NCBI RefSeq assembly: GCF_003010935.1
Contig: NZ_PGGN01000004.1
Span: forward strand, 620,001-684,000
Length of the DNA stretch: 64,000 bases
Direction: 5' to 3'
Source of the DNA: Phyllobacterium endophyticum
Lineage (GTDB): Bacteria; Pseudomonadota; Alphaproteobacteria; Rhizobiales; Rhizobiaceae
Shown here: positions 1-64,000 of the stretch, piece after piece
Numbering within the stretch: position 1 is the stretch's first letter
Layout: each line of letters opens with the position of its first letter
Program-made: the position numbers and the translations under genes
The notes under the pieces: generated by a model
The model's database searches: none
Seen by the model: the letters and a program-made list of their open reading frames with translations, nothing else
Told to the model about the DNA's origin: nothing

Positions 1-353
1 GGTTCGGCACCTCCGGATAACAGTAGTGACTGTCGGTACATGACCGCGCCCTCCTGTCGCCAGAGATCAAAATGCCCCATGAGAAGTTGCTCGTTAATCA
101 AAGACAGCAGACGCATCACTTCATTGACGCGCGGCTCGCTGACAGCGATGTCGAAAGCACAAGCCAGATGCAGCGCTTCGAAATCTTCCATCCACGAGAA
201 GGATATCTGGTAATCTGTCCAACTACCCTCAACGGTAATGGCGATCTCATCTTCCCCGGTGCGCTCGAAAGCCCACTCATTTGCGTTGGCTACATGCTCG
301 ATCACATCGACCGGGTGTAAATCGCGCGCAATCTCTATTTCCAGAAGGCTCAT
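1..353 (-). CDS. YbjN-domain protein, 3' end cut off by window edge
   Basis: Reading the minus strand from the ATG at 353-351 gives an open frame of about 117 codons that runs off the left edge, so the C-terminus is missing. It begins MSLLEIEIARDLHPVDVIEH, and an AGCAGG stretch 10-15 nt upstream can serve as ribosome binding site. The acidic, Trp- and Phe-containing pattern (GSWTDYQISFSWMEDFEALH) resembles the YbjN / bacterial sensory transduction regulator family seen in rhizobia. Those proteins have a type III secretion chaperone-like fold and no known enzymatic activity. In related genomes this gene commonly precedes proC, which would lie outside the window. Family assignment is by eye. 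Confidence 0.72.
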   Translation of the reverse strand, partial: MSLLEIEIARDLHPVDVIEHVANANEWAFERTGEDEIAITVEGSWTDYQISFSWMEDFEALHLACAFDIAVSEPRVNEVMRLLSLINEQLLMGHFDLWRQEGAVMYRQSLLLSGGAE

Positions 354-831
354 TGCCAATACCTGCTAACCGAATCTCGTATGAAGCTGCGGGAACACAG
401 CGAACCCACCCAAAAGATACCAAACGCTTGAAAACTCACCGGCTGATAGAACGCATCCGCCGGTTCGCGGTTAAGAGCTTGTTAACCGCTGCATGATCGC
501 CGAAACGAATCATGCTGTGTTTTCAGTGTATTGATGCTGAGTCCCAGCGCCAGCCCCCTTTTGGTCGAATGACAGGAATGGATGTGGACAGAAGTTGCGA
601 GTTTGATTCACGAGCAGGCTTTAACTGACTCTAAGAAAACGATTTTCGGCGATTTTCACCTGTTGATAAATACTTAAGATTTAATTTGGGGATAGCGCAA
701 AACAGAACAGAATGTCCTCGGTAACCAGGCGCAATTCATTGCGCGAGCCAACCAACGCATGATAGTGCAGGCACTACAGCTGCGCGATGCACGAAATACC
801 GGCCGCAAATCGCCAGTTTAAACCCGTTGTT
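354..831. other. Intergenic spacer with repeats
   Basis: No convincing gene is visible; open frames here lack coding character. The spacer holds a tandem CGATTTTC (640-647 and 650-657, one helical turn apart), an AT-rich stretch around 656-700, and a small perfect hairpin GCGCAA/TTGCGC (729-744). The hairpin lies downstream of the ubiK stop but has no T-run, so it is a poor intrinsic terminator. The region probably contains the promoter of the YbjN-like gene. Confidence 0.6.
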
Positions 832-1149
832 TTACGATGGATCTTTCTTGGCACGGCTGCCTGCAGCCGATGATTTGGCAGTCTTGGCGGGTTGGGACTT
901 GTTTCCGACCAAAGCCTCCAAAGCTTCTATCCTTGCCAGAAGCGCCGTGTTTTCCGCTCTCGCCCGAATTGCCATTTCGCGAACAGCTTCGAAGTCTTCG
1001 CGCTGGACGACGTCCATTGTATTCAACAGACGTTCTGCCTGGCCCCGGAAGGCTGTCTCGACTTCACGTCGTACGCCCTGAGCGGCACCCGCTGCATCCG
1101 TTACGAGCTTTGCCAGTTCATCAAGAACGCGGTTGGATCCATTGTTCAT
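832..1149 (-). CDS. ubiK: UbiK-family ubiquinone biosynthesis accessory factor (BMFP domain)
   Basis: A 105-residue protein matching the YqiC/UbiK (BMFP, formerly DUF526) pattern: an amphipathic N-terminal helix (RVLDELAKLVTDAAGAAQGV), a middle region ending in MDVVQREDFEAVREMAIRAR, and a C-terminal heptad-rich helix (ENTALLARIEALEALV). A Lys/Ser/Ala tail follows. Family members form trimeric coiled coils, bind membranes and assist aerobic ubiquinone synthesis. A GAGG lies about 9 nt before the ATG. It is divergent from lgt, and the 167-base spacer between them should carry both promoters. The ubiquinone role agrees with the bc1 operon nearby, though the two are not linked in one operon. Confidence 0.85.
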   Translation of the reverse strand: MNNGSNRVLDELAKLVTDAAGAAQGVRREVETAFRGQAERLLNTMDVVQREDFEAVREMAIRARAENTALLARIEALEALVGNKSQPAKTAKSSAAGSRAKKDPS

Positions 1150-1316
1150 GGCCGGACACCTCTCTCATTTTCCAATCAGATAATCGTCACGCCAGACGAT
1201 TGCAAGCAAGTTGGCGCTTGAAGGTGACGCGCAAATGTTACCGCTGGACCAACTTGACGCTGTTCCTGCCCTCGCGCATGGTCCCGCAAAATTGAATCGC
1301 GATAATGGAGTGCCTC

Positions 1317-2168
1317 GTGAGCGAAATTCTGCTGCCAACATTTGCCGCGATCGCATTCCCCAATATAGATCCAGTTATCTTTACATTGGGTCCGCTGTCC
1401 GTCCACTGGTATGGCCTTGGCTATGTCGCCGGTATCCTCTTCGCCTGGTGGTATGCGAAGAAGCTTGTCAGCAACCCGAGGCTCTGGGCCAACAACACAC
1501 CGCCGATGAAGCCTACTGACCTTGACGATTTCGTCATGTGGGCTGCGCTCGGCGTCGTGCTGGGCGGTCGCATCGGCTACATCCTGTTTTACGACTTTGC
1601 CCGCTATATCGCCCATCCTCTGGATGTTTTCAAAGTCTGGGAGGGCGGCATGTCGTTTCACGGGGGCATGCTGGGCACCATCCTGGCCATGGTACTTTTC
1701 GCCAGATCTCGCCGCATCAATGTCTATAGTATGCTTGATATAGTAGCTGCGGGTGTTCCTGTCGGCCTCGGACTGGTACGCATGACCAATTTCATAAACA
1801 GCGAGTTGTGGGGCCGCCCGACAGATGTGCCCTGGGGGATCGTCTTTCCGACCGGCGGTCCTTTCGTACGTCATCCGAGCCAACTCTATGAGGCTGCGTT
1901 GGAAGGCCTGGTGCTGTTCGCCATCTTGGCTATTTTGATTTTCTATGGCCGCAAGTTAAAATGCCCGCGCTTCATCGGTGGCACATTCGTCATGCTCTAT
2001 GGCCTGTCGAGAATTTTTGTCGAGTTTTTCCGCGAACCGGATGCGCAACTCGGCTATCTCTATGGTGGCTGGTTGACGATGGGAATGGTACTTTCAGTGC
2101 CCATGGTGCTGGTCGGACTTACATTCATTCTGTCTGCGCGCAATCCGGAGGTTGCGACAGGACGATGA
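1317..2168 (+). CDS. lgt: Prolipoprotein diacylglyceryl transferase
   Basis: An inner-membrane enzyme that moves diacylglycerol from phosphatidylglycerol to the lipobox cysteine, the first step of lipoprotein maturation. Hallmarks are SFHGGMLG (His about residue 115), the Arg in [16 protein letters not shown] (about 155), the HPSQLYEA motif and about seven membrane segments. I place the start at GTG 1317 because GGAG lies 6 nt ahead of it and it gives the usual short N-terminus (MSEILLP). An in-frame ATG at 1305 would add four residues but has no obvious Shine-Dalgarno. The stop overlaps the next ATG by 4 bases, so lgt is probably co-transcribed with the methyltransferase gene. Confidence 0.95.
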
Positions 2169-3244
2169 AGCTCAAGGAGCGCATTATCCGGCAAATCGCA
2201 GCGACTGGTCCGATCAGCGTTGCCGACTACATGGCAATGTGTCTGTTCGACCGTGACGAGGGCTACTACACCAACCGAGAACCGTTCGGCAAAGACGGCG
2301 ATTTTGTCACAGCGCCCGAAGTCAGTCAGATATTCGGTGAACTCATCGGTGTCTGGTGCGTGAATACCTGGCAAGCTCTCGGTTCGCCAGCTGAGTTTGT
2401 ACTGTGCGAAATCGGTCCTGGACGCGGTACGCTCATGAAGGACCTGTTGCGGGCCGCCAACAAGATTGCGCCGAATTTTACCCAGGCTGCCAGGATTTAC
2501 TTGGTAGAGATCAGCGGCCGGCTCGAGCAAATACAAAAAGCGATACTGGCAAAGCACGGAACCTCGATAATCTGGAAGAAGCACTTCAACGATGTTGGCT
2601 CCGGTCCTCTCATCTTGATCGCCAATGAGCTTTTCGATGCCATACCCTCTCGCCAATTCGTCAAGACGAACGGCAGCTTTGCCGAACGCGTGATCGCACT
2701 TGACGAACAGATGAATCTTACCTTCGCTGTAGGCAGCGGCTCTATCGACGAGGGCCTTCCACCCGGCAACGACATTGCGCCCGAAGGCAGCATCTTCGAA
2801 GTAGCTCCAGCTCGCGACGCACTCATGCATGAAATCGCTGCGCGCATTCATCGGGATCGAGGAGCGGCGCTTGTCTTCGACTATGGACATCTCCATCAGG
2901 GTTTCGGAGATACTCTACAGGCCCTGAGCCGCCACAATGCGGTCGATGTGCTTCACATTCCGGGTGCCGCAGATCTTACAACCCACGTGGATTTCCATAG
3001 TCTGGCGCTGGCAGCCAGGGCCGAAGGCTGCAAGACCGGCGCGATGACACAAGGCGAGTTCCTCCTTGCCATGGGTTTGCTTGATCGTGCAGGCGCGCTG
3101 GGCCGGAGAAAATCCGTCGAGGTGCAGGATAAAATTCGACTTGACGTGGAACGCCTGGCCGCCCCGGAACAGATGGGAACCTTGTTTAAAACGCTATGCG
3201 TGGCCGATACAGCGACACATGTTTTCCCCTTCGCCTCAAACTAG
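2165..3244 (+). CDS. Class I SAM-dependent methyltransferase, MidA/NDUFAF7 family
   Basis: A 359-residue protein of the COG1565 family. The SAM-binding loop EIGPGRGTL is at about residues 81-90, followed by the family motifs [12 protein letters not shown] and DYGH. NDUFAF7 (MidA) is the mitochondrial homologue that methylates an arginine of the NDUFS2 subunit during complex I assembly; a similar role in bacteria is inferred, not shown. The ATG overlaps the lgt stop as ATGA, which fixes the start. The longer in-frame extension upstream lies entirely inside lgt and is rejected. The gene sits between lgt and pgeF on the plus strand. Confidence 0.88.
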
Positions 3245-3316
3245 GAACCGCAGATTCTTGCAATTGACTTCGTTCGGTTGCTCAACCACCATCCGCTCCC
3301 TTGAAAGGCGTCCCAC

Positions 3317-4111
3317 ATGACTACACCAGACAAACCAGCTCCACTGCGTTCAGCCTTGCTGGGATCGCCTGAGAACAATCGTATCGCCCATGGATTTTTT
3401 ACGCGCGAGGGCGGTGTATCGGACGGCATCTATCGTGGCCTGAATGTCGGCAGCGGCTCAAACGATGATCCGGGACGCGTTCGGGAAAACCGCAGGCGTG
3501 TGGCGGAAACACTCGGAGCGCCATTATCGCACCTTGTTACGGTCCATCAGGTTCATTCTGCGGACGTCATGACCGTGACGGGGCCGCTTGAAGGCGAGAG
3601 GCCAAAAGCGGACGCTATGGTGACCGCTACCCCGGGCGTCGTCATCGGAGCGCTGTCTGCAGATTGCGGTCCCGTTCTTTTTGCCGATGCAGAGGCGAAA
3701 ATAATCGGAGCAGCACATGCGGGCTGGCGTGGTGCAATTGGCGGGATTCTCGAGAACACAATCGACGCGATGATTGCCCTTGGCGCTCGTCGCGACCGCA
3801 TACAGGCTGTTTTGGGTCCAACGATCGGGCCAGACAATTACGAGGTTGGCAGCGAGTTCTATGAACAATTCGCTGATGCGAATCTTTCCTACCGGACTTT
3901 CTTTCGTGACTCCGCCAAAGAGGATCACAAAATGTTCGACCTGTGGTCATTTATAACCACTCGTCTCGAACGATCGGGAGTAAGAGCATCGAGCCTCCAA
4001 ACATGCACCTATGCGGATGAGGAGCTGTTTTTCTCCTACCGCCGCAGCACTCACCGCAAGGAAGCCGACTACGGCCGCCAGATATCAGCGATCATGATCA
4101 CGGAGCAATGA
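3317..4111 (+). CDS. pgeF: Peptidoglycan editing factor PgeF (YfiH / laccase-domain family)
   Basis: A 264-residue single-domain protein of the YfiH/PgeF family. The three expected metal ligands are in place: His80 (VHQVHSAD), Cys117 (SADCGPVLF) and His134 (AAHAGWRG). E. coli YfiH edits misincorporated amino acids out of peptidoglycan precursors. Related proteins (FAMIN/LACC1, purine nucleoside phosphorylases) act on purine nucleosides, so substrate is not certain. The gene starts 72 bases after the methyltransferase stop and overlaps the next gene by ATGA, which suggests a shared transcript. Confidence 0.92.
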   Translation: MTTPDKPAPLRSALLGSPENNRIAHGFFTREGGVSDGIYRGLNVGSGSNDDPGRVRENRRRVAETLGAPLSHLVTVHQVHSADVMTVTGPLEGERPKADAMVTATPGVVIGALSADCGPVLFADAEAKIIGAAHAGWRGAIGGILENTIDAMIALGARRDRIQAVLGPTIGPDNYEVGSEFYEQFADANLSYRTFFRDSAKEDHKMFDLWSFITTRLERSGVRASSLQTCTYADEELFFSYRRSTHRKEADYGRQISAIMITEQ

Positions 4112-5265
4112 ATATGGCCCTTCATTTCGAACCGGAAGAATATAACGCGCGCCGTGACCGGCTGATGATGGTGATGGCCGAGCAGAAGCTTGATGCAGTC
4201 CTGCTGTTTGCCCAGGAGAGCATGTATTGGCTGACGGGTTATGACACATTCGGCTTCTGCTTCTTCCAGTGCCTCGTCGTCAAGGCTGACGGCAGCAACG
4301 TGCTGATGACACGTTCCGCCGATTTGAGACAGGCGCGGCAGACATCCAATATCGAAAACATCATCGTGTGGGCCGACCGCGACAACGCGAATCCTGCCGC
4401 CGATCTGCGCGAACTCCTCAACGATCTCGACTTGCTGGGCTGCCGCATAGGTATCGAATACCAGACACACGGACTAACGGCCGCCAATGGACGTAAACTC
4501 GACGAACAGCTCACCGCTTTTGGACACCTTGTCGACATATCGGGTGTCGTCGACAAATTGCGCCTCCTAAAGAGCCCCGCGGAAATCGTTTATAGTCGCC
4601 GGGCTGCGGAACTGAGTGACGAGGCCTTGGATGCTGCGCTGAAAATCATTAAGGCTGGCGCCGACGAAGGCGCAATCCTGGCAGCGATGCAATCGGCGAT
4701 TTTCGCTGGCGGCGGAGATTACCCTGCCAACGAGTTCATAATCGGCTCGGGCGATGATGCACTTCTTTGCCGATATAAGTCAGGACGGCGTAAACTCACA
4801 AGAGCGGATCAGCTGACGCTGGAATGGGCCGGTGTTTATCGTCACTATCATGCGCCCATGATGCGCACTGTTCTTACGGGCAAGGTATCGAAACGGCATC
4901 AGGAATTGTATGACGCCGCCCACGAAGCGCTTGAGGCAGTTGAAGCTGCGATGACGCCCGACTTCACCTTTGGGGATGTATTCGATGCACATGCCAAGGT
5001 GATGGAGGCGCATGAACTGACCAAGCACCGGCTCAATGCCTGCGGGTACTCAGTCGGTGCCCGTTTTACGCCATCATGGATGGACATGCCCATGTTTTAT
5101 TCAGGCAATCCGGAACGTATACAGCCGGACATGACCCTGTTTGCGCATATGATCATCATGGATTCCGACAGTCAGACGGCGATGACTCTGGGCCGAACAT
5201 ATCTTACAACCAATGGTCAGGCGGAACCGCTCTCGCGCCAATCACTTGACTTGATCGTAAAATAA
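4108..5265 (+). CDS. M24-family (Xaa-Pro peptidase/creatinase-like) hydrolase lacking canonical metal ligands
   Basis: A 385-residue protein with a creatinase N-terminal domain (about 1-150) and a pita-bread M24 domain (about 160-385). Canonical aminopeptidase ligands are absent: the first Asp position reads LEWAG (Glu239), the usual SDxTR Asp becomes HAPMMRT (about 250), and the GHGIG His becomes GYSVG. The EPG Glu region reads AHMIIMD. This pattern fits the metal-independent creatinase and ectoine-hydrolase (DoeA) branch, so a small amidine- or amide-type substrate is more likely than a dipeptide. It overlaps pgeF by ATGA. A second ATG at 4114 is an alternative start. The substrate is unknown. 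Confidence 0.85.
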   Translation: MNMALHFEPEEYNARRDRLMMVMAEQKLDAVLLFAQESMYWLTGYDTFGFCFFQCLVVKADGSNVLMTRSADLRQARQTSNIENIIVWADRDNANPAADLRELLNDLDLLGCRIGIEYQTHGLTAANGRKLDEQLTAFGHLVDISGVVDKLRLLKSPAEIVYSRRAAELSDEALDAALKIIKAGADEGAILAAMQSAIFAGGGDYPANEFIIGSGDDALLCRYKSGRRKLTRADQLTLEWAGVYRHYHAPMMRTVLTGKVSKRHQELYDAAHEALEAVEAAMTPDFTFGDVFDAHAKVMEAHELTKHRLNACGYSVGARFTPSWMDMPMFYSGNPERIQPDMTLFAHMIIMDSDSQTAMTLGRTYLTTNGQAEPLSRQSLDLIVK

Positions 5266-5329
5266 AACTTTGGTCTGTTTCTGTTTGTAAAATGGGCGCG
5301 TGCGTGACCCATTACGGGGTTTGTTCAAG

Positions 5330-5974
5330 ATGAAGTCTCGCAATTTGCTGACGTGCGTATTCGCATTGGTGGCCGGTCTCTCGCTAACGGCATGTAATAG
5401 TTCAGAATCCCCAATTGGTGTGACCAAAGCAGATCTGCCACCGACGCAACCGAGTCAGGCAGCTCCTGCCGCAGGCGCCCCGTCGACGCCGGCCCCTGCC
5501 ACAACCACGCAGCCAGCCACGCCGGGTGCTCCAACCCCGGCACCGGCAGGTGCGAGTACTACAGCGGCTGGAGCAGCTCAGATGGCGCCATCAGGTGCCA
5601 CACAGCGCACTGCAAAGCTGCGGTTCGCGCCGATCGTTGGAGCGCCGATAGCTGCAGCAACACCCCTGTCCCAGCGTCTCTCCGCTCTTGCGAAGGAAAA
5701 AGGCATCACCCTTGGCACAGCGGCGGAAACAGACAATACTCACATCATGAAGGGCTATTTTTCCGCGCTTCCTGACGGCAATCAGACAACGATTATCTAC
5801 GTCTGGGACGTGCTCGATCCTGCAGGCACACGCCTGCACCGCATACAGGGGCAGGAGAAAGTTCCGGGAGGGGGAGCCGACCCATGGAGTACTGTCCCCG
5901 CGAAGGTTATGGAAGGTATCGCAGATAAGGCCATACAAGGATATCTGGCTTGGGTTTCCGGCGCCAAGACGTGA
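5330..5974 (+). CDS. Predicted lipoprotein with Pro/Ala/Thr-rich linker
   Basis: A 214-residue protein with a clear type II signal: KSRN, a hydrophobic stretch, then lipobox LTAC with the modified Cys at residue 22. Residues about 40-95 form a low-complexity Pro/Ala/Thr spacer, as in surface-tethered lipoproteins. The C-terminal half (about 100-214) looks globular, with KLRFAPIVGAP, YVWDVLDPAG and RIHRIQGQEK-like stretches. I do not recognise the family. I chose the ATG at 5330 because the upstream in-frame extension would bury the signal peptide. It is a separate unit between the M24 gene and prs. Confidence 0.8.
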   Translation: MKSRNLLTCVFALVAGLSLTACNSSESPIGVTKADLPPTQPSQAAPAAGAPSTPAPATTTQPATPGAPTPAPAGASTTAAGAAQMAPSGATQRTAKLRFAPIVGAPIAAATPLSQRLSALAKEKGITLGTAAETDNTHIMKGYFSALPDGNQTTIIYVWDVLDPAGTRLHRIQGQEKVPGGGADPWSTVPAKVMEGIADKAIQGYLAWVSGAKT

Positions 5975-6118
5975 CATATTTACACGGTTAAGCCGATAAT
6001 CCGGCTCAACTGCACATGAATCCCGGCTGCCGGCTTGCAAACTGCGTCAGGCGCAGTAAAAGGCCCGCCATATCCTTTAATTGGCTACGCTCTGAAAAAG
6101 ACGTGGGGAAAAGACGGA

Positions 6119-7051
6119 ATGAAACTCTTCGCGGGCAATTCCAATCGGGTTCTTGCCGAATCTGTGGCCAAATATCTCAACATTCCGCTTGGAAAGGCGA
6201 GCGTTCGGCGCTTTGCCGATCAGGAAATCTTCGTCGAAATTCAAGAGAATGTGCGCGGCGAGGATGTCTTCGTCATGCAGTCGACGTCATTTCCGGCAAA
6301 TGACCATCTGATGGAACTGCTGATAATGATCGACGCGTTCCGCCGTTCCTCGGCAAAGCGCATCACAGCCGTCCTTCCCTATTTCGGCTATGCGCGGCAG
6401 GACCGCAAACCCGGACCGCGCACGCCTATTTCCGCCAAGCTCGTTGCCAACCTGATCACGGAAGCCGGCGCAAACAGGGTCCTTACACTTGACCTCCATG
6501 CAGGGCAGATTCAGGGGTTCTTTGATATACCGACCGACAATCTCTACGCCGTACCGGTTATCGCGCGCGATGTCCGTGCACATTATGGCAAATCCAATGT
6601 CATGGTCGTTTCGCCCGACGTAGGCGGCGTGGTGCGTGCGCGATCACTTGCCAAACGCATCGACGCACAGCTTGCTATCGTCGACAAGCGCCGTGATCGT
6701 CCGGGAGAGTCGGAGGTCATGAACGTAATCGGTGACGTGCGCGGCAAAGACTGCCTGTTGTTCGACGACATTGTCGATTCCGGCGGCACTCTTTGCAATG
6801 CTGCCGAGGCGCTTCTTGCAAAGGGCGCCACCAGCGTTACCGCCTATATCACCCATGGTGTACTCTCAGGCGGAGCGGTCGCGCGCATCACAAGTTCCAA
6901 GCTCAGGGAACTCGTAATCACAGATTCCATTCAACCAACCCCTGCGATCGAGGCTGCTGCCAACATACGCGTATTGTCGATATCCGATCTCATCGGCGAG
7001 GCTGTCTCGCGCACGGCATCGGAAGAATCCGTATCCAGCCTGTTCGACTAG
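6119..7051 (+). CDS. prs: Ribose-phosphate pyrophosphokinase
   Basis: Makes PRPP from ribose 5-phosphate and ATP for purine, pyrimidine, His, Trp and NAD synthesis. The 310-residue length is normal. Signatures are [14 protein letters not shown] at the N-terminus, the RQDRK ATP loop, the [14 protein letters not shown] metal/ATP motif and the PRPP loop [10 protein letters not shown] (about 215-225). The true start is the ATG at 6119, preceded by GGGGAAAAGACGGA; 28 further in-frame codons upstream are not conserved-looking and are excluded. PRPP is also a substrate of apt further along this window. Confidence 0.96.
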
Positions 7052-7073
7052 GCCATAAACGCCAGCAACAAAC

Positions 7074-7101
7074 TTGCACATCGGTCTGCTTTCCGTTATA
7101 G
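7074..7101 (+). promoter_or_regulatory. Predicted rplY promoter
   Basis: A sigma70-like pair: TTGCAC (7074-7079) and TTATAG (7096-7101) with a 16-base spacer. It would start transcription near 7108, giving a 5' leader of about 146 nt before rplY. Prediction by eye only. Confidence 0.5.
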
Positions 7102-7110
7102 AGCCGCCAT

Positions 7111-7195
7111 CCGCGTAGACACCCTTGGAGGCAACGCGGAATGGAGCGGTCATTTCATCCGGTTCGGATGAGCGTGCGACCGCTTCATGTTTTTT
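7111..7195 (+). promoter_or_regulatory. Structured rplY leader with terminator-like stem
   Basis: Three perfect inverted repeats stand between the predicted promoter and rplY. CCGCGT (7111-7116) pairs with ACGCGG (7134-7139). AGCGGTC (7145-7151) pairs with GACCGCT (7178-7184). Inside the latter, TCATCCG (7155-7161) pairs with CGGATGA (7165-7171) around a GTT loop. A run of six T follows at 7190-7195. A stem plus T-run upstream of a ribosomal-protein gene is the layout expected of an attenuator or autoregulatory leader. The ligand and mechanism are inferred. Confidence 0.5.
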
Positions 7196-7253
7196 CAACA
7201 GCCGATACGGCAGTCGAAGAACACTCCAGATTTGAACCTCGAAAGGAAATGCC

Positions 7254-7892
7254 ATGAGCGAAGCATACGAGCTCAAGGCCGAGGCGCGCGAACGGGTTGG
7301 TAAGGGGTCCTCCCGGGAAATTCGCCGCAACGGTAAAGTGCCAGCTGTCATCTATGGTGACAAGCAGGCACCAGTCTCGATCACCCTCGACTACAAGACG
7401 CTATACTACAAAATTCACGGCGGCGGTTTCAAGACGACGATTGCCAATATCCTTCTGGATGGCAAGTCGATCCAGGTCCTTCCCAAGGACTTCCAGCTTG
7501 ATCCTGTCAGTGACAAGCCAGTGCACGTCGACTTCCTGCGCGTAACGGCCAAGTCGGTCGTAAACGTGCATGTACCGATCCATTTCCTTCACGAGGAAGC
7601 TTCGCCAGGCATCAAGCGCGGTGGTGTTCTCAATATCGTACGTCACGATATTGAACTTCATGCCCCGGCCAATGCCATTCCGGACGCCATCGACATCGAC
7701 CTGACTGGCACGCAAATTGGCGATTCGATTCACATCTCCGCCGTTACCCTGCCAAAGGGCGTAACATCGGTCATCCAGGATCGGGACTTCACCATCGCTA
7801 CGATTGCGGCTCCCGCTGTTCTCGCCGCTGAGGAAGAGACGACTGAAGCAGTAGCCGAAACCGCTGAACCTGCGGAAAAAGAAGGCGAGTAA
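7254..7892 (+). CDS. rplY: 50S ribosomal protein L25 / general stress protein Ctc
   Basis: A 212-residue long-form L25 (TL5/CTC type). It has an N-terminal 5S rRNA-binding domain (about 1-95, [22 protein letters not shown]), a C-terminal beta domain (about 96-185, with HVDFLRVT and [11 protein letters not shown]) and an acidic Glu/Ala-rich tail. It binds 5S rRNA in the central protuberance. GAAAGGAAATGCC before the ATG is a good ribosome binding site. It precedes pth, a frequent pairing in bacteria, and a structured leader lies upstream. Confidence 0.96.
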
Positions 7893-7922
7893 TCGTCTTC
7901 TTTGATATTGGGAGCTAGGCAC

Positions 7923-8648
7923 GTGCTGCTCATCGCAGGTCTTGGCAATCCGGGCTCCCAATATGCTGCCAACCGGCACAATATCGGCTTCATGGCGGCG
8001 GATGAAATACATCGCCGCCACAGCTTCTCTCCCTGGACCAAGAAGTTTCAGTCCCTCATCGCCGACGGGACCATCGACGGCGAAAAAACCATTCTTATCA
8101 AGCCGCAGACCTTCATGAATCTTTCGGGCCAAGCTGTTGGTGAAGCAATGCGCTTCTACAAGCTCGCCCTGCACGATCTTGTTGTCATTTATGATGAGCT
8201 TGATCTGGCGCCTGGCAAAGTGCGTGTAAAGACGGGCGGTGGCTCCGGCGGGCACAATGGCATCAAATCAATTGACGCCCACTGCGGAAAAGACTATCGC
8301 CGCGTCCGTATCGGCATTGGTCATCCGGGCGCCAAGGAAATGGTCACAAACCATGTACTCGGCAATTTTGCCAAGTCAGACAATGAATGGCTGCAACCGC
8401 TGTTCGATGCAATTGCAGCCAATGCGGGTTTGCTTGCCAAGAAGGACGATGCTGGTTTCATGAACCGCGTCTCGCTGGCTGTCGGCACAGGCAGCAAGTT
8501 TGATCGGGAAAAGGCTGAAAAGCTGATTTCAAAATCTACGGGCCAAAGTCACATCCGACAGGCGAGAAGCCAAAAACCTGCTATCGCCATTCCAAAATCC
8601 GGCCCCATGGCCGAAATGCTGAACAAACTTTTCGGCAAGAAAGAATAA
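7923..8648 (+). CDS. pth: Peptidyl-tRNA hydrolase
   Basis: Releases tRNA from peptidyl-tRNAs that drop off the ribosome. Start chosen at GTG 7923, which gives the standard N-terminus [11 protein letters not shown]; the frame extends seven codons upstream without support. Catalytic and binding residues are visible: Asn9 and His19 (GNPG...NRHNIG), then [10 protein letters not shown] and IYDELDL with its Asp. The 241-residue length includes a Lys/Ser-rich C-terminal extension from about residue 190, common in alphaproteobacteria. It follows rplY by 30 bases and precedes ychF by 12, so rplY-pth-ychF is probably one unit. Confidence 0.95.
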
Positions 8649-8660
8649 GGATCGCATATT

Positions 8661-9764
8661 ATGGGTTTCAAGTGCGGCATAGTTGGGCTGCCCAATGTCG
8701 GTAAGTCGACGCTTTTCAATGCCTTGACCAAAACTGCTGCTGCTCAAGCTGCAAACTATCCGTTCTGTACGATCGAGCCGAATACCGGTGAGGTTGCCGT
8801 ACCAGATCCCCGCTTGCAGACGATTGCCAAGATCGGCAAATCTGCCAATATCGTGCCCACGCGCATCAGCTTTGTTGATATCGCCGGTCTTGTACGTGGT
8901 GCCTCAAAGGGCGAAGGTCTGGGCAATCAGTTCCTGGCCAATATTCGCGAAGTCGACGCGATTATCCACGTCCTGCGTTGCTTCGAAGATGACGACATCA
9001 CCCATGTCGAGGGGCGTATCGATCCTGTTTCCGATGCAGAGACCGTCGAAACCGAACTCATGCTGTCGGACCTGGAAAGTCTGGAACGTCGCATTGTCCA
9101 ATTCCGCAAGCGTGCGAGCAGCAAGGATAAGGAGGCGCTGACCGTGCTGCCTGTCATGGAACAGGCGCTGGCGCTGTTACAAGACGGCCAACCTGTCCGG
9201 TTTATGTTGAACGGCATTTCTGCAGCGGACCTTGCTATTCTACAGGATTTGAACCTCCTGACCTCCAAGCCCGTGCTTTACGTATGCAATGTTGCAGAGG
9301 AGGATGCAGCCACAGGCAATGAATATACTGAGGCTGTAGAAGAGATGGCTACAGGCCAGGGCGCCGAGACCGTAACGATCTCTGCGGCCATCGAAGCTGA
9401 GGTCGCGCAACTGCCGGAGCCAGAGGCGAAGGAATATCTTGAAGCCATGAATCTTGATGAGCCCGGGCTGGACCGCCTCATCCGCGCAGGGTACAGATTG
9501 CTTCACCTAATTACCTATTTCACGGTTGGTCCGAAGGAAGCGCGCGCCTGGACTGTAGAACGCGGGTCAAAGGCGCCACAGGCGGCGGGCGTTATCCACA
9601 CGGATTTCGAACGGGGCTTTATTCGCGCCCAGACGATTGCCTATCAGGACTATGTTGCGCTCGGCGGCGAAGTACCTGCGAAGGAAGCTGGCAAGGCGCG
9701 CGACGAAGGCAAGGAATATGTCGTGCAAGATGGAGACATCATGCTTTTCAGGTTCAACACTTAA
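8661..9764 (+). CDS. ychF: Redox-regulated ATPase/GTPase YchF
   Basis: A 367-residue Obg-family P-loop protein that binds ribosomes and prefers ATP. G1 is GLPNVGKST (residues 9-17), the G3 region is DIAGLVRGAS, the G4 variant is NVAEED in place of NKxD (typical of YchF), and a C-terminal TGS domain contains TYFTVGPKEARAW and DFERGFIRA. It is implicated in oxidative stress response and translation quality control. The ATG follows an AAGGATCGCATATT ribosome-binding region. It lies in the rplY-pth-ychF run. Confidence 0.96.
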   Translation: MGFKCGIVGLPNVGKSTLFNALTKTAAAQAANYPFCTIEPNTGEVAVPDPRLQTIAKIGKSANIVPTRISFVDIAGLVRGASKGEGLGNQFLANIREVDAIIHVLRCFEDDDITHVEGRIDPVSDAETVETELMLSDLESLERRIVQFRKRASSKDKEALTVLPVMEQALALLQDGQPVRFMLNGISAADLAILQDLNLLTSKPVLYVCNVAEEDAATGNEYTEAVEEMATGQGAETVTISAAIEAEVAQLPEPEAKEYLEAMNLDEPGLDRLIRAGYRLLHLITYFTVGPKEARAWTVERGSKAPQAAGVIHTDFERGFIRAQTIAYQDYVALGGEVPAKEAGKARDEGKEYVVQDGDIMLFRFNT

Positions 9765-9777
9765 CGTCAGGCGTTAC

Positions 9778-10248
9778 ATGAGAGAGCATTCTCCGCGCTA
9801 TGCCTATGAGGATTTCGTTCCCGGTAGTGATTGGCCGCTGGGAGCCAAGCTCGTAACGGCTGAAGAGATCATCGATTTCGCCACCCAGTTCGACCCGCAG
9901 CCTTTTCATCTTGATGAAGCAGCAGGAAAGGCCAGCATTCTCGGAGGCCTGGCCGCCTCTGGGTGGCACACGGTGTCCATGTTCATGCGTATGCTGTGTG
10001 ACGCGTACCTTCTGGATTCAACGTCGCAAGGCGCTCCCGGGATTGATTACGTGAAGTGGAAACAACCGGTTCTTGCCGGTGATACACTCATCGGCAAGAC
10101 GACGATCCTAGAGCGACGGCTGTCCAAGTCCAAACCGTCGTTGGGGTTCGTCAAGCTGCATCATGCCCTATTCAACCAGAACGATGTGCTCGTTTGCGAA
10201 CTGGAGCACACCGCGATGTTTTCTCTGCGGGAGCCGTCTTCGATATGA
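9778..10248 (+). CDS. MaoC-like hot-dog dehydratase, first of a tandem pair
   Basis: A 156-residue single hot-dog domain. The MaoC hydratase motif is recognisable as FDPQPFHLDEAAGKAS followed by GLAASGWHT. Family members hydrate or dehydrate enoyl-CoA-type thioesters, working as dimers. Only the ATG at 9778 gives a sensible N-terminus (MREHSPRYAYEDF); the longer frame upstream lies inside ychF. Its stop overlaps the start of the second copy by ATGA, so the two are translated together and may form a heterodimer. Confidence 0.85.
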   Translation: MREHSPRYAYEDFVPGSDWPLGAKLVTAEEIIDFATQFDPQPFHLDEAAGKASILGGLAASGWHTVSMFMRMLCDAYLLDSTSQGAPGIDYVKWKQPVLAGDTLIGKTTILERRLSKSKPSLGFVKLHHALFNQNDVLVCELEHTAMFSLREPSSI

Positions 10249-10718
10249 ACGAATGGATCGAAGAATTTATCGGCGTTGAACGTGACCTCGGCACATACTC
10301 GTTCACGGCAGACGAGATCGTCAAATTTGCCACAAAGTACGATCCCCAGCGCTTTCACGTCGATCCTGAAGCTGCCAGGAAGAGTAATTTCGGGGCACTT
10401 TGCGCCTCTGGCTGGCATACCACCGCGGTCTGGATGCGGCTGAACGTCGAGGACATGAAGTCCGTGGTCAAGGCCGCTATGGCGCGCGGCGAGAAGCCGC
10501 CACAATTCGGGCCCTCTCCCGGTTTTGAAAATCTCAAATGGCTGAAGCCAGTCTACGCCGGCGATACGATCCGCTTCACACGTACTATAAAGAACGTCCG
10601 AGCACTTAAGTCCCGTCCTGGGTGGTCCATGATGCAAATGTACTCGGCGGCCTATAATCAGCGGGACGAAAAGGTGCTGGAATTCGATAGTGCGGCACTT
10701 ATTGCGCTGCCGGAATAA
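10245..10718 (+). CDS. MaoC-like hot-dog dehydratase, second of a tandem pair
   Basis: A 157-residue hot-dog protein, clearly paralogous to its upstream neighbour: YDPQRFHVDPEAARKS aligns with that gene's FDPQPFHLDEAAGKAS, and both continue into ASGWHT. It begins at the ATG overlapping the first copy's TGA (10245-10248). The coupled pair points to a shared task in acyl-CoA or polyketide-like metabolism, but no other pathway gene is adjacent, so the substrate is unknown. It ends 3 bases before the convergent apt stop. Confidence 0.85.
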   Translation: MNEWIEEFIGVERDLGTYSFTADEIVKFATKYDPQRFHVDPEAARKSNFGALCASGWHTTAVWMRLNVEDMKSVVKAAMARGEKPPQFGPSPGFENLKWLKPVYAGDTIRFTRTIKNVRALKSRPGWSMMQMYSAAYNQRDEKVLEFDSAALIALPE

Positions 10719-10720
10719 GG

Positions 10721-11266
10721 TCAGTGGCCATCGAAGGCAATCAGAGTTCTAACATTCACGCCTAGAGCTTCGAGCTTTCGGCGGCCGCCGAGTTCCGGCA
10801 GATCAATGATGAAACAAGCGCTGACTATATCCGCACCCATTTGCTGCAACAGCTTCACTGCCCCCTCCGCGGTACCGCCGGTTGCAATAAGGTCGTCCAC
10901 CAGTATGACCTTGTCGCCAGGCACAATGGCGTCTCGGTGCATTTCCATCTCGTCGATACCGTACTCAAGACTGTAGGCAATTCGCACCGTATCGTGCGGG
11001 AGCTTGCCCTTCTTGCGTATAGGCACAAATCCGGAGGAAAGCTGGTGTGCCATTGCCCCGCCGATGATAAAGCCTCGCGCTTCGATACCCGCCACCTTAT
11101 CCACCTTACCGCCAGCATAAGGATGCACCAGCTCATCAACCGCCCGCCGGAAGGCGCGTGCATTACCGAGCAAAGTCGTAATGTCGCGAAACATAACACC
11201 GGGTTTTGGATAATCAGGAATGTTGCGGATAGCCTCAAACAGCGTCTGCTTCAGCGTTGAATCCAT
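10721..11266 (-). CDS. apt: Adenine phosphoribosyltransferase
   Basis: Salvages adenine with PRPP to AMP. It has 181 residues, normal for the family. Signatures are [20 protein letters not shown] at the N-terminus, EARGFI, the flexible-loop [10 protein letters not shown], and the PRPP-binding [10 protein letters not shown]. It is transcribed away from the bc1 operon's terminator, which lies just upstream. It ends 3 bases from the MaoC gene in a convergent arrangement. Confidence 0.96.
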
Positions 11267-11320
11267 CTCTCAATCCTTCATACCGTCGATAGACACGATA
11301 ATCTAATAATCTGCCTTCAA

Positions 11321-11344
11321 AAGAAAAGGGCGCAGCGCGCCCCC
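11321..11344 (-). terminator. Intrinsic terminator of the bc1 operon
   Basis: On the minus strand a GGGCGC/GCGCCC stem (11342-11337 with 11333-11328) with a GCT loop is followed by TTTTCTTTT. It starts about 25 bases after the cytochrome c1 stop, where the petABC transcript should end, and just upstream of apt. Confidence 0.8.
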
Positions 11345-11368
11345 TTCAAACTCGGCATCTTCCGTCGA

Positions 11369-12232
11369 TCAATGTTCGACGTCGGCCCAGATCCTGCGTT
11401 TGGCCACATAGACCAGACCTGCGAAAAGGATAAGGAAGACCATGACGCGGAAACCCGTCTTCTTGCGCTCTTCCAGATGCGGTTCTGCAGCCCACATCAG
11501 GAACGCTGCGATGTCCTGAGAATACTGAGACAGGGTTTGCGGTGCGCCATCATCGTAGGTCACTTGGCCATCCTGCAGAGGCTGTGCCATCGCAAGCGAC
11601 TTAGCAGAGATAAAATGGGGATTATAGTGCGTACCCTCGGGTATCTGCATACCTTCGGGCGGAGTCTCACCATAGCCGGTAAGGAGGGCGTGAATGTAGT
11701 CAGGACCGCCTTCCTGATATTGCGTGGCAATGTCGGTTATGAAACGCGGAAAGCCGCGTTCAACTGCGCGCGCCTTGGCAATGAGAGAGAAATCAGGCGG
11801 CGCAGCACCGTTGTTAGCTGCAGCTGCCGCCTGCGCATTCGGAAATGGTGAGGGGAAATAGTCGGATGGAAGTGCCTTGCGAGTGAACATTTCACCCTCG
11901 GCATTGGGGCCATCCTGCACTTCGTACTCGGCGGCAAAAGCCTTCACCTGAGCTTCCGAATAGCCAAGTTCTTCAAGTGAACGGAAAGCGACCATATGCA
12001 TCGAGTGGCAAGCAGAGCACACTTCCTTGTAGATTTTCAGACCGCGCTGTAGCTGCTGCTTGTCGTAGTGACCGAATGGACCGGCAAAAGACCACTGCAT
12101 CTCTTCCGGCTCTTTGATCGGGAAATGCGTTGGTTCAGCAGCATTGTGTGCTTCTTCGGCAGCATTCACGGTGCCAAGCGCCAGCACAACACCGAGGCCG
12201 GCAGCAGCGAGACCGAGGAGGAGTTTTTTCAT
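11369..12232 (-). CDS. petC: Cytochrome c1 of the bc1 complex
   Basis: The haem c subunit of ubiquinol:cytochrome c reductase. The 287-residue protein has a Sec signal peptide (about 1-24, ending VNAAEE), the haem motif CSACH (Cys72, Cys75, His76), the EGMQIPEGTHYNPHF region expected to supply the Met axial ligand, and one C-terminal anchor helix (VMVFLILFAGLVYVA). I start at ATG 12232, preceded by AAGGG; an upstream TTG at 12256 touching petB is unlikely. Here c1 is a separate protein, not fused to cytochrome b. It is the last gene of petABC and is followed by a terminator. Confidence 0.95.
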   Translation of the reverse strand: MKKLLLGLAAAGLGVVLALGTVNAAEEAHNAAEPTHFPIKEPEEMQWSFAGPFGHYDKQQLQRGLKIYKEVCSACHSMHMVAFRSLEELGYSEAQVKAFAAEYEVQDGPNAEGEMFTRKALPSDYFPSPFPNAQAAAAANNGAAPPDFSLIAKARAVERGFPRFITDIATQYQEGGPDYIHALLTGYGETPPEGMQIPEGTHYNPHFISAKSLAMAQPLQDGQVTYDDGAPQTLSQYSQDIAAFLMWAAEPHLEERKKTGFRVMVFLILFAGLVYVAKRRIWADVEH

Positions 12233-12252
12233 GTTTGAGCCCTTCACGATTC

Positions 12253-13551
12253 TCAAGCCCTGGTTTCCGGAGCGGCCGCAACACCGGCCGGTTGGCCGCC
12301 ACTCCTGGTTTTCGCAAGCACCGCTTCGGTGATCGAGTTGGGCAAGCGCCGCGGTGTTTCGATCAGACCAAGGAGCGGCATCAGGACAATGAAGAAGCCA
12401 AAGTAGTAGGCAGTGCCAAGCTGGGAGAACAATGTGTACAAGCCCTCGGCAGGACGCGATCCCAGCCAGCCAAGCATGATGGCATTGGCGACGAAGAGCC
12501 AGAAGAACAGCTTATACCAAGGGCGGTAGACAGCAGAACGTATCTTCGATGTGTCTAACCACGGCACAATGAACAGGATTGCGATCGAACCGAACATCGT
12601 CAGGACGCCGCCGAGCTTGGAGTTGATCGGCCCGATGTTGAAGGTGATCGCGCGCAGCATCGCGTAAAACGGCAGGAAGTACCATTCAGGGACGATGTGA
12701 GCAGGCGTTTTTAGAGAGTCAGCCTGGATGTAATTGTCCGGGTGGCCCATGTAATTCGGTAGATAGAAGACAAAGTAGGCGAAGAGGATGAAGAAAATCA
12801 CCATCCCAAATGCATCCTTGACGGTCGCATAGGGCGTGAAGGCAACAGTGTCGGTCTTGGATTTGACCTCGATGCCAGTAGGATTTGTCTGACCAGTGAC
12901 GTGCAAGGCCCATACGTGCAGGACAACAACACCTGCAATCATGAACGGCAGCAGATAGTGCAGCGAGAAAAACCGGTTGAGCGTGGGATTGTCCACGGCA
13001 AAGCCACCAAGGAGCAACTGCTGGATCGGGTCGCCTATAACGGGGAATGCCGTGAAAAATCCAGTGATGACTGTTGCACCCCAGAAGGACATCTGTCCCC
13101 ATGGCAAGACATAACCCATGAAGGCGGTCGCCATCATCAGGAGGAGTATGATCACTCCAAGAATCCACAACAGTTCGCGTGGCGCTTTGTAGGAGCCATA
13201 ATAAAGCCCGCGGAAGATATGTACGTACACCGCCAGGAAGAACATGGATGCGCCGTTCGAGTGTAGATACCGCAGGAGCCAGCCCGAATTGACATCGCGC
13301 ATGATCTTTTCCACGGAGTTGAATGCCAGCCCGACGTCCGCAGCGTAATGCATCGCCAAAACCACGCCGGTCAGTATCTGTGAAACCAGCATGATCGCCA
13401 GAATGCCACCAAATGCATAGGCATAGTTCAGATTGCGCGGAACTGGATAGGCGACAAAAGAATCATAGACCAGGCGCGGCAATGGCAGTCGCGCGTCGAT
13501 CCACTTCTCGATGCCGGTGCCCGGCGTATAGGATGAATGTCCACCGCTCAT
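12253..13551 (-). CDS. petB: Cytochrome b of the bc1 complex
   Basis: A 432-residue membrane protein carrying haems bL and bH and the Qo and Qi sites. Recognisable segments are [48 protein letters not shown] (Qo region), [15 protein letters not shown] (PEWY motif) and a C-terminal extension. About eight membrane helices are expected. It is the middle gene of petA-petB-petC, 21 bases after petA and 20 before petC. Confidence 0.97.
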
Positions 13552-13572
13552 GTCGTGTCTCCCCGTGGAACC

Positions 13573-14136
13573 TTAGCCGATCTTGATGACGGTGTCGGAA
13601 GTGAAAGTAAGTGGCGGGACTGGTAGATTTTCCGGCGCCGGGCCCGAGCGAATGCGTCCGGCAGTATCGTATACCGAACCATGGCAAGGGCAGAACCAAC
13701 CGCCGAACTCTCCCTGCTGACCAAGCGGAATACAGCCGAGATGGGTGCATACACCAATCATTACCAGCCAGTTTTCCTTGTCCTTGGCAGCTGCACGGTC
13801 CGCGTCGGTTGCCTGCGCGTCGCTCGGCAGGTTGGCGTTGCGAGCGATCGGATCCTTCAATTGGCTCAGCTGGGTGTTTTTTGAATCAGAAATTTCCTGC
13901 GGCGTCCGGTTGCGAATGAAGACCGGCTTTCCACGCCACTTCACCGTCAGTGACATGCCGGGCTGAACAGCCGAAACATCAACTTCGATGGACGAGACCG
14001 CCAAGGTCGACGCGTCTGGCCGCATCTGATCGATGAATGGCCAGGCAAAAGCTCCCGCACCGACCACACCGGCCATACCAGTCGCAATATAGAGGAAGTC
14101 ACGCCGTGTCGGCTCGGTCGTATCGTGTGCGCTCAC
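13573..14136 (-). CDS. petA: Rieske iron-sulfur subunit of the bc1 complex
   Basis: A 187-residue Rieske protein. It has a Tat signal/anchor ([11 protein letters not shown] then a hydrophobic segment) and cluster-binding boxes CTHLGC (Cys130, His132, Cys135) and CPCHGS (Cys149, Cys151, His152), with the extra cysteines forming the usual disulfide. The start codon is GTG at 14136, preceded by AAGGAACAGGCCCC. An insertion rich in Asp/Ala (about 95-120) is typical of alphaproteobacterial Rieske proteins. It is the first gene of the operon; the spacer upstream (14137-14408) should hold the promoter. Confidence 0.96.
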
Positions 14137-14408
14137 GGGGCCTGTTCCTTTCCGAATAACAACGCAGCAGAAGACTCCGTTTTGTCAGCACAATAGAAGA
14201 CTGGCCCAAGAACTGAGCACTGCGGAATCCCCAACATATGGCGTGGTTTCTAAGCATGTCGCTTGAGCTTGTCCAGCCTGACAGCGTCACAAGGGCAGGA
14301 TGTCGCAGGGATATGCCGCTACACAGGTCATGCCCTTCAAAGCACGCCGATTGAGCGGGACAGAGCTGTCAGATATCACCGCAATGCATGTCAAAAACCC
14401 TATCCCAG

Positions 14409-16256
14409 CTACTCCGCGGCTTCCTGGTCATCGACGCCCAAAAATCCGCCTGATTGACGCGCCCACAGCGAGGCGTAAATTCCCTTGGCGGCGATGAGTT
14501 GCTCGTGGCTTCCGCTTTCGACAATCTGCCCCTTGTCCATCACGATGAGCCGGTCAAGGGCCGCAATGGTGGATAGCCGATGCGCAATCGCTATAACAGT
14601 TTTCCCCTGCATGAGCCGATAGAGATTGTCCTGTATCGCCGCCTCCACCTCCGAATCGAGCGCTGACGTTGCCTCGTCCATGATGAGGATAGGAGCATCC
14701 TTGAGCATAACGCGGGCAATGGCAATCCGCTGGCGCTGCCCGCCGGAAAGCTTTACGCCTCGCTCGCCGACATGAGCATCAAAGCCGCGCCTGCCCTTGG
14801 CATCGGAGAGTTCCTCGATGAAGCGATCGGCTTGGGCATTTGTCACAGCTCGCAACATCATTTCTTCGGACGCGTCAGGACGACCATATAACACATTGTC
14901 GCGGACCGACCGATGCAGGAGCGATGTGTCCTGGGTCACCATTCCTATGTGCGCGCGCAACGAATCCTGTGAGACCTTCGAAATGTCTTGCCCATCGATA
15001 AGTATGCGTCCGCTTTCAAGATCATAGAACCTCAGCAATAGATTGACCAAGGTTGATTTGCCAGCACCGGATCGCCCCACCAGGCCGATTTTCTCGCCGG
15101 GGCGAATGTCGAGTGACAGACGGTCGATGATACCGGCGCCCTTGCCATAGTGGAAGCCGATCGAATCGAACCTGATCGCGCCGGCAGTTACCTTGAGTTC
15201 CGGTGCGTTTGGCGCGTCCGGGACAAGACGAGGCAAGGAGATGGAAGTGATGCCATCCTCGACGGTTCCTATGTTCTCGAACAGAGCCGACATCTCCCAC
15301 ATGATCCATTGCGACATGCCGTTGAGACGAAGAACCAGGCCGATACCCACCGCTACGGCACCAACCGAGATCGCTGAACCGAGCCACAACCAGATGGCGA
15401 TGCCACCGACGGAAAAAAGCAGCAGACAGTTCATTGCATAAAGAGAGAAGTGAAAGCTCGTCACCAGCCGCATCTGCCGGTGAACGGTTGTAAGAAAATT
15501 CTCCAGACCCTCTCGCGCATAGCTTTCTTCGCGCTTGGAGTGAGAAAACAGCTTCACTGTCGCGATGTTTGTATAGCTGTCGACAATTCTGCCAGTCATC
15601 GTGGAACGCGCGTCTGCCTGCCGTTCTGAAACCAGGCGAATTTTGGGGATGAAGTAGCGAAGCAGGCCGATATAGACGAGAAGCCAGATGACGAAAGGCA
15701 GCATGAGCCGCAGGTCCGCCGCAGCTGCAATGATCAACGTCCCGGTGAAATAGACAATGACGTAGTTAAGAACGTCAAGCAGTTTCATGACGGTTTCCCG
15801 AACCGCCAGCGATGTCTGCATGAGCTTGGTTGAAACGCGTCCGGCAAATTCGTCCTGGAAGAAAGTCATGGACTGCCGGATAAGGTACCGATGCACCATC
15901 CAGCGGATGCGCATTGGATAATTCCCGAGCAAAGTCTGATGAATGATCAGCGAATCCAGTAGCACGACACCGGGCATCACGATCAGCACCACGCCTGCGA
16001 TGAGAGCGAGTTTCAGCCCTTCATCTGCCAGGAATGTTTCGCGCGAATGACTGGAAAGCCAATCGACGATATTGCCCATGAAAGCAAACATCGAGACTTC
16101 GAGCACAGCGATCAACGCCGTGCAGACAGCCATAATGGCGATCCACCGCCAAGCCCCCTGGGTGTAGTGGAAGCAAAATGCGACAAGAGTCCTTGGCGGC
16201 TCAGCCGGTTCTGCGGGGGGAAATGGCTCGAGCCTCTCTTCAAACCAGCGAAACAT
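14409..16256 (-). CDS. ABC exporter (fused membrane and ATPase domains)
   Basis: A 615-residue half-transporter with a type IV (exporter) membrane domain at about 1-340 and a nucleotide-binding domain at about 355-590. ATPase motifs are Walker A GRSGAGKST (about 389-397), Q-loop MVTQDTSLL, signature LSGGQRQRIAIAR (about 500), Walker B ILIMDEATSALD and the H-loop IAHRLST. It should act as a homodimer exporting lipid-like or hydrophobic molecules. The substrate cannot be read from sequence. It is divergent from trmL. Confidence 0.9.
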   Translation of the reverse strand: MFRWFEERLEPFPPAEPAEPPRTLVAFCFHYTQGAWRWIAIMAVCTALIAVLEVSMFAFMGNIVDWLSSHSRETFLADEGLKLALIAGVVLIVMPGVVLLDSLIIHQTLLGNYPMRIRWMVHRYLIRQSMTFFQDEFAGRVSTKLMQTSLAVRETVMKLLDVLNYVIVYFTGTLIIAAAADLRLMLPFVIWLLVYIGLLRYFIPKIRLVSERQADARSTMTGRIVDSYTNIATVKLFSHSKREESYAREGLENFLTTVHRQMRLVTSFHFSLYAMNCLLLFSVGGIAIWLWLGSAISVGAVAVGIGLVLRLNGMSQWIMWEMSALFENIGTVEDGITSISLPRLVPDAPNAPELKVTAGAIRFDSIGFHYGKGAGIIDRLSLDIRPGEKIGLVGRSGAGKSTLVNLLLRFYDLESGRILIDGQDISKVSQDSLRAHIGMVTQDTSLLHRSVRDNVLYGRPDASEEMMLRAVTNAQADRFIEELSDAKGRRGFDAHVGERGVKLSGGQRQRIAIARVMLKDAPILIMDEATSALDSEVEAAIQDNLYRLMQGKTVIAIAHRLSTIAALDRLIVMDKGQIVESGSHEQLIAAKGIYASLWARQSGGFLGVDDQEAAE

Positions 16257-16294
16257 TGTTAAAACCTCATGGCACTGTCGGCGGCGTCGACTTC

Positions 16295-16786
16295 ATGGAG
16301 AATATATCTTTGACTTCATCACATGGCGACCTTCGCGTCGCACTCTATCAGCCTGACATCCCGGGCAACACGGGCACTATACTGCGCATGGCGGCTTGCT
16401 TTGGCATTGGCGTAGACATCATCGAACCGGCTGGCTTCGACATCTCTGATCGTGCGCTGAAGCGAGCCGGCATGGACTACGTTGAACAGGCAACCCTGAC
16501 CCGTCACGCCAATTGGCGGCAGTTCCAGGAATGGCGGCTCGGTGAGAAACGCCGAGTTCTGCTGTTCTCCACCAAGGCAGCAGAGGCTTACACACAGTTC
16601 ACATTCAAGCCCGGCGACATTCTTCTGTTTGGCAGGGAATCAGCAGGTGTTCCGGAGGACGTTCACCAGTCCGCAGACGCGAGGCTGATCATCCCCATGG
16701 TTTCCGGTGCCCGTTCACTCAATCTGGCGCTTTCAGCAGCAATTGCCACGGCCGAAGCTCAAAGGCAGTTTTCTTGCCTCCGCTGA
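16295..16786 (+). CDS. trmL: tRNA (cytidine(34)-2'-O)-methyltransferase
   Basis: A 163-residue minimal SPOUT methyltransferase that 2'-O-methylates the wobble base of tRNA-Leu isoacceptors. Knot motifs are present: ALYQPDIPGNTGTILRMAAC, LFGRESAGVP and the C-terminal MVSGARSLNLALSAAIA. I start at ATG 16295; the longer open frame to 16178 overlaps the divergent ABC exporter. It converges on the binding-protein gene, with a strong hairpin between the stops. Confidence 0.92.
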   Translation: MENISLTSSHGDLRVALYQPDIPGNTGTILRMAACFGIGVDIIEPAGFDISDRALKRAGMDYVEQATLTRHANWRQFQEWRLGEKRRVLLFSTKAAEAYTQFTFKPGDILLFGRESAGVPEDVHQSADARLIIPMVSGARSLNLALSAAIATAEAQRQFSCLR

Positions 16787-16788
16787 CA

Positions 16789-16816
16789 ATCCGCCAGCCA
16801 TTGCTGGCCGGCGGAT
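16789..16816. terminator. Bidirectional terminator-like hairpin
   Basis: ATCCGCC (16789-16795) pairs with GGCGGAT (16810-16816), with further AGC/GCT pairing inside around a CATT loop. It lies between the convergent stops of trmL and the binding-protein gene. No clear T-run follows on either strand, so efficiency is uncertain. Confidence 0.55.
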
Positions 16817-16837
16817 CACCTTTCCAAGCAGTCCTTG

Positions 16838-17941
16838 TCAGTCGATCTGGGTGGCCTTGCCGCCTTCCCATTTATAGAAGACAAAAGCCGGTGTATTCAG
16901 ATCACCTGTGCTGGAATAGCTGAGGTCGCCTGCCACTGTCGGAAATGCTTCACCCGACTTGATCTTTGCTGCAACCTCGGTTGGCTCAGCCGAACCGGCC
17001 TTTTCTATGCCTCCTGCGATGACTTGCAAAGCGGCATAGGCATTGAGCGTGAAGGCTTCGGCCGGAATGTTCTTGGCCTGGAGCGCTTCCACGACCTTCG
17101 ATGCTGCAGGGTTCTTGGTCGGATCGGCACTGTTGGTGAACAATGTGCCTGCCGCGGCTTCTCCGCCGATGGCCCAATATTCGGTGTTCGACAAGCCATC
17201 AGGGCCGACGAGCTGAGCCTTGATGCCTTGATCGTTCAACTGACGTGCAATAAGCCCGCCCTCGGCATGGTAGCCGCCGAAATAGATCACGTCTGCTTTT
17301 TCGGACTTGATGCGGGTAATGAGCGCGCTGTAGTCCTTCTCACCAGCGTTGATGCCTTCGAACACCACTTCGGTGACCCCGCCTTTGTTGAGTACGGCTT
17401 TCAACCCATTGGCAATACCCGTCCCATAGGGTGTTTTGTCATAGACAATGGCAATGCGTTTATCCTTGAACTTGTCCAGCATATATTTGCCGGCGACATC
17501 AGCCTGTTGATCATCGCGGCCGCAGGTGCGGAACACGGTTTCAAGACCACGCGTCGTCAGATCCGGCGTGGTGGCCGTTGGTGTAACCATAACGATGCCG
17601 TTTTCAGCCAGTACGTCCGACACCGGCATGGCGACGCCCGAGGTAACGGGACCAACTACGAACTTGATACCCTCCCCCACGACCTGATTGGCGACCGACA
17701 CACCCTGCTTGGGTTCGCCCGCGTCGTCGAAGACCTTCGTCACGATCTTTTCGCCTTTGATACCGCCGGCGGCATTGATGGCTTCTGCAGCACTTTCGAC
17801 GCCGTTCTTCACCTGCAGCCCATAAGCCGCAACTGGTCCAGTCACAGGCGCTATGATGCCGACGACGATGTCTGCCTTCGCAAACGACGTCATAGCCACT
17901 ACGGCAGCTAATGCCACGCTAGAGATCAACGATAAGCGCAT
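16838..17941 (-). CDS. Branched-chain amino acid-type ABC substrate-binding protein
   Basis: A 367-residue periplasmic protein of the LivJ/LivK (peripla_BP_6) family. A Sec signal peptide occupies about 1-23 (ending FAKA, then [13 protein letters not shown]). The family's N-terminal lobe pattern [17 protein letters not shown] and the [10 protein letters not shown] ligand-site segment are visible. Permease and ATPase genes are not adjacent, so it is an orphan binding protein that may feed a Liv transporter encoded elsewhere. The exact ligand (Leu/Ile/Val or another amino acid) cannot be decided. The ATG is preceded by AAGGAGGAAACA, a very strong ribosome binding site. Confidence 0.9.
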
Positions 17942-18157
17942 TGTTTCCTCCTTGGATTTCTTATGCGTCCCGGACGATTCTCCGGTGCTGGGAAAGTTCT
18001 ACTGGCTTTGAAAATGCCTGTCAGCCGTGAACAAGGCTAAAACCTACAAAACGATCGAAAATACTTATTTATTTTTGGAATTGGCCTCTAAATCGCGGGA
18101 TAGATCAATTCCTTGCGAAATATCATCAATTTTATTGTTGAAACGGTACTTTTTCGT

Positions 18158-18433
18158 TCACTCGGCGTTCGGCAGGCGACGCATCGTGAACTCTATGATG
18201 TCGCCCGGACGTTCGTACCAGCTTTCGATTTCCGTCCAATAGGCCGCTTTAGGATATTGTTCGAACCACTCGCGAGCCTTTTCCCTGGCCGCGATCCTTG
18301 GCAACTTGAAGCTCTCACGAACGAATGCACCGCGTTGCTGGCTGGATGAGCCTTCGCGGCTTTCCTTCAATCTCCTGCGTAAACCGTCTAGCGGCGGTTT
18401 CGGGTATTGCGACCGGGGGGCTTTGGAGACCAT
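18158..18433 (-). CDS. Small conserved basic protein, function unknown
   Basis: A 91-residue soluble protein, basic at the N-terminus (PRSQYPKPPLDGLRRRLK) with a compact C-terminal half (REKAREWFEQYPKAAYWTEI, then WYERPGDIIEFTMRRLP). I recall similar short proteins in Hyphomicrobiales, but no function is attached to them. There are no membrane segments or cysteines. It stands alone between the binding-protein gene and hemF. Coding is supported by codon pattern and by the conserved-looking aromatic/charged block. Confidence 0.7.
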   Translation of the reverse strand: MVSKAPRSQYPKPPLDGLRRRLKESREGSSSQQRGAFVRESFKLPRIAAREKAREWFEQYPKAAYWTEIESWYERPGDIIEFTMRRLPNAE

Positions 18434-18587
18434 ATCTATCCCTCACTGAACCCTACAATCATTAGATTATGTACTGTGTGGCCGGAAAACGAGTCATTTT
18501 TTCAAGGATGTGAGGAATGAGCGGCAGGGCCTTCCTTTTGGCTCCGCGTTGATGTGATAATGTCGGGGCGAAAAAGGATTCTTTGCA

Positions 18588-19502
18588 ATGGATCGTCCAG
18601 ACATTCCCGCCGCGCTTCCCGATGCGCTCGATGAGAAAAAAGCCGAAGCCACTGCTTGGTTCATGGAATTGCGTGACAAGATTTGCGCCAGCTTCGAGCA
18701 GCTTGAAGACGAACTGCAAGGGCCACTCTCGGATCGGGAACCGGGCCGCTTCAAACAGACGCCTTGGCAGCGTGACGAGGGAAAGGGCGGCGGGGGCGTT
18801 ATGTCGCTGATGCACGGCCGCGTCTTTGAAAAGGTTGGTGTTCACACCTCTACAGTGCATGGCGAGTTCTCGCAGGAGTTCCGCAAACAGATTCCAGGAG
18901 CCGACGAGGACCCACGCTTCTGGGCATCGGGCATTTCTTTGATTGCTCATCCTCAAAGTCCCTTGGTCCCGGCAGTGCATATGAATACGCGTATGGTTGT
19001 GACAACGAGGCAGTGGTTCGGGGGTGGCGCCGACCTGACGCCTGTTCTCGAGCGAAAGCGATCCCAGGACGACCCGGACACGCTGGCATTTCACAAGGCG
19101 ATGAAATTTGTTTGCGACAAGCATTCGACGTCCGCCGACTACGAAAAATTCAAGTCGTGGTGCGACGAATATTTCTATCTTCCTCATCGCAAGGAACCAC
19201 GTGGGACGGGTGGAATTTTCTACGACTGGCTGCATTCTCCGGAAGAAACCGGGGGCTACGCTGCGGACTTCAACTTTACGCGCGATGTAGGAAGAGCCTT
19301 CTCCGTAGTTTATCCCTATCTCGTGCGGCAGAATTTCAATCTGGACTGGACAGATGCCGACCGCCAGGAGCAGCTTGTACGCCGCGGGCGCTATGTTGAA
19401 TTCAATCTGCTTTATGATCGTGGGACAATCTTCGGGCTGAAAACCGGTGGGAACGTCGAATCCATTCTTTCATCGATGCCGCCTACGGTCAAATGGCCCT
19501 GA
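18588..19502 (+). CDS. hemF: Oxygen-dependent coproporphyrinogen III oxidase
   Basis: Decarboxylates coproporphyrinogen III to protoporphyrinogen IX using O2, in haem synthesis. It has 304 residues, normal for the family. Signatures are [64 protein letters not shown] and the C-terminal [16 protein letters not shown]. It supplies haem for the bc1 cytochromes in this window but is not linked to them in an operon. A weak hairpin follows the stop. Confidence 0.97.
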
Positions 19503-19516
19503 CCACGACATTCGGG

Positions 19517-19531
19517 GGATCAATCTGATCC
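19517..19531 (+). terminator. Weak hairpin after hemF
   Basis: GGATCA/TGATCC stem around an ATC loop, 15 bases after the hemF stop, extendable by G-T pairs. There is no good T-run. Confidence 0.3.
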
Positions 19532-19627
19532 TTCATGCGTTATGCTACCCGCTTGGTGCGGCTGATGCGCCGTGCTGTTGTGAACCGGGCACGCTTCTTT
19601 TGCGAGCTCACAACAGGGAGAAACGCC

Positions 19628-19810
19628 ATGAGAGAACTCGATTGCATTGTCCCCGGGTGCCAGTGGCACACACGCCACGACACCGACTCTGAAATCATTC
19701 GCCGCGCAACCGAGCACTTGCGGGACACGCACGGCGAACAGGTCATCCGCGAGTCTATGCTCGAAACCATCAAGGCGAATATTGTGCCTTCCAAGGGCCA
19801 AGCCGCCTGA
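19628..19810 (+). CDS. DUF1059 small protein
   Basis: A 60-residue protein of the DUF1059 family. It carries a Cys-X4-Cys (residues 6 and 11) and a His-X4-His (HLRDTH), an arrangement that could bind zinc. The start at 19628 is set by the GGGAG ribosome binding site 8 nt upstream; the frame continues upstream without support. Its stop abuts the convergent cca stop with no bases between. Function unknown. Confidence 0.82.
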   Translation: MRELDCIVPGCQWHTRHDTDSEIIRRATEHLRDTHGEQVIRESMLETIKANIVPSKGQAA

Positions 19811-21082
19811 TCAGGCCTTTCCCGCATACTCGGGAATTTTGTTCAGCAATTTATCCCGCTCGAGGGTGAAACCGGATCGAATCCACTCATCCTCCAGGGC
19901 GCGTTGAACTGCGCCTATCTCTGGCCCTTTTTTGAAACCCGCAGCGACAATATCTCCTCCGGAGATCGGGAATATCGGCTTTTCGTAAATCTCCAGATAG
20001 TCGAGCAGTTTGGATAAGTAGCCTGCTCTCCTCATGGCCGCATCGTCGTTGAGCGCCCCGGCACGTGCAGTAACCAGCGCAAGCCGAAGGCGGTCGCGCA
20101 TGCCCTGTTTGTCGCAGCGGTATAATATCTTGGCGAAAGCCGGCTCGGAAATATCCGGCTGAGGCGATGTCGTTGCCGCCCAGGCCTCCAGCCGTCCGCG
20201 CTCGCTATTGGACAGTTTGAGCTTCTCCGCGATATCTGCGATACGGTCAGGCTGTGGCGGGATGATACTTTCAAGGCGAAGGAGCGCATCCGCTTCCCAC
20301 TTGAGATCCTGTTCGGCTTTTACCAATGCATGGATCGTGTCTATGCCCCATTTCTCGCTTTCCGGCAAAGCGACTGTCAGAACGCCAGCTTGCCGCATCC
20401 ATAACAGCGCGCGCGAAGGATCCGGCGCCGACAGCAATTTCTTCAGTTCTGTCCAGATCCGTTCTGCGGAAAGTCGCGTCAGGCCGTCCTTCATTCGCGC
20501 GCAGGCCTTCAAGCCTTCGCTTTCGGGTCTGCCGCGTCCATACCATGCGAAGAAACGGAAGAAGCGCAGGATGCGTAGATAATCTTCTCGAATTCGCTGC
20601 TCGGGATCTCCGATGAAACGCAGTGTGCGGCTCTCGATGTCTGCAAGTCCGCCTACGAGATCGACAACGGTTCCATCGGCGTCAGCGTATAATGCATTGA
20701 TGGTGAAATCTCGCCGCGACGCGTCCGCATGCCAGTCGCGGCCGTAGGCCACCTCTGCATGCCTCCCGTCGGTTTCGAGATCAGCCCGCAAGGTGGTAAC
20801 CTCGAAGGCCTTTCCATCTGCAACAACCGTGATAGTCCCATGATCAATGCCAGTTGGCACGACCTTGAAGCCGGCAACTGCCGCACGTCGTGATGTCTCG
20901 CCGGGGGGACAGGTCGTCGCGATATCGATATCAGATACTTCCTGCCCCAAGAGAGTGTTACGGACCGCGCCACCCACGATGCGCGCGGCTTCGCCGTCAG
21001 CAGCGAGCGCGGATAGCAACCGTTGCAACGACGGGTCTTCAAGCCAGTCAGCTTTGCCGGCAATTGAAACAGTACTGCTCAA
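19811..21082 (-). CDS. cca: CCA tRNA nucleotidyltransferase
   Basis: A class II polymerase-beta-like enzyme that adds or repairs the tRNA 3' CCA end. The 423-residue protein has VGGAVRNTLLG, the catalytic SDIDIAT pair, RRDFTINALYAD, the flexible-loop GDPEQRIREDYLRILRFFRF and a helical tail. Alphaproteobacteria commonly carry this compact form without an HD domain. It overlaps the CoA pyrophosphatase gene by 4 bases as part of a three-gene run. A poly(A)-polymerase role is a less likely alternative. Confidence 0.92.
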   Translation of the reverse strand: MSSTVSIAGKADWLEDPSLQRLLSALAADGEAARIVGGAVRNTLLGQEVSDIDIATTCPPGETSRRAAVAGFKVVPTGIDHGTITVVADGKAFEVTTLRADLETDGRHAEVAYGRDWHADASRRDFTINALYADADGTVVDLVGGLADIESRTLRFIGDPEQRIREDYLRILRFFRFFAWYGRGRPESEGLKACARMKDGLTRLSAERIWTELKKLLSAPDPSRALLWMRQAGVLTVALPESEKWGIDTIHALVKAEQDLKWEADALLRLESIIPPQPDRIADIAEKLKLSNSERGRLEAWAATTSPQPDISEPAFAKILYRCDKQGMRDRLRLALVTARAGALNDDAAMRRAGYLSKLLDYLEIYEKPIFPISGGDIVAAGFKKGPEIGAVQRALEDEWIRSGFTLERDKLLNKIPEYAGKA

Positions 21083-21720
21083 GAATAGAGCCTTTCATAA
21101 AGTGTCCGAATAATACCGGCCGTCACGCCCCAGATGAAGCGGTCGCCAAATGGCATCGTATAATAGAACCGTTCCTTGTCCTGCCAAACCCGGCTTTCGC
21201 GACGATGGTTTTCCGGGTTCATAAGGAAAGACAAGGGAACCTCGAAAACATCGGCAACTTCATCAGGATTCGGCGCAAGGTCGAAAGGAGGTTTCACAAG
21301 GCCGAGAACCGGCGTGATGGAATAGCCTGTGGTGGTCAGATAGCGCGGCAAACGCCCGATGACTTCTACGTGGCGCCCTTCAAGCCCGATCTCCTCATGC
21401 GCTTCGCGCAGCGCAGCTTTTTCCGGCTGAAAATCATCTTCGGGATCGATCGCGCCACCTGGGAAGGCAACCTGCCCTGAATGCTTGCGCATGTTTGCAT
21501 TGCGGAGAGTGAGTATCACGCCCGCCTCATCGCCCCGATCCACAATCGGCACGAGCACCGCCGCGTCACGTAGCGGATTGGCCGATATGAGGGCATCAAG
21601 TTCGGGATTGAGCAGATGATCTCCGTGGTCCCGGTCCAGAGATTCCTTACCCTTGAGCGCTACGCGCCTCGCGAAGGCGCGGGCGGAAAAACCTTCATCC
21701 AATGGTGTGATCTGGTTCAT
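21079..21720 (-). CDS. Nudix CoA pyrophosphatase
   Basis: A 213-residue Nudix hydrolase of the NUDT7/YeaB type. The CoA-specific box is visible before the Nudix box (LTLRNANMRKHSGQVAFPGG), followed by Nudix residues ALREAHEEIGL. It should cleave CoA or acyl-CoA to 3',5'-ADP and phosphopantetheine. It overlaps both neighbours by 4 bases (DUF1285 upstream, cca downstream), so the three are translationally coupled. Confidence 0.9.
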   Translation of the reverse strand: MNQITPLDEGFSARAFARRVALKGKESLDRDHGDHLLNPELDALISANPLRDAAVLVPIVDRGDEAGVILTLRNANMRKHSGQVAFPGGAIDPEDDFQPEKAALREAHEEIGLEGRHVEVIGRLPRYLTTTGYSITPVLGLVKPPFDLAPNPDEVADVFEVPLSFLMNPENHRRESRVWQDKERFYYTMPFGDRFIWGVTAGIIRTLYERLYS

Positions 21721-22325
21721 CGGGTCAGCTTTTCCAGTTCACCTGCCGCCATAATCGGGAACACTTCGCCTTTCGAGCGGAGCGCAAACATTGGCGTTCC
21801 GTCGACATCTATTTCCTCGCCATGGGCGATGAGTTCATACATGACTGGCCGGGCAAGCAGTGCTTCAAGCCGCCCCCGGACCAATATGTAGGGTTTCAAC
21901 CCACCATTTTCATCGTCGATAACGAAGCGCAGCGGGTTGCTCCGACCCGCCTCGACTATGTCACCGACATTTGTGCGAAACGTCATCACCTGCTCAACAC
22001 CCTCACCGGAAACATTAAGCTCGACAGCCAGAAAATGCGCGTCTTCGACGCGGATACCAACCTTCTCGACAGGTGTTACCAGATAGGTCCGTCCATCAGC
22101 GTCCTTCCGCAGGACGGTCGAAAACAAGCGCACAAGCGGCTGTCGCCCTATCGGAGTTCCCATGTAGAACCAGGTACCATCTGCTCTGATCTCCATGTCG
22201 AGATCACCACAAAAGGGAGGATTCCACTTGTCAACGGGCGGTAAACCCTTGGTTCCGGTAACAGCACGAGAGACGAGTGCTTCGAGTCCCGTGGCAGCGT
22301 GCAAACTGCTGTCTGGCTGTGTCAT
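21717..22325 (-). CDS. DUF1285 protein
   Basis: A 202-residue protein matching the DUF1285 pattern: PPVDKWNPPFCGDLDMEIRA at the start of the domain, then DGTWFYMGTPIGR, LVRLFSTVLR and the YLVTPVEKVGI segment. Function unknown. In alphaproteobacteria it commonly sits ahead of the CoA pyrophosphatase and cca genes, as here. It is the first gene of that run and is divergent from the moxR gene across 139 bases. Confidence 0.85.
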   Translation of the reverse strand: MTQPDSSLHAATGLEALVSRAVTGTKGLPPVDKWNPPFCGDLDMEIRADGTWFYMGTPIGRQPLVRLFSTVLRKDADGRTYLVTPVEKVGIRVEDAHFLAVELNVSGEGVEQVMTFRTNVGDIVEAGRSNPLRFVIDDENGGLKPYILVRGRLEALLARPVMYELIAHGEEIDVDGTPMFALRSKGEVFPIMAAGELEKLTR

Positions 22326-22464
22326 GAACCGACCTTATTTCTCTACACGTCACGAAATAGTCAACGTTGGGCTGCTTGTCAGCATGTCATAGTGACTTAG
22401 AGTTATTTTTAGCTAGAGTCATCTAAGGCAGACTCTGAACAGATACCAGTGGTGAGGTGACCCG

Positions 22465-23472
22465 ATGACCATGATCAAACCTGAGGTACCGTCAGATCCC
22501 AAGGCAATGATTGCCGAGGCAGAGAGAGCCCTTGCAGATATAGCAAAGATCAAGGCGGGCATCGGGACTGTGATATTCGGTCAGGAGAGTGTGATAGAAC
22601 GCACGCTCGTCGCATTGCTCGCGGGCGGACACGCTCTTCTCGTGGGTGTTCCAGGCTTGGCGAAGACGAAGCTGGTGGAAACGCTCGGGACCGTTTTGGG
22701 GCTCGACGATCGCCGCATACAGTTCACACCGGACCTTATGCCGTCAGACATTCTTGGTTCCGAAGTCATGGAACAGGACGACAATGGAAAACGGTATTTC
22801 CGCTATGTGAAGGGCCCCATATTTGCTCAATTGCTCATGGCGGACGAAATTAATCGCGCTTCACCTAGAACGCAGTCGGCGCTCCTGCAGGCCATGCAGG
22901 AATACCATGTCACGATTGCAGGCGAGCGGCACGACTTACCGCAACCTTTTCACGTGTTGGCAACGCAGAACCCGCTGGAGCAGGAAGGCACCTATCCGTT
23001 GCCCGAGGCGCAGCTCGATCGCTTTTTGATGCAGATCGATATTCTTTATCCCGAGCTCGAAGCCGAACGCCGCGTGCTGATTGAAACGACCGGCACATCC
23101 GATGCCAGGGCAGAAAAGACGATTGACGCGGAACGCCTCCGCGATATGCAGCAGCTGATCCGCCGCATGCCAGTACCGGAAGGCGTGGTTGATGCCATCC
23201 TCAAACTCGTCCGTTCTGCCCGGCCCGGAGCAGACAACGATATTGCGAAGAAATTCATTTCCTGGGGCCCCGGTCCTCGCGCGAGCCAAGCCTTGATGCT
23301 TTGTGCCCGCGCCCGCGCGCTCTACGATGGGCGTCTTGCCCCATCAGTCGACGATGTGAAAGCGCTCGCAGAACCTGTGCTCCAGCACCGGATGGCCTTG
23401 ACATTCGCCGCGCGTGCCGACGGAATGAACATTCGCGATGTTATCGGCAATCTCACCAAAGTTGCCCTCTGA
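22465..23472 (+). CDS. MoxR-family AAA+ ATPase
   Basis: A 335-residue AAA+ chaperone-like ATPase. Walker A is GVPGLAKTKLV (about 59-70), Walker B is LLMADEINRASPRTQSALLQ (about 122-141, Asp-Glu intact), the sensor region is VLATQNPLEQEGTYPLPEAQ, and a C-terminal lid follows. MoxR proteins usually work with vWA-domain partners to mature or insert cofactors into protein complexes. Exactly such partners follow here. The stop overlaps the DUF58 start by one base (TGATG). Confidence 0.93.
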   Translation: MTMIKPEVPSDPKAMIAEAERALADIAKIKAGIGTVIFGQESVIERTLVALLAGGHALLVGVPGLAKTKLVETLGTVLGLDDRRIQFTPDLMPSDILGSEVMEQDDNGKRYFRYVKGPIFAQLLMADEINRASPRTQSALLQAMQEYHVTIAGERHDLPQPFHVLATQNPLEQEGTYPLPEAQLDRFLMQIDILYPELEAERRVLIETTGTSDARAEKTIDAERLRDMQQLIRRMPVPEGVVDAILKLVRSARPGADNDIAKKFISWGPGPRASQALMLCARARALYDGRLAPSVDDVKALAEPVLQHRMALTFAARADGMNIRDVIGNLTKVAL

Positions 23473-24386
23473 TGGCAGCAATTGGCGCGCAGGTTCAAAG
23501 GGCCGAGACGGGAGACTCTCTTGCGCGAGCCCGTCAACGCGCTGCTCTGCTACCTGACCTCCTCGTTGAAGCACGCCGCATTCTGAATACCGTCAACACC
23601 GGCTGGCATGGCCGGCGCAAGAGCGGCGTTGGTGAAACGTTCTGGCAGTTCCGACCTTACGCTCAGGGCGAGGCGATCTCGCGTATCGATTGGCGTCGTT
23701 CTGCTCGTGACGACCGAACCTATATCCGCGATCAGGAATGGGAAGCCGCCCACACAGTGTGGCTGTGGGCCGATTCTTCCCCTTCCATGCTCTACAAGTC
23801 AGAACACGCGCCTGTTTCCAAAGAATCCCGCGCGCTCGTACTAGTGCTGGCTTTGTGCGAGCTTTTGTCGCGCAGTGGTGAGCGCATCGGGTTCCCGGGC
23901 GTTACGGATCCTATCTCTGCTCGAAACGGCGCCGAGCGTCTGGCAACGTTGCTCGCCCACACGTCTACTCTGCAGCCACAGCCCGATTTTAGCAAAGTGC
24001 GGCGTTTTTCCGATGTAGTGCTTGTCAGCGATTTTCTCGAGCCTGTCGAAGATACGCTGGCTCTTCTTCAGCGTTTGGTTCAGGCAGGCGCCCGCGCACA
24101 CCTCATAGAGGTCTATGATCCAGCTGAAGAAGATTTCCCCTATAAGCGGCGAACCGAATTTCTTGATCCGGAAACAGGTGAATCGCTAACGTTCGGGCGA
24201 GCTGAGGACTACGCGGAGGATTATCGGCGCTTATTTTATGCCCGGCGCGAAACAATCAGCAACTTCTGCAGACGTCTCGGCTGGAGCTACACGGCGAACC
24301 GTACCGATCGTCTGGCTTCCGATGCACTCGTGTCGGTTCACATGAATATGACTGCGAGCATCGGCTATGAAGGGAACGGCGCATGA
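23472..24386 (+). CDS. DUF58 protein with vWA-like domain
   Basis: A 304-residue DUF58 protein. The family signature RPYAQGEAISRIDWRRSAR precedes a vWA-like fold whose metal-site motif is retained as Asp101-Ser-Ser103-Pro-Ser105 (DxSxS). The start is the ATG overlapping the moxR stop; the longer upstream frame lies inside moxR. There is no membrane segment, so it is probably cytoplasmic and the direct MoxR partner. It overlaps the next gene by 4 bases. Confidence 0.9.
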   Translation: MAAIGAQVQRAETGDSLARARQRAALLPDLLVEARRILNTVNTGWHGRRKSGVGETFWQFRPYAQGEAISRIDWRRSARDDRTYIRDQEWEAAHTVWLWADSSPSMLYKSEHAPVSKESRALVLVLALCELLSRSGERIGFPGVTDPISARNGAERLATLLAHTSTLQPQPDFSKVRRFSDVVLVSDFLEPVEDTLALLQRLVQAGARAHLIEVYDPAEEDFPYKRRTEFLDPETGESLTFGRAEDYAEDYRRLFYARRETISNFCRRLGWSYTANRTDRLASDALVSVHMNMTASIGYEGNGA

Positions 24387-27214
24387 ATGCACTGCCCTTG
24401 GCCTTTGGAGCTCCCGCTATCCTCGCCGGACTAATCGCCCTTCCGATTATCTGGTGGCTGCTACGAGTTACCCCTCCTCGGCCGGTTACGGAAATATTCC
24501 CGCCTCTCAAGATTTTGGCGCAGCTTCTGAAGAAGGAAGAGACACCCAATAAAACTCCATGGTGGATGACGCTGCTTCGGCTATTGCTTGCAGCGTCCGT
24601 CATATTCGCGCTGTCGGAGCCGGTATGGAATCCGCGTGCCGAAACATTGACCGGCAACGACCCGGTCGCAATCGTTCTCGACAATGGCTGGGCCTCAAAT
24701 GAGGAGTGGACCGCGCGCAAGGATTCGGCCGAGCGGCTGATTGCCGATGCGGAAAAGTCTGGAGCGCTGATCTACATCCTAGGCACGGCTGAAAAGGTCA
24801 ATACCGATATCGGCCCGTTCGATGCCAATACTGCACTTGAGCGGGTGCGGGCCATGGCGGTGCGCTCAATTCCCGTTGACCGGCAAGCGGCGTTCGCACG
24901 GTTGAAAACGACATTGGCGAACGCTCCCCGCACAAGAATTGCCTACCTGAACGATGGCGTTGATACGCCCCGGGCAGCCGACGCCATCAAGTCGCTCGAG
25001 AGTTTAAACGTCGGCTCCATGCTCTGGTACCAGCCTTCGATAACATCATTGGTCGCCCTGCGTCAGACCATCAACAATGCCAACGGGCTGACTGTCCGTG
25101 CGGTTCGCGCCAGCGATGACCGAGGTCAGAACGGCATCACGATCGGAGCCTTCGATGAAAAAGGCCGTAGGATCGCTGAAACGGGCCTTGTTTTCGCTGC
25201 GGGCGAGACAACAGCGGAAGCCGTTATCAATGCGCCCTATGAATTGCGCAACGACTTCCACACTTTGCGCGTCGACGGCACTGCGCAAGCAGGGGCGACT
25301 TATCTCATCGACGAGAACAACAAACGCAGGCGGGTTGCCTTGCTTTCCGGATCAGAGGCGGATCTGTCGCAGCCCCTGCTCTCGCCTCTCTATTATATTT
25401 CAAGGGCTTTAGAGCCGTTTGCGGATCTTCTCCGGCCCAGAAGTCCTGAGCTCGTACGCGCTGTGCCTGAACTTCTTGAACAAAAGCCATCTGTGGTCAT
25501 TATGGCCGATATCGGCAAGCTTCCTCCAGAGGCAGAGAGAGCCTTGGGCGACTGGGTCAACAAGGGCGGAACGCTGATCCGCTTCGCAGGTCCGCGCCTC
25601 GCCGGCAACAGCGACGAGGATCCGCTGCTGCCAGTCACGTTGCGGAAGGGAGAGCGCTCATTGGGCGGCACTCTGTCATGGAAGGAATCGCAACCCGTTG
25701 CAGCTTTTCCAGAAAATGGGCCTTTCGCCGGACTTCCCACCCCTCAGGACGTAACGGTAACGCGGCAGGTATTGGCGGAACCATCATCGGATCTTTACGA
25801 CAAGAGCTGGGCCAATCTTGCCGACGGCACTCCCCTTGTGACCGGAGAGACACGAGAACGCGGTCAGTTGGTTCTATTTCATGTTACGCCTCAGGCAACG
25901 TGGTCGAACCTTCCGATTAGCGGAAGCTTTGTCGACATGCTGCACCGCCTCGTTTCCTTGTCGAACGCAACTGGTCCCTTGGCGAATGACAATAGCGCTA
26001 GTGGCTCACGGGCTCTGCCGCCCTATCTTACATTGGCCGCGGACGGCTCTTTGACGCCGCCAAAAGGCGACACCAAGCCGTTACTCCTCAAAAGTGGTGC
26101 AAGTCCTCAGGTTACTTTCGACAATCCTCCTGGTTTTTATGGTGTCGAGGACGCTATGACGGCATTGAATCTCTTCAAGCCAGACGGCGAAATAACGCCC
26201 TTGGTTCGGCCTGAATTGCAGTTTCCCGTGACGACCGCGCGATACGCCGTGGATGAATCCTTGCCACTGCGCGGCCCGCTTCTCGCCCTGGCAGCGCTGT
26301 TGCTGGCGCTCGATGCGATCGCAATCCTTTGGTTGGGCGGTCATTTGCGCCGCCGCTATCGCACCGCTGCAGCGGCCTCACTCGCAGTACTCCTTTTACC
26401 GGCCTTTCTTGTCTTTGGACCGTCTCCCGCTTTTGCCCAGCACAATGATGAGAAACCCGGGGATCAATCTATTCTGGACGCGGTGAATGTAACCCACCTC
26501 GCCTACGTCATCACTGGGGATGGAGCGGTGGACGATGTCAGCAAGGCGGGCCTGCTTGGCCTTTCGAAGGCCCTTTCAGACAGTACGGCGCTTGAACCGG
26601 GTGAACCGATCGGAGTCAACCCGGCAACTGATGACCTCGCCTTCTACCCCTTGATCTACTGGCCCGTCGACCCTGCAGCCAGAATGCCCGCGCCGGAGGC
26701 GATTGCCAAAATTGATGCTTATATGCAGCAGGGCGGAACTGTTTTGTTCGATACGCGCGACCAGGATGCCGCAGCTGTCAGCTTCGACAATTCCACCACG
26801 CCAGCCAATCAAAGACTGCGCGACATCCTCTCCGGGCTCAATATACCACCGCTTGAGCCCGTTCCCAGCGACCACGTGCTGACCAAATCTTTTTACATCT
26901 TGCAAGATTTTCCAGGCCGCTATCGTGGCAGTCCCTTGTGGGTACAGGCATCGCAGCCCGCCGAACCCCGCGCCGACCGACCAGTACGTGCCGGCGATGG
27001 TGTCACGCCCATCATGATAACGGGAAATGATTTCGCTGGAGCATGGGCTGCAAACGCCGAAGGCTCACCGCTTTATCCGACCATCCCCAATGACCCGATG
27101 CAACGTGTTTACGCATACCGGGCGGGCATCAATATCGTCATGTACATGCTTACGGGCAACTACAAATCTGACCAGGTACACGTTCCGGACCTCCTGCAAC
27201 GGCTGGGAAACTAG
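24383..27214 (+). CDS. Large membrane protein with BatA-like N-terminus and DUF4159 domain
   Basis: A 943-residue protein. N-terminal hydrophobic segments (about 5-27 and 60-75) flank a BatA-type region (PPRPVTEIFPPLKIL). A vWA-like region follows, but its metal motif reads VLDNGWAS (Asp100 present, DxSxS serines lost). A further membrane helix lies at about 625-645 and another hydrophobic stretch at about 660-680. The C-terminal third (about 700-943) is a DUF4159 domain (VTHLAYVITGDG, YPLIYWPVDP, GGTVLFDTRD). It sits between the DUF58 and glutamine-amidotransferase-like genes and is presumably a membrane component of the same machine. Confidence 0.85.
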   Translation: MNALPLAFGAPAILAGLIALPIIWWLLRVTPPRPVTEIFPPLKILAQLLKKEETPNKTPWWMTLLRLLLAASVIFALSEPVWNPRAETLTGNDPVAIVLDNGWASNEEWTARKDSAERLIADAEKSGALIYILGTAEKVNTDIGPFDANTALERVRAMAVRSIPVDRQAAFARLKTTLANAPRTRIAYLNDGVDTPRAADAIKSLESLNVGSMLWYQPSITSLVALRQTINNANGLTVRAVRASDDRGQNGITIGAFDEKGRRIAETGLVFAAGETTAEAVINAPYELRNDFHTLRVDGTAQAGATYLIDENNKRRRVALLSGSEADLSQPLLSPLYYISRALEPFADLLRPRSPELVRAVPELLEQKPSVVIMADIGKLPPEAERALGDWVNKGGTLIRFAGPRLAGNSDEDPLLPVTLRKGERSLGGTLSWKESQPVAAFPENGPFAGLPTPQDVTVTRQVLAEPSSDLYDKSWANLADGTPLVTGETRERGQLVLFHVTPQATWSNLPISGSFVDMLHRLVSLSNATGPLANDNSASGSRALPPYLTLAADGSLTPPKGDTKPLLLKSGASPQVTFDNPPGFYGVEDAMTALNLFKPDGEITPLVRPELQFPVTTARYAVDESLPLRGPLLALAALLLALDAIAILWLGGHLRRRYRTAAAASLAVLLLPAFLVFGPSPAFAQHNDEKPGDQSILDAVNVTHLAYVITGDGAVDDVSKAGLLGLSKALSDSTALEPGEPIGVNPATDDLAFYPLIYWPVDPAARMPAPEAIAKIDAYMQQGGTVLFDTRDQDAAAVSFDNSTTPANQRLRDILSGLNIPPLEPVPSDHVLTKSFYILQDFPGRYRGSPLWVQASQPAEPRADRPVRAGDGVTPIMITGNDFAGAWAANAEGSPLYPTIPNDPMQRVYAYRAGINIVMYMLTGNYKSDQVHVPDLLQRLGN

Positions 27215-27217
27215 AAC

Positions 27218-29299
27218 ATGTACCTTTCTCTTGATTTCCAGCCTCTCGTTTCAGATACCCTCCTGGTACTTTTGCTGGTGCCGCTCATTGCGTTGACCTT
27301 GGCCGGGATCTATTTCCGCCAGCGCGGCAGCCTGGTCCGACTGTTGGCCGTGGTCGCACTTGGTATGGCACTGTTCAATCCGATTGTCGTGAATGAAGAA
27401 CGCGAACCGGTGAAGAGCGTTGTTGCGGTAATAGCTGATCGGAGCCAGAGCCAGGCTATCGGCGATCGCACGGCAGATACTGATGCAGCCCTGAAGGAGG
27501 TTCAATCCGAGCTCGGACGCCTGCCGCAGTTCGAAGTTCGAACAGTTGAAACTGGACGCCCAACGGAGAACGATGACGCAACCTCGACGCGCCTGTTCCA
27601 GGCGTTGAACGGCGCATTGCGCGATGTACCACCCACGCGCATCGGCGGCGCCATAATGATAACCGACGGTCAGGTTCACGACATCCCGGCCAATATAGGC
27701 GGCCTCGGGTTCAACGCTCCGGTGCATGGATTGATTACCGGAACTCCAAGTGAGATCGACCGGCGTATTCAGTTTGTTCGCGCCCCACGTTTCGGATTGA
27801 CGGGTAAACCGCAGCAGATGACATACAAGGTCACCGCAGCAGGCGAGGCCGACGGAGCCCGGGCGCGCGTCGAGGTTCGTGTGAACGGCAATGAGGTAAG
27901 CAGCCAGGACGCCATTATAGGGCAAGAGATGCCGCTTGAGGTCACACTGCCGCGCGCCGGGATCAACATTGTCGAGATCGTCGTGGACGCGGTGCCCGAT
28001 GAACTGACGCTAGTGAACAACCGCGCCGTCGCCATGGTCGATGGTATTCGTGAAAATCTCCGCGTTCTTCTTGTCTCAGGCGAGCCGCACAATGGCGAGC
28101 GCACATGGCGCAACCTCCTGAAGTCTGACGCGTCCGTTGACCTCGTACACTTCACGATTTTGCGCCCTCCCGAGAAGCAGGATTCGACCCCGATCAACGA
28201 ACTTTCGTTGATCGCGTTCCCGACACGGGAGCTGTTCGTCGATAAAATAGAACAATTTGATCTCATCATTTTCGATCGCTACCAGCACCGGGACGTGCTG
28301 CCGCTGCTCTATTATGATTATATCAACGACTACGTTCAAAAAGGCGGAGCACTGCTTATCGCCGCGGGTCCCGAATATGCCGGTAACATGTCTATCGCGA
28401 ATACGCCCCTTTTGTCCGTACTGCCCGCTACCCCTACCGGCAACATCGAAGATAAAGCTTTTTATCCACGCCTGAGCGAATTGGGTAAGCGTCACCCCGT
28501 GACGCGCGGCCTCGAAGGCAGCACGCAAGAGCCGCCCCGCTGGAGCCGCTGGTTCCGAGTCATCGATGTCAATCAGCCTGAAGGCACCACGGTCATGGAC
28601 GCCGGCGACAAACCGTTGCTGGTGCTTAATCACGTTGGCGAAGGCCGCGTCGGGATGTTCCTTTCCGATCAGGGCTGGCTATGGGCGCGAGGCTTCGAGG
28701 GCGGCGGCCCGCATGCTGCGCTTTACCGGCGCATCGCGCACTGGCTCATGAAAGAGCCGGAATTGGAAGAAGAGGCGCTGACAGCAAACGGCAGCGGCCG
28801 AAATCTCGAAATTCGGCGGCAGACCATGCAGAAGACCGCCAATCCTGCCAGTATAATCACGCCATCCGGCAAGACGCGATCCATTCCGCTTACCGAGACA
28901 GAGCCGGGAGTCTTTACAGCTTCCGTAACGACTGATGAAATCGGTCTTTACCAGGTTGCCAATGGCGAATTGACAACGCTCGCCCATGTCGGTCCGGTCG
29001 ATGCACCGGAATTCAGCGACAATGTTTCGACGACCACCAAACTTGATCCGCTCGCACGTGAGACAGGGGGCGGTACGCGCCGGCTGCGCGTAACGGCAGA
29101 TCAGAGCGGGATCGAGGTCCCGAACATCGTTGCCTCACGCGGTATGGCCAGCGCAAGTGGCGACAACTGGATCGGCCTCCGCCCAACGAATGAAACCGTT
29201 CTAAAAAGCGTCGACCGGTTGCCGTTATTTTCGGGTTTTCTTGGTCTGGCTGCAATGATTCTGGTACTCGGCGGTATGTGGTACCGCGAAGGCAAATAA
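27218..29299 (+). CDS. Membrane vWA / class I glutamine amidotransferase-like protein
   Basis: A 693-residue protein with two N-terminal membrane helices (about 12-32 and 40-57), a vWA-like domain with intact DxSxS (Asp74, Ser76, Ser78 in ADRSQS) and GGAIMITDG, then a GATase1-like fold (LLVSGEPHNGERTW, LIIFDRYQ, GGALLIAAGPEY). One C-terminal helix (LFSGFLGLAAMILVLGG) ends the protein. No obvious catalytic Cys is seen in the amidotransferase-like part, so enzymatic activity is doubtful. It starts 4 bases after the DUF4159 gene and completes the four-gene cluster. Confidence 0.85.
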   Translation: MYLSLDFQPLVSDTLLVLLLVPLIALTLAGIYFRQRGSLVRLLAVVALGMALFNPIVVNEEREPVKSVVAVIADRSQSQAIGDRTADTDAALKEVQSELGRLPQFEVRTVETGRPTENDDATSTRLFQALNGALRDVPPTRIGGAIMITDGQVHDIPANIGGLGFNAPVHGLITGTPSEIDRRIQFVRAPRFGLTGKPQQMTYKVTAAGEADGARARVEVRVNGNEVSSQDAIIGQEMPLEVTLPRAGINIVEIVVDAVPDELTLVNNRAVAMVDGIRENLRVLLVSGEPHNGERTWRNLLKSDASVDLVHFTILRPPEKQDSTPINELSLIAFPTRELFVDKIEQFDLIIFDRYQHRDVLPLLYYDYINDYVQKGGALLIAAGPEYAGNMSIANTPLLSVLPATPTGNIEDKAFYPRLSELGKRHPVTRGLEGSTQEPPRWSRWFRVIDVNQPEGTTVMDAGDKPLLVLNHVGEGRVGMFLSDQGWLWARGFEGGGPHAALYRRIAHWLMKEPELEEEALTANGSGRNLEIRRQTMQKTANPASIITPSGKTRSIPLTETEPGVFTASVTTDEIGLYQVANGELTTLAHVGPVDAPEFSDNVSTTTKLDPLARETGGGTRRLRVTADQSGIEVPNIVASRGMASASGDNWIGLRPTNETVLKSVDRLPLFSGFLGLAAMILVLGGMWYREGK

Positions 29300-29302
29300 C
29301 GT

Positions 29303-29815
29303 TCAGCCTTCGCTCATTGCTGCATGACGCACGCGTCCGTGGACATTCTCCAGTGCGCGCGGTGTGAACTCACAAGCGAGAAATCGTGCAGGATCGACCG
29401 GCGCCGGCATCTCGATCTGGTGACCCGAGATCGCACGAAAGCCGAAAGGAGCATAATAGGGTTCGTCGCCAACGAGAATGACGAGACGGTGGCCTGCCAA
29501 GCGAGTCGCATCCATGCTGGTGCGCATCAGTGCTGCGCCGATACCCTGTTTTTTCCACGCAGGACGGACTGCCAGCGGCCCAAGCAGCATCGCCGCAGCA
29601 ACTCCAATGGTTATCGGAGTAAGCCGCACCGATCCGACCACATGCTCGCCAATGAGCGCCACGAAAGACAGGCTACGGTCATGCGGGCCGCCTTCTCGGA
29701 TCCGGTAAGCAGCCCGGGCAAAGCGGCCTGGCCCGAAAGCTTCCTTGTTGATGTCTTCTATGGCAGCGTCATGGACTGCTTCTTCGGGTGCGTAGGTCAC
29801 GACATGGGTAAGCAT
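29303..29815 (-). CDS. GNAT-family N-acetyltransferase
   Basis: A 170-residue GNAT enzyme. The acetyl-CoA loop is seen in LGPLAVRPAWKKQGIGAALM (motif A, Q/RxxGxG/A as KKQGIG), with GDEPYYAPFGF after it. This layout matches predicted YhbS-type acetyltransferases. I start at ATG 29815 (MLTHVVTYAPEEA), although the ribosome binding site is weak; 21 upstream in-frame codons are possible but unlikely. It is convergent with the vWA cluster, 3 bases from its stop. The acceptor substrate is unknown. Confidence 0.85.
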   Translation of the reverse strand: MLTHVVTYAPEEAVHDAAIEDINKEAFGPGRFARAAYRIREGGPHDRSLSFVALIGEHVVGSVRLTPITIGVAAAMLLGPLAVRPAWKKQGIGAALMRTSMDATRLAGHRLVILVGDEPYYAPFGFRAISGHQIEMPAPVDPARFLACEFTPRALENVHGRVRHAAMSEG

Positions 29816-30127
29816 GCTGGGGTCTTTTTTCAAAGGAGTAGACAATAGGCTGGACCAGGTTGGTCTTGGCCAATACAAGGAATGCCGCCGCTTGTTCCAA
29901 GCGCCGGTCCGGTTTCATCGTCGGATGAACAAGATTCCTGTCACAAAATTCTCCCTTTCAATCCGCGTAACATCAAACGAAAGCGTCGTAAACCGAAAAT
30001 CCTTTCTGCCAATCAAAACATGACACTCTGTTCACCCCGCGGTCATGGATCTGAGAAAAATTGCGCATAAGTATACTAACGAAGAGGCACGCGCGCCGCA
30101 GCTGGTGCGTGATTCAGGAGCAGCATC
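29816..30127. other. Divergent intergenic spacer
   Basis: No gene is evident. It separates the GNAT gene from the hydroquinone reductase gene and should hold both promoters. An 8-base palindrome AGTATACT lies about 50 bases before the reductase start, and a TTCATC/GATGAA hairpin lies near 29918. I cannot assign a regulator. Confidence 0.5.
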
Positions 30128-31105
30128 ATGGGACTATTGATTGACGGCATTTGGCACAACCAGTGGTATGATACAAAGGACAGCAATGGTCGTTTTATCC
30201 GCGCTGAGTCGCAGTTCCGCAATTGGGTGACCATCGACGGTGCTGCCGGGCCCACCGGCAGCGCGGGGTTCAAAGCAGAGCCCGGGCGCTACCACCTATA
30301 CGTTTCCTATGCTTGTCCTTGGGCACATCGCACACTGATTTTCCGGGCACTGAAGCAATTGCAGGATGTTATCTCGGTATCGGTCGTGGACCACTACATG
30401 GGAGGAGAAGGCTGGACATTCTACGAGAGGGACGGAGCGACTGCGGATCATCTTTTTGGTTACAAACGCTTACATGATGTCTATACGCGTGCCGATCCCG
30501 GATATTCAGGCCGAGTCACAGTACCGGTGCTTTGGGACAAACAAAAAAACACCATAGTATCGAATGAATCTGCAGAAATTATCCGCATGCTCAATTCGGC
30601 GTTCGATGACTATGGCGATGCTTCCCTCGATTTCTATCCGGAAGCACTCCGAGAGGAGATCGACGAGATCAACGCATTGGTCTACCCAAACATCAACAAT
30701 GGCGTCTACCGGGCGGGCTTCGCCACGACGCAGGAGGCTTACGAAGAAGCGTTTACCCAACTCTTCACTACGCTTGACCAGATCGAGCAACGACTATCCC
30801 GGCAACGCTACCTCGTCGGCAATCGGATCACGGAGGCTGATTGGCGCCTGTTCACCACTCTGTTGCGCTTCGATCCTGTCTATGTCGGCCACTTCAAGTG
30901 CAATCGTCAGCGCATCAGCGACTATCCAAACCTGTCGAATTACACACGCGAACTTTATCAGGTCCAAGGGGTCGCAGCTACGGTGAACCTGACGCATATC
31001 AAGGCTCACTACTACGGCAGCCACAAGAACATCAATCCGACCGGGATAATTCCGGTAGGGCCGGACCTCGACTACTCGGCCCCGCACGATCGCGACCGCT
31101 TCTGA
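30128..31105 (+). CDS. Glutathionyl-hydroquinone reductase (Xi-class glutathione S-transferase)
   Basis: A 325-residue protein of the YqjG/ECM4/PcpF family. The catalytic Cys63 lies in YACPWAHRT, with the thioredoxin-like domain to about 170 and the helical GST domain after it (NGVYRAGFATTQEAYE, LVGNRITEADWRLFTTLLRF). The enzyme reduces glutathionyl-hydroquinones to hydroquinones, releasing glutathione. GGAG lies 7 nt ahead of the ATG. Its stop is 3 bases from the convergent Nudix gene. Confidence 0.92.
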   Translation: MGLLIDGIWHNQWYDTKDSNGRFIRAESQFRNWVTIDGAAGPTGSAGFKAEPGRYHLYVSYACPWAHRTLIFRALKQLQDVISVSVVDHYMGGEGWTFYERDGATADHLFGYKRLHDVYTRADPGYSGRVTVPVLWDKQKNTIVSNESAEIIRMLNSAFDDYGDASLDFYPEALREEIDEINALVYPNINNGVYRAGFATTQEAYEEAFTQLFTTLDQIEQRLSRQRYLVGNRITEADWRLFTTLLRFDPVYVGHFKCNRQRISDYPNLSNYTRELYQVQGVAATVNLTHIKAHYYGSHKNINPTGIIPVGPDLDYSAPHDRDRF

Positions 31106-31108
31106 CTG

Positions 31109-31579
31109 CTACCAGTCGAGTGGAACCTCCGCACCATCCAAGATTTCCGCGAGCCTTTTCCGCGTCGATGGTGTCGTACCCTCGGGAAGAGCGTCGAGTT
31201 TGAAGAAAGCAGCGTCGGCAATTTCCCTGGTCGCGATGAAAGGGCTCGTCTGGCGGAAAGAACGGCAGACGTAAAGCGCGACATGGTCGCGGCGCGAAGC
31301 GTGGGCGTTGTGATAGATGGCAAAGAGCTCAGGCCTTCCTGTCAGCTCGATATTGCCTTCCTCCATCAGCTCCTTTTCAAGCGTCTGCTCGATCGTGTGG
31401 CCTGTTTCGACGCCGCCGCCGGGAAACTGCCAGCCCGGAACATAGGTATGACGAATGAGGAAAACCGACTGTTCCTTCTCATCGATCACCACGCCCCGCG
31501 CTCCTAGCGTCATCGGTCGGCGGAGCAGAAAATATGTATGAAACAGACGATGACGCCATTTCGAAGGTTTTTCAGCCAT
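31109..31579 (-). CDS. Nudix hydrolase
   Basis: A 156-residue Nudix protein. The box is clear: GGGVETGHTIEQTLEKELME followed by EGNIELTG (ELMEEGNI in place of REUXEEXGU). It is preceded by MTLGARGVVIDEKEQSVFLI and HTYVPGWQFPGGG. I start at ATG 31579 (MAEKPSKWRH); the frame continues 11 codons upstream. Substrate cannot be read from the sequence. It is divergent from the phosphoesterase gene. Confidence 0.88.
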   Translation of the reverse strand: MAEKPSKWRHRLFHTYFLLRRPMTLGARGVVIDEKEQSVFLIRHTYVPGWQFPGGGVETGHTIEQTLEKELMEEGNIELTGRPELFAIYHNAHASRRDHVALYVCRSFRQTSPFIATREIADAAFFKLDALPEGTTPSTRKRLAEILDGAEVPLDW

Positions 31580-31664
31580 TCTGCATGACCTTGGCCAGAA
31601 CTGTTCCGGCATGCGACTGTTCTAGCACTGGATTCCGCGCCGATTGTCTCATAAAACCGGGTTG

Positions 31665-32597
31665 ATGTTCCGTCTCGCTCATATCTCCGACATACACCTG
31701 TCGCCTTTGCCCGCGCTGACTTTGCGCGAATTGATCTCCAAACGCATTACTGGCTATATCAACTGGCGATCTAACCGCAAGGGCTCCATGACCGGCGGTA
31801 CACTGGATGTTCTTGTGGACGATATGAAGGCACAGTCTCCCGATCATATTGCTGTCACCGGCGATCTCGTCAATCTCGCCCTGGACGAGGAATTGGAGAC
31901 AGCACAGCGCTGGCTCAAGACGCTTGGGGACCCCGCTAACGTTTCTGTTGTTCCAGGCAATCATGATGCTTATGTCCCCGGTGCGCTCAAAAAAACCCGC
32001 CGTTACTGGCAGCCCTGGATGCTCGGCGACGCGCAGGCAAGTGCAAACAACCCAGTAGAATTCCCGTATCTTCGTGTCCGCGGCGACGTAGCTCTTATCG
32101 GGGTTTCCTCGGCGCGAGCTACGGCCCCTTTCATGGCGACCGGTGACATACGCGAGCGGCAGGCCCGCAAGCTGGGTGAAATCCTCGACGAGACCGGAAG
32201 AAGTGGCCTGTTTCGCGTAATAATGATTCACCATCCTCCAGTGCGGGGTGCTGCGCCTTCGCACAAGCGCCTTCTCGGAATCGGCCTTTTTCAAAGGACG
32301 GTGCGCCAGCATGGAGGAGAGTTGGTTCTCCATGGTCATACCCACCTTGCAACCCGTTACGAAATTGACGGTCCGGGCTGGAAAATACCAGTGATCTGCG
32401 TTCCTTCAGCAAGCCAGAGCTTCGGGGGAAATCACAAGCCGCCGGCGGCGTTCAACCTGTTTTCTATCGAGAAAACCAATATCGGCTGGTCGTGCCACAT
32501 GCTGGAGCGGGGGGTGGTCGATGATCAGATGACTATCCGGACAATTCGCGAACAGGAGCTCGCGGTCGGGGCAATCATGGCTCCGGTCGAAAACTAA
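31665..32597 (+). CDS. Calcineurin-like metallophosphoesterase
   Basis: A 310-residue binuclear metal phosphoesterase. Motifs in order: HISDIHLS (metal Asp/His), TGDLVN, PGNHDAY, IHHPP and HGHTH. It resembles predicted cyclic-nucleotide or nucleotide phosphodiesterases (CpdA-like), but specificity is not decidable. I start at ATG 31665 (MFRLAHISD); an upstream TTG at 31644 is rejected. The last 4 bases overlap the convergent membrane-protein gene. Confidence 0.88.
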   Translation: MFRLAHISDIHLSPLPALTLRELISKRITGYINWRSNRKGSMTGGTLDVLVDDMKAQSPDHIAVTGDLVNLALDEELETAQRWLKTLGDPANVSVVPGNHDAYVPGALKKTRRYWQPWMLGDAQASANNPVEFPYLRVRGDVALIGVSSARATAPFMATGDIRERQARKLGEILDETGRSGLFRVIMIHHPPVRGAAPSHKRLLGIGLFQRTVRQHGGELVLHGHTHLATRYEIDGPGWKIPVICVPSASQSFGGNHKPPAAFNLFSIEKTNIGWSCHMLERGVVDDQMTIRTIREQELAVGAIMAPVEN

Positions 32598-33226
32598 AAG
32601 TACGGTGATAACCGATCCCAAAACAAAGCCAGCAGCACGCCTGCACCGGTCAGCGCCCCGATGGCGAACCAGGTAAAAACAGTGATGATTTCGCTGACGA
32701 TGGATCGAGGTGCAGACGCGATAATCGATCCTCGAGATGACGAACGCCCAACCGCAGGATGTTCGCTTGCGGATCGAACGACGGTGTCAGACCGAAGGCT
32801 GATTCTCTCACCGTCCATCAATCGCTGCCGTTCGACGATGCGTTCAGCGATATAATTGGTCACAGCGTCCGATATCGGACGGACGTCAGTTGATTCCTCC
32901 ACCACGATGCGCCCCAACCTTGTATCACGGACGAAACGATATGTTCGCCGGTCGCGGCCCATCATGACGTGCGAGGTAGAGTCGATCCACAATCTGGGCT
33001 GCTGCCCCTTCGAGATCGCAAAATCCCATTGTAGATCATCCGCAGGCACTTCGTCGAAAACAGGTTTCAAATCCTGAGCAAGCATTTCAATCCGCGCCAG
33101 ATCCGCCTCTTTCATGTCAACCACGACATCGCCTCGATCAGCTGCGGCAATCTGAGCGCCCCTTACCGCATCAGCAAGTTTGGGCCGGCCATCTTTCGGG
33201 GTGATCTTTTCTCGCAACTCACTCAT
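32594..33226 (-). CDS. Conserved protein with C-terminal membrane anchor
   Basis: A 210-residue protein, soluble for most of its length, with a single C-terminal membrane helix (about 182-203, IITVFTWFAIGALTGAGVLL) and almost no tail. This makes it a tail-anchored inner-membrane protein facing the cytoplasm. The body contains LQWDFAISKGQQPRLWIDS and HVMMGRDRRTYRFVRDTRLG, which look like a compact conserved domain seen in rhizobia; the function is unknown. I start at ATG 33226; a longer frame to 33361 overlaps leuA and its terminator. Confidence 0.8.
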   Translation of the reverse strand: MSELREKITPKDGRPKLADAVRGAQIAAADRGDVVVDMKEADLARIEMLAQDLKPVFDEVPADDLQWDFAISKGQQPRLWIDSTSHVMMGRDRRTYRFVRDTRLGRIVVEESTDVRPISDAVTNYIAERIVERQRLMDGERISLRSDTVVRSASEHPAVGRSSSRGSIIASAPRSIVSEIITVFTWFAIGALTGAGVLLALFWDRLSPYF

Positions 33227-33334
33227 TGGCCATTCCAGCAAAGCTGTCGTCAGGATAAGTATCATTAACCATATTGGACAGACCGTTTCATCAGAAAACT
33301 TCGGCGCAGCGAATTTCGTTCCCGAATGGCTGAA

Positions 33335-33352
33335 GGGCCCCAAAAGGGGCCC
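33335..33352 (-). terminator. leuA terminator hairpin
   Basis: A perfect GGGCCCC/GGGGCCC stem with a four-base loop, starting 5 bases after the leuA stop on the minus strand. It is GC-rich but followed only by CTTCAG, so termination may be incomplete. Confidence 0.6.
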
Positions 33353-33357
33353 CTGCA

Positions 33358-35055
33358 TCACTTGCCGATGATGCGATTTGCTGCCGACACGATTCCCTCA
33401 AGCGAGGCGGTCACGATGTTCTTGTTGATACCAGCACCGAATATCTTGCCGCCAGGGTGCTCAATTTCCATGTAGCTGATGGCAGCCGCATCGGAACCAT
33501 GCTGCAAGGAGTGTTCCGAATAGTTTGCAACTGATAGCTTAATGCCCAGGTAGTGCGAGAGAGCATCGATGAAGCCGTCCACGGGGCCGGTACCCCTGCC
33601 CTCGATTCGTTTCGTTTCGCCGCGATCGGTAATCTCAGCAGATACCACACGCACACCCTTCCGCTCCGTGTCGGGATAGGTGTGATGATCGACGAACTTG
33701 AGACGGGCGTCAGGTTGGTTGACGTAAAGCTCCTGGAAGCGCTCATAAATCTGCTTCGAGGAAACCTCCTTTCCGCCTTCATCCGTGATCTGCTGAATAT
33801 CGTCACGAAATTCCACCTGCATGCCGCGCGGCAGGTTCAGTCCGTAATCGGCTTGCAGAATATAGGCTATGCCGCCTTTGCCGGATTGCGAATTGATGCG
33901 GATGATCGCTTCGTAGCTGCGCCCCACATCTTGCGGATCGATAGGCAGGTAAGGCACTTCCCAAAGTGTCTTGTTGGCTTGTTTGATTGCCTTCATGCCC
34001 TTGTTGATGGCGTCCTGATGTGATCCTGAGAAGGCTGTATAGACAAGTTCGCCGACATAAGGATGGCGCTCTGGAATAGCGAGCTGGTTAGAATACTCAT
34101 AGACCTCCTTCATGCGATTGATGTCGGAACAGTCGAGTTCAGGATCGACCCCTTGGGTGAACATGTTCAGCGCAAGCGTGACGATGTCGACATTTCCCGT
34201 GCGCTCGCCATTGCCGAATAACGTGCCCTCGACGCGGTCGGCCCCAGCCATCAGGCCGAGTTCGGTTGTGGCGATGCCAGTCCCACGATCATTGTGCGGA
34301 TGCAGCGAAATAATCAGATTTTCGCGACTGTCGAGTTGGCGGCACATCCATTCGATTCGGTCGGCATAGATGTTGGGCGTCGACATTTCGACTGTGGAGG
34401 GCAAGTTGATAATCAACTTGTTGTCGGCCGTTGGATTGACGATCTCCGTCACAGCGTTGCAAATCTCCAACGCCACTTCGAGTTCCGTGCCGGTAAAGCT
34501 TTCGGGCGAATATTCGAAGCGGTAGCCGCCACCGGCTTTTGCCGCCATGTCCGTGATCATCTTGGCAGCGTCCGTAGCGATTGTCTTGATGCCGTGAACG
34601 TCCTTGTTGAATACCACGCGGCGCTGCAACTCACTGGTAGAGTTGTAGAAATGCACGATCGGTTTGTGCGCGCCTTCGAGAGATTCGAAGGTGCGGGTTA
34701 TCAATTCCGGGCGGCACTGCACCAGCACCTGCAGGGAAACGTCCTCTCCAGGGTTGCCCTCCTCTACACACCAGCGCGCAAAGTCAAAATCTGTTTGCGA
34801 GGCTGAAGGAAATCCGATTTCGATCTCCTTGAATCCCATATCGAGCAACAGCGCGAACATGCGCACCTTGCGGTCGTGCCCCATCGGGTCGATTAGCGCC
34901 TGATTGCCATCACGCAAATCGACGGAACACCAGATTGGCGCCTTCTCGATACGCTTCGAGGGCCACTGGCGATCTTTCAGATCGACGATGGGGTAAGGTT
35001 CGTATTTCTTGGCCGCATAGGGCATGCCCATGTTCCGTTGAATCATGTTGGTCAT
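33358..35055 (-). CDS. leuA: 2-Isopropylmalate synthase
   Basis: Condenses acetyl-CoA with 2-oxoisovalerate in the first committed step of leucine synthesis. The 565-residue length is the LeuA type 2 form. Signatures are VDLRDGNQALIDPM (catalytic barrel), the metal-binding HPHNDRGTG, GNGERTGNVD, and a C-terminal LeuA_dimer regulatory domain (about 430-565). It is preceded by a leader peptide and terminator-type attenuator. Another start near 35046 (M4) is possible; the distal ATG is kept. Confidence 0.96.
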   Translation of the reverse strand: MTNMIQRNMGMPYAAKKYEPYPIVDLKDRQWPSKRIEKAPIWCSVDLRDGNQALIDPMGHDRKVRMFALLLDMGFKEIEIGFPSASQTDFDFARWCVEEGNPGEDVSLQVLVQCRPELITRTFESLEGAHKPIVHFYNSTSELQRRVVFNKDVHGIKTIATDAAKMITDMAAKAGGGYRFEYSPESFTGTELEVALEICNAVTEIVNPTADNKLIINLPSTVEMSTPNIYADRIEWMCRQLDSRENLIISLHPHNDRGTGIATTELGLMAGADRVEGTLFGNGERTGNVDIVTLALNMFTQGVDPELDCSDINRMKEVYEYSNQLAIPERHPYVGELVYTAFSGSHQDAINKGMKAIKQANKTLWEVPYLPIDPQDVGRSYEAIIRINSQSGKGGIAYILQADYGLNLPRGMQVEFRDDIQQITDEGGKEVSSKQIYERFQELYVNQPDARLKFVDHHTYPDTERKGVRVVSAEITDRGETKRIEGRGTGPVDGFIDALSHYLGIKLSVANYSEHSLQHGSDAAAISYMEIEHPGGKIFGAGINKNIVTASLEGIVSAANRIIGK

Positions 35056-35142
35056 CTGGTTCTCGTTTCCGGCCCGATGCGCATCAAATTTGGCGCAATC
35101 CTGGCACTCTTCTTAGGCGTTACAGTCAATTGTAAGGGAATA

Positions 35143-35185
35143 AGGAGCGACTGCCTGGCGGCGAATTCGACCGCCGGACGCTCCT
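35143..35185 (-). terminator. Attenuator terminator upstream of leuA
   Basis: On the minus strand AGGAGCG (35185-35179) pairs with CGCTCCT (35149-35143), and inside it GGCGG (35175-35171) pairs with CCGCC (35161-35157). TTATTCCCTT follows. It begins 1 base after the leader-peptide stop. Part of its 5' arm (35177-35169) can instead pair with 35204-35196, giving an antiterminator of 9 pairs with one G-T. This is the standard leader layout of amino-acid attenuators. Confidence 0.75.
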
Positions 35186-35186
35186 C

Positions 35187-35303
35187 TTAACGAGCCCGGC
35201 GATCGCCAGTAAGGTTAAGAAGAAGCGGAAGGAGAAATGCGCGTTTGGCCGCGTCCGCGGAAGCGGGCTGAGCAAAAGACTTGAAGGTCTGGCGCGTTTT
35301 CAT
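35187..35303 (-). CDS. Leucine leader peptide of the leuA attenuator
   Basis: A 38-codon open frame, ATG at 35303 and TAA at 35187, with six Leu codons in the nine-residue stretch FLLPLLLNL (residues 23-31), close to the stop. A terminator-type stem follows at once, and an alternative antiterminator can form, so ribosome stalling at Leu codons would expose leuA to transcription. No Shine-Dalgarno precedes the ATG. A possible promoter (TTGCGT, 16 bases, TTAATT) would place the transcript start at or near the ATG, suggesting leaderless translation. The gene falls between the esterase and leuA. Confidence 0.8.
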   Translation of the reverse strand: MKTRQTFKSFAQPASADAAKRAFLLPLLLNLTGDRRAR

Positions 35304-35325
35304 GGTCTGACAATTAAACGACTGC

Positions 35326-35348
35326 AAAGCCCGACGCAAGAGGGCTTT
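35326..35348 (-). terminator. Terminator hairpin of the esterase gene
   Basis: A perfect AAAGCCC/GGGCTTT stem around a nine-base loop, 4 bases after the esterase stop. The downstream arm overlaps the proposed -35 element of the leu leader, so the two functions share sequence. Confidence 0.5.
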
Positions 35349-35352
35349 GAAG

Positions 35353-36303
35353 TTAGTTGTTCTTAAGCTGAGCTGTGGCGCCGCCCGACAGCCATTCACT
35401 GACGACTCTAACGTCATCCTTGCCAAGCCCATGATCAGACTTGATCGAACGCGCTTCAACCCGCGCCCCGTGGGAGCGAAGAAGGTCCTCGAGCGCAGAC
35501 GCATAGGGAGCGTAGAGCTGATCCGAAGCGCCGGATACTGTCAATACTCGGGCATTCGCAAGATTAGCCTCAGTCGATTCCCTCAAAACAGGCATCGAAC
35601 GGAGGAGTACGGCTTGTTGCACCAAGTCGGGGTAAAGCATCATCACGGCATTGATCAGGTTGGCGCCGTTGGAATAGCCGAGGAATGTCGTGCGTTTGGG
35701 ATCGAACTTATATTCCTGCGCGACTTGTTTGAGAAAGCCCGCGAATGCTTTTGCCTCTGAGCGAATGTCCTGCTGATCGAAACTGACGGGTGTCAGCCGG
35801 CGATACCAGCGAGTCGAACCATCCTGCACAACACGCCCGCGCACCGCTATCAACGTGGCATTGGGCGCGATCTTGGAGGCGAATGGAACAAGGCTGGTTT
35901 CATCCTGTCCAGAGCCATGCATGAGCACCATCGTGTCACCGTTCCGGGTTTCCGGACGATACACGCGATACTTGAACGCCAGATTTTCATGAAGCGAGCC
36001 TTCACTTTGCGGAAGAATGTCGCCCTTGACTGCCTTCTTCAAAATAGTGCCACTGCCTGTCGTATCGAGCTTAACTGGTGCAGCTACCGTTGGCTGCTGC
36101 ACCACCGTCCGATCCTTTTCAGGACAAGCGTCGGCATCGCTACTTTTATCGACATCCGGCTGAGGATCAATGGTACTGGATAACACTTCCGCTTTACCGG
36201 ATTGGATTTTCTCACAATCTGCAGTGCTTCGCGCGCTGGCGATCTGTGGTGCCGCGACGACAGAGAAACCCGCAACAAGTGCATAAAGAAATAGTTTACT
36301 CAT
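35353..36303 (-). CDS. Secreted alpha/beta-hydrolase (carboxylesterase-like)
   Basis: A 316-residue protein with a Sec signal (about 1-24, ending IASARS). An Asp/Pro/Thr-rich stretch (to about 95) precedes an alpha/beta-hydrolase fold of the YpfH/phospholipase-carboxylesterase type. MVLMHGSGQDETS forms the oxyanion region, FLGYSNGANL the nucleophile elbow (GxSxG), and SGASDQLYAP with SDHGLGKDD the Asp and His of the triad. It should act in the periplasm on small esters. AGGA stands 7 nt before the ATG. A strong inverted repeat lies about 220-250 bases upstream. Substrate unknown. Confidence 0.82.
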   Translation of the reverse strand: MSKLFLYALVAGFSVVAAPQIASARSTADCEKIQSGKAEVLSSTIDPQPDVDKSSDADACPEKDRTVVQQPTVAAPVKLDTTGSGTILKKAVKGDILPQSEGSLHENLAFKYRVYRPETRNGDTMVLMHGSGQDETSLVPFASKIAPNATLIAVRGRVVQDGSTRWYRRLTPVSFDQQDIRSEAKAFAGFLKQVAQEYKFDPKRTTFLGYSNGANLINAVMMLYPDLVQQAVLLRSMPVLRESTEANLANARVLTVSGASDQLYAPYASALEDLLRSHGARVEARSIKSDHGLGKDDVRVVSEWLSGGATAQLKNN

Positions 36304-36516
36304 AGGTTAATCCTGGCAGACTAAGGTTAACTAAGATTGTAAACAGCCGCGGTCGTCCGCTCGGCGCTGCCCTGCGCATTGGCCGCTCGTTCTTCCAAAC
36401 GGAAGTGTTGCGTGGCGCCAATTATGGTCCCCTGACGTGCGCCTTGCGTCGCGTCGATTGTGGAGAATTGCATTGCTGGATGACATGTCACCCGGCGAGC
36501 CATCTATGTCAACAGG

Positions 36517-36558
36517 ATTGTAACGAAATCATGACCGTTAGAAACATTTCGTTACAAT
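36517..36558. promoter_or_regulatory. Perfect 13-bp inverted repeat, probable operator
   Basis: ATTGTAACGAAAT (36517-36529) is repeated as its exact complement at 36546-36558, with a 16-base spacer, in the spacer upstream of the esterase gene and downstream of the Nudix stop. A TTGACA -35-like element lies on the minus strand at 36512-36507, just past it. There is no T-run, so a terminator is unlikely. Two arms about 29 bases apart suit a dimeric or tetrameric repressor. A perfect TGACATGTCA palindrome follows at 36481-36490. Confidence 0.55.
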
Positions 36559-36588
36559 TGTTGCCGCCATGCATCGATGGGACTGACA

Positions 36589-37170
36589 TCAGCCGGTAAG
36601 ACCGTTCAGTTTCAGATGCTGCAATAGCATGATGGTCTTGGCATCAACGATCTCGCTCTTGCGCACCAGGGAGAGCGCATGGTCGAGTGTCATCTCCAAA
36701 ACTTCGATATCCTCACCTTCGCCTTCATGACCGCCGCCATCCGAAATGCGGTCCGACGCGTTATACGCTGCAACGAAAAACACCAGACGTTCAGTAACGC
36801 TGCCTGGGCTCATGAATACATCGAAGACGCGCTCGATATGGCGCAGGCGGTATCCAAGCTCCTCCTCCGTCTCCTTGCGTGCCGTCGTTTCTGCGTCATT
36901 ATCATCAAGCAGCCCGGCGCACGCTTCGATGAGCATCGGAGTATGGCCCGTTACAAACGCCGGCAAGCGGAACTGCCTTGTAAGCAGCACTGTGTTCCGC
37001 TCCGGGTCATAGGGTAAAACAACAGCGCCATTGCCACGATCGTAGACTTCTCGCGTATGCGGTTCCTTCCGCCCATCGCGACGCAAGAAGTCGTAGCTGT
37101 ACTTCTTGAGAGTCCCCCAGTTGTCAGAAAGGAGTTCGACGGATTTCATGCGAACAGGAGCATCACTCAT
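36589..37170 (-). CDS. NudK-type Nudix nucleoside-diphosphosugar pyrophosphatase
   Basis: A 193-residue Nudix protein of the ADP-ribose/GDP-mannose pyrophosphatase branch. It has NGAVVLPYDPERNTVLLTRQ, EACAGLLDD and KETEEELGY (Nudix box with Lys in the REXXEE position), followed by FMSPGSVTERLVFFVA, typical of NudK. It should hydrolyse GDP-mannose or a similar nucleotide sugar. It is 19 bases downstream of the CDF transporter gene and probably co-transcribed. Confidence 0.88.
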   Translation of the reverse strand: MSDAPVRMKSVELLSDNWGTLKKYSYDFLRRDGRKEPHTREVYDRGNGAVVLPYDPERNTVLLTRQFRLPAFVTGHTPMLIEACAGLLDDNDAETTARKETEEELGYRLRHIERVFDVFMSPGSVTERLVFFVAAYNASDRISDGGGHEGEGEDIEVLEMTLDHALSLVRKSEIVDAKTIMLLQHLKLNGLTG

Positions 37171-37189
37171 GGACTATTCTCCGGGGAAT

Positions 37190-38098
37190 TCAGGCAAAAG
37201 GTATGGCCGCCGTGCCGATAGGTAGCTTGGCCTCGTCGTCGGGTTCAACGTGAATAACCACGCTGGCATCGGGTATATTTTGCATCAGCGCGTTCTCGAT
37301 GCGGTCGCAGATGATGTGCGCATCGCCCACGCTCATCGAAGCATCGACCACAAGATGAAACTCGATGAAGGTCACACGCCCTGCGATACGTGTCTTGAGG
37401 TCATGAACCTCTAGCGCGCCCCCTGCATTTGCCGAGATGACATCGCGGATCCGCATGGTCTCCTCGGTCGCGACACCCATATCCATCAAGCCTTGAACAG
37501 AGTTGCCAATCACATTCCAACCCTGCCAGAGAATGTTAAGTGCAACAACGATCGCGAGTATGGGATCGAGGATCGTCCAGCCCGTCAGGACGGCACCTAC
37601 AAGACCGGCAAATACGCCGGCCGAGGTCACCACATCAGTCATGATGTGCTTGCCGTCTGCGAGCAACGCCGGAGATTTGTGCTTTCGGCCCCGGCTGATG
37701 AGGAGCGAAGCCCAGAACGCATTGATGATCGATGCACCGCCATTGATCGCGAGGCCCAGCCAGGGCTGAGCCAGATTTCTGGGCGTTTCCCAGGCAATCC
37801 ACACTTCCCGCAGGATGAGCAGCGCCGCAACGACGATCAGCACTCCCTCCAGCACAGCAGAAAAATATTCAGCCTTGTGATGGCCGAAAGGGTGGTTCTG
37901 GTCTGCGGGCTTGTAGCTGACACGGATGGCCCACCAGGCGGCCATTGCGGCAACGACATTGACGATGGATTCCAAAGCATCCGAATAGAGCGCGACAGAG
38001 CCTGTCACGTGGTAGGCACCATATTTCAGCGCGAGCACAGTCATTCCAATGAAGATTGACCAGAAAGCAATGCGCTGAACTGTGGTGTCTTGCGCCAT
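37190..38098 (-). CDS. Cation diffusion facilitator metal transporter
   Basis: A 302-residue CDF efflux protein with six membrane segments and a cytoplasmic C-terminal domain (about 215-302). Metal-site motifs are YSDALES in TM2 and DGKHIMTDVVTSAG in TM5 (H-x3-D), and HPFGHHKAEYFSA forms the conserved loop. Zn, Fe or Mn are plausible; the sequence does not decide. It runs 1 base after trpE(G), so trpE(G), this gene and the Nudix gene may share a transcript. Confidence 0.92.
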   Translation of the reverse strand: MAQDTTVQRIAFWSIFIGMTVLALKYGAYHVTGSVALYSDALESIVNVVAAMAAWWAIRVSYKPADQNHPFGHHKAEYFSAVLEGVLIVVAALLILREVWIAWETPRNLAQPWLGLAINGGASIINAFWASLLISRGRKHKSPALLADGKHIMTDVVTSAGVFAGLVGAVLTGWTILDPILAIVVALNILWQGWNVIGNSVQGLMDMGVATEETMRIRDVISANAGGALEVHDLKTRIAGRVTFIEFHLVVDASMSVGDAHIICDRIENALMQNIPDASVVIHVEPDDEAKLPIGTAAIPFA

Positions 38099-38099
38099 T

Positions 38100-40286
38100 C
38101 TATGCCGCTCGTATTTTCACCCGTCGTGGCAGATGCGCCACGACGTTCTCGATCATTCGCATCCCGGCGTTGTGACCAAGGGTCATGATCGACTCGGGAT
38201 GAAACTGGACCGCCGCGATCGGTTCGCTTTTGTGCTCGAAAGCCATTATGACGCCATCCTCCGTTTCAGCGGTGACAACGAAACCGTCCGGTAAGCGTAC
38301 AGGATCGGCAAAGATCGAGTGGTAGCGGCCCACGGTCACCTCCTTGGGAAGACCCGAAAAGATTTTGCCCTGCTTCGTAATACGGATGCGCGAAGGCTTC
38401 CCATGCATCGGGACATGCAGTTGTCGCAACGATCCACCATATGCCTCCGCAAGCGCTTGTAGCCCGAGGCAGACACCAAAGATCGGCAAGTCACGCTTGC
38501 GGGCTTTCTTGATTGTCGCTTTGCAATCAAAGTCTTCCGGCGTTCCGGGCCCCGGTGAAAGGACCACAAGATCCGGCTTTACTCGCTCGAAGATTTCGTC
38601 GGCGACCGGTGTACGCACGGTCGTCACTGTTGCACCGGTCTGGCGGAAATAGTTGGCCAGCGTGTGAACGAATGAATCCTCATGGTCGACCAGCAGAATC
38701 GACAGTCCCTCTCCCACTCGTGCGACAGCACGTTCCTCGGGCAAGACATTGCTCTTGTGGGCATCCCGAACTGCCGCGATCATTGCCGAAGCCTTGAGTT
38801 CGGTCTCGGCCTCTTCCTCCTCCGGCACTGAATCGTAGAGCAACGTCGCACCTGCACGAACCTGCGCGATGCCGTCCTTGATACGGATCGTTCGCAGGGT
38901 GAGACCCGTGTTCATATCACCATTGAAATTCACCATGCCGATGGCACCGCCATACCAGGCGCGAGGGCTGCGCTCGTTTGCTTCGATAAATCGCATGGCC
39001 CAGAGTTTTGGCGCACCGGTCACAGTGACGGCCCAAGCGTGCGACAGGAACCCGTCGAATGCATCCATATCCTCTCGAAGGCGGCCTTCGATATGATCGA
39101 CGGTATGGATGAGCCGTGAGTACATTTCGATCTGGCGACGGCCGATGACCCGGACCGAACCCGGCTCGCACACACGGCTCTTGTCGTTACGATCGACGTC
39201 CGAGCACATCGTCAGTTCGGATTCGTCCTTTTTCGAATTAAGCAGTTTGATGATCTGCTCGCTATCGGCGATCGCGTCTTCGCCGCGCTTGATCGTTCCC
39301 GAGATAGGACAAGTTTCAATGCGCCTTCCGACCACGCGCACGAACATTTCGGGCGAGGCGCCGACGAGATATTCATTGTCGCCAAGATTGATATAGAATG
39401 AATATGGGGACGGGTTGATGGCTTTCAGGCGGCGCGAGATGACGGAGGGTTTGGTTTCACAACGCTCATAGAATGTCTGCCCCGGCACGACTTCGAACAG
39501 ATCGCCGCGCATGAAGCTATCCTTGGCTTTCTTGACCAGTTCCGCATACTCGCCTGGACTATAGTCGCCGCGACCGGGAATTTTATCTGTCGGCCTGAAC
39601 GGCTCTGTTACCGTATCGCGAGGCAAGCCCTCGGTGGACATGCCCCCGAAAGAATAATCGTAGCGGTCGAGCCAAGCCTTGGCAGCATGATGATCGACGA
39701 CAAGAATTTCGTCGGGCAGGTACAGAACAATATCACGCTGATCGTCAGGGCGCTTCAGCTTGTACTGCACCGCGTCAAACTGAAAAGCCAGATCATATCC
39801 GAATGCACCATATAGACCCAGATTGGCGTCATCTTCCGTAAAAAACAGGCCGACGATCGCACGCAGTACGGTGAAAACCGAAGGAATGCGTGAACGTTCT
39901 TCCTCCGTGAATGTGCGGTTTGGCAGAGCAATCTCCAGTTCGAGCCTGGTTGCACCCGCCGCCTTCACCGAAACCTCTTCCAGGGTCGCAATGGTCTGCC
40001 TGATCGGCACGAGGAGGATTTCGCCACGCCTGTTCAAGGCCTCGACGGTCATATGCCGGCCGTTCGACGTGATCGCGACTGGTGGATCTACGATCGCCGT
40101 ATCCCAACGCGTATAGCGGCCCGGATACTCGTAATTTGACGAGAAAACTGCACCGCGCCGCTCATCGAGTGCATCGACATAGCTGTCGATCGCGCTGGCA
40201 TAGGCAGTTGCAACACGTGACCGCGTAATCGTGACACCACCTTTGGTGTCGAAGATTTCAACGTCGCCCTCAATTCTATGCATCAT
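38100..40286 (-). CDS. trpE(G): Fused anthranilate synthase TrpE(G)
   Basis: A 728-residue fusion of the chorismate-using alpha subunit (about 1-520) and the glutamine amidotransferase beta subunit (about 535-728). Alpha-subunit motifs are [36 protein letters not shown] and [12 protein letters not shown]. Amidotransferase motifs are [21 protein letters not shown] (catalytic Cys) and AVQFHPES. This fusion is typical of rhizobia. I start at ATG 40286 because AAGGGA lies 6 nt ahead; six upstream codons are in frame. A trpL leader and terminator lie upstream. Confidence 0.95.
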
Positions 40287-40333
40287 CGATTTCCCTTGTT
40301 GCATCTGGCGTTGCGGGCGTCCGACGGGTCAAA

Positions 40334-40365
40334 CAAAAAGGCCGCCCGGAAAACCCGTCGCGGCC
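40334..40365 (-). terminator. trp attenuator terminator
   Basis: On the minus strand GGCCGC (40365-40360) pairs with GCGGCC (40345-40340), with short inner pairing (CGG/CCG), followed by TTTTTGTTT. It stands about 45 bases after the trpL stop. It would end the attenuated trpL RNA. Confidence 0.85.
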
Positions 40366-40408
40366 CTGTCCCTTTTTCACAAACATGCAAAAGGCTGCGT
40401 GGCCGCTA

Positions 40409-40453
40409 TCAGCGAGCCCACCACCAGCCATTTGAAAGAATGTGTGTGTTCAT
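40409..40453 (-). CDS. trpL: Tryptophan leader peptide TrpL
   Basis: Fourteen residues, MNTHILSNGWWWAR, ending in TGA at 40411-40409. Three consecutive Trp codons sit next to the stop, and a terminator follows. It matches Sinorhizobium meliloti TrpL (same length and WWWAR end), which controls trpE(G) by attenuation. In that species the released small RNA (rnTrpL) and the peptide itself also act in trans on other mRNAs; the same here is an inference. No Shine-Dalgarno precedes the ATG, and the promoter's -10 lies only 7 bases upstream, so the message is probably leaderless. Confidence 0.92.
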   Translation of the reverse strand: MNTHILSNGWWWAR

Positions 40454-40460
40454 GGGGTGA

Positions 40461-40489
40461 TTGTTAGCGTTACATTGTTGCGCTTGCAA
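40461..40489 (-). promoter_or_regulatory. trpL promoter
   Basis: On the minus strand TTGCAA (40489-40484), a 17-base spacer, and TAACAA (40466-40461), with the trpL ATG 7 bases after the -10. This spacing places transcription start on the A of the start codon, as reported for S. meliloti trpL. Confidence 0.65.
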
Positions 40490-40517
40490 CAGCAAAAATC
40501 AGAGCCGCTACGAACGT

Positions 40518-42197
40518 CTAGAAGAGTCCTTCGATCAACCCTTCTGCGTTCAAGTGGATTCGCTCAGCAGAAGGCGACTTCGGCAGGCCCGGCATCGTCA
40601 TGATTTCACCGCAGATTGCCACGATGAATCCTGCACCCGCGGCAAGGCGCACTTCTCGCACATGAACTACATGGTTCACCGGCGCACCCCGCAGATGCGG
40701 ATCGGTTGAGAATGAATACTGGGTCTTTGCCATGCAGACCGGGAGGTGGCCATATCCGGCCGCTTCCCATTGACGCAATTGCTCACGCACGCTGGCATCC
40801 GCGTCGGCTTCCGCACCCCGATAGATGCGCTTGACAATCGTTTCGATCTTGTCGAACAGGGACAATTCATCCTCGTAAAGCGGCGAAAACTGCGCCGAAC
40901 CGCTCGTCGCCAGCGCAACCACCCTGTGTGCGAGTTCTTCGATGCCCGCGGAGCCCTCCGACCAGTGCTTGCACAGGACAGCCTCAGCACCATGCGTTGC
41001 AACGAACGTCTTCACAGCCGCAATCTCTGCCTCGGTATCGGCAGTGAAATGATTGATAGCGACCACCACCGGCACACCGAACTGCCTGACATTCTCCATA
41101 TGGCGGCCGAGATTGGCGCATCCGGACTTTACAGCAGCGACGTTCTCCTCGCCTAGATCTTCCTTAGCCACGCCGCCATGCATCTTCATGGCACGTATTG
41201 TTGCTACAATGACCGCCGCTGCCGGTTTGAGGCCCGCCTTGCGGCATTTGATGTCAAAGAATTTCTCTGCACCGAGATCCGCGCCGAAACCTGCTTCGGT
41301 AACGACATAATCGGCAAGTTTGAGAGCGGTCGTCGTCGCCACGACTGAGTTACAACCATGCGCAATATTGGCAAAAGGGCCACCATGGACGAAGGCTGGA
41401 TTGTTCTCCAGGGTCTGCACGAGATTGGGCTGCATCGCATCCTTGAGAAGAACGGCCATTGCCTTATCCGCCTTCAGATCGCGAGCGTAGACAGGACTCT
41501 TGTCGAAGCGGTAGCCGATAATGATTTCCCCCAGTCGATCCTCCAGATCCTTCAGATCATTGGCAAGGCACAGGATAGCCATCACTTCCGAGGCAACGGT
41601 AATGTCAAAGCCGGATTCTCGCGGAAACCCATTCGCCACACCACCCAGTGAAGACGCGATATCACGCAATGCCCTGTCATTCATGTCCATGACCCGCCGC
41701 CATGTGATGCGGCGCGTATCGAGATTGAGCTCGTTTCCCCAATAGACGTGGTTGTCAATCATGGCCGCCAGCAGGTTATGGGCGGAAGTAATGGCATGGA
41801 AATCGCCTGTAAAATGCAGGTTGATATCTTCCATCGGGATGACCTGCGCGTGACCGCCTCCGGCTGCACCACCCTTGGTACCAAAACAGGGACCTAGCGA
41901 AGCTTCGCGAATGCAAACAATGGCCTTTTTGCCGATCCGGTTGAGCCCATCGCCAAGCCCGACTGTCGTCGTGGTTTTGCCTTCGCCGGCAGGCGTTGGG
42001 CTTACCGCTGTTACGAGTATGAGCTTGCCGTCCTTTGCGCCGCGTCTCGACTGGATGAATTCCGCCGAGAGCTTGGCCTTGTCATGTCCATAAGGTACGA
42101 GATGTTCCGGTGGTATTCCGATCTTCGCGCCTATTTCCACTACCGGTTTTTTCACCGCGGAGCGCGCAATCTCGATATCGGATGGGACGATAGCCAC
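40518..42197 (-). CDS. fhs: Formate-tetrahydrofolate ligase
   Basis: ATP-dependent enzyme making 10-formyl-THF from formate and THF, feeding one-carbon metabolism. The 559-residue length is normal. Signatures are the nucleotide loop [47 protein letters not shown] and [16 protein letters not shown]. It lies between trpL and putA but shows no pathway link to either. Confidence 0.96.
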
Positions 42198-42248
42198 AGA
42201 CGTTTCCTCAATGCTTCAAGAACGTCAATAGCATCCTGCAAGCGAAAT

Positions 42249-42274
42249 GGGGATAGCCCGGCAGGACTATCCCC
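42249..42274 (-). terminator. putA terminator hairpin
   Basis: GGGGATAG (42249-42256) pairs perfectly with CTATCCCC (42267-42274), and three inner pairs (with one G-T) leave a four-base loop. It begins about 22 bases after the putA stop on the minus strand. The T-run is weak (ATTTCG). Confidence 0.65.
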
Positions 42275-42295
42275 AGTTGCAACTTTGAAAAACGC

Positions 42296-45200
42296 TTACT
42301 CACCCATGGCAATGAGGCTGGCATTGCCGCCTGCCGCAGCGGTGTTCACCGAAACGACCTGTTCGAGCGCAAAGCGCGCAAGATAGGCCGGTCCGCCAGC
42401 CTTTGGACCAGTGCCGGAAAGGCCGGAACCGCCGAAGGGTTGCGTACCTACGACCGCACCGATCGTATTGCGGTTGACATAGACGTTGCCGATATCAAGC
42501 CGGTCGATAACCTTGGTCACCGTCGCTTCGATGCGGGTGTGTAGGCCGAACGTCAATCCGTATCCCGTCGAGGCAATCTGGTCGAGCACCTTGTCAAGGT
42601 CTCTCGCCTTCCACCGTACGACATGCAGCACAGGGCCAAACACCTCACGTTCCAACGCCTCCGGCCGATCAAGCTCAACGATATGGGGCGCAAAGAACAG
42701 GCCACTCTCGGGAGCCTCACCGGCAAAACGCACTTTCTGCGTCTTCCGCATCGTCGCGATATGATTTGTCAGCATTTCGCGCTGTGCCTCATCGATGATC
42801 GGACCCACGTCAGTCGATGGCGATGAAGGATCGCCCAGCGTGAGTTCCCTCGCTGCACCTTCGATCATTTCAAGCATATTGTCTGCGATATCTTCCTGCA
42901 GATAGAGGATACGAAGTGCTGAGCAGCGTTGTCCCGCTGAGCGGAATGCAGACATGACGACATCGTCGGCAACCTGTTCTGATAGCGCTGTCGCGTCCAC
43001 GATCATCGCATTGAGTCCACCGGTCTCAGCAATCAACGGCACGATGGGGCCCTTCTTGGCAGCAAGGCTCCGGTTGATCGCCCATGCGGTGTCGGTCGAA
43101 CCTGTGAATGCGACCCCTGCGATCCCCGGATGAGCCGTCAATGCCGCGCCAACAGATCCGTCGCCCGGCAGGTAAATTGCAGCATCCTTCGGCACACCTG
43201 CTTCATGGAGAATTTTTACTGCCTCGAAGGCGATAAGCGGGGTCTGTTCGGCCGGCTTTGCGAGGACAGTATTGCCAGCCGCCAGTGCTGCCGTCACCTG
43301 CCCGAGGAAGATTGCCAAAGGGAAATTCCAGGGACTTATGCAAACGAAGGCGCCGCGACCGCGGTGGCGCAGTTTGTTGTCCTCGCCGGTCGGCCCTGGC
43401 ATTACCTTGTCGACGGCAAATTGTCTGCGCGCTTCGGCGGCATAATAGCGACAGAAGTCCACCGCTTCGCGAATTTCGGCGATGCCGTCATCGATCGTCT
43501 TGCCGGCCTCGCGCGACAGAAGGTCAAGGAGGTAGTGCCGGTTATCTTCCAGAAGTTCCGCAGCCTTCTCCAGCGTTTTTGCCCTTGTTTCCACTGGCAC
43601 GCGTGACCAAGATGCGAAGCCTTCGCGAGCAACATCAACGGCTTTTGCAGCTTCATCGGCGGTAGCGAAGACAACCGACCCAACAACTGAACCATCGGCC
43701 GGCGAAATCACGTCTTGCGCTTTGCCAGATACTTTGACTCTGGCAGCTAGCGGAACCGCAGTTACTGCCGTCCGCGCCTTGGCAATTCCCTTTAGAAGGT
43801 CTGTCAAGGCTTTGCGATCGCCCAGTTCTATCCCAGTAGAATTCGGGCGCTTGCCATAGAGTTTGGCCGGCAACGGAATATTCGGATGTCGATACCCCCG
43901 GCCATCATTGAGCTTTTCCGCCGGCCTCACCAACAAATCGGCGATCGGCACATCATTGTCGCCTACAACCGAAACAAACGAGGAATTCGCTCCGTTTTCC
44001 AGGAGACGGCGCACCAGATAGGCAAGCAGGTCTCGATAGCCGCCAACAGGCGCATAAATTCGGCAGGCAATTTTGTCGTTTTTTTCTGTGATCTGCTTGT
44101 AGAGGCTTTCGCCCATGCCGTGCAGCCGCTGGAACTCGAAGCCGCTCTTGTCGGCGCCTGCCATTTCCAGAATCATGGCCACGGTCAAGGCATTGTGGGT
44201 GGCAAATTGCGGGAAGATACGCGGCCGCGCATCCAACATGCGCTTTGCACATGCAAGATAAGATGCGTCCGTGGCTGCCTTGCGTGTAAAGACTGGATAA
44301 TCGTCGAGCCCACGTTCCTGCGCCCGCTTTACCTCCGTGTCCCAATACGCGCCCTTGACGAGGCGAACCATCATAGTGCGGTTGTGCCTTGCGGCAAGCC
44401 GATCGATGTGCTCGATGACGTCGAGTGCCCGCTTCTGATAGGCTTGAATTGCAAGCCCGAAGCCGTCCCACCCATCAAGCGATGGATCGGCAAAGACCCT
44501 GTCGATGACATCAAGTGAAAGTTCGAGACGGTCCGCCTCCTCCGCATCGACAGTGAAATTGAGGTCGTAAGCTTTCGCTTTTTGCGCGAGGGCCAATAGG
44601 TCGGGCACCAACTCTGCCATGACCTGGTCGTGATGCGTGGCCACGTAACGCGGGTGCAGTGCCGAAAGCTTGACCGAAATCCCCATGCGATCCGGGAGCT
44701 TCTTGTTTCCCGTCGCGCGGCCAATCGCATCGATGGCATCGGAATAAGACTTGAAATAACCCCGTGCGTCTTTACGCGTCCGAGCGCCCTCGCCCAGCAT
44801 GTCGAAGGAATGGCGATAGCCTTTGGCTTCGTTTGAACCAGCGCGTTTCAACGCATCCTTGATCGTTTCACCCAGAACAAAATGGTGCCCCAGGTAACGC
44901 ATGGCTTGTTTGGTGGCGGTACGCACAGTCGGCAGGCCGATCCGCTTGACGAGCGAGGAAAGCACGCCCTCTGGGGTCTCACCGGGCTTGATAACTTTGG
45001 CCGAAAGTCCCAGAGCCCAGGCAGATGCGGATACGAACCACGTATCGCCGCTCGGCTCATGTTCCGACCAGTGACCTTGCTTGAGCTTGTCCTCGATGAG
45101 CTTGTCCTGCGTGGCCGCATCTGGCACACGAAGCAAAGCTTCAGCAAGCACCATCAGTGCCAGACCCTCGCGGGTCGAAAGTCCGTACTCACGCAGGAAA

Positions 45201-45388
45201 TCCTCGACACCGCCAATGCCGCTCGCTTCTTTGCGAATCGTCGTAATGTATTTACTGGCCCGCGCATCGATGCGGCGATTGACCTCCTCCGGCAATGTAA
45301 TCGACTTGAGCAACGAAGCCACGAGCTTTTGGTCGTCGACTGCATATGGCGCAGAAAAATTTCCGGTAGATGGCAACTGGACGGTCAT
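42296..45388 (-). CDS. putA: Bifunctional proline dehydrogenase / glutamate-semialdehyde dehydrogenase
   Basis: Oxidises proline to glutamate in two steps on one 1030-residue chain: an FAD-linked proline dehydrogenase domain (about 140-500) and an NAD-dependent aldehyde dehydrogenase domain (about 530-1015). Visible landmarks are MVRLVKGAYWDTEVKRAQ and RLHGMGE (PRODH), ISPWNFPLAIF, AETGGLNAMIVD and SAGQRCSALR with the catalytic Cys (ALDH). The N-terminal ribbon-helix-helix repressor domain of enterobacterial PutA is absent; regulation falls to the divergent putR. I start at ATG 45388 with GGGGAAG upstream; nine earlier codons are in frame. Confidence 0.96.
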   Translation of the reverse strand: MTVQLPSTGNFSAPYAVDDQKLVASLLKSITLPEEVNRRIDARASKYITTIRKEASGIGGVEDFLREYGLSTREGLALMVLAEALLRVPDAATQDKLIEDKLKQGHWSEHEPSGDTWFVSASAWALGLSAKVIKPGETPEGVLSSLVKRIGLPTVRTATKQAMRYLGHHFVLGETIKDALKRAGSNEAKGYRHSFDMLGEGARTRKDARGYFKSYSDAIDAIGRATGNKKLPDRMGISVKLSALHPRYVATHHDQVMAELVPDLLALAQKAKAYDLNFTVDAEEADRLELSLDVIDRVFADPSLDGWDGFGLAIQAYQKRALDVIEHIDRLAARHNRTMMVRLVKGAYWDTEVKRAQERGLDDYPVFTRKAATDASYLACAKRMLDARPRIFPQFATHNALTVAMILEMAGADKSGFEFQRLHGMGESLYKQITEKNDKIACRIYAPVGGYRDLLAYLVRRLLENGANSSFVSVVGDNDVPIADLLVRPAEKLNDGRGYRHPNIPLPAKLYGKRPNSTGIELGDRKALTDLLKGIAKARTAVTAVPLAARVKVSGKAQDVISPADGSVVGSVVFATADEAAKAVDVAREGFASWSRVPVETRAKTLEKAAELLEDNRHYLLDLLSREAGKTIDDGIAEIREAVDFCRYYAAEARRQFAVDKVMPGPTGEDNKLRHRGRGAFVCISPWNFPLAIFLGQVTAALAAGNTVLAKPAEQTPLIAFEAVKILHEAGVPKDAAIYLPGDGSVGAALTAHPGIAGVAFTGSTDTAWAINRSLAAKKGPIVPLIAETGGLNAMIVDATALSEQVADDVVMSAFRSAGQRCSALRILYLQEDIADNMLEMIEGAARELTLGDPSSPSTDVGPIIDEAQREMLTNHIATMRKTQKVRFAGEAPESGLFFAPHIVELDRPEALEREVFGPVLHVVRWKARDLDKVLDQIASTGYGLTFGLHTRIEATVTKVIDRLDIGNVYVNRNTIGAVVGTQPFGGSGLSGTGPKAGGPAYLARFALEQVVSVNTAAAGGNASLIAMGE

Positions 45389-45473
45389 CAGGCTTCCCCT
45401 TATTGATTTTTCCATATAATCTAATCCATGTAGTTATTCTCGCCAATGAATTCGGTTTCACTGGCGCAAAAAA

Positions 45474-45495
45474 CTAAATATAGGGAATATTTTAG
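45474..45495. promoter_or_regulatory. Near-palindrome in the putA-putR spacer, probable PutR site
   Basis: CTAAATAT (45474-45481) faces ATATTTTAG (45487-45495), an AT-rich imperfect palindrome ending two bases before the putR ATG. Lrp/AsnC regulators bind AT-rich palindromes and often repress their own gene. The assignment to PutR is inferred from position. Confidence 0.5.
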
Positions 45496-45497
45496 CG

Positions 45498-45959
45498 ATG
45501 AAGAATTTGGACAGCCTCGACCGCAGAATATTGCGCGAGCTGCAGAAGGATGGACGCCTTACAAACACTGAGTTGTCCGAGCGTATCAGCCTGTCACAAA
45601 CCGCTACCACGGAACGCGTCAAGCGACTGACCCGCGATGGTTATATCCTCGGATACACCGCAAAATTGTCGCCTAAAAAGCTTGATCGCGCAATGCTTGT
45701 GTTCGTAGAGATCAAGCTTGACCGCACAACCCCGGACGTCTTCGCAACCTTTGCCGCCGCCACGCGCCGCAACCCGGACGTCATGGAGTGCCATATGGTC
45801 GCTGGCGGCTTCGATTATCTGATAAAGGCACGCGTTGCCGACATGGAACATTACCGGCGCTTTCTCTCCGACATGTTGCTTTCCCTACCGGGTGTAAGGG
45901 AAAGTCACACATATGCGGTGATGGAAGAGGTCAAGGAAACGTCGAGCCTGCCGGTTTAG
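45498..45959 (+). CDS. putR: Lrp/AsnC-family regulator PutR
   Basis: A 153-residue Lrp/AsnC protein. An N-terminal helix-turn-helix (about 5-50, LDRRILRELQKDGRLTNTEL) precedes a RAM ligand-binding domain (about 65-145, with VMECHMVAGGFDYLIKARVA). It is divergent from putA, the arrangement known in Agrobacterium and Rhodobacter, where PutR activates putA in the presence of proline. The 109-base spacer contains an AT-rich palindrome next to the putR start, suiting autoregulation. Confidence 0.93.
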   Translation: MKNLDSLDRRILRELQKDGRLTNTELSERISLSQTATTERVKRLTRDGYILGYTAKLSPKKLDRAMLVFVEIKLDRTTPDVFATFAAATRRNPDVMECHMVAGGFDYLIKARVADMEHYRRFLSDMLLSLPGVRESHTYAVMEEVKETSSLPV

Positions 45960-45978
45960 ACCGGCAGGTTCTCCTTTA

Positions 45979-47112
45979 CTACTGCTGCAGCACCTGCTTG
46001 ATATCGATGAGGTTTGAACGAACGCGCAGAATATAAAACCCCATTGTCGTCAAGTGGTTCGGCAAGAGCCAACCGCCCTCGCTACCATTGGCGATGATCC
46101 ACGGCTTGATGTTCAGCGCCGAGCGAAGCTGGCCGTCCATGGCATCCCACAGCGGGATCAAGTGCTTTTCATCCAATACCTGCTTGAAATCCACCTGTGC
46201 CGCGTTCATCAATCCGTAGTACGCGTATAGCTGCCCATAGGCGAACCAGAAACGATCGTCGGCGCGCGTATCGAACCAGCCATAATTGTTGTTCTCCGAG
46301 CGGTCCTTCAATATGGCAGATGTTGCGCCGATATCGTTGGCGATTCGGTCGATGAACTGAATGAGATTGTCTGCTCGTGCGTCGAAAATGGCGTTGCAAG
46401 ACTCAAGTTTCGTGTTGAATGTCCGCAAATCCCTCACCGCCGAACGGTAGTAACTCGGCGTAGGAGTCTTGGGCCCAAAGGGGTTTACCCCGAAATACCA
46501 CGCGTCTTCGGTAAACTGGAGATTTCCGCGCGCTTTCTGCAGGTCGGCATCGATCTGCGACGTACCGCGGACGCGTCCAAGCGTATCGACCAGTTCGACA
46601 GCTGTGCGGCGCACTGCGGAGTTGATGCCGCGCTGGAAGGATGCCTTGTTGTCAAGGAAAGGCGTATTATCCCAATCGACACCGAAGAACCCAAGTTTGT
46701 ACAGAAGCATGGAGGAAATCCAGGCATTCTGGTTGACGTTGAAATCTGTCAGGTCGGCCGTAACCTGCACGATAGCTGAGCGTGCACAAGTCTTTGCTCC
46801 ACCTGTATCGACCGCTTGTGTTGGCGATGGAACCGGCTCACCCACCGGAACAGTCAGGTTCTTGAAATTGTACGACGTGATGTAATCGGGGTTGAAGTTC
46901 TTCCAGACCTGCGTCGTGTAAAAGAAGTAGCCGTACAGACCGAGCCACACGAGCAATGCGAGGCCGAGAACTGCCTTCAGAATAAGGCTGCGTTGGACAT
47001 ACCAGCTTCCCGCCCACATGAAGGGCCACAGAATAATACCGATAACAAAGCCGATACCGCGCCCGACATAGTAGAAAATCCTGCTGAAAAAATTGATCAC
47101 GGGCTCGAGCAT
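45979..47112 (-). CDS. DUF2333 membrane-anchored protein
   Basis: A 377-residue protein with two N-terminal hydrophobic segments (about 14-36 and 43-66) and a large, probably periplasmic, domain beyond residue 70. Conserved-looking blocks are NAWISSMLLYKLGFFGVDWD, DAWYFGVNPFGP and NNYGWFDTRADDRFWFAYGQ. These fit DUF2333, a family without assigned function. It is the last gene of a five-gene minus-strand cluster, 180 bases downstream of the DUF6638-like gene, so it may have its own promoter in addition. Confidence 0.82.
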   Translation of the reverse strand: MLEPVINFFSRIFYYVGRGIGFVIGIILWPFMWAGSWYVQRSLILKAVLGLALLVWLGLYGYFFYTTQVWKNFNPDYITSYNFKNLTVPVGEPVPSPTQAVDTGGAKTCARSAIVQVTADLTDFNVNQNAWISSMLLYKLGFFGVDWDNTPFLDNKASFQRGINSAVRRTAVELVDTLGRVRGTSQIDADLQKARGNLQFTEDAWYFGVNPFGPKTPTPSYYRSAVRDLRTFNTKLESCNAIFDARADNLIQFIDRIANDIGATSAILKDRSENNNYGWFDTRADDRFWFAYGQLYAYYGLMNAAQVDFKQVLDEKHLIPLWDAMDGQLRSALNIKPWIIANGSEGGWLLPNHLTTMGFYILRVRSNLIDIKQVLQQ

Positions 47113-47292
47113 CCTGTTCCTCGTTACTGTTCAAGTCCTTGGGCAGGCTTCTCAGCCTCTCCTCGTCAAATAGGTTGTTTTTGGGAAATCGACAACGTGT
47201 TCCTGCGATATAGAGATTTGGTCGTTCCATAGACCCCCGATTAATGCACCACAACGGACGTATCAACGGTACGAGCCTTAACGCCGTTACAT

Positions 47293-48576
47293 TCAAGCCA
47301 GCCCATATAACCGCTTCCGCAGCCCTTCTTTGTCCTTCAAATAAACCGTCTTCAGAGTATCGACGACGTGGGCCTGATAGGGAGGGCTCCAGCCCTGATA
47401 ATCCGCGTAGAATCCCGGCTTGTTGAAGACATAGCGTGAGAGGAAATCCCATGGCACGAAGTCGCTGATCAAATGATTGACGAGCCAGGCGTCCGGGTGG
47501 CGTGGCAAGGCGCGTATCACAAGAAACCGGCGTTTCGGATCGATCTCCGCCATGTTGAGCTGCCCGGTCTGGCCAATCTCGCGTTTTACCGCATTGAGAA
47601 ACGGCCATGTGCCGTCATGATTGATGAGGCTGGCATTGGCGTGAATCCATGTTTGCAGCCAGATGCGATCGATGTTGGTCAGATCGCGATTGGGCTCCAG
47701 CGACTGGATCAGATGGCGAATGATCATCTCGCCGCGGTTTTCCAGATAGCCGGATTGCTCGATCCAGGAGGCGCGCGGCAGTTCGATGCGCCCTGTTGTG
47801 CTCAGAAACTGAAAAACCTGGTCGGCATCCTTGATGGAGATATAGTTCACCTGCCACGGGCGCGACCGACGGAAGCCCGGCGCAGCGGGATCACCTATAA
47901 CTGTCGTCGTGTTATCATCGACGAAGACGAAGAGGCCGCCGAAATGGCTTGTCCAAAATGCGTTGTGCCGGAATATGACCTTATCCGGCACTAGAGAATT
48001 CGCCCGGATATCCCCCGTCACCTTGGCGAGTTCCACCATGCGGTTGATGAGTTCGTCGTTGCGCCAGGCGTCAGGCTCGTCCTGAAGTCGATCGACCAGC
48101 AACCGCAATTCCGCCGCCTGCCCCATGACGTTCTGCGCGGAAAGCACCCGGAACTCAACCTGATTGATCGATAGCAGGTCCTCGATGTCGTTGACGACCG
48201 AGACGGAGTCTTCAATCTCGCCGTAAATCACGTCCTTGATCGTCAGCGCATTTATGGCACGGGAATTGCTGGCAAAAAACTCGTACATCAGCTGCGAAGT
48301 ATTGGAAAATTGCGTGTGCACGACCGGCAAATCCGCCTGCGCGGGCGTCAGAATGATAAACCTGCGGTTGACCCCGTTCGGGTCGAGATAGGATGGGTCT
48401 TTCAGTTCCCTAGCGATTTCCGGCGAGAACCCTGTCCTGTCGATGTTGAACTTCTGCAGTTCGGTCGCGGGAAAGCCAAAGGACTTCAGCGCGCGGTTAT
48501 AGCGCTCGATCAGATGCGGCTGGTCGATCGCCAGCAAGCGCCCATAGATCAGCTCGCTTTCGTAAAGAAGCTCCAT
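47293..48576 (-). CDS. Conserved protein, probably DUF6638, of the AAA/coiled-coil cluster
   Basis: A 427-residue soluble protein. It has MELLYESELIYGRLLAIDQP at the N-terminus and a patterned C-terminal region (IWLQTWIHANASLINHDGTW, then DFVPWDFLSRYVFNKPGFYA). I believe NCBI places such proteins in DUF6638, but I could not check this. No catalytic motif is evident. The ATG overlaps the AAA ATPase stop by one base (TGATG), so the two are coupled. The frame extends four codons upstream, inside the ATPase gene. Confidence 0.75.
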   Translation of the reverse strand: MELLYESELIYGRLLAIDQPHLIERYNRALKSFGFPATELQKFNIDRTGFSPEIARELKDPSYLDPNGVNRRFIILTPAQADLPVVHTQFSNTSQLMYEFFASNSRAINALTIKDVIYGEIEDSVSVVNDIEDLLSINQVEFRVLSAQNVMGQAAELRLLVDRLQDEPDAWRNDELINRMVELAKVTGDIRANSLVPDKVIFRHNAFWTSHFGGLFVFVDDNTTTVIGDPAAPGFRRSRPWQVNYISIKDADQVFQFLSTTGRIELPRASWIEQSGYLENRGEMIIRHLIQSLEPNRDLTNIDRIWLQTWIHANASLINHDGTWPFLNAVKREIGQTGQLNMAEIDPKRRFLVIRALPRHPDAWLVNHLISDFVPWDFLSRYVFNKPGFYADYQGWSPPYQAHVVDTLKTVYLKDKEGLRKRLYGLA

Positions 48577-50486
48577 CAGACGTCCCACTGACCCTTGGCT
48601 TTGAGCATTTCGACCTCCCGCACCGCCCGTTCGCGCAATCTGGCGTCCCGCACCATCTTATCCACGGCCGCATCGTCGGACTTGTCAGCGTAGCGGAATT
48701 CCGAATCTGCATACCTGTTCGTCTCCTGCAGCACCATCTCCATCGTAAAGGGCTTTCGAAGTTGCTCGATCATCGCTTTCTTGTCATCGTAGCTCTTGTG
48801 CATGAAGGTTTCCGGCTTTTCGAACCATTCATCCGGCAGTTCTACATCCATTGCTCGCATCTTGATGGCGTCGGTGACGTTCTTGATGGCGCGGCCGGTG
48901 AAGCGCGGCTCACGCTCCTTGATCATATGCAGGTAAGTACCAATATCGGACAGCGTCTTCGGCTCCCCGTTTTCGGCAATGAAGCGGTCGTAGACAGCCC
49001 TGAGTCCATCTTCCTGCGGCTTCGACAATTCGCCATACGCCGTCTCCACCGCTCTTTCGATCTGCTGCGCTTCGAAAAGCTTGTGGTCCCCGAGCGGTAT
49101 CTTGTGGTTCTTGCCGGCAAGCAGCGCGAAAATATCAATGTAATCATCGCGAGTTTGCGGACCATCGACCAGCCAGCGCGCACCGGCGCGTTGCCTCAAG
49201 GCATCGTCGACATTCTCGGGGTAGTTGGAAAACATCCCGAACGAGCAATTGCCTCGCACGACTGTCGATGCGCCGGAAAAGGCTTCCATCAGCACACCCG
49301 TAATCTCGTGCTGGCCCGAGGAGGCGCGGTCGTCCGAGCGCTTTGCCGCCACCTGATCGATGTCGTCGATCGTGCCAAACCCGATCACGCGCGGATTGAG
49401 CACATTGGTTACGAACTGCTTGCAGTTCTGTCCGGATTTGCCCTGATAGGATGATATCTGGTCCACCCCGAAATTCTCGTAATGGAAGGCGTAGCCGGCA
49501 ATTTGACAATAGTCGTTGACCAGGCCTGCAATCATCTGGATCAGTGTCGTTTTGCCAGTACCGGGGGCGCCATCGCCGATAAACGTGAACAGGAAACCAC
49601 CTAATTCGACGAATGGATTGAGCTGCCGGTCGAAATCGTAGGCCATCAGCATTTTCGAGAGCTTGAGCGCCTGATATTTGGCAATATGGTTGCCAACGAC
49701 CTCATTCGGCTTCTTGAAGGTCATCACCAGCGGTGTGCGCTTCTTGGAGGGCGCCACATCGAACCCATCCAGCGTAAAGTCGTCACTGTCGAGCCGCAGA
49801 TGGGTGTCTTCGAAACTTCCGAGCCCGTCGAACCGCCCCTTGCGCTGCAAAAGCCCTTCGATTGCAAGTGCGGAAAATGCTTTGGCACGCGACAGCATCA
49901 CTTGTTCATCGGCTGCGCCCGAAATTGCGCGATCAAGACCTGCAATCACCGACTTCAAGGCGTCCTGCGCAGTATCGAATACATAATCCGGCTCTCTGAC
50001 ATCATTGGCAGGCTCAGAATCTGCCTCGATCATCTGGGCAAGGTAAGCGGCGAGGGAAAAAGCGGCTATGTATGACGCGGCAGAAAGAAGCCGTTTGAAA
50101 TGACTTGCCTCCTCGCCCTGCAACGGCGCCGAGGCATTGCGGCGCATCAGAGCTTCAAGATCGCTCTGGCGGCCGAAGAGATCGGCGACTGCCAGCGCAA
50201 CTGCCGCGCCACGACGCGCCCGGTAAAGCAATGTGTGTTGGGCAATGGACATCATCTGGTCGTCGGGACGCACCGCGCCGATGGTCTTGGCAAGCTCTAC
50301 CTCGCGCGTCTTTCGCAGCCCCCCCGTTGAGACAGTTGAGACAAAACGCCTGCCTGTTCCTGCGATCTCCGCCCCCGGCTTGGCATCGCCACTATCCAGC
50401 GAGACGAATCTCGTCACCATTGCCTGTGCGACGGCTAGATGCTTGGCAATGTCCTTTTCATCGAGCGTGGTCAGACCGACATCCAT
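48576..50486 (-). CDS. AAA-family ATPase of the uncharacterised five-gene cluster
   Basis: A 636-residue protein with a novel-looking N-terminal region (about 1-260) and one AAA module. Walker A is GDGAPGTGKTTL (about 303-314). Walker B is GFGTIDDIDQVAAKR (about 368-382), the classic AAA IDEID block but with Asp in place of the catalytic Glu. Sensor-like GMFSNYPENVDDALRQRAGA follows with a candidate Arg finger (about 425-440). The C-terminal third is helical and charged. No protease, helicase or nuclease domain is seen, so it is probably a remodelling ATPase for its neighbours. A small CGGCCG hairpin lies just upstream. Confidence 0.85.
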   Translation of the reverse strand: MDVGLTTLDEKDIAKHLAVAQAMVTRFVSLDSGDAKPGAEIAGTGRRFVSTVSTGGLRKTREVELAKTIGAVRPDDQMMSIAQHTLLYRARRGAAVALAVADLFGRQSDLEALMRRNASAPLQGEEASHFKRLLSAASYIAAFSLAAYLAQMIEADSEPANDVREPDYVFDTAQDALKSVIAGLDRAISGAADEQVMLSRAKAFSALAIEGLLQRKGRFDGLGSFEDTHLRLDSDDFTLDGFDVAPSKKRTPLVMTFKKPNEVVGNHIAKYQALKLSKMLMAYDFDRQLNPFVELGGFLFTFIGDGAPGTGKTTLIQMIAGLVNDYCQIAGYAFHYENFGVDQISSYQGKSGQNCKQFVTNVLNPRVIGFGTIDDIDQVAAKRSDDRASSGQHEITGVLMEAFSGASTVVRGNCSFGMFSNYPENVDDALRQRAGARWLVDGPQTRDDYIDIFALLAGKNHKIPLGDHKLFEAQQIERAVETAYGELSKPQEDGLRAVYDRFIAENGEPKTLSDIGTYLHMIKEREPRFTGRAIKNVTDAIKMRAMDVELPDEWFEKPETFMHKSYDDKKAMIEQLRKPFTMEMVLQETNRYADSEFRYADKSDDAAVDKMVRDARLRERAVREVEMLKAKGQWDV

Positions 50487-50525
50487 ACTAGAGCCCTTTC
50501 CGGCCGTTTCGGCCGTATCTGTTTC

Positions 50526-51677
50526 TCAAATGCCGCTGATGACCTGTCCATTGGACAGGATATGGGTGTTAAATCCCGTGAAAATCTTTGCGGCATCACC
50601 CGAGGCGTAAAGAGCCTGATAGGCCTCATGCGGTACGAGGGCATGCTGCTCATAGTGACTGACGCCCTGTCTTGCGGCTTCGAGGTCATCGGTGTTGATG
50701 TGAAACTCCTCGCGCGCCGGCTCCGACGACCATAACCCCCGCTTGCCGGGCCGTTCGGCCGTTGAGAAAACCTCCTGCAACGTCCAGGTCAGAAGCCAAG
50801 CATCCTCGGGCTTGCGTACCCTCTCCAGGACATCCGCAACTTTCTGATTATGCTCCGTAATACCAGCCGTATAGAATGGTCCGAGAACGATCCGGCGTAG
50901 CTGTTTGGGATGCAGCTCCGGAAAATCCTGGTCGAGTGCAGTGGCGATAGTGACGGGAGACAGTGAGTACGCAGAATTTTTCGCGGCGAAGTCGTCGAAC
51001 CTGCGTGCGAGGTCCGGGTTCAGAAGACCGCCAACTGGCAATGGGATTTTGACCTTGTTGTTAAGCTTGGCGCCTTCGACCACCAGCGCCTCAACCATGG
51101 ATTCCGATGAATCCTCGATGACGGCCATATAGATCAATGGCAGGTTGGAAGCTCCATCGAATGCGCCCCAGTGCACCACGTAGAAGGGTCGCCCCGTCTT
51201 GGGATTAACCGAAACGCGAATAGTCGTCGGCAGCAGGAAAGGCGAGAAGACCTCGCCCTTGTCGACAGTTTCCAGATAGATCCGTTCCGCCATCGATTTC
51301 TGCAAAGCGCGGGGGAACTCGCGATTGCGTAGAATAAAATCTGCCATTTCGCCGCGAAGTGCGTTTGCTGGCGGAATGGCCGCAAGCCGGGTGGACGCAT
51401 CCTTCTTGTCGTTCTCCAGTTCCAGAACATTCTGGAAGATGGGAAAACCGCTTTCTGCCTTCGATATGCGAAAGCGCTCGGCAAAACCAAGCCTGTTACG
51501 CCAGCATTCGAACGACGCATTCAGGCGCTGCAAATATTCGGAAACGGTCTGCGCGACCAGATCATGCTTGTAGAGCGGCGAGTCCTGGTTGGCCAAAAAG
51601 TCGCCGAGACCGTCCAATGCAGCACTTATGGAGCTGAAATAACGCTCCGCCGCCGTCTGATCTGCATTGCCTGGCAT
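50526..51677 (-). CDS. Conserved soluble protein of the AAA/coiled-coil cluster
   Basis: A 383-residue protein without membrane segments or recognisable catalytic motifs. The N-terminal part is helical (ADQTAAERYFSSISAALDGL), the middle is beta-rich (SVNPKTGRPFYVVHWGAFDG), and the C-terminal part includes DAWLLTWTLQEVFSTAERPG. I do not recognise the family. It lies 3 bases after the coiled-coil gene and 39 before the AAA gene, so it is translated with them and is presumably a partner. Confidence 0.75.
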   Translation of the reverse strand: MPGNADQTAAERYFSSISAALDGLGDFLANQDSPLYKHDLVAQTVSEYLQRLNASFECWRNRLGFAERFRISKAESGFPIFQNVLELENDKKDASTRLAAIPPANALRGEMADFILRNREFPRALQKSMAERIYLETVDKGEVFSPFLLPTTIRVSVNPKTGRPFYVVHWGAFDGASNLPLIYMAVIEDSSESMVEALVVEGAKLNNKVKIPLPVGGLLNPDLARRFDDFAAKNSAYSLSPVTIATALDQDFPELHPKQLRRIVLGPFYTAGITEHNQKVADVLERVRKPEDAWLLTWTLQEVFSTAERPGKRGLWSSEPAREEFHINTDDLEAARQGVSHYEQHALVPHEAYQALYASGDAAKIFTGFNTHILSNGQVISGI

Positions 51678-51680
51678 GGA

Positions 51681-52769
51681 TTAGCTCTTCACGTAGTCGG
51701 CCGAGTTATGCTTTTTCAGTACTTCCGAGAACCTGCGCGAGAAAGCATCATCTGCCAGCTTCTTGCGGCGCTGGATGTCCTGTGAACTGACCATGTTTCT
51801 CTCGTGCATCTCGAGCAGATCGCCAATGTGTTTCTGAGCAGCTGCTCCAACACCTGCCATTGTTTCTTCGGCCGCAGTATCGACCTTGCTTCCAAGCGTG
51901 TTGATCTTGTGCGCCACATCCTGTTGTGCTGCCGTTTTCAACGAATCTTCCAGCGCCTTGTAAAGAACAATGCGTTGCTCAGTGTCGATCGACAATTTGT
52001 TTATCAGCGTGCTCTGCGCCGCGATCTGGTTGTTAAGTGAATCGACGAAGGTCTGGAACATGGATGTGTAGCGTTCCAGCGTCTGGCTCTCCGCAAGAAG
52101 CTCCTGTTCCTTGGCTTGCCGCTCGTTATATTCTGTTGCGAGCTTTGACCGTTGCCCTTCAAGCTCCGTGCGCGTGCTCTGATCTGTCGACGCCGCGATC
52201 CTGTTCTCGATATCCAGCAACAGGGGGTTAAGTTCCTCGATGCGTTTTTGCGTGGCTTCCAGGTTTGCTATCGTGGACTTGCGGCGTTCGATAACGGTGG
52301 CAAGGCTCGCCTCGGATGTCTTGTAGCGCTCATCCAGTACGGCCTTTTGCTCTTTCAAAATTCCGACGATACGATCCGACTTCGAGAGAAGCTCCTGGAG
52401 GTTGCCCGCAAGCGACATATTGCGGACGCGGTCCGAACGCAGGCGTTGCATTCTTTGCTTAGAGAAAACCCCGATAAACTTTTCCCAACCCGAATAACCC
52501 TTCATGCTTTCGAATTCGGAACCGAACACGTTGGTCGCGTCCTCAAGCCCGATTATCAGTTCTGCAATATTGCCCTCCATTACTTTCTGCTGGCGCAAAA
52601 CATCCTCAATGCGGGCATTCTCTATATCGAAATCCGACGCGCCGATCTTCTCGTCGGCCTTGGCGAATTTGTCGAGAACAACCGTCGACTGATCGATTTT
52701 CGTCCGCATATCGTCGACCATCGTCCTGGTCTTCTCGATCTCGGAATCGAAGTTCTGCAAACTCGCCAT
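51681..52769 (-). CDS. Long coiled-coil protein, first gene of the AAA cluster
   Basis: A 362-residue, almost entirely alpha-helical protein with heptad patterns from about residue 1 to 90 and 150 to 300, rich in Glu, Lys, Gln and Leu. It has no signal peptide and no membrane segment. A less helical patch around 85-105 reads GWEKFIGVFSKQRMQRLR. The overall layout recalls TelA-type and other membrane-associated helical proteins, but I cannot show homology. I start at ATG 52769 (MASLQNFDSE), preceded by AAGGGAACCCAC; the 35 codons upstream look non-coding. Confidence 0.8.
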   Translation of the reverse strand: MASLQNFDSEIEKTRTMVDDMRTKIDQSTVVLDKFAKADEKIGASDFDIENARIEDVLRQQKVMEGNIAELIIGLEDATNVFGSEFESMKGYSGWEKFIGVFSKQRMQRLRSDRVRNMSLAGNLQELLSKSDRIVGILKEQKAVLDERYKTSEASLATVIERRKSTIANLEATQKRIEELNPLLLDIENRIAASTDQSTRTELEGQRSKLATEYNERQAKEQELLAESQTLERYTSMFQTFVDSLNNQIAAQSTLINKLSIDTEQRIVLYKALEDSLKTAAQQDVAHKINTLGSKVDTAAEETMAGVGAAAQKHIGDLLEMHERNMVSSQDIQRRKKLADDAFSRRFSEVLKKHNSADYVKS

Positions 52770-52889
52770 GTGGGTTCCCTTGATTGTAAAAATGATCTGC
52801 CGCGCCGGTCGAATATAGACACGTACCATTGCGAAAAAAAGCCTCCGAAAAGGTGACAGGTTCAATGTCGCCAACGCAGGTAGAGATTT

Positions 52890-53498
52890 CTATGTTTGAG
52901 GTTCGCCGGGCTGACGCGGATCAATGCGCCCGGTCTCTTCTTCCCAGTGCTTGCGGCAGAGCGAGACGTAGACAGATTTTTCGATCGCAACCTGATCGCC
53001 CTCGAGCAAGGCCTCCCCTTTCGAACCGTGACGCACCACCATTGTCGCCTTCGCGCCGCAATGACAAATCGTCCTGATTTCACGCAGCGTGTCGGCGATC
53101 GCCAGAAGTTCAGCGGAACCAGGAAACAGCTTCCCCTGAAAATCCGTACGCAGGCCAAAACACATCACCGGCACGTCGAGCCGGTCGACAACACGCGCTA
53201 GTTGCCAGACCTGATCCCTTGTCAGAAACTGTGCCTCGTCGATGAAGACACAACTCAGGCGATTCTTGTGCTGCGCTTCGGTGATCAGCGCGAGCAAATC
53301 GTCGTTTTCGCGGTAAAGCTGCGCCTCCGCACTGACGCCGAGCCGCGAGGTGATTCGTCCGACGCCGTTTTCGGCATAATGCGCGGCTGTAAACAACATC
53401 GTGCGCATGCCACGCTCCTGATAGTTGTGAGAAGCCTGCAGCAGCAGAGTGGACTTTCCGGCATTCATCGCCGAATAACTGAAATAAAGTTTTGCCAT
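52890..53498 (-). CDS. tdk: Thymidine kinase
   Basis: Phosphorylates thymidine with ATP (type II, TK1-like). The 202-residue protein has a P-loop SAMNAGKSTLLLQA (about 9-22), the Walker B-like CVFIDEAQFL, a lasso-domain zinc site (CHCGAKA and a later Cys in SLCRKHW) and CFGLRTDFQGKLFPGS. Length and order of motifs are normal. It starts 186 bases before the divergent choX gene. Confidence 0.95.
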   Translation of the reverse strand: MAKLYFSYSAMNAGKSTLLLQASHNYQERGMRTMLFTAAHYAENGVGRITSRLGVSAEAQLYRENDDLLALITEAQHKNRLSCVFIDEAQFLTRDQVWQLARVVDRLDVPVMCFGLRTDFQGKLFPGSAELLAIADTLREIRTICHCGAKATMVVRHGSKGEALLEGDQVAIEKSVYVSLCRKHWEEETGRIDPRQPGEPQT

Positions 53499-53653
53499 AA
53501 GACGCTTTAATCAGAGTTGGCCCATCGCATGAACCCTCGCAATGCGGTCTCCCGCTGCTTTTGGTGGAATATCAACAACTGTCGCTATTTGACCCGATTT
53601 ATGCGCGCCTATGCTTGAATGCGCTTTCGATTGGTGCTTGGTTCATGACATTG

Positions 53654-53672
53654 AAAAACCGGTAAAAACCGG
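53654..53672 (+). repeat. Tandem AAAAACCGG next to the choX ribosome binding site
   Basis: AAAAACCGG occurs at 53654-53662 and again at 53664-53672, one helical turn apart, ending where the AAGGGGAG ribosome-binding region of choX begins. Its role is unknown. Confidence 0.5.
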
Positions 53673-53684
53673 AAGGGGAGAACT

Positions 53685-54629
53685 ATGATGAAAGCTCTAT
53701 CCAAACTTACCATTTCCTTGGCTTTGGTTCTTTGCGCAGGCACAGCATTCGCTGCGGAACCCGAGTCGTGCAAGACTGTCCGATTTGCAGATGTTGGCTG
53801 GACTGACATCACAGCTACAACGGCAACGGCAAGCGAAGTGTTGAAGGCGCTGGGTTATTCCACTGACACAAAGGTCCTTTCCGTGCCGGTGACCTATGCC
53901 TCTCTCGGCAAGAAGGACATAGATGTTTTCCTCGGCAATTGGATGCCGACGATGTCTGCCGATATCAAGCCGTACCTCGATAACAAGACCGTCGACGACC
54001 TCGGCCCCAACCTGACAGGCGCGAAGTACACGCTTGCAGTTCCGCAATATCTTCATGACAAGGGGCTGAAGGACTTCAAGGACATCGCCAAGTTCAAGGA
54101 CGAGCTCGGCGGCAAGATATACGGCATCGAACCAGGCAATGATGGCAATCGTCTCATCCTCGACATGATCTCGAAAGATCAGTTCGGACTAAAGGATTTC
54201 CAGCTGGCCGAATCGTCCGAGCAAGGGATGCTGGCTCAGGTAGCCAAGCAAACGAAAAGCGAAAAGCCGATCGTCTTTCTTGGATGGGAGCCGCACCCGA
54301 TGAACTCGAACTTCAAGATTGCCTATTTGTCGGGCGGTGATGATGTGTTCGGACCCAATTTTGGCGGCGCTGTCATTCACACCAACGTCCGTGCCGGGTA
54401 TACGACCGAGTGCCCCAATGTCGGCAAATTCCTGACCAATCTCAAGTTCAACCTCCAGATGGAAAATGAGATCATGGGGAAGATCCTCGACGATGGTGAG
54501 GATGCCGCTAAGGCAGCCAACGAATGGTTGAAGGCCAATCCGGCGATCCTTGACACCTGGCTCGCAGGCGTCACGACTTTCGATGGCAAGGAAGGATTAC
54601 CGGCGGTCAAGTCGTCGATGGGACTTTAG
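53685..54629 (+). CDS. choX: Choline-binding periplasmic protein ChoX
   Basis: The 314-residue substrate-binding protein of a choline ABC transporter. It has a Sec signal (about 1-23, ending AFAA), one segment of likely aromatic-box residues (DVGWTDI) and two more Trp (FLGNWMPTMSAD, FLGWEPHPMN). The conserved core is IYGIEPGNDGNRLILDMI. Similar proteins in S. meliloti bind choline tightly. AAGGGGAG precedes the ATG. It is followed by a strong hairpin and then choW and choV. Glycine betaine is a possible alternative ligand. Confidence 0.92.
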   Translation: MMKALSKLTISLALVLCAGTAFAAEPESCKTVRFADVGWTDITATTATASEVLKALGYSTDTKVLSVPVTYASLGKKDIDVFLGNWMPTMSADIKPYLDNKTVDDLGPNLTGAKYTLAVPQYLHDKGLKDFKDIAKFKDELGGKIYGIEPGNDGNRLILDMISKDQFGLKDFQLAESSEQGMLAQVAKQTKSEKPIVFLGWEPHPMNSNFKIAYLSGGDDVFGPNFGGAVIHTNVRAGYTTECPNVGKFLTNLKFNLQMENEIMGKILDDGEDAAKAANEWLKANPAILDTWLAGVTTFDGKEGLPAVKSSMGL

Positions 54630-54654
54630 CACCTTGTTACATTAAGATAAGTAC

Positions 54655-54676
54655 CGTCCGGCCCATCGGCCGGACG
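54655..54676 (+). terminator. Intercistronic hairpin between choX and choW
   Basis: CGTCCGGCC (54655-54663) pairs perfectly with GGCCGGACG (54668-54676) around CATC, 25 bases after the choX stop. Without a T-run it is more likely an mRNA-stabilising or partially terminating stem that lets the binding protein be made in excess over the membrane parts. Confidence 0.7.
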
Positions 54677-54700
54677 TCTTCCACTTATAGTACAGAGGGG

Positions 54701-55552
54701 ATGGTCCGCTTGGAGTGGTTAACGCAAGACAAGATTCCTGTTGGCAGGACGGCAAAGGCATTTGTCGATTGGCTCACCACCAACTTCGCCGGGTTTTTCG
54801 ATGGATTGGCGGCTGTCATGCAAGCGTTCATCGACGGCCTCATGTTCGTGTTGAAGTATCCGCATCCCTTGATCATGATCGTGATTTTCGCAGCCATCGC
54901 CTATGCTTTGCGGCGCTCCATCGCCGTCACGATCCTTACTGTTCTCGGCTTTCTCTTTGTCCTTAACCAGGGATACTGGCAGGAGACGATGGAAACCCTG
55001 ACGCTCGTTCTTTCCTCGTGCATCCTGTGCATGGGCATTGGCGTTCCAATCGGCATCATCGCTGCGCATCGTCCGAAGTTCTATGCCGCGATCCGTCCCG
55101 TCCTGGACCTCATGCAGACACTTCCTACCTTCGTCTACCTCATACCCGCCATCGTCTTTTTCGGGATTGGAATGGTCCCCGGACTGCTCGCAACGGCGAT
55201 ATTCGTGCTACCCGCACCAATTCGCCTCACCCATCTTGGCGTTTCGTCCACCCCCCGCCACCTGATCGAGGCAGGAGAGGCATTTGGTGCGTCGTCCAGA
55301 CAGCTGCTGTGGAAGATTGAACTACCCTACGCCATGCCGCAAATCCTAGCCGGGCTCACACAAACGATCATGCTGTCGCTTTCCATGGTGGTCATAGCGG
55401 CGCTTGTTGGAGCGGACGGGCTCGGTGTTCCCGTCGTACGGGCATTGAACTCCGTGAACACAGCTCTCGGCTTTGAAGCAGGCCTCGTTATCGTGGTCGT
55501 CGCCATCATACTCGACCGTATATTCCGTCCCGGCAAGGAGCCAGGTGAATGA
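54701..55552 (+). CDS. choW: Choline ABC transporter permease ChoW
   Basis: A 283-residue inner-membrane permease of the ProW/OpuAB type, with six to seven helices. The cytoplasmic coupling-loop signature is EAFGASSRQLLWKIELP. PTFVYLIPAIVFFGIGMVPG is typical of this branch. It begins 72 bases after choX and overlaps choV by 4 bases (ATGA). A TTG at 54710 is an alternative start. Confidence 0.92.
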   Translation: MVRLEWLTQDKIPVGRTAKAFVDWLTTNFAGFFDGLAAVMQAFIDGLMFVLKYPHPLIMIVIFAAIAYALRRSIAVTILTVLGFLFVLNQGYWQETMETLTLVLSSCILCMGIGVPIGIIAAHRPKFYAAIRPVLDLMQTLPTFVYLIPAIVFFGIGMVPGLLATAIFVLPAPIRLTHLGVSSTPRHLIEAGEAFGASSRQLLWKIELPYAMPQILAGLTQTIMLSLSMVVIAALVGADGLGVPVVRALNSVNTALGFEAGLVIVVVAIILDRIFRPGKEPGE

Positions 55553-56592
55553 CCGCGATCACACTGGATAATGTCTGCATTATCTTCGGCAAGAAGACCG
55601 ATGGTTCACTGTTCCTTGCTGATCAAGGAAAAAGCCGCTCAGATATCCAGGCTGAAACAGGTCACGTACTTGGCGTTCACAACTGCACCCTTACCATCGC
55701 CGAAGGCGAGATAGTTGTTCTGATGGGCCTTTCCGGTTCAGGGAAGTCAACTCTCCTACGCGCTATCAATCGTCTCAACCCTATCTCGCGTGGCGCTGTC
55801 GTCGTCCATAGCAATGGACGCTCCATCGACGTGGGCAAGGCCGACAAGACGACCCTGCGAGACCTGCGCAAGCATGTTGTATCGATGGTCTTCCAGCAAT
55901 TCGGCCTCCTGCCTTGGCGAACCGTCGAAGAGAACGTCGGGTTTGGCCTGGAGCTCTCGGGTGTGTCAAAGGAAGAGCGCGCGAAGGCTGTGCAGCAACA
56001 GCTCGAATTGGTCAATCTGAAGGACTGGGCCAAACGCAAGGTAGGCGAACTTTCCGGTGGCATGCAGCAACGTGTTGGACTTGCGCGCGCCTTCGCAACC
56101 GGTGCACCCATTCTGCTGATGGATGAGCCCTTTTCGGCTCTCGATCCATTGATACGGACGCGGCTGCAGGACGAACTACTAAGCCTGCAAGAGCGGCTGA
56201 AGAAGACCATCGTCTTCGTCAGCCACGATCTTGACGAGGCCATGAAGATTGGCAACCGCATCGCCATCATGGAAGGCGGCAGGATCATCCAGTGCGGGAC
56301 TGCGCAAGACATCCTGCTCAATCCGGCCGACGAATACGTTGCCGACTTCGTCGCCAACATGAATCCGCTTGGCGTCCTCACTGCTGCGGATATCATGGTG
56401 CCGCTTGACAGAACGCGCCCCCCTGGCCGGCCCTTCGCCGCAACCGCGCGCCCGCAAACTCCGGTGCGGGAGATCATGCAGGCCGTCGCAAAAAACAATG
56501 GCGATGTGGGCGTCGTCGAAAACGGTGCGATACTCGGGATGATTTCCGCCGACGATATCGTGCGTGGACTGTTGAAGCACCAGAAGCACTAG
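55549..56592 (+). CDS. choV: Choline ABC transporter ATP-binding protein ChoV
   Basis: A 347-residue ATPase of the ProV/OpuAA type. Walker A is GLSGSGKSTLL (about 61-71), the Q-loop is VFQQFGLLPWRTV, the signature is LSGGMQQRVGLARA, Walker B is ILLMDEPFSALD, and the C-terminus holds a CBS-like domain (VREIMQAVAKNNGDVGVV, then ADDIVRGLL). CBS domains of this family sense ionic strength in OpuA. It ends the choXWV run, 7 bases from the convergent small gene. Confidence 0.94.
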   Translation: MTAITLDNVCIIFGKKTDGSLFLADQGKSRSDIQAETGHVLGVHNCTLTIAEGEIVVLMGLSGSGKSTLLRAINRLNPISRGAVVVHSNGRSIDVGKADKTTLRDLRKHVVSMVFQQFGLLPWRTVEENVGFGLELSGVSKEERAKAVQQQLELVNLKDWAKRKVGELSGGMQQRVGLARAFATGAPILLMDEPFSALDPLIRTRLQDELLSLQERLKKTIVFVSHDLDEAMKIGNRIAIMEGGRIIQCGTAQDILLNPADEYVADFVANMNPLGVLTAADIMVPLDRTRPPGRPFAATARPQTPVREIMQAVAKNNGDVGVVENGAILGMISADDIVRGLLKHQKH

Positions 56593-56599
56593 ACGGGCG

Positions 56600-56860
56600 C
56601 TAGTCTTCTTCCGGATCCTCATCGCCGGTCTTGCCGGCCGGTTGCCACGAATGCGGCGAAACTTTCTTCTGCGTTTGGGAATCCGTGAATATCCACCAGC
56701 CTGCATCCGTCTCGTCCCACTCGCCGCCGCCAGCTTTTAGCCGGTCCACCGAACGATATTGCCCGATGGACTGATTTTCCTGTCCGTCCTCGTCGGTCCA
56801 GAACACCTGTATCTTGCTGCCATCCTTGGGCGCCGTTGAAATGGGCTGGTTCTTGCTCAT
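56600..56860 (-). CDS. Small conserved protein (DUF551-like), function unknown
   Basis: An 86-residue acidic, Trp-rich soluble protein beginning MSKNQPISTAPKDGSKIQVF and ending in an acidic tail (GDEDPEED). The ISTAPKDG...VFW pattern resembles short DUF551-type proteins common in rhizobia and phages, but the link is weak. A possible ribosome binding site (GGGAGACAGC) precedes the ATG. It is convergent with choV and downstream of the dpp genes. Function unknown. Confidence 0.65.
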   Translation of the reverse strand: MSKNQPISTAPKDGSKIQVFWTDEDGQENQSIGQYRSVDRLKAGGGEWDETDAGWWIFTDSQTQKKVSPHSWQPAGKTGDEDPEED

Positions 56861-56887
56861 GCTGTCTCCCTGGCAATTGGTGAGAAC

Positions 56888-57721
56888 TCAGGCGGCCGCC
56901 TTCTTCCTCGCCAGCCTTGCCCTGATGCTTTCCACATCGGACTTCGGCGTCGCTGCAAACAACGTCTTTGTATAGCTGTGCTGCGGATTGGAGAATACTT
57001 CCTCTCGGGTTCCGTACTCAACCACCTCGCCGTAATACATCACCATCACCTCATCGGCGATATATCGTACCACCGAAAGATCGTGACTGATGAAGACGTA
57101 GGTCAAGTCGAATTCATCCTGCAGATCGGCCAACAGATTGAGAACCTGTGCTTGAACCGACAGATCGAGCGCGGAAACTGGCTCGTCCAGGACAAGCAGG
57201 CTCGGACTCAACATAAGCGCGCGTGCGATAGCGATACGCTGGCGCTGACCACCGGAGAACATGTGCGGATAGCGGTTGTAATGTTCGGGGCCGAGACCAA
57301 CCTTTACCAGCATCTGCATGGCAAGTTCCCGGCGTTCCGCTGCGGTTTTGTTCGTATTCAGCAACAATGGTTCACCAAGCACTTCGCCGATCTTCTGGCG
57401 CGGGTTAAGTGAGCCATAGGGGTTCTGGAAGATGATCTGCACCTTGCGCCGCATCTCGGGAGTGATGCGGTCTTTGGCGATATTGATCGGCTTTCCGTCG
57501 ATCAGCAGTTCCCCGGAAGTCTGCGGATCGATCAATGTGAGAATTCGCCCGAGGGTCGATTTTCCGCAGCCGCTTTCGCCGACAATGGCAAGAGTTTTGC
57601 CCTTCTCCAGCGTGAAACTGACATCTTTGACCGCGTGAACAACCTTGGCCTTGGCAAATAGACTGCCACCAACGTGATAATCACGGACGATGTTGCGCCC
57701 TTCAAGAACGATCTCGCTCAT
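56888..57721 (-). CDS. dppF: Dipeptide ABC transporter ATP-binding protein DppF
   Basis: A 277-residue oligopeptide-type ATPase. Walker A is GESGCGKST, the signature is FSGGQRQRIAIARAL, Walker B is LLVLDEPVSALD, and the switch region is VFISHDL. The C-terminal Opp/Dpp extension (from about 235) lacks an obvious Fe-S cysteine cluster. It overlaps dppD by 4 bases and is last of dppBCDF. Confidence 0.93.
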   Translation of the reverse strand: MSEIVLEGRNIVRDYHVGGSLFAKAKVVHAVKDVSFTLEKGKTLAIVGESGCGKSTLGRILTLIDPQTSGELLIDGKPINIAKDRITPEMRRKVQIIFQNPYGSLNPRQKIGEVLGEPLLLNTNKTAAERRELAMQMLVKVGLGPEHYNRYPHMFSGGQRQRIAIARALMLSPSLLVLDEPVSALDLSVQAQVLNLLADLQDEFDLTYVFISHDLSVVRYIADEVMVMYYGEVVEYGTREEVFSNPQHSYTKTLFAATPKSDVESIRARLARKKAAA

Positions 57722-58572
57722 GGTGCAACTCCCGCGCTGGCCGCCTCATTCTTCATGAAATCGGCCACAGTCGACAGACGGTCACCAGTGGCGTTTTCAG
57801 GCAGCGCAGAAAGAAGTGCGCGCGTATAGGGGCTCTTCGGTGCTTCGAATAGAGAAAGTACGTCGGCCTCCTCCATTTTCCGACCCTTGTACTGGACAAT
57901 CACACGGTCGGCCGTCTCCGCAACCACGCCCATATCGTGCGTGATCATGATCAGTCCCATGCCGTGCTTTGCCTGCAGGCTGACGAGAAGATCGAGAATT
58001 TGCTTCTGAATTGTCACGTCCAAAGCCGTCGTTGGCTCATCAGCGATCAGCAGCTTCGGATTGCAGGCAATGGCTATGGCGATCATCACACGCTGGCACT
58101 GCCCGCCGGACATTTGATGCGGAAAAGAGTTCAACCGCTCTTCCGGCGCCGGGATACCCACTTGCTTGAATAGTTCGATCGCCCGCTTGCGCCGTGTCGG
58201 CCGGTCCATCTTCATATGGAAGCGCAAAACCTCTTCCAACTGGAAACCAACTGTGAAACAGGGGTTGAGGCTTGCCATCGGTTCCTGGAAGATCATCGCG
58301 ACGTCGCGGCCAATTATTTCGCGCCGCTGTTTGCCACTCATGGTCAACATGTCATGGCCGTCGAATATCATGCTGTCTGCCGTCACCGTCGCCGCCTTCG
58401 GCAACAGGCCCATGACCGCTAGCATTGCCACCGACTTGCCCGAACCGGACTCTCCGACAATCGCCAGTACTTCGCGAGCGTCCACGGAAAGATCGATCCC
58501 CTGCACGGCCATGAACTGGCCAGTGCTGGTGTCGAAGCCAACAGAGAGATTCTTGATTTCAAGAAGCGCCAT
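57718..58572 (-). CDS. dppD: Dipeptide ABC transporter ATP-binding protein DppD
   Basis: A 284-residue ATPase paired with DppF. Walker A is [11 protein letters not shown], the signature is [15 protein letters not shown] (Cys where Arg is common), Walker B is [12 protein letters not shown], and the switch is MITHDMGVV. The C-terminal Opp/Dpp extension is present. It lies 2 bases after dppC and overlaps dppF. Confidence 0.94.
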
Positions 58573-58574
58573 GA

Positions 58575-59486
58575 TCAGCTCCTCTTCAATTTTGGATCGA
58601 GCGCGTCGCGCAAACCGTCACCGACGAGATTGATCGCAAGCACCGTGATCAGGATTGCAAGACCAGGCAAGGTTACGACCCACCAATGGCCACTCGAAAT
58701 GAACTCACGCGCGTCCGCGAGCATCGTACCCCACTCGGGAGTAGGGGGCTGCGCGCCATAGCCAAGGAACCCTAGCGCTGCGGCGTCTAAAATAGCATTG
58801 GAAAATGAAAGGGTGGCCTGCACAATTAAAGGGGCCATGCAATTGGGCAGGATTGTCTTGAACATGAGGCGTAAATGCCCCGCACCAGAAACTTTTGCTG
58901 CGATAACATAATCGCGCGTCTTTTCCGACATGACAGCGGCGCGCGTGAGCCGAACGAAATGCGGTTGAAACACCAGCGCGATGGCGATCATCGCATTGAC
59001 CAGGCCAGGTCCGAGCACGGCAACCAGCACGAGCGCCAGAAGCAGCGAAGGAAAGGCAAGAATGATGTCCATCAGGCGCATTATGGCTGAATCGACCCAG
59101 CCACGGAAATAGCCGGCGATCACGCCAAGGAAGATACCGCCGATGAGTGCGATAGTGGTGACGATGACGCCGATGAACAACGAATAGCGGGCGCCATAGA
59201 TCAAGCGCGAGAGAATATCTCGCCCCACCGCGTCCGTGCCAAGCAGGAAGGTCAATCTACCGCCTTCTTGTCCGTAGGGAGGCACCAGGACGGCGTCGCG
59301 ATACTGGTCGGCCGGCCCGTGCGGCGCGATCAATGGCGCCAGCAGAGCGATGATGACCAAAAGCACGAAGAAGCAGAGGCCTATGACAGCGCCCCGATTT
59401 TCGGAGAAGTAATACCAGAACTCAGCTATCCGTCGCCAGAGCGAGGACTCGGTGGATGTGCCACCTGGAACAGTTGTATCGGCCAT
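58575..59486 (-). CDS. dppC: Dipeptide ABC transporter permease DppC
   Basis: A 303-residue permease with an N-terminal OppC-type segment (about 20-50) and the binding-protein-dependent transport core. It shows DAVGRDILSRLIYGARYSLF and the EAA-like loop AAKVSGAGHLRLMFKTILPN. About six helices are expected. It follows dppB by 24 bases. Confidence 0.94.
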   Translation of the reverse strand: MADTTVPGGTSTESSLWRRIAEFWYYFSENRGAVIGLCFFVLLVIIALLAPLIAPHGPADQYRDAVLVPPYGQEGGRLTFLLGTDAVGRDILSRLIYGARYSLFIGVIVTTIALIGGIFLGVIAGYFRGWVDSAIMRLMDIILAFPSLLLALVLVAVLGPGLVNAMIAIALVFQPHFVRLTRAAVMSEKTRDYVIAAKVSGAGHLRLMFKTILPNCMAPLIVQATLSFSNAILDAAALGFLGYGAQPPTPEWGTMLADAREFISSGHWWVVTLPGLAILITVLAINLVGDGLRDALDPKLKRS

Positions 59487-59510
59487 GATCTATCCTCAAA
59501 TGGTTTGGCG

Positions 59511-60515
59511 CTAGTGCCGAATGCGCGGATTGATCAGGCCGTACAACAAGTCGACAGCCAGATTGACCAACATGATAGTGGCAGCAATGATGAGTAGAGC
59601 GCCTTGAATAACCGCATAATCACGGCGACTGACCGAATCGACCAGCCATTTGCCGATACCCGGCCACGAGAAAATCGTCTCCGTCAGGATTGCACCGGCA
59701 AGCATGACGCCAACCTGCAAGCCGATGGTTGTGACCACAGGTATCATGGCGTTTCGCAGTGCATGCACCCCGATGACGCGAAACGGCGACAACCCTTTCG
59801 AGCGGGCGGTGCGAACGTAATCTTCCGACAAGACTTCGAGCATGGCAGAGCGGGTCTGGCGCGCGATGACAGCAAGCGGGATGGTGCCGAGCACGATTGT
59901 CGGCAAAACCAGGTGGCTGACCGCGGACTTGAAGGCTCCTGCTTGACCCGAGATCAGCGAGTCGATCAGCATGAAGCCAGTGACCGGCGGAAAGAAGAAC
60001 AAGAGCGAAATTCGTCCTGAAACGGGCGTCCAGTGCAAGGTGTTGGAAACCAGCATGATCAGGAGCAAGCCCCACCAGAAGATCGGCATCGAGAAACCTA
60101 TCAGCGCAGTTCCCATGATTGCCTGATCGAAGAAAGAGCCACGCTTGATCGCCGCGAACACCCCGGCCGGGATCCCGAGCAGGACCGCGAAGGTTATGGC
60201 GCAGAGCGAAAGCTCAAGTGTTGCCGGGAAAAGCTGGAAGAACTGATCAAGGACCGGCTGCTTGGTCACGATCGAGGTCCCGAAATCACCCCGGAGCACG
60301 CCCCATAGATAGTCCAGATACTGGATGACGATCGGGCGGTCGAAGCCGAGCGCATGCGAGATCGCGGCATGACGTTCCGGAGACATCACTCGCTCACCGG
60401 ATAGCAGCGCAACCGGATCACCCGGCAACATGCGGATAAAAGAAAAGGCGATGATCGATACCCCGACGAAAGTCAGGGCCATGACCGCTACGCGTCCCGT
60501 AATAAATCTGAGCAT
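59511..60515 (-). CDS. dppB: Dipeptide ABC transporter permease DppB
   Basis: A 334-residue permease of the OppB/DppB type. An N-terminal helix (about 9-30) precedes GDPVALLSGERVMSPE and the core permease with the coupling-loop EDYVRTARSKGLSPFRVIGV. It is the first membrane-component gene, 113 bases after dppA, with an intrinsic terminator in that gap. Confidence 0.94.
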   Translation of the reverse strand: MLRFITGRVAVMALTFVGVSIIAFSFIRMLPGDPVALLSGERVMSPERHAAISHALGFDRPIVIQYLDYLWGVLRGDFGTSIVTKQPVLDQFFQLFPATLELSLCAITFAVLLGIPAGVFAAIKRGSFFDQAIMGTALIGFSMPIFWWGLLLIMLVSNTLHWTPVSGRISLLFFFPPVTGFMLIDSLISGQAGAFKSAVSHLVLPTIVLGTIPLAVIARQTRSAMLEVLSEDYVRTARSKGLSPFRVIGVHALRNAMIPVVTTIGLQVGVMLAGAILTETIFSWPGIGKWLVDSVSRRDYAVIQGALLIIAATIMLVNLAVDLLYGLINPRIRH

Positions 60516-60580
60516 TCCGTACCTTCTTGCCGCTTTTTCGCGGCTGCGTCTTCCGGTATTCTGACCTGTTTCGCGGAAGC

Positions 60581-60608
60581 AAAAAGGGCGCCCGTCCAGC
60601 GGGCACCC
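60581..60608 (-). terminator. Intrinsic terminator between dppA and dppB
   Basis: On the minus strand a nine-pair stem (GGGTGCCCG with CGGGCGCCC, one G-T pair) around a CTGGA loop is followed by TTTTT. It begins about 20 bases after the dppA stop. Partial read-through would yield far more binding protein than transporter. Confidence 0.85.
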
Positions 60609-60628
60609 TCATATTCAGTTAGCCGCTA

Positions 60629-62236
60629 TTATTCGGTGATATCAACACCGTCGAATGCGAAATCGCCAAGTGGGCTCTGGTGGAAGCCCTCGACGCCCTT
60701 GCGCATTGGTACCAGCGATATCGAATGATCAAGCGTTGCCCAGGGAGCTTCTTTCTTGAAGACCACCTGCGCCTGCTCGTACAGCTTTGTACGCTCGGCA
60801 ATATCAGTGGTTTCCTTGGCCTTGGTCACCAGTTCATCGAATTCCTTGTTGCACCACTGCGCGCGGTTGTTACCGCCGACAGCGTCGCATCCAAGCAAAG
60901 TGTCGAGGAAGTTATCGGGATCGCCATTATCGCCGGTCCATCCAAGAATAGCGGCGCCGTCGCGGTCCTTTGCCTTGGACTTGTCGAGATACTCCGCCCA
61001 TTCATAGGACACGATCTCGGCCTTGACGCCGATCTTCGCCAGATCGGACTGCATCAGTTCTGCAGCGCGACGGGCATTGACCATGTAAGGACGGGCAACC
61101 GGCATCGCCCAGATCTTCATGGAAAGATCCTTGACGCCTGCGTCTTCCAGCATTTTCTTGGCTGCATCCGGATCGTATTTGTCGTCCTCGACCGCATCAT
61201 TGTAGGACCACATTGTCGGCGGGATCGGGTTTTTGGCAGGTGTTGCCAGCCCTTGGAATACGCCGTCGACGATCGCCTTCTTGTTGATTGCCATGTTGAG
61301 GGCCTTGCGCACTTCAACCTTGTCAAACGGCGGTACAAGCGTGTTGTAGGCTAGGTAGGCGACGTTCAGGCCCTCCTGTTCCATTACCTTCAGCTCTGGA
61401 TCCGCTTTCATTGCGGCCACGTCGCTGGGGTTCGGGTAAGGCATCAAGTGGCATTCGCCAGCCTTGAGCTTCTGATATCGTACCGATGCTTCCGTCGTGA
61501 TTGCGAAAACCAGATCGTCGATCTTCTGCTTGCCGTTCCAATAGTCCGGATTGGCCTTGTAGCGGATGACCGCGTCCTGCTGATAGGCGACGAAAGTGAA
61601 TGGACCTGTGCCGACCGGCTTCTGATTCATTTCGTTCATCTTGCCGTCAGCCTGCAGCTTGTCGGCATACTCCTTCGAAAGAATGGAGATGAAGGGCATG
61701 GCCACATTGGCGAGGAACGGTGCTTCCTTGCGCTTGAGCGTAAACTTGACAGTCATATCGTCGACCTTTTCGATCGACTGCAGCAACTCGGGGAACCCCA
61801 TGCCTGCGAAATATTCCCACGACGTCCCTGTGACATAGCTGTGCCAGGGATTGTCGGTTTTCCACTGACGTTCGAAGGAGAAGACCACATCATCGGCGTT
61901 GAGTTCGCGCGTCGGTGTGAACCATTCGGTTGTCTGGAACTTGACGCCAGGACGAAGCTTGAACGTGTACTGCAAACCGTCATCTGAAATCGTCCAGCTT
62001 TCGGCCAGACCTGCCTCAGGCTCGGTCGTTCCCGGCTTGAACTCGAGCAGACGATTGTAGACCGTATGTGCCGCGGCATCGAAAGTATTGCCGCCGGTAT
62101 AGAGTCCTGGATCAAAGCCTTCCGGCGATGCTTCCGAGCAATATACGAAAGTCTTGGCCGCGGCTCCACCCGCCATCAGCCCACCTGTCAGCATTGCGAG
62201 CGCTGTCGCCGCAAGGAGTTTCTTGTAGGTATTCAT
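60629..62236 (-). CDS. dppA: Dipeptide ABC transporter substrate-binding protein DppA
   Basis: A 535-residue periplasmic protein of the DppA type. It has a Sec signal (about 1-26), the DppA-like start VYCSEASPEGFDPGLYTGG, and the family blocks NRLLEFKPGTTEPEAGLAES and VGTGPFTFVAYQ. E. coli DppA binds dipeptides and delivers haem precursors in some cases; peptide is the likely ligand here. I start at ATG 62236, preceded by AAGGTGGAAAAA; 28 upstream in-frame codons overlap the leader hairpin. It is divergent from the SDR gene. Confidence 0.93.
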   Translation of the reverse strand: MNTYKKLLAATALAMLTGGLMAGGAAAKTFVYCSEASPEGFDPGLYTGGNTFDAAAHTVYNRLLEFKPGTTEPEAGLAESWTISDDGLQYTFKLRPGVKFQTTEWFTPTRELNADDVVFSFERQWKTDNPWHSYVTGTSWEYFAGMGFPELLQSIEKVDDMTVKFTLKRKEAPFLANVAMPFISILSKEYADKLQADGKMNEMNQKPVGTGPFTFVAYQQDAVIRYKANPDYWNGKQKIDDLVFAITTEASVRYQKLKAGECHLMPYPNPSDVAAMKADPELKVMEQEGLNVAYLAYNTLVPPFDKVEVRKALNMAINKKAIVDGVFQGLATPAKNPIPPTMWSYNDAVEDDKYDPDAAKKMLEDAGVKDLSMKIWAMPVARPYMVNARRAAELMQSDLAKIGVKAEIVSYEWAEYLDKSKAKDRDGAAILGWTGDNGDPDNFLDTLLGCDAVGGNNRAQWCNKEFDELVTKAKETTDIAERTKLYEQAQVVFKKEAPWATLDHSISLVPMRKGVEGFHQSPLGDFAFDGVDITE

Positions 62237-62557
62237 TTTTTCCACCTTCAGAGGTTTTTTTGTGTTGCAGGCTCCCATGCCTACAACGAAGGTCGCATGG
62301 AAGCCTTTGCCATGTCGCAATGCAAGCAGATTTATTCGCAGTCAACCCAGGGAACGGCCCATAATACCGGATTCCGGAGAAATCCTCGATAGATTCTATA
62401 AAAAAGGTGAAAATCCCTGAAAATCCGTCCACTCGCATCCAGTATGTCCAGTCGCGTAGCCCTGATGGCTGATGTGCTCATTGCAGAAAAAAGCTGTAGT
62501 AGGATGGTGAAATAACCTGACCCGTGCAAGAAGCCAGGAACCCAGCACAAGGAGATT
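62237..62557. other. Divergent spacer between dppA and the SDR gene
   Basis: No gene is visible. An 11-pair inverted repeat with one mismatch, GGCTCCCATGC (62270-62280) and GCATGGAAGCC (62295-62305), lies about 35-70 bases ahead of the dppA start and would form in its 5' untranslated region. TGAAAATCC is repeated at 62408-62416 and 62418-62426, one helical turn apart, and may be a regulator site. Both promoters should lie here. Confidence 0.55.
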
Positions 62558-63322
62558 ATGGTGAACATCGAGGAACAAATAGCGATTGTGACGGGCGGGG
62601 GCTCCGGCTTGGGAGCCGCCACCGCGCGTGCACTGGCGGAAAAAGGCGCCAAAGTTGCGCTTCTTGATATCAATCTTGACGCGGCGCAGCAGGTCGCCGA
62701 TCAGATTGGCGGACTCGCACTGAGTTGCAACGTGGCCAATGCAGGCGATGCCGAGGCGGCAGTCGCACGCATCACGGAAAAACTCGGTGCACCGCGCATA
62801 CTCGTAAACTGTGCCGGTATCGCCAACGCAGGGCGTATCGTCGGCCGCGACGGACCTCACGACCTCGAACTCTACCGACGCGTAATCGAGGTTAATCTGA
62901 TCGGATCTTTCAACATGCTTCGGCTCGTCAGCGACGCCGCCGCAAAGCTCGAGCCACTGGAAACGGGCGAACGCGGCGTGATAATCTCCACAGCGTCGGT
63001 AGCCGCATTTGACGGTCAGATCGGTCAGGCAGCGTACGCCTCCTCAAAAGCGGGTATAGCCGGTCTCACTTTGCCCGCGGCGCGCGAACTTGCGCGGTTC
63101 GGCATTCGGGTTATGGCGATCGCCCCCGGCATCTTTGGAACGCCAATGCTGCTCGCCATGCCCCAGGACGTTCAGGATTCGCTTGCTGCTTCAATCCCGT
63201 TTCCGTCGCGGCTTGGCCGACCGGAGGAATATGCCGCGCTCGCGCTGCACATCATTGAAAATCCCATGTTGAACGGTGAAACCATTCGTCTCGATGGCGC
63301 TATCCGCATGACCCCCAAATAA
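62558..63322 (+). CDS. Short-chain dehydrogenase/reductase (HSD10-like)
   Basis: A 254-residue classical SDR. It has the NAD-binding TGGGSGLG (about 12-20) with DIN at the end of beta-2 (favouring NAD over NADP), NCAG, and the catalytic Ser and YASSK (Tyr about 160, Lys 164). The layout resembles 3-hydroxyacyl-CoA dehydrogenase type 2 (HSD17B10). GGAG is 3 nt from the ATG at 62558 and 6 nt from a GTG at 62561, so the GTG is a fair alternative start. It is divergent from dppA. Confidence 0.9.
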   Translation: MVNIEEQIAIVTGGGSGLGAATARALAEKGAKVALLDINLDAAQQVADQIGGLALSCNVANAGDAEAAVARITEKLGAPRILVNCAGIANAGRIVGRDGPHDLELYRRVIEVNLIGSFNMLRLVSDAAAKLEPLETGERGVIISTASVAAFDGQIGQAAYASSKAGIAGLTLPAARELARFGIRVMAIAPGIFGTPMLLAMPQDVQDSLAASIPFPSRLGRPEEYAALALHIIENPMLNGETIRLDGAIRMTPK

Positions 63323-63327
63323 GAGGC

Positions 63328-63366
63328 AAGTTGACGCACAAATGGAATTTGTGGTTGCAACTTTTA
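63328..63366 (+). terminator. SDR-gene terminator hairpin
   Basis: Outer stem AAGTTG (63328-63333)/CAACTT (63358-63363) and inner stem CACAAAT (63337-63343)/ATTTGTG (63347-63353) around GGA, followed by TTA. It begins 6 bases after the SDR stop. Confidence 0.65.
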
Positions 63367-63464
63367 CGTGCCGGCGATGTTCTGTTAACGTCGGTCATCT
63401 AAATTCCTTTTGAGTAGTCACAGACCACTGACACCGATTGAACCGATCGTGAAAAAGGTAGCAG

Positions 63465-64000
63465 ATGTCCAATATCAATCGTCTGGTCGTGTTGTTGCCA
63501 GGGTTTGAGCATATGCCCGTGGAGGCTCACCATCGGCGCTTCATACGCGAGGCCGCCAAGACTGCGCCCGTATATGACATGTCGGTGACCGAGTCGGAGC
63601 CTCTTCGCCTTTCTTCGACCGACGGTGCCGTTGCAACTGGCGAATTCAGCCTTCACGCGACGGGCCAAGGTTGGTCCGCCACGACCGATTTCATCCTTTA
63701 CGGCCTTGGTGACATCACGCTCTTCTACGCCTCCAGAAACCCCTTGCGGCGCTTGGCAAGCGGATTGTTGGCACTCGTCGATTTCGTGGCCACAGGCGCG
63801 TTCTTCCGGTTCGTTACGACGAGCTGGCGCTACGCTCTCTTTTTCATTTATCCGCTACTGATCTGCTGTGTCGTACTCGCCGCGGCAGCGGGCACCGGCA
63901 AGTTTGCGTCTATTTATAACGGCGTGCCCGTTGGCGTGCTTGTTGCGGTCATTGTTGCCGTACTTTTGTTTTGGGTCGCAGCGTCGAAATTTCACTTCCT
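63465..64000 (+). CDS. Predicted membrane protein, cut off by the window edge
   Basis: An open frame from ATG 63465 runs off the right edge after about 178 codons. The N-terminus NRLVVLLPGFEHMPVEAHHR suggests an alpha/beta-hydrolase-like strand, but no GxSxG has appeared by the edge. Two or more membrane segments follow (about 122-141, ALFFIYPLLICCVVLAAAAG; about 153-170, VGVLVAVIVAVLLFWVAA). AAGGTAGCAG precedes the start. The family is unknown and the protein is incomplete. Confidence 0.7.
   Translation, partial: MSNINRLVVLLPGFEHMPVEAHHRRFIREAAKTAPVYDMSVTESEPLRLSSTDGAVATGEFSLHATGQGWSATTDFILYGLGDITLFYASRNPLRRLASGLLALVDFVATGAFFRFVTTSWRYALFFIYPLLICCVVLAAAAGTGKFASIYNGVPVGVLVAVIVAVLLFWVAASKFHF

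What the first reader, a model, noticed from the sequence alone, without database searches (positions are those of the whole stretch)
45979..52769. Five-gene AAA ATPase / coiled-coil / DUF2333 cluster with no assigned function
Five consecutive minus-strand genes encode a 362-residue coiled-coil protein, a 383-residue unknown, a 636-residue AAA ATPase, a 427-residue unknown and a two-helix membrane protein with a large outer domain. The first four are packed with gaps of 3, 39 and -1 bases, so they are coupled. None carries a known nuclease, protease or metabolic domain. The set looks like an ATP-driven remodelling machine with a membrane anchor and a long helical scaffold. Envelope organisation or stress protection are reasonable guesses, but nothing in the sequence proves either.
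Basis: partly seen in the sequence, partly recalled or inferred. Interest (0 to 1): 0.75.

Follow-up and report, generated by a model that had tools for sequence, protein, structure and literature searches.

The report
Four-gene AAA motor and coiled-coil module
Four neighbouring genes of a Phyllobacterium-like bacterium, found together and in the same order in every intact copy examined from soil rhizobia to Vibrio megaplasmids, likely encode an ATP-driven machine that remodels a coiled-coil protein, while the fifth, membrane-protein gene is a separable neighbour.

Summary
The five genes are as described: A coiled coil, B unknown, C AAA ATPase, D DUF6638, E DUF2333. A-B-C-D is a real unit. In 200 genomes of the phylum, B, C and D occur in the same 15, and A in those 15 plus two. 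Order is conserved in 75 of 75 untruncated named loci, in ten loci of three unnamed families and in two Vibrio megaplasmids. E is not core: 40 of 199 family genomes have it without C, 7 of the 15 genomes have DUF1523 instead, and the Vibrio and Rhizobium leguminosarum plasmid copies lack both nearby.

Seven loci keep A beside E with B, C and D gone. In the five measured, A falls from at least 79% to 26-29% identity while E stays near 60%: A is held constant by B-C-D. C keeps Walker A, an aromatic pore loop, sensor 1 and arginines, with aspartate for the usual Walker B glutamate in 91 of 91. Nuclease or toxin genes often sit between C and D, so a defence reading stays open.

The parts
51681..52769 (-). 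Gene A: 362-aa coiled-coil-type protein, single proline at residue 182, no cysteine; core member
50526..51677 (-). Gene B: 383-aa protein of no known family; core member
48576..50486 (-). Gene C: 636-aa AAA ATPase (Pfam AAA at residues 306-436, own N- and C-terminal regions); core member
49548..49577 (-). Walker A of C (residues 304-313)
   Evidence: GDG-PGTGKT: all positions but 307 invariant in 91 of 91 sequences
49431..49451 (-). Predicted pore loop 1 of C (residues 346-352, SYQGKSG)
   Evidence: invariant in 91 of 91; the name pore loop 1 rests on its position relative to other AAA proteins (recalled)
49356..49367 (-). Walker B of C (residues 374-377, DDID or DDVD): aspartate where AAA proteins usually have the catalytic glutamate (recalled)
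   Evidence: D374, D375 and D377 in 91 of 91
47293..48576 (-). Gene D: 427-aa DUF6638 protein; core member
45979..47112 (-). Gene E: 377-aa DUF2333 membrane protein, two cysteines (109, 239) invariant in 81 of 81; accessory neighbour, not core
52813..52841 (-). Promoter-like element (CTTTCAATCS-N12-CATATAT type) ahead of A
   Evidence: 58 of 73 upstream regions, 58-83 nt before A, no further match in 2.6 Mb of both-strand sequence of the same loci

Best explanation
Genes A-B-C-D are a conserved four-gene unit whose products are predicted to form an ATP-driven protein-remodelling machine in which the AAA motor C would pull on the coiled-coil protein A with B and D as its likely partners, and the DUF2333 membrane protein E is a separable neighbour. 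Shown: co-occurrence and order of A-D, loci that have lost B, C and D together, loss of conservation of A in them, conservation of the motor motifs of C, independence of E. Inferred: that C is a hexamer that threads or disassembles A, that A forms long helical assemblies, that B and D are adaptors, and that residues 61-90 and 271-330 of A contact the motor module. In the window's family the module is probably transcribed together with E from a promoter just ahead of A; in the other family with several copies (f14, unnamed) a small hydrophobic protein and DUF1523 lie in the place of E. The cellular purpose is open; an accessory stress or quality-control function would fit repeated loss better than an essential one.
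For: Phylum sample of 200 genomes: D in 15, C in the same 15, B in the same 15, A in those 15 plus G043 and G107. Family sample of 199: C in 116, A in 122, and no genome with C lacks A; B and D were not searched in that sample. A-B-C-D in V. parahaemolyticus (36, 32, 41, 28% identity), V. vulnificus and R. leguminosarum pRlX5, and A-E in S. meliloti. Motor motifs of C invariant in 91 of 91. Constraint test: A 79-97% identical to the window's A in 75 full loci although E falls to 45%; in 5 loci without B-C-D A is 26-29% while E is 59-62%. All 7 such loci known lie beside the choline transporter, as 77 of 80 named loci lie beside it or the thymidine kinase. Promoter-like element.
Against: No structure, interface or phenotype was available. 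A has no detectable relation to ESCRT-III, PspA or TelA, so its being a filament or substrate is inference. Walker B aspartate could mean a slow or assembly-type ATPase rather than a threading motor. A continues beside E without B-C-D in 7 genomes, so A may have another partner, possibly E. The low identity of A there could reflect a new function rather than lost contacts.
Confidence: 0.5

Rival explanations
1. A five-gene envelope machine: E is the obligate inner-membrane anchor and the complex organises or repairs the envelope.
For: In the family sample 115 of 116 C-positive genomes also have E; the one without it has 930 contigs. E follows D in all 75 untruncated named loci, with a median gap of 16 bases over 77 loci. 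DUF1523, whose members have hydrophobic segments near both ends in three of four checked, is present in the 7 core genomes without DUF2333 and lies behind D in their loci. E remains beside A after loss of B-C-D.
Against: E occurs in 40 of 199 family genomes without C and in 39 of 47 DUF2333-positive genomes of the phylum sample without the core. The V. parahaemolyticus, V. vulnificus and R. leguminosarum plasmid stretches read have no DUF2333 or DUF1523 match. Identity of E does not drop when B-C-D are lost.
Confidence: 0.2
2. A chassis for toxin or nuclease effectors, for example a defence or conflict system, with the C-D junction as a swappable effector slot.
For: The C-D gap exceeds 250 bases in 42 of 78 loci, against 3 of 77 (A-B, one of them the split B of L102), 6 of 78 (B-C) and 1 of 77 (D-E). 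Of 62 insert ORFs listed for all junctions 57 were scanned: 24 match DUF559, 5 PIN, 5 Fic, 3 ParE, 3 Phd/YefM, 2 PLD, 1 HicB; PADLOC gives SoFic for 4 and DrmC for 2. Two f14 loci hold AbiJ_NTD4 and DUF3825 at C-D. DUF559 was hit 25 times in 31 kb of C-D gaps; the two other hits overlap gaps inside the operon, and none lies in 780 kb of outer flank. Its distances follow those of C only weakly (Mantel r 0.18, 67 of 999 permutations as high). Plasmid-borne copies and loss in many lineages.
Against: 27 of 78 loci, the window's genus included, have no insert. The locus keeps one chromosomal neighbourhood in 77 of 80 named loci, unlike a shifting defence island. A is at least 79% identical in the 75 full loci. 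No core protein passes as a known defence protein (best TRIP13, 19.3 bits, on the AAA core). Toxin-antitoxin and DUF559 genes may simply be hitchhikers. C not found in phage records or, with one query sequence, in viral contigs.
Confidence: 0.12
3. A bacterial counterpart of ESCRT-III/Vps4: A polymerises on membranes and C disassembles the polymer.
For: C carries an aromatic pore-loop motif, and some public names place it with SpoVK/Ycf46/Vps4. A has a single proline, at 182, and proline/glycine-free runs of 42, 45, 87 and 46 residues, and its conservation depends on B-C-D. Pairings of PspA or Snf7 with AAA ATPases in bacteria are described in PMC11237479 (passages read).
Against: No MIT or Vps4 C-terminal domain in C at E<1. 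The PspA/IM30 profile has no match in the window's genome, and profile comparison gives probability 28 over 59 columns (E 0.0006 for the single comparison). B and D have no ESCRT counterpart that I know of. Membrane binding by A untested.
Confidence: 0.15

Closest known systems
Vps4 / classical-clade AAA ATPases (COG0464-type)
   Same: AAA core with Walker A, aromatic pore-loop motif, sensor-1 Asn and arginines at the finger positions; best PDB relatives by sequence are Rpt subunits, AFG2 and the i-AAA ATPase domain
   Different: Own N- and C-terminal regions without a Pfam match, no MIT or Vps4_C, aspartate for the Walker B glutamate in 91 of 91, three conserved partner genes
Bacterial PspA/Snf7 loci with AAA ATPases (PMC11237479, passages read)
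   Same: Helical protein encoded with an AAA ATPase
   Different: A is not detectably PspA, C has a single AAA domain, no counterpart of B or D is named in the passages that I saw, and the paper's main text does not mention DUF2333 (0 occurrences)
TelA toxic-anion resistance proteins (PF05816)
   Same: Helical protein of similar length (recalled; the model has 332 positions)
   Different: TelA profile above cut-off in 0 of 61 family genomes, the window's own included; two weak matches lie in G239 and G256 at other places than A
DUF2333 and DUF1523 membrane proteins
   Same: E is a DUF2333 member; DUF1523 takes its place behind D in 7 core genomes
   Different: Both families also occur without A-D; I know of no function for either. 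One paper in the library names DUF2333, near hcp3 of P. fluorescens (passages)

Membership tests
AAA ATPase (PF00004) | Profile match over the curated cut-off with Walker A and B, sensor 1 and arginine finger | tested here: met
   43.5 bits against 21.2; motifs invariant in 91 of 91, with D for E in Walker B
[quoted passage not shown]
   Neither domain among the five families listed for C at E<1
FtsH / proteasomal ATPases | Fused M41 protease domain, or proteasome-activator equivalog match | tested here: not met
   No protease domain; proteasome-activating models 14-16 bits against cut-offs of 500-750
ESCRT-III / PspA (PF04012) | PspA_IM30 profile match by gene A | tested here: not met
   0 matches in the window's genome; not among the 25 of 40 families shown for ten A proteins; profile comparison probability 28
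ESCRT-III / PspA (PF04012) | Membrane-bound helical polymer of an ESCRT-III fold | not testable with these tools
   Structure prediction switched off
TelA (PF05816) | Profile match by gene A | tested here: not met
   0 of 61 genomes over the cut-off
DUF6638 (PF20343) | Profile match by gene D | tested here: met
   246 bits, cut-off 27
DUF2333 (PF10095) | Profile match by gene E | tested here: met
   83.9 bits, cut-off 22
Known anti-phage defence systems (PADLOC) | Core proteins match a catalogued defence family | tested here: not met
   Only C, weakly, to AAA proteins TRIP13 (19.3 bits) and IetA (14 bits)
Known anti-phage defence systems (PADLOC) | Protects against phage | not testable with these tools
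   Needs a phage plating assay

The most novel reading that the evidence does not exclude
A-B-C-D is an undescribed, self-contained and horizontally mobile machine: a AAA motor that cycles a dedicated coiled-coil scaffold, plugged into different membrane proteins by lineage (DUF2333, DUF1523 or none) and loaded with interchangeable nuclease or toxin genes at a preferred slot between C and D, in effect a modular effector platform of bacteria.
Probability: 0.2. Interest if true: 0.88.

Novelty: new variant of a known kind. Interest (0 to 1): 0.62.

Why it matters
Of the four core proteins, A and B match no family and D only a family of unknown function, yet they are kept with a single AAA ATPase in alpha- and gammaproteobacteria, with A at least 79% identical in 75 full loci. 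Natural deletions of B-C-D that leave A behind offer a ready-made genetic test of which parts of A the motor module needs. If C disassembles A, bacteria have a further motor-filament pair unrelated by sequence to ESCRT-III/Vps4; if the C-D slot carries effectors, it is a new kind of effector platform. Sinorhizobium meliloti, a laboratory organism, has the whole set, annotated there as three hypothetical proteins, an ATP-binding protein and a DUF2333 protein.

Tried and rejected
B and D as homologues: a weak phmmer hit (E 0.00064) was not borne out by profile comparison (probability 0.2). A as TelA or PspA: no profile support. General stress (EcfG) promoter ahead of A: 0 of 73 upstream regions, shuffles 1.15. 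A heat-shock-like regex gave 31 of 73 against 12.4 in shuffles, and a sigma-70-like one 5 against 2.5; the regexes were loose and I make no claim from them. A, B and D against solved structures: nothing informative. PHROGs: only C, weakly (best a clamp loader family, 27 bits). C in phage records and viral contigs: no match; the viral scan used one sequence, so it finds close relatives only. Co-inheritance of DUF559 with C: weak. Literature: DUF6638 in 0 papers, DUF2333 in 1, DUF1523 in 4, seen as a search listing only; combined searches gave no paper that by its listing describes this set.

Full report
What is there. Pfam assigns C to AAA, D to DUF6638, E to DUF2333, B to nothing, and A only to families below cut-off. 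The closest named proteins to C are from Phyllobacterium at 84-89% identity, the closest named loci are Phyllobacterium at 88-93%, and the E tree places the window among Phyllobacterium. Searches of solved structures by sequence gave nothing informative outside the AAA core.

Is it one system? In one sample of 200 genomes of the phylum, D occurs in 15, C in the same 15 and B in the same 15. A occurs in those 15 and, much diverged, in two more. In a family sample of 199 genomes C occurs in 116 and A in 122, and no genome has C without A; the six with A alone are five with a diverged A and one assembly that is 68% complete. B and D were not searched in that sample. A-B-C-D stands in that order in 10 of 10, and A-B-C-D-E in all 75 named loci not cut by a contig end. 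The 80 are the best of 460 confirmed matches and, by their titles, rhizobial or unplaced proteobacterial records, so they are not an even sample. Outside these, V. parahaemolyticus carries A-B-C-D in order on a record of 0.94 Mb, at 28-41% identity to the window; V. vulnificus and R. leguminosarum pRlX5 carry A-B-C-D, and S. meliloti the whole A-E set.

E is separable. DUF2333 is in 47 of 200 genomes of the phylum, 8 of them core-positive. In the family it is in 155 of 199: 115 of 116 with C, and 40 without. The 7 core genomes without DUF2333 all carry DUF1523, behind D, in several loci after an 88-aa protein with two hydrophobic segments. DUF1523 too occurs without the core, in 6 of its 13 genomes. 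The Vibrio and R. leguminosarum stretches have no match to either. E has two cysteines invariant in 81 of 81 sequences, which would fit a periplasmic disulfide; this is inference.

Natural deletions. In seven family genomes a diverged A sits directly ahead of E and none of B, C and D is in the locus; C is absent from those genomes, while B and D were searched genome-wide only for two of them. The last two of the seven were found with a profile that already held diverged A sequences. Fifteen further loci, chosen by me among the 40 genomes with E and without C, have E and no recognisable A to D. The locus is the same chromosomal place: at least one of thymidine kinase and the three choline transporter genes is near in 77 of 80 named loci, 7 of 7 reduced loci and 13 of 15 E-only loci, but in none of the 7 loci of f14 and f34 nor in the Vibrio and R. 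leguminosarum stretches. On the tree of E (76 full rows thinned to 44 by similarity before the count, one more full row added, 7 reduced, 15 E-only, 4 outgroup; 44 full in all) the full state needs 11 changes, at least 8 forced by well-supported branches; one reduced locus (L169) is sister to a full one (L203) at 100/99. This is a protein tree of a selected set with some long branches, so the number is a guide only. The pattern fits B-C-D being lost together several times, then A decaying, with E staying.

Constraint on A. In the 75 full loci A is 79-97% identical to the window's A, although E falls to 45% in the same set. In five reduced loci A is 26-29% and E 59-62% (the two reduced loci found later, L206 and L207, were not in that comparison). 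The largest drops are at residues 61-90 (0.93 to 0.18) and 271-330 (0.92 and 0.82 to 0.14). A's conservation therefore goes with the presence of B-C-D, which is the best evidence here that A works with that module. A change of function in reduced genomes is an alternative reading.

The motor. In 91 of 91 C sequences (window, 80 named loci, 10 unnamed) Walker A except position 307, the SYQGKSG loop, D374, D375 and D377 of Walker B, S420, N421, R431, R433 and R437 are invariant. The Vibrio protein has GDGKPGTGKT, EYQGKSAQN, GFGTIDDID and GMFTN. Reading these as pore loop 1, sensor 1 and arginine fingers uses general knowledge of AAA proteins. The aspartate in place of the catalytic glutamate may slow hydrolysis; this is inference. 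MIT, Vps4_C and protease domains were not found.

Expression. A promoter-like element with near-fixed spacing lies 58-83 nt ahead of A in 58 of 73 upstream regions (the window and 72 loci in which a start could be set), and the pattern has no other match in 2.6 Mb of both-strand sequence of the same loci. The pattern was tuned on these sequences and many are closely related, so the count overstates independence. In the window it is at 52813-52841, between thymidine kinase and A.

The slot between C and D. In 42 of 78 loci there are more than 250 bases between C and D, far more often than at the other junctions; in 27 there are 60 or fewer. Matches among the 57 insert ORFs scanned are mostly DUF559, with PIN, ParE/Phd-YefM, HicB and PLD proteins; the Fic genes appear in B-C gaps. 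DUF559 matches fall 25 times in C-D gaps; the two other hits overlap gaps inside the operon, leaving none in the outer flanks. DUF559 distances follow those of C only weakly. Either the junction tolerates hitchhikers, or it is an effector slot; I think the first more likely. The window has no insert.

Mechanism. I commit to an ATP-driven remodelling machine of A-D with A as the substrate or scaffold of the motor. Confidence is high that A-D are one genetic unit, moderate that C acts on A, low on what the cell uses it for. No paper that I found in the held library describes the set.

Noticed in passing
C-D junction, window 48576; L050, L055, L112, L221 and others: The junction between C and D is an insertion slot (gap over 250 bases in 42 of 78 loci) filled mostly by DUF559 and toxin-antitoxin-type genes; the window's copy is empty.
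   Followed up: partly
L021:10458-11480 and L022:8304-9128: In two genomes of family f14 the same junction holds an AbiJ_NTD4 protein and a DUF3825 protein.
   Followed up: partly
L222 (CP099927.1) and L224 (NZ_CP015514.1): Vibrio records of about 0.9 Mb carry A-B-C-D next to an mfd copy and LysM proteins; the V. vulnificus record also shows a secA copy and an RNase H family protein: a possible third replicon with its own housekeeping paralogues.
   Followed up: no
L166 (G135): A genome of family f14 has DUF1523 without A-D, which mirrors the DUF2333-only loci.
   Followed up: partly
L152:10473-11495 and 12233-12904 (G015); G007 contig 22 at 441-445 kb: In two genomes of family f23 DUF2333 lies within about 1.6 kb of a PspA gene; a possible link of DUF2333 to envelope stress.
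   Followed up: no
window 45498-45959 and 52890-53498: Lrp/AsnC-type regulator converging on E, and thymidine kinase ahead of A; the thymidine kinase and choline transporter genes recur beside the locus in relatives.
   Followed up: partly
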